Positions 1 to 10,538 of a DNA stretch of 10,538 nt are shown piece after piece; positions within the stretch are counted from its first letter, which is position 1; every line of letters begins with the position of its first letter. Position numbers and translations under genes: made by a program. The stretch spans positions 1-10,538 of the forward strand of contig JAUVUL010000016.1 of the NCBI GenBank assembly GCA_030600975.1. Reading direction: 5' to 3'. This DNA is from Candidatus Aegiribacteria sp. (GTDB taxonomy: Bacteria; Fermentibacterota; Fermentibacteria; Fermentibacterales; JCC-6). The notes beneath the pieces were generated by a model that did not search any database, was not told the DNA's origin, and saw nothing but the letters and a program-made list of their open reading frames with translations.

Positions 1-39
1 CCTGGTTTTTAATTCTGTAACAGTAGGGGTCCTGTCAAA

Positions 40-58
40 GAAAGGCATAATGTAAATG
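40..58 (+). promoter_or_regulatory. Ribosome binding site with a start-stop pair before the true start
   Basis: GAAAGG at 40-45 is followed by ATG at 50-52, TAA at 53-55 and the gene's ATG at 56-58. The first ATG is 4 nt and the second 10 nt from the GAAAGG. The ATG-TAA pair could act as a start-stop element that slows initiation, or could be chance. Confidence 0.35.
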
Positions 59-667
59 AAGAATAGGTTATTCGTGATAACTGCGGCGGCCGCGGCTTTC
101 CTGCTATTCATAGGCTGTATGGGTACATTCGAGACGGCCAGGGTCGTACCTTTGAAGGTAGGTGCTACTTATTTCGCAACACTTGATGCCAGCGAAGATG
201 ACACCTTCAATATGCTCGGCATAATCCTTGAGACAGGATGGCCGGCGGCTCCGTCACGGTTCGGGCTGGGGCTTCATATCAGAGCTACCGCGCTCATTGG
301 ATCCGATGAGAATAATGACGATGACAATGGTTTTATGATAGTCTGGGGGGGTAAGTTGCAAATACCTCAGAACAGTCTTGTAGATATTGCCCTGGGATTG
401 GATATGTGGGCATACGTTCCAGGCGAAATTAAGTTGTTTCTGTCCAGAAGGTTCGGCATTATCGAACCTTACGCTGTTTTAGGTGTAGCTGATCTTATCA
501 ATTTCAACGATAGTGACATTTTGAACGCTGACGGCATCATGAGCTATACCCTTGGCACAATGGTGGAACTTGGAAGTGGGTCCGGCTGGATGCTTGCTGC
601 AGAGTTTGAGGGCGGAAACGTATGGGTCTCTCAAGGTGTGGGCCTTGGTCTGATCAGGGAATTCTGA
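56..667 (+). CDS. Small exported beta-rich protein, possible lipoprotein or outer-membrane barrel
   Basis: 203 residues, family not recognised. The N-terminus is a signal sequence: K2, N3 and R4, then a hydrophobic stretch to about residue 20 and a cysteine at 21 in FLLFIGC. This resembles a lipobox, although Phe at -3 is not the usual Leu. The remainder is made of short alternating hydrophobic/polar segments rich in Gly and aromatics, and it ends in Phe, as many outer-membrane beta-barrels do. An acidic loop of Asp and Asn lies near residues 84-92. A small barrel or surface lipoprotein is inferred; no catalytic motif is visible. GAAAGG at 40-45 lies 10 nt before this ATG, and an immediate ATG-TAA pair sits between them. 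The next gene starts 12 nt after the stop, so the two may be co-transcribed, but the product need not share the pathway. Confidence 0.7.
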   Translation: MKNRLFVITAAAAAFLLFIGCMGTFETARVVPLKVGATYFATLDASEDDTFNMLGIILETGWPAAPSRFGLGLHIRATALIGSDENNDDDNGFMIVWGGKLQIPQNSLVDIALGLDMWAYVPGEIKLFLSRRFGIIEPYAVLGVADLINFNDSDILNADGIMSYTLGTMVELGSGSGWMLAAEFEGGNVWVSQGVGLGLIREF

Positions 668-679
668 TTCTTCGCAGTC

Positions 680-1360
680 ATGTATACTGAACCGTTCGTA
701 ACGCTCGATAATATCGATGATAAACTCTCGGAATGGCTGGTTCGGGTAGAGAAGTACACCCATCCTAAGCCATACCTTATACTGAAACCGGAAAAGTGTG
801 CCCTGGTGGTTGTGGATATGCTGCATTACTTTGCCGATCCCGGTGGAAGGGTATATCTGCCTTCGACAGGAGTGATCATTCCTCGAATAGCCATGCTTCT
901 GAAACACTGGAGAAGTATCGGTGGAACCGTTGTTTACACCCGACACTGCCACAATAGTTCTGAAGATCTTGGAATGCTTGGCAGATTCTTCAGTGATTTT
1001 ATCCGGTGCGGGAAGCAGGAATCCGAGATCATCCCCGAACTCTCCCCTCTCCCCGGTGAGAAGGTTTTCCAGAAAAATACGTATGATGCATTTCACAATA
1101 CGGATCTTGATGAATTTCTGAGAAGCAGATATGTGGAGCAGGTTCTTATTACCGGAGTGCTGACGCAGATGTGCTGTGAGACGACGGCAAGGTCAGCGTT
1201 CGTAAGGGGGTACGAAGTGTACATTCCTGCGGACGCTGTGACGACAAGCTCGGAGGAACTTCACATCGGAAGCCTTCAGAATCTCGCCAGCGGTTTCGCG
1301 GTTATCACCGGCACATCTTCTATCTGCAGCACGGATTGTAAAAAACCTTGCATGACGTAA
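680..1360 (+). CDS. Isochorismatase-like cysteine hydrolase
   Basis: 226 residues of the isochorismatase/nicotinamidase superfamily, which hydrolyses amides, ureides or vinyl ethers through an Asp-Lys-Cys triad. The probable triad is visible: D46 in VVVDML, K132 in the FQKNTYDAF segment, and C165 in GVLTQMCCETTA, the usual nucleophile region; C166 follows directly. The parallel strands of the Rossmann-like core are clear (ALVVVDM, TVVYTRH, QVLITGV). The substrate cannot be assigned: the DxQ/DxF metal-site pattern of nicotinamidase is not evident. The C-terminal tail is odd, with cysteines 216, 220 and 224 spaced CxxxCxxxC. No Shine-Dalgarno sequence is seen before the ATG, which lies 12 nt after the previous stop, so the start is only moderately certain. 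The last 13 nt overlap the flavoprotein gene. The cytoplasm is the likely location, since there is no signal sequence. Confidence 0.85.
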   Translation: MYTEPFVTLDNIDDKLSEWLVRVEKYTHPKPYLILKPEKCALVVVDMLHYFADPGGRVYLPSTGVIIPRIAMLLKHWRSIGGTVVYTRHCHNSSEDLGMLGRFFSDFIRCGKQESEIIPELSPLPGEKVFQKNTYDAFHNTDLDEFLRSRYVEQVLITGVLTQMCCETTARSAFVRGYEVYIPADAVTTSSEELHIGSLQNLASGFAVITGTSSICSTDCKKPCMT

Positions 1361-2235
1361 CTGTTATCGGAGCGGGTCCGGCAGGCTGCGCGGCAGCCGT
1401 GCAGTGCAGAAGGCTGGGGCTTAATGTTATTCTGGTTGATACAAGCGGAAAAGCGGGAGGGCTCGTCCGCGAGGCGAGACTCATCGAGAACTATCCCGGA
1501 CTCGAAAAACCTCTTGCGGGACCGGTATTTGCAAACAGGCTTATTTCCTTCGTTTCAGCACACGATCTGCAGATACGATGTTTTCATGCTGATTCGATAG
1601 TTCTGAGCGAAGGTGTCTTTGAGATATCCGGAACCGGTGAAACCATCAGATCGCGCTTGGTGATAGTCACTGTGGGAACGGTTCCAAAGGATTTCAGTAT
1701 TAAGATCAACGGAGATGTAATAATACACAGATCCGTTCTTGAGCTGAAACAAAAACCTCCGAAAAGAACGGTCATCGTAGGGGGCGGTGAGGCTGCCCTT
1801 GACTACGCGCTGAACCTTTCAGATGCGGGCTCATCTGTCAGCGTGCTTGTCAGAAGCTCCAGACTGAAAGCCACAGGTGATCTCAGGAAGGAGATCAAAA
1901 GACGCAGCGCAGTTAAAATCCTTTATAATACCGTTCCCGTAACGGCATCCAGTTCTGAAGGAATTATCCATCTTGAGGTTGAATCATCCGGAAGGAGAAT
2001 ATCCCTGGAAACGGATGCTGTGCTTGCAGCCGTGGGCAGGGAACCCCGACTGCCTCGGATTACGAATGACTTCGTTCATGACAGGGGAAATGTTAGAACA
2101 TCGATTCAAGGATTGTACATTTCGGGAGATGCTTCACTTGGCAGTCTGGGACAGGCTGCCATAGCATCAGGTCAGGGTATTCAGGCAGCACTGTACGCAT
2201 TAGAATTTCTGAAGGCAGGGAAAGGCGAATCGTGA
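1348..2235 (+). CDS. Thioredoxin-reductase-like FAD/NAD(P) oxidoreductase lacking the CxxC pair
   Basis: 295 residues with the two-dinucleotide-fold layout of low-molecular-weight thioredoxin reductases. The FAD-binding VIGAGPAG lies at 6-13, the family motif ENYPGL at 47-52, the second nucleotide-binding motif VGGGEAALD at 144-152, and the second FAD motif YISGDAS at 257-263 followed by GQAAIASGQG at 268-277. The HRRxxxR motif that grips NADPH is changed to VRSxxxK (168-174), so NADH versus NADPH is open. The redox-active CxxC that normally lies about 15-20 residues before the second GGG is absent: residues 122-140 contain no cysteine, and the only cysteines are 14, 20 and 78. The protein therefore cannot reduce thioredoxin in the usual way and probably passes electrons to another acceptor. 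The start is TTG, the only usable start after an in-frame TAA at 1339. It overlaps the hydrolase by 13 nt and the next gene by 4 nt. Confidence 0.85.
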   Translation: MHDVTVIGAGPAGCAAAVQCRRLGLNVILVDTSGKAGGLVREARLIENYPGLEKPLAGPVFANRLISFVSAHDLQIRCFHADSIVLSEGVFEISGTGETIRSRLVIVTVGTVPKDFSIKINGDVIIHRSVLELKQKPPKRTVIVGGGEAALDYALNLSDAGSSVSVLVRSSRLKATGDLRKEIKRRSAVKILYNTVPVTASSSEGIIHLEVESSGRRISLETDAVLAAVGREPRLPRITNDFVHDRGNVRTSIQGLYISGDASLGSLGQAAIASGQGIQAALYALEFLKAGKGES

Positions 2236-3143
2236 AAATCGTAGGACAGCGCGGAGAATCAGATCTCGCGACCGTTTACATAGGCGAGCTTAAAGACGGT
2301 GAGCTTATAGAGTTCGTGGAATCGGTCCAGCCCCCGATCCCTCAGAGCGAGAAATGGGTACTTATCGTATCCACACTTAAAGGCTGCCCCGTTAACTGTC
2401 CCATATGCGATGCCGGGACCTTCTACGCTGGAAAACTCTCATTCGGGGAAATAATAGGCCAGATCGATTACATGGTACGAAAAAGATACAGTGAAGGTAA
2501 AGTACCTGTTTCAAAGTTCAAGATTCAATTCGCCAGAATGGGTGACCCTGCTTTCAATCCCGCCGTTCTGGATGTTCTGCAGGAACTGCCTTTCGTTTAC
2601 GATGCCCCGGGACTCTTACCAAGTATATCAACCATTGCACCCCGGGGTTGCGATGATTTCTGGGAAAATCTGACTGATATAAAGAACAGGCTTTACACTG
2701 GCGGCAGATTCCAGATGCAGTTCTCCATCCATACCTCTTCGGAAAATGCAAGGAAAGAACTGGTGCCCTGCAGTACATTGAGCTTCGCTGAAATGAGCGA
2801 ATGGGGCGAGGAATTCTTCAGTTCCGGTGACAGGAAGATTTCTCTGAATTTCGCAGCGGTCAGAGGTTATCCGGTGAATCCGGCAGTAATCGCAGACCTC
2901 TTCTCACCCGATTATTTCATGGTTAAGCTGACACCTGTTAACCCGACACATTCTTCCCTGAATCTTGGGCTGGAAGGCATCATAGATCCTGATTATCCAG
3001 AATCAGCAGAAGAACTTGTGGCCGATTTCAGGGATTGGGGATTTGATACTATCCTGAGTATAGGCGAGACCAGGGAAAATCTCATAGGTTCAAACTGCGG
3101 AATGTACGTTGGGCAACAATATGTCTCGTCCTGGAAACCCTGA
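2232..3143 (+). CDS. RlmN/Cfr-like (class A) radical SAM protein, short form
   Basis: 303 residues. C52, C56 and C59 form the CxxxCxxC motif that binds the 4Fe-4S cluster. Around them the protein matches the RlmN/Cfr pattern: GELKDGELIEFV (18-29) resembles the RlmN beta-hairpin before the core, EIIGQ (73-77) is kept, ARMGDPAFN (101-109) matches GMGEPLxN, FSIHTSSENARKEL (164-177) matches the SLHAxxxxxRxxL segment, LTPVNP (233-238) matches IPYNP, and SNCGMYVG (287-294) matches the AACGQLAG that carries the methylated cysteine. C289 is therefore the equivalent of RlmN C355. Two things differ from RlmN/Cfr. The N-terminal RNA-binding region is missing, with the first cluster Cys at 52 against about 112-125. 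The second catalytic cysteine, seven residues before the cluster motif, is I45. A methylation-like reaction on an unknown substrate is inferred. The GTG start has AAAGG at 2221-2225, 6 nt upstream, and overlaps the flavoprotein stop as GTGA. Confidence 0.85.
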   Translation: MKIVGQRGESDLATVYIGELKDGELIEFVESVQPPIPQSEKWVLIVSTLKGCPVNCPICDAGTFYAGKLSFGEIIGQIDYMVRKRYSEGKVPVSKFKIQFARMGDPAFNPAVLDVLQELPFVYDAPGLLPSISTIAPRGCDDFWENLTDIKNRLYTGGRFQMQFSIHTSSENARKELVPCSTLSFAEMSEWGEEFFSSGDRKISLNFAAVRGYPVNPAVIADLFSPDYFMVKLTPVNPTHSSLNLGLEGIIDPDYPESAEELVADFRDWGFDTILSIGETRENLIGSNCGMYVGQQYVSSWKP

Positions 3144-3576
3144 CAGCGAATACCCTGGTTGCCGCCGAGCCAGGATTCATGGCGAAGGGATCGATGGGAA
3201 CGAAACTGAATTCATATGACTTGCCAAGAACATTGGAATGAAGGCACCATACGAATCTCCCGGAATTGATGAAAGGACCCCAGCTGGTTACTGATATTCC
3301 AGCGTTCCAGAGTTCGTTGAGCTCGCTGTAACTTGGCATTTCCCAATCACCACCCAGACCATATATCCATTCCCTGGCGTCTTCCCAGTCAATATCCCAG
3401 TCGGTTCCCACTTTCCACTGCATTCCGGTTATGAGGTCTGTGATCACATCGTCGTCTGACATCATGAATCTGTTACTGATGCTCATTCCCACAGTTGAAC
3501 GGTTGCATCCGGGAATAAGCAGCGAAAGAAGAAGTAGAAACATCATGACAATAACCTGAGTTGCGTGTTCCTTCAT
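3082..3576 (-). CDS. DUF1566-like lipoprotein, copy 2 of a tandem pair
   Basis: 164 residues from the preferred start. A short hydrophobic signal ends in the lipobox LLIPGC, so a lipoprotein is likely, with the lipidated Cys at residue 24. The mature domain has the pattern of DUF1566 (Lcl C-terminal domain): DVITDLITGMQWKVG, then a WEDAREW segment, then DWEMPSYSELNELW (usually WRLPTxxEL), ending in RVFAVRV. Such domains are common in surface lipoproteins of diderms and have no established activity. An ATG at 3582 is also possible, giving 166 residues and an ATGA overlap with copy 1. The ATG at 3576 is preferred because GGAAGG lies 6 nt before it, while it directly abuts the other, and because the lipobox Cys is then residue 24 as in copy 1. 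The last 20 or so codons are antisense to the radical SAM gene, and that tail does not resemble the tail of copy 1. Confidence 0.8.
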   Translation of the reverse strand: MKEHATQVIVMMFLLLLSLLIPGCNRSTVGMSISNRFMMSDDDVITDLITGMQWKVGTDWDIDWEDAREWIYGLGGDWEMPSYSELNELWNAGISVTSWGPFINSGRFVWCLHSNVLGKSYEFSFVPIDPFAMNPGSAATRVFAVRVSRTRHIVAQRTFRSLNL

Positions 3577-3578
3577 TC

Positions 3579-4076
3579 TCATCCTTCCACAAGCGTGTGA
3601 TACAGGGCTATTATCCAGTAACCGGGAGGTGAAAGCACCGCAAAAACCCGCTGTCCGGATGGCACCACGTCATGCACGTCCAGATAGACATCGTTTGGAA
3701 TGAAACAGAACGGGTAGGACATATTCCTTCTAGCGTAATCCACGGACCAGACAATCCAGCCGGTATTGTCAAAGGGACCCCAGCTCATAGTAGTAATACC
3801 TGCATCGAAAAGCTCCTCAAGCTCACTATGTGTGGGCATTCTCCAGTTGTCGCCAAGATTCTCTATCCATATACCGGCATCGTACCAGTCGAAATCCTTG
3901 TCCGGACCGACTTTCCATTGAAGACCTGTTACTATATCCGTGATAACATCGTCAGAAGACACCCGGAAGCGATCGTAAATACTTATTCTCGAGGTTAAAG
4001 GCCTGCAGCCGGTCAGGATAAACGGAAACAGTGACAGGATTATTACTGATGTTCTCAGAAATCCATTGACTCTCAT
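3579..4076 (-). CDS. DUF1566-like lipoprotein, copy 1 of a tandem pair
   Basis: 165 residues from the chosen start. The signal sequence ends in the lipobox FILTGC with Cys 24. The mature part has DVITDIVTGLQWKVG, WYDAGIW, NWRMPTHSELEEL and finally RVFAV, which is the DUF1566 layout. It is clearly a paralogue of the downstream gene: the SDDVITD..TG.QWKVG block, the MP..SEL.EL block, the SWGPF block and the RVFAV block are shared. An ATG at 4145 in the same frame would add 23 polar residues ahead of the signal peptide, which would spoil it. The ATG at 4076 has AAGGA 9 nt upstream and puts the hydrophobic stretch at the N-terminus. The stop lies 2 nt before the preferred start of copy 2, so the pair is co-transcribed. 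A candidate promoter lies in the 116-nt gap upstream. Role unknown; probably anchored in the inner leaflet of the outer membrane. Confidence 0.8.
   Translation of the reverse strand: MRVNGFLRTSVIILSLFPFILTGCRPLTSRISIYDRFRVSSDDVITDIVTGLQWKVGPDKDFDWYDAGIWIENLGDNWRMPTHSELEELFDAGITTMSWGPFDNTGWIVWSVDYARRNMSYPFCFIPNDVYLDVHDVVPSGQRVFAVLSPPGYWIIALYHTLVEG
3583..3588 (-). promoter_or_regulatory. Shine-Dalgarno that decides the start at 3576
   Basis: GGAAGG on the minus strand lies 6 nt before the ATG at 3576 and touches the ATG at 3582. The spacing favours 3576, and the resulting lipobox Cys at residue 24 equals that of the upstream paralogue. Confidence 0.6.
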
Positions 4077-4085
4077 TTCATCCAT

Positions 4086-4090
4086 TCCTT
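4086..4090 (-). promoter_or_regulatory. Shine-Dalgarno that decides the start at 4076
   Basis: AAGGA on the minus strand lies 9 nt before the ATG at 4076 but directly abuts the in-frame ATG at 4085. The second position is too close to work, so 4076 is favoured, in agreement with the position of the signal peptide. Confidence 0.65.
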
Positions 4091-4118
4091 GATAACTGCC
4101 GTAACTACTACTGTGGTT

Positions 4119-4147
4119 AGTATACTTCTGCGGTAACTCCATCATAA
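4119..4147 (-). promoter_or_regulatory. Candidate sigma-70-type promoter upstream of the lipoprotein pair
   Basis: On the minus strand TATACT (4124 to 4119) matches the -10 consensus at five of six bases. TTATGA lies 17 nt upstream as a weak -35, matching three of six. The site is about 43 nt before the start at 4076, inside the 116-nt gap after the ABC genes. No strong terminator was seen in that gap, so this could be an internal promoter rather than the start of a separate operon. Confidence 0.3.
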
Positions 4148-4192
4148 CCCCGGAGCTGGTTCTAAGAATTCCTATCGAAGGTCAGTCATGGA

Positions 4193-6280
4193 TCAAGAAC
4201 TATCGTTTGCTGCGTACTGAAGAAGGTAGAGATTGTAATAGATGCCTCTTCTGGCAAGCAGTTCCTGATGATTACCCCTTTCGAGTAATCTTCCATCGTC
4301 AATAACCAGTATCTGATCAGCCTTCTGTATAGTGCTGAGTCTGTGGGCAACCACGATACTGGTACGATTCTTCATAAGCACTTCTATGGCGTTCTGTATC
4401 AGCTGCTCGGTTGCAGGATCAACATTGCTCGTGGCTTCGTCAAGTACGAGAATCCTCGGATCGTGAGCCAGGGCTCTGGCGAAACAGATAAGCTGTTTCT
4501 GCCCTGTTGACAGGGTGGCTCCCCTTTCAGCCATGACAGTATCAAAACCCTCCGGCAGTTTCTCGATGAAGGGTGTGACCTGAACCATGTCCGCAGCTTC
4601 GCGTACCTGTTCTCTTGTAAGGTCACGTCCCAGACGTATGTTGTCCTCTATGCTCCTGCTGAAAATGAAGGCGTCCTGCAGGACTATTGAAATGCTCTCC
4701 CTCAGTGTTTGTACAGGCAGGTCCCTCAGATCGTTACCATCCAGAAGTATCCCACCGGAATCAACATCGTAGAATCTGCACAGAAGGCTGATTATGGAAG
4801 TCTTCCCTGCTCCTGTGGGACCCACCAGCGCGACACTCTTTCCAGATTCAACCTTGAAACTGACATTACGGAGAACATTCTTGTCCGTTTCGTAAGAGAA
4901 TGTCACGTTATCAAATTCAATAGCGCCTGTCAGGACTGTATTCCTTGCAGAGGGTTTATCAGCAATTTCAGGTTCGGTATCGAGTATTGCAAAAATTCTC
5001 TCCCCCGCAGCCATGGCACTCTGCATTATGTTGTATTTCTGGCTTATGTCCGCCAGTGGCTGGAACATCTGTCTTACATAGCTTATGAAGGCAACCAGTG
5101 CACCTATAGTAAGAGCACCGGTGAGGACGTTGCCTCCACCGTAAACCAGTACGAGAGCGATCCCGACGGATGCTGTTATCTCGATCAGAGGTCTGAAGAT
5201 ACCGAAGATTACCATCTGCTTCATGTTAGCCCTGAAATAATTTCTGTTGGTCTCCTGGTATTCATCCCTCCGCCTTTTCTCCTGGCGGAAAACCTGAACG
5301 ATCTTTATTCCGCTGAGATCTTCCGATAGTCTTGAATTAAGTCCGGCGAGGAATTTCCTTACTGTCCTGTAAGCACCCCTTGCCTTAACGCGAAAAATCA
5401 CAGTAATGATTATGAAAACCGGAGCGACAGCAAGGGAAACCAGGGCGAGTCTCCAATTCAGCAGAAAGAGGATTGTGGCTGTACCGACTATCAGAATAAC
5501 ATCCTTGACGAGGTTCACAAGGACTGCTGTGAACATTTCGTTGAGGGCTTCTATGTCGTTGGTCACCCTGGTAACAAGCCTTCCGATCGGGTTCTGAGAA
5601 TAGAACTTGAGTGACAGGTGCTGTATATGCCTGAACAGCTCCGTTCTGACATCATACATGGATCTCTGTCCTGCTATCACCAGGGTCATGACATGACCGT
5701 ATCCGGCCGTAAGGCTTATTAGTATCAGTATACCCAGTAACCATGCGAGCCTGCTTATACCAGCGATATCATCACCTCTGACATCTACTATCACCGAAAG
5801 AGGTACACTGGAGAGCTCTCTCTCGGGTACGAGCCAGTATCCGTCCATGATTTCGCCTGTTTGACCGTTGTACCTGTCCCCCGGGAAGAGGTAATACGTC
5901 TCCCTTGAGAGGTTGCCGGCATCTTCCATTTCAATCAGTTGCGAGGGGTCCATCCTGTCGAGCGCTGCCTTCCGTACCAGCAGAAGTGTATCTGTTAAAA
6001 CGGGAATAAAGTCTGTTGTATCCTGTGACGATTCAATAAGTTCTGTACACACTGCTACAGGGGCCGAATAGATCTGATAAAGCTTCGCTAGGTAATTATC
6101 AATTCCTACTTTTGTCACGTAGGGAATGAGCAATTCGATTCCGGCAGTTACGATCATGAAGAACATGGCCAGGAAGATGAGGCGTCGATGGGGTCTTACA
6201 TAATGGAGCAGTCTCCTGATAAGGGCGCGATCGTACATCTTCCCTCCAGCTGCATCTTCTACAAAAGGATTGCCATGCAT
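4193..6280 (-). CDS. Heterodimeric ABC exporter, large subunit with extracellular insertion
   Basis: 695 residues: an exporter-type membrane domain fused to an ATPase domain. The first membrane helix is about 34-58 and the second about 176-200. Between them lies an insertion of roughly 110 residues (about 65-172), where ordinary half-transporters have a short loop; it should sit outside the cytoplasmic membrane. BmrD of Bacillus BmrCD is a known case of such an extracellular domain. ATPase motifs: Walker A GPTGAGKT at 487-494, Q-loop Q535, signature LSTGQ at 590-594 (not the consensus LSGGQ), Walker B LVLDE with the catalytic E615, and H-loop H646. With the 599-residue partner this gives one consensus and one degenerate ATP site. 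The substrate is unknown; relatives export drugs or lipids. The start ATG shares one base with the partner's stop (TGATG), which implies translational coupling and equal output. Confidence 0.92.
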   Translation of the reverse strand: MHGNPFVEDAAGGKMYDRALIRRLLHYVRPHRRLIFLAMFFMIVTAGIELLIPYVTKVGIDNYLAKLYQIYSAPVAVCTELIESSQDTTDFIPVLTDTLLLVRKAALDRMDPSQLIEMEDAGNLSRETYYLFPGDRYNGQTGEIMDGYWLVPERELSSVPLSVIVDVRGDDIAGISRLAWLLGILILISLTAGYGHVMTLVIAGQRSMYDVRTELFRHIQHLSLKFYSQNPIGRLVTRVTNDIEALNEMFTAVLVNLVKDVILIVGTATILFLLNWRLALVSLAVAPVFIIITVIFRVKARGAYRTVRKFLAGLNSRLSEDLSGIKIVQVFRQEKRRRDEYQETNRNYFRANMKQMVIFGIFRPLIEITASVGIALVLVYGGGNVLTGALTIGALVAFISYVRQMFQPLADISQKYNIMQSAMAAGERIFAILDTEPEIADKPSARNTVLTGAIEFDNVTFSYETDKNVLRNVSFKVESGKSVALVGPTGAGKTSIISLLCRFYDVDSGGILLDGNDLRDLPVQTLRESISIVLQDAFIFSRSIEDNIRLGRDLTREQVREAADMVQVTPFIEKLPEGFDTVMAERGATLSTGQKQLICFARALAHDPRILVLDEATSNVDPATEQLIQNAIEVLMKNRTSIVVAHRLSTIQKADQILVIDDGRLLERGNHQELLARRGIYYNLYLLQYAANDSS

Positions 6281-8079
6281 CAGCTCTCACCCCCCTCACT
6301 ATCAGGGGTTTCTTCCTTCTTTGCTTCTTCCTCCAGCTGCTGCATTCTGAAAAGCTCAGCATAGAATCCGTCATGCTCCAGGAGTTCAAGATGGGTTCCA
6401 TGCTCAACTATCCTGCCATCATCCATTACGATGATGTTGTCAGCATTCTGTATGGTGCTAATCCTGTGGGCGATAAGAATGCTTGTCAGATCGCTTATGT
6501 CCTTCTTCAGCCGCTCTAGAATGGAGGCTTCAGTTTCCGTATCGACACTGGAGAGAGCGTCATCCAGAACAAGTATCCTGGGATTGACAGCAAGTGCCCG
6601 GGCAATCGCTACCCTCTGCTTCTGACCCCCCGAGAGGGTAACTCCTCTCTCCCCTACCGTCGTATCGTACCCGTCGGTAAAATCCTGAATCTCATTGGCG
6701 ATATCAACAACGGAAGCAAGTTCTTTTATCATTTCGCGGGATATGTCGCTATTACCGAAGGCAATGTTGTCAGCAATGGACATGGCGAACAGGAATGTTT
6801 CCTGGGGAACGTAACCGAACATTCCTCGTATGTTTGCCAGTTTCATTTCATGAACATCAACCTCCCCAAGAAAAACCGTACCTTCGGGGGGGTCGTACAG
6901 CCTCATCAGAAGCTCAACAAGAGTTGTTTTCCCCGATCCGGTGCGTCCGACAATGCCCAGGGTTCCTCCCACAGACAGCTGGAAGGATACATCCTTGAGA
7001 ACTTCTATCTCGGTACCCGGATAGGTGAAGGAAAGATTCTTCACCAATATGGCAGGGTCGGGCTCAATATCCTTTGAACCATCTGTGATGTCAGGAAAGG
7101 TTGTGAAAATCTTCTGGAGCCTGTCCATACTTGCAGCACCCCTCTGAAGCAGATTGACCACCCATCCTATTGCTATCATCGGCCATATCAGCATCATCAG
7201 GTAACTGGAAAAGGCGACGAATTCACCCAGCGATATAACTCCCTTTATAACCATTGAGCCACCTGCACCAAGCAATATTGCCATGCTGGCCATGGCAAGG
7301 GCACCGATCATCGGCTGGAACATTCCCCATATCCGGGCGAGTTTGACATTCTCCAGGACGCAGTCCTCGGCCTTCTCAGAGAAGTATCTGTCCTCCGATT
7401 CCTCATCTCCATAAGCCTTAATGACCCTCACCCCTGAAAGGGATTCCTGGGCTTTCTCTGTAAGGGTGGAGAAAGCTTTCTGAACAGATTCAAATCTCTT
7501 ATGAATCAGCGCACCGAACTTCAGCATCATTAAAGCAATAAGAGGAAGCGGTATCATGGTAAGAAGGGTCAGTTTCCAGTTCATGATAACCATAATGGTG
7601 ATGCTGGACACTGAAAGAAAAACTGCATCGAACGTTGCTATTGTAGCAATACCGGTGGCCATTCGTACGGCACTTATGTCGTTGGTTGCATGGGCCATGA
7701 TATCGCCCACCTTGGTCTGGTCGTAATACTGTGGCGACAGTGTCTGAAGATGGTCGTAAAGCTCCTGTCTGATATTTCTGTCGATCCGGTGGCTTGAACC
7801 GATGACAAGATATCTCCAGAAGAACCGGAAGATACCCATTACCAGATAAAGCCCGAGTATGAGAAGTCCCAGCTTAAGCAGAAGAGAGCGGGTTGCCATG
7901 CCACTGACCAGGCTGTCGATAACCCTCTGGAAAACCGTCGGGACAATAAGCTGCATGGCGTCCACTATTATGAGTGTGCAAATCCCCAGGCCTATTGCTT
8001 TCTTATGTTTGAGTATCCTCTTGAGCAGAAGCTTCAGGCTGGATTTACTGATACTTTTTCTCTGAGATACTGACTTCAA
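6280..8079 (-). CDS. Heterodimeric ABC exporter, small subunit with degenerate Walker B
   Basis: 599 residues, a half-transporter of normal length: membrane helices between about 28 and 310, then the ATPase domain. Walker A GRTGSGKT is at 378-385, Q-loop Q426, a perfect LSGGQ signature at 482-486, Walker B LVLDD with Asp at 507 where the catalytic Glu should be, and H-loop H538. The Asp marks the degenerate site typical of heterodimeric exporters such as TM287/288, LmrCD and BmrCD. It is paired with the altered LSTGQ of the large subunit, so the deviations fall in the same ATP site. The C-terminal tail after about 580 is highly acidic. The start is TTG at 8079, supported by GAAGGG at 8086-8091 with a 6-nt spacer; no ATG lies near. 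It is separated by 67 nt from the upstream lipoprotein gene and shares one base with the downstream large subunit. Confidence 0.92.
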   Translation of the reverse strand: MKSVSQRKSISKSSLKLLLKRILKHKKAIGLGICTLIIVDAMQLIVPTVFQRVIDSLVSGMATRSLLLKLGLLILGLYLVMGIFRFFWRYLVIGSSHRIDRNIRQELYDHLQTLSPQYYDQTKVGDIMAHATNDISAVRMATGIATIATFDAVFLSVSSITIMVIMNWKLTLLTMIPLPLIALMMLKFGALIHKRFESVQKAFSTLTEKAQESLSGVRVIKAYGDEESEDRYFSEKAEDCVLENVKLARIWGMFQPMIGALAMASMAILLGAGGSMVIKGVISLGEFVAFSSYLMMLIWPMIAIGWVVNLLQRGAASMDRLQKIFTTFPDITDGSKDIEPDPAILVKNLSFTYPGTEIEVLKDVSFQLSVGGTLGIVGRTGSGKTTLVELLMRLYDPPEGTVFLGEVDVHEMKLANIRGMFGYVPQETFLFAMSIADNIAFGNSDISREMIKELASVVDIANEIQDFTDGYDTTVGERGVTLSGGQKQRVAIARALAVNPRILVLDDALSSVDTETEASILERLKKDISDLTSILIAHRISTIQNADNIIVMDDGRIVEHGTHLELLEHDGFYAELFRMQQLEEEAKKEETPDSEGGES

Positions 8080-8085
8080 TAGTTT

Positions 8086-8091
8086 CCCTTC
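8086..8091 (-). promoter_or_regulatory. Shine-Dalgarno supporting a TTG start
   Basis: GAAGGG on the minus strand is followed by AAACTA and then TTG, a 6-nt spacer. This supports TTG at 8079 as the true start of the small ABC subunit. It overlaps the end of a 10-base palindrome at 8089-8098. Confidence 0.65.
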
Positions 8092-8146
8092 AGCTGAAAC
8101 GTTCAGAATCTATGAGTTCACCAGCAGATGTTGCCGGCCGGTATGA

Positions 8147-8476
8147 TCAATCGTATGCGCCCACCTCTGATTCGATCATCACGTACTCTATGAGCTCGAG
8201 TTTCTGTAGTTCAGGATCCATTGACCAGCCCTCTTCAGTGGGGATGACAGTAATAATAACTGGAAGGCCGTACTGCGGAACAAGTTCACGTGCAAGGTCA
8301 CCCACCAGGGCGAACCGTTCTCCGGTTTCAAAGTCCTCAAAAACAACTGTTTCAGAGCGGGTACCGACAGCCATAACTTGAGTCGATCCGGTATACTGAA
8401 GATAGTCGTCCTGAATACGCTGCGTTGTACCGCAAGCAACGATAAGAACAATGATAATCATTAAACAATACTTCAT
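8147..8476 (-). CDS. Small lipoprotein with OB-like domain
   Basis: 109 residues from the chosen start. A short signal MKYCLMII... leads to the lipobox LIVAC, so Cys 15 is probably lipidated. The mature domain reads as a strand-rich segment (TGSTQVMAVG, TVVFED) followed by GERFALVGDLARELV and PVIITVIPTEEG. This resembles small OB-fold-like lipoprotein domains in which a residue pattern like RYxLxGxLAxEL precedes a final strand; the match is by eye. An in-frame ATG at 8527 would add 17 residues before the signal and overlap the M16 gene. It is rejected because AGGGAG at 8483-8488 lies 6 nt before the 8476 ATG. The gene starts 10 nt after the M16 stop, so it is co-expressed with the M16 pair. 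Function unknown; a periplasmic or outer-membrane partner of the peptidases is possible but not shown. Confidence 0.75.
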   Translation of the reverse strand: MKYCLMIIIVLIVACGTTQRIQDDYLQYTGSTQVMAVGTRSETVVFEDFETGERFALVGDLARELVPQYGLPVIITVIPTEEGWSMDPELQKLELIEYVMIESEVGAYD

Positions 8477-8482
8477 AGCAAT

Positions 8483-8488
8483 CTCCCT
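8483..8488 (-). promoter_or_regulatory. Shine-Dalgarno that decides the start at 8476
   Basis: AGGGAG on the minus strand lies 6 nt before the ATG at 8476 and overlaps the TAG stop of the M16 gene. It favours the shorter lipoprotein over the frame's earlier ATG at 8527. Confidence 0.65.
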
Positions 8489-9791
8489 ATTTAAGTGGCC
8501 AGGGCTGAAGCTGCTCAAAAGAAACAACCGTTGTGTCAGCTATAATTCCCCAGCCTCCGTATACTATCCATCTGTCCAGTACTGCACTGAGATCTCCCGA
8601 TGACAGCTCCGATATATTATCGAACACCGTGTAGGCATTTCTCCAGGTTCCGGTGCAGATTTCAAAATTCCCCATCATCCAGCATTGATTGTCCTTGCTG
8701 GCTGCTCTGAGGTTCTCAAGTGTCCTACTCTTCTCTATCGTTCCCCTGAAAATATCTTCATCAATGGGGTTCTCGATCACGTCTGCAAGTACTTCTGCCA
8801 TAAGCGAGCAGGCAAGCACGGGTTGCGGAGAGCTGACGTACATGTAACCCCAGTTTTCCCTATATCTGGTTGCACCGGAATGCGTTGCATATGTCAAAGC
8901 ATAGTCGGTTCTAAGAACCTGCCAGAGGAGATCGTAAACAACACTCATAGCGACACGGAAAGGCAGAAGATCCTCATGGCCCTGGGGCGGAGCGTTGAAT
9001 TTAGCAACGGCATAGGCTGTGGGCACCTCTCTATGCTGAACAACAATCGTATCACTGTTGAGCGTAAAGGGTTCAACCTGCGGGTATTCCTGTCCGCCTT
9101 CCGGGATATCTCCGAAGGCCTGCTCCAATATACTCCGCAGATCTTCAGGTTCTGTAGGTCCGGCATGCGTAATAAGCAGATTCCCTGAGCGTATTCTTTC
9201 GTTAAGCATATTCGAGACATCTTCCCGGGTGAAGCCGGATACTGTCTCAACCGTACCATCGGGAAGCCGCCTGTATGTGTGTCCGGGCATGAATGCATCG
9301 TTGGCCACAAACCATATCCAGCTGTCGGGATCGTTGTACTTCTCCTGGAGGTCCTGAATTGTACTTGTGCGTACCTGTTCAAATGCCTGCTCCTCAAGCT
9401 CAGGGCTCAGGAGAGAGTTTCCGAATGCAGAAAGGAGGATCGGCAGATCTTCGCATATGCATCTAAGGTGATACCTGCTGTAATCGTAGTTAAAACTGCT
9501 GGTCCATTCAGCATGCGTTCTGTCCATCAGTTCGCGCCATTGCGGTCCGGGATAATCCTCTGAACCCATCATGGCACACTCAAGGGAAAACCGTTCAAGA
9601 CCCTGAGTCTCTTCCGTCAGAGCACTGGAACCTCCGATTATGAAAAGGGAAACGCCCTCTATTTCGTTATTGTCAATGGTTCTGGTGATGACATGGATGC
9701 CGTTGGATAGAGTGAACTCCTCCACATCCTCGGGAACCGATGCATACACCGAACCAAGCAGAACAGCAACTACAAGACAGATGATCTTCAT
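8487..9791 (-). CDS. M16 (insulinase-type) protein, predicted catalytically inactive
   Basis: 434 residues, a normal length for a bacterial M16 half. Residues 1-17 form a signal peptide ending VYA, so it is periplasmic rather than lipidated. The N-terminal M16 domain is visible: FTLSNGIHVITR (26-37), then GGSSALTEETQGLERFSLE. Aligned to the family pattern GLAHFLEH, the zinc motif HxxEH has become R67-F-S-L-E71, losing both histidines and the catalytic Glu. The C-terminal domain keeps the family's R...Y pair (R294 and Y301 in the LRTDYALTY segment), which in M16 pairs contacts the substrate in the partner's active site. It is therefore probably the non-catalytic partner of the gene directly upstream. 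Its ATG shares one base with that gene's TAA (TAATG), and GAGGAG lies 8 nt upstream. Confidence 0.85.
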   Translation of the reverse strand: MKIICLVVAVLLGSVYASVPEDVEEFTLSNGIHVITRTIDNNEIEGVSLFIIGGSSALTEETQGLERFSLECAMMGSEDYPGPQWRELMDRTHAEWTSSFNYDYSRYHLRCICEDLPILLSAFGNSLLSPELEEQAFEQVRTSTIQDLQEKYNDPDSWIWFVANDAFMPGHTYRRLPDGTVETVSGFTREDVSNMLNERIRSGNLLITHAGPTEPEDLRSILEQAFGDIPEGGQEYPQVEPFTLNSDTIVVQHREVPTAYAVAKFNAPPQGHEDLLPFRVAMSVVYDLLWQVLRTDYALTYATHSGATRYRENWGYMYVSSPQPVLACSLMAEVLADVIENPIDEDIFRGTIEKSRTLENLRAASKDNQCWMMGNFEICTGTWRNAYTVFDNISELSSGDLSAVLDRWIVYGGWGIIADTTVVSFEQLQPWPLK

Positions 9792-10538
9792 TATCGGTTC
9801 TCCTCTCCGTTAAGAGGCATCAGTACAAAGGCGGCACGGGGTTTATTCACGATCCAGGTTTCAAGGAATTCACTTATGTCTTCCGTTTCTACAACTTCAA
9901 GACTGTCCTGGTAGGTAACGTAATAATCCAGGCTGCCCGCAACTACCCACCAGAATGGCATGGATTCCACGGCTACATCTCTGGAAGTCTCCTCCGCCAG
10001 AATCCTGTGACGGTAGAGTTCCTCTTTCGCGAGTGCGATACCCTCTTCATCGTAATAATCGGGAGACTGAAGCTGCTGGATTTCCTCGAGAAGAAGATCA
10101 AGTGCCTCTTCAGCTCTGTCAGGCGGCACCATTCCGGCAAAGGTTATCGAAGGTGAAAAGCGCTGCGTATAGTAAGAACCGTACACATTGATGAAGGGTC
10201 CATTGGTAACCAGGTCGGTGTAGAATTCTCTGCTCATGAGGGAAAGGTAAGAACCCCATACGTCTGCCGGATAACTGTCTCCGGGATCTGTAGATATCGA
10301 GGGCCCTTCGTATACCACTGAAACGTATCCTGCACCTGAGGGACTGTCCACATAGACTGTAGTGTCCCTCTCAATTCTGATAAGCCTCGGGAGACTGTCG
10401 TAATTGCTCCTGCCTCCATACTCCCAGCCGGAGAACTGCTCTTCTGCGAGTCTGAAAGCTTCTTCATAATCGACATCGCCGGCAATTATCAAAGCTGAAT
10501 TATCGGGAGTGTAATAAAGCTCCTGAAAAGCATGCATA
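9791..10538 (-). CDS. M16 (insulinase-type) peptidase, C-terminal part, cut by window edge
   Basis: About 248 codons are in the window; the reading frame runs to the last bases, and the 5' part with any signal peptide and zinc motif lies outside. The visible part begins at the end of the first M16 domain: FQELYYTPDNSALIIAGDVD fits the family pattern of a Y.P.N segment followed by a strand and GD. It continues through the C-terminal M16 domain (VSVVYEGP, ADVWGSYLSLMS, PSITFAGMVP) with the long helices after it. The ATG at 10537 falls in mid-domain and is not a credible start. Because the next gene is an inactive M16 protein, this one is expected to be the catalytic half, but its HxxEH cannot be checked here. 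It ends in TAA overlapping the next ATG. Confidence 0.8.
   Translation of the reverse strand, partial: MHAFQELYYTPDNSALIIAGDVDYEEAFRLAEEQFSGWEYGGRSNYDSLPRLIRIERDTTVYVDSPSGAGYVSVVYEGPSISTDPGDSYPADVWGSYLSLMSREFYTDLVTNGPFINVYGSYYTQRFSPSITFAGMVPPDRAEEALDLLLEEIQQLQSPDYYDEEGIALAKEELYRHRILAEETSRDVAVESMPFWWVVAGSLDYYVTYQDSLEVVETEDISEFLETWIVNKPRAAFVLMPLNGEENR

Follow-up and report, generated by a model that had tools for sequence, protein, structure and literature searches.

An RlmN-like radical SAM protein with a single conserved non-cluster cysteine, encoded with a flavoprotein and an amidohydrolase in several phyla

What can a radical SAM protein related to RlmN and Cfr do when it carries neither the RNA-binding domain nor one of the two catalytic cysteines of these enzymes? 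The question is raised by a 303-residue protein encoded at 2232–3143 (+) of a 10,538-nucleotide stretch of DNA from Candidatus Aegiribacteria sp. (phylum Fermentibacterota), the whole of which was analysed and is referred to here as the window. According to the accessible parts of two sources (PMC9692996, PMC13001441), the C-terminal cysteine of RlmN and Cfr is methylated by SAM, and the 5'-deoxyadenosyl radical then generates a methylene radical, which adds to the adenine. The second cysteine is the base that takes the C2 or C8 proton, whereupon the C–S bond breaks; substituting it in either enzyme leaves the adduct trapped. Reduction of the thiyl is ascribed to an unidentified source or, as is believed, to the cluster (PMC9692996, PMC13001441). 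In the same parts of these sources, RlmN and Cfr, both acting on RNA, are the only enzymes for which the methyl-cysteine mechanism is described. A family that keeps the carrier cysteine and lacks the base cysteine asks which parts of this mechanism are essential.

Fold and cysteine sites of the radical SAM protein

The gene starts with GTG and overlaps the stop codon of the preceding gene by 4 nt. The motifs named in the original prediction are all read in the translation, namely the CxxxCxxC cluster motif (C52/C56/C59; 2385–2408, +), which is conserved in the alignment, MGDP (residues 103–106), SIHT (165–168), PVNP (235–238) and C289. The cluster motif together with a partial TIM barrel places the protein in the radical SAM superfamily. 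At E 0.001, it has no Pfam family match, PF04055 included, and its top NCBIfam match is TIGR00048 (RlmN) at 27.2 bits, under the cut-off of 290. The Cfr models NF000424 and TIGR04432 give 20.9 bits (cut-off 530) and 18.3 bits (cut-off 550), respectively, and the LipS2 and BioB families of NCBIfam give no match at E 0.1. Six close relatives, from Candidatus Aegiribacteria or Candidatus Fermentibacteria, share 83–88% identity with the protein; past about residue 295, its C-terminus is unlike those of close relatives, whose tails are longer. The 3' end of the gene is overlapped by a lipoprotein-like gene, the first of a tandem pair (3082–4145, −) with weak similarity to Lcl_C; in the relatives' loci, both genes of the pair match one single stretch.

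The nearest solved relatives of the predicted structure are RNA methylases. With RlmN, the C2-methylase of 23S rRNA A2503 and tRNA A37, the protein shares the radical SAM barrel with its beta extension and the cluster motif. By comparison, the N-terminal RNA-binding domain is absent, as had been proposed from the sequence: residue 1 of the model is matched by residue 80 in E. coli RlmN, and likewise by residue 63 in the Sphaerobacter protein and residue 66 in Cfr.

I45 (codon atc, 2364–2366, +) aligns without gaps to C118 of RlmN in the alignments to RlmN/Cfr chains, and C289 (codon tgc, 3096–3098, +) pairs with C355 of RlmN and C338 of Cfr in the alignments to solved chains. Confidence in the modelled C289 loop is moderate (pLDDT blocks 73 and 54). 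Among the 42 aligned family members, position 45 is Ile in 28, Leu in 8, Val in 3 and Met in 3, and position 289 is Cys in all 41 that cover it. Eighteen further members, fetched later and kept outside this alignment, carry Ile (16), Met (1) or Ser (1) at position 45 and Cys289 without exception (18/18). A cysteine thus occupies the C355 site in 59/59 members and the C118 site in 0/60, and the family lacks the two-cysteine arrangement of class A enzymes. Neither of the outcomes at these sites that were named as contrary to the original prediction, a cysteine at the C118 site or a variable C289, was seen. In the 42-member alignment, C289 is the only invariant cysteine outside the cluster motif, with positions 140 and 180 varying.

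By comparison, RlmN-type proteins have cysteine at the C118 site, seven residues before the cluster motif, in all 29 that were read, that of the own genome included. These were retained from 31 RlmN-type loci, 30 of them from other genomes and found by a Cfr-model search of 117 genomes; two were dropped by a filter requiring ACG and the cluster motif, so that the presence of ACG in 29/29 is by selection, whereas the count at the C118 site was not selected for. Because no genome passed the Cfr cut-off, the RlmN-type rows contain no true Cfr.

Family standing and pocket residues

In a maximum-likelihood tree, the 42 family members are split from the 29 RlmN-type rows by a 100/100 branch, with a bootstrap that had not fully settled and one long RlmN-type row; the protein therefore lies outside RlmN, and the third contrary outcome, a place among ordinary RlmN proteins, was not seen either. 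A profile built from 18 Fermentibacterota members detected the family in 57 of 385 genomes, 33 of the 42 in the window's phylum and 24 of the 343 outside it. Its best matches reach 165–530 bits in the member genomes and at most 63 bits in 43 other matched genomes, whose matches, read in part, were taken as RlmN-type. Two further phyla contain the protein in 7/14 and 44/103 genomes. Since only four of the 24 outside genomes (G161 and G298; G364 and G233) fall in these two phyla, there is at least one more, and the family spans at least four phyla. All counts refer to sampled genomes, one per species, and are no census. The 103-genome phylum (G364, G484) is presumably Thermotogota; if this naming is right, its thermophile members would make protein work practical.

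Across the family, 25 columns are invariant among the 42 proteins, and the 24 rows that come from other phyla share 40–60% identity with the window protein. The match in G175 has a reported TGA at its start and a body free of stops. The own genome encodes a separate RlmN-type protein elsewhere (a 424-aa frame), and a second weak match, RlmN-type-like, is present in 25 of the phylum's 33 module genomes, the own one included. One viral-contig scan yielded no relative; eight plasmid records matched at 23–28% identity, five annotated rlmN and three without annotation there.

The joint alignment with RlmN-type proteins, with conserved-column thresholds of 95% and 90%, contains 16 columns that are conserved and identical, including E27, S47, Q77, S165, N237 and C289–G290. 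Counted along the E. coli RlmN chain, E27, S47 and N237 are E105, S120 and N312, so the Glu, Ser and Asn positions are kept together with the C355–Gly pair. Fourteen columns are conserved yet different between the two families (V15, G67, Q99, A101, R102, A136, P137, N206, F207, K232, T234, G278, E282 and N288), and position 45 comes in addition, being Cys in all RlmN-type rows and hydrophobic in the aligned family rows. According to the accessible part of a preprint, RNA contacts in a cryo-EM structure of Cfr include Ser151, Ser153, Asn208, Thr210 and Asn288 (PMC13001441). In our profile alignment, these correspond to K97, Q99, Q161, Q163 and K232, which are conserved in 42/42, 42/42, 41/42, 42/42 and 41/41 members, respectively, and in 18/18 of the later set. 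As a counter-example, the Cfr RNA contact Lys250 aligns with K202, which is kept in most members. This mapping is built on RlmN/Cfr alignments of about 16–21% identity and on contacts from one preprint.

The calculated median pI of 41 family members is 6.0 and their median net charge −3, compared with 9.1 and +9 for 29 RlmN cores cut down to roughly that region; the pI ranges overlap (4.7–9.2 and 5.4–10.0, respectively). As far as sequence can tell, the re-lined pocket and the acidic core argue against RNA and in favour of a small substrate that is anionic or bears an amide, without being proof. The family is set apart from RlmN by the missing RNA domain, by I/L/V/M (once S) at the C118 site, by the 14 switched columns, by its acidic median and by its separate clade, and the same differences distinguish it from Cfr, the 23S rRNA A2503 C8-methylase, the tree holding no protein over the Cfr cut-off.

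A module of three overlapping genes

The radical SAM gene closes a run of three overlapping genes, in which it is preceded by those of a hydrolase (680–1360, +) and a flavoprotein (1348–2235, +), the latter overlapping both its neighbours. In the window's phylum, the trio stands together in all 26 loci read from 32 other member genomes; in L051 it is present with the radical SAM gene split in two frames. Among the 24 genomes outside the phylum, the flavoprotein gene adjoins the radical SAM gene in 23, and in the remaining one a contig end interrupts the locus; the hydrolase gene is adjacent in 18 of the 22 testable, 17 times upstream; in G356 it lies on the opposite strand, adjoining the 3' part of a gene that is broken across two contigs. 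The four non-adjacent cases have a hydrolase homologue elsewhere, at 207 bits or more. From the 47 remaining member genomes in the two additional phyla, 18 loci were chosen; the flavoprotein gene is present in 18 of these and the hydrolase gene in 15, which brings the totals to 67/67 for the flavoprotein and 59 of 66 testable genomes for the hydrolase (7 non-adjacent). In G484, a transposase-like frame lies on the opposite strand between the flavoprotein and radical SAM genes (L173:6519–7763), and in G486 these two genes are close together. No protein cluster beyond the trio recurs in more than 4 of 32 loci.

At E 1e-45, the hydrolase is found in 23 of the 24 module genomes outside the phylum compared with 14 of 319 others, a co-occurrence biased upward by a profile built partly from the same genes. 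It is not obligate: the hydrolase is found without the radical SAM protein in G331, a congener of G044, and, inside the window's phylum, in G041, and G003, G008, G024 and G068 have the radical SAM protein without a hydrolase match at E 1e-45. Nine proteins scanned around detached hydrolase genes share no common theme. A defence system was considered and rejected, since PADLOC gave no match for two of the trio proteins and, for the flavoprotein, one 18-bit match to a desaturase-like model. In the parts of the open-licence PMC literature covered, no description of the trio was found.

The hydrolase is an isochorismatase-fold cysteine amidohydrolase with a CCETTAR motif, as indicated by Pfam (PF00857, 1.2e-43) and its PDB relatives. 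Asp46, Lys132 and Cys165 are invariant in 22 rows and correspond to the catalytic triad of this fold. The protein shares the fold family and the Asp–Lys–Cys triad with RutB, biuret hydrolase, N-carbamoylsarcosine amidase and EntB, and matches six NCBIfam families, in each case below the cut-off.

The flavoprotein is a TrxR-like FAD/NAD(P) oxidoreductase (Pfam Pyr_redox_2) that reaches 133 bits with TIGR01292 against a cut-off of 343, and its model (pLDDT 91.8) matches the TrxR fold. It shares the FAD and NAD(P) domains, the invariant glycines and the closing GD...Q motif with bacterial thioredoxin reductase and TrxR-type ferredoxin-NADP reductase. Unlike thioredoxin reductase, the flavoprotein lacks a CxxC at the TrxR site throughout (28/28 rows, window included), a CxxC occurring elsewhere in four of them; it should therefore pass electrons without a dithiol. 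By virtue of its genomic pairing with radical SAM genes, it may be likened to LipT, an FAD- and NAD(P)H-dependent oxidoreductase encoded with LipS1 and LipS2, which in the accessible part of its source is only a proposed electron donor (PMC10332631). LipS1 and LipS2, unlike the radical SAM protein described here, are sulfur inserters with auxiliary clusters, according to the part of a further source that was accessible (PMC9585515).

Possible chemistry and competing explanations

An RlmN relative with no RNA part and one cysteine, kept with two metabolic enzymes in several phyla, suggests radical chemistry turned on a small molecule. We put at only slightly short of an even chance that it is a radical SAM enzyme of RlmN/Cfr stock which has lost RNA binding, has taken on a small metabolite, anionic or amide-bearing, as its substrate and forms the core of a three-enzyme module. 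The different, small substrate of the original prediction gains indirect support from the absent RNA domain, the acidic core, the re-lined pocket and the genomic association with an amidohydrolase and with a flavoprotein of the NAD(P)H type. Its other suggestion, an intermediate resolved differently, follows only if methyl-cysteine chemistry is kept. Such chemistry is possible at the invariant C289, to judge from the alignments, and C289 could alternatively be a hydrogen-atom or thiyl site. The absence of a C118-type cysteine throughout the family implies another base, a base-free substrate or a different use of C289, for example as a hydrogen donor; under methyl-cysteine chemistry, the lost base cysteine would point to a substrate or a residue that solves proton removal otherwise.

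In the scheme that we favour, C289 would be methylated by SAM as in RlmN, and a methylene radical made by the 5'-deoxyadenosyl radical would attack an sp2 carbon of the metabolite. With no base cysteine at hand, the proton would leave via the substrate itself or via another invariant residue, for which E27, K41, K97 and K232 are candidates. The NAD(P)H-reduced flavoprotein may deliver electrons to the [4Fe-4S] cluster and/or reduce the Cys289 thiyl radical, and the amidohydrolase, after or before the radical SAM step, would cleave this compound at an amide or ureido bond. In its complete form, as the first non-RNA branch of class A type methyl-cysteine chemistry, with methyl-Cys289, a methylene radical directed to a small metabolite, Cys-base-free release, flavoprotein electrons and an amidohydrolase completing the pathway, from Fermentibacterota to the Thermotogota-like phylum, this proposal is tentative, and we hold it to be appreciably below an even chance. 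The two constant neighbours provide a concrete three-enzyme pathway to reconstitute.

Methyl-cysteine chemistry on a small substrate takes the largest share in our weighing, and a relay role of C289 ranks next. As a hydrogen-atom donor or thiyl relay without methyl transfer, C289 would quench a product radical formed when the 5'-deoxyadenosyl radical takes a hydrogen from the substrate, and the cluster or the flavoprotein, which could serve in this step, would reduce the thiyl. The conserved cysteine of spore photoproduct lyase has such a role, and this lyase is among the weaker fold matches of our model (E 2e-4), but far below RlmN. A single invariant non-cluster cysteine suits a relay better than two-cysteine methyl transfer; however, C289 sits at the RlmN position with its following Gly, and E27, S165 and N237 are kept, and we regard the relay as rather unlikely. 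More doubtful still, and in our view improbable, is that the protein has remained an RNA methylase, acting on another RNA or nucleoside target without the N-terminal domain and perhaps with a partner. The closest solved relatives and the 16 columns common to RlmN-type proteins point that way, whereas the acidic core, the replacement of most mapped RNA-contact positions, the absent RNA domain and the metabolic enzymes as neighbours argue against it. The loss of the base cysteine would also suit a degenerate, inactive RlmN paralogue, an explanation to which we give almost no weight in view of the invariant columns, the identity retained in rows from outside the phylum, the invariance of the cluster cysteines and C289, and the conserved gene order.

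Some gene neighbourhoods would suit a module that serves biotin or lipoyl cofactor assembly. In one Fermentibacterota genus (g3; L043, L044 and L047), the module lies directly downstream of BioC-like, BioD-like and BioA genes (domains scanned in L043, BioA identified by domain in L044, the rest by similarity). Within the G364 phylum, LipS2 is encoded directly upstream in one lineage (L175, L176, L178 and L179; over the cut-off in two proteins scanned, with LipS2 matches at the corresponding places in the other two genomes). However, BioB is over the cut-off in all three genomes with a biotin-linked copy, on the same contig in two, and BioA and BioB are both below the cut-off or absent in 10 of the phylum's 33 module genomes, on which grounds the radical SAM protein was rejected as an alternative biotin synthase. 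At E ≤ 1e-40, LipS2 is found in 3 of the 57 module genomes of the 385-genome set and in 14 of its 328 other genomes, and in the 103-genome phylum at least six module genomes are without LipS2 and many LipS2 genomes are without the module; this genome-wide distribution speaks against lipoyl synthesis as the general role of the module, and it was rejected as such. A general role in biotin or lipoyl assembly is thus largely refuted, and we consider service in either pathway highly improbable.

Other genes lie around the module. In the window, two ABC-exporter-type genes stand side by side (4193–8079, −), followed by two tandem M16-peptidase-like genes (8487–10537, −), the second cut by the window end; the exporter-type pair adjoins the module in own-genus loci and in G025 and is absent from the g3 loci. 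In three loci of the G364 phylum (L105, L182 and L189), the genes 3' of the module resemble a purine-degradation cluster: in L105, they encode a YgeY-type hydrolase, a carbamoyltransferase and two amidohydrolases, and L182 and L189 resemble L105 in gene order and first residues.
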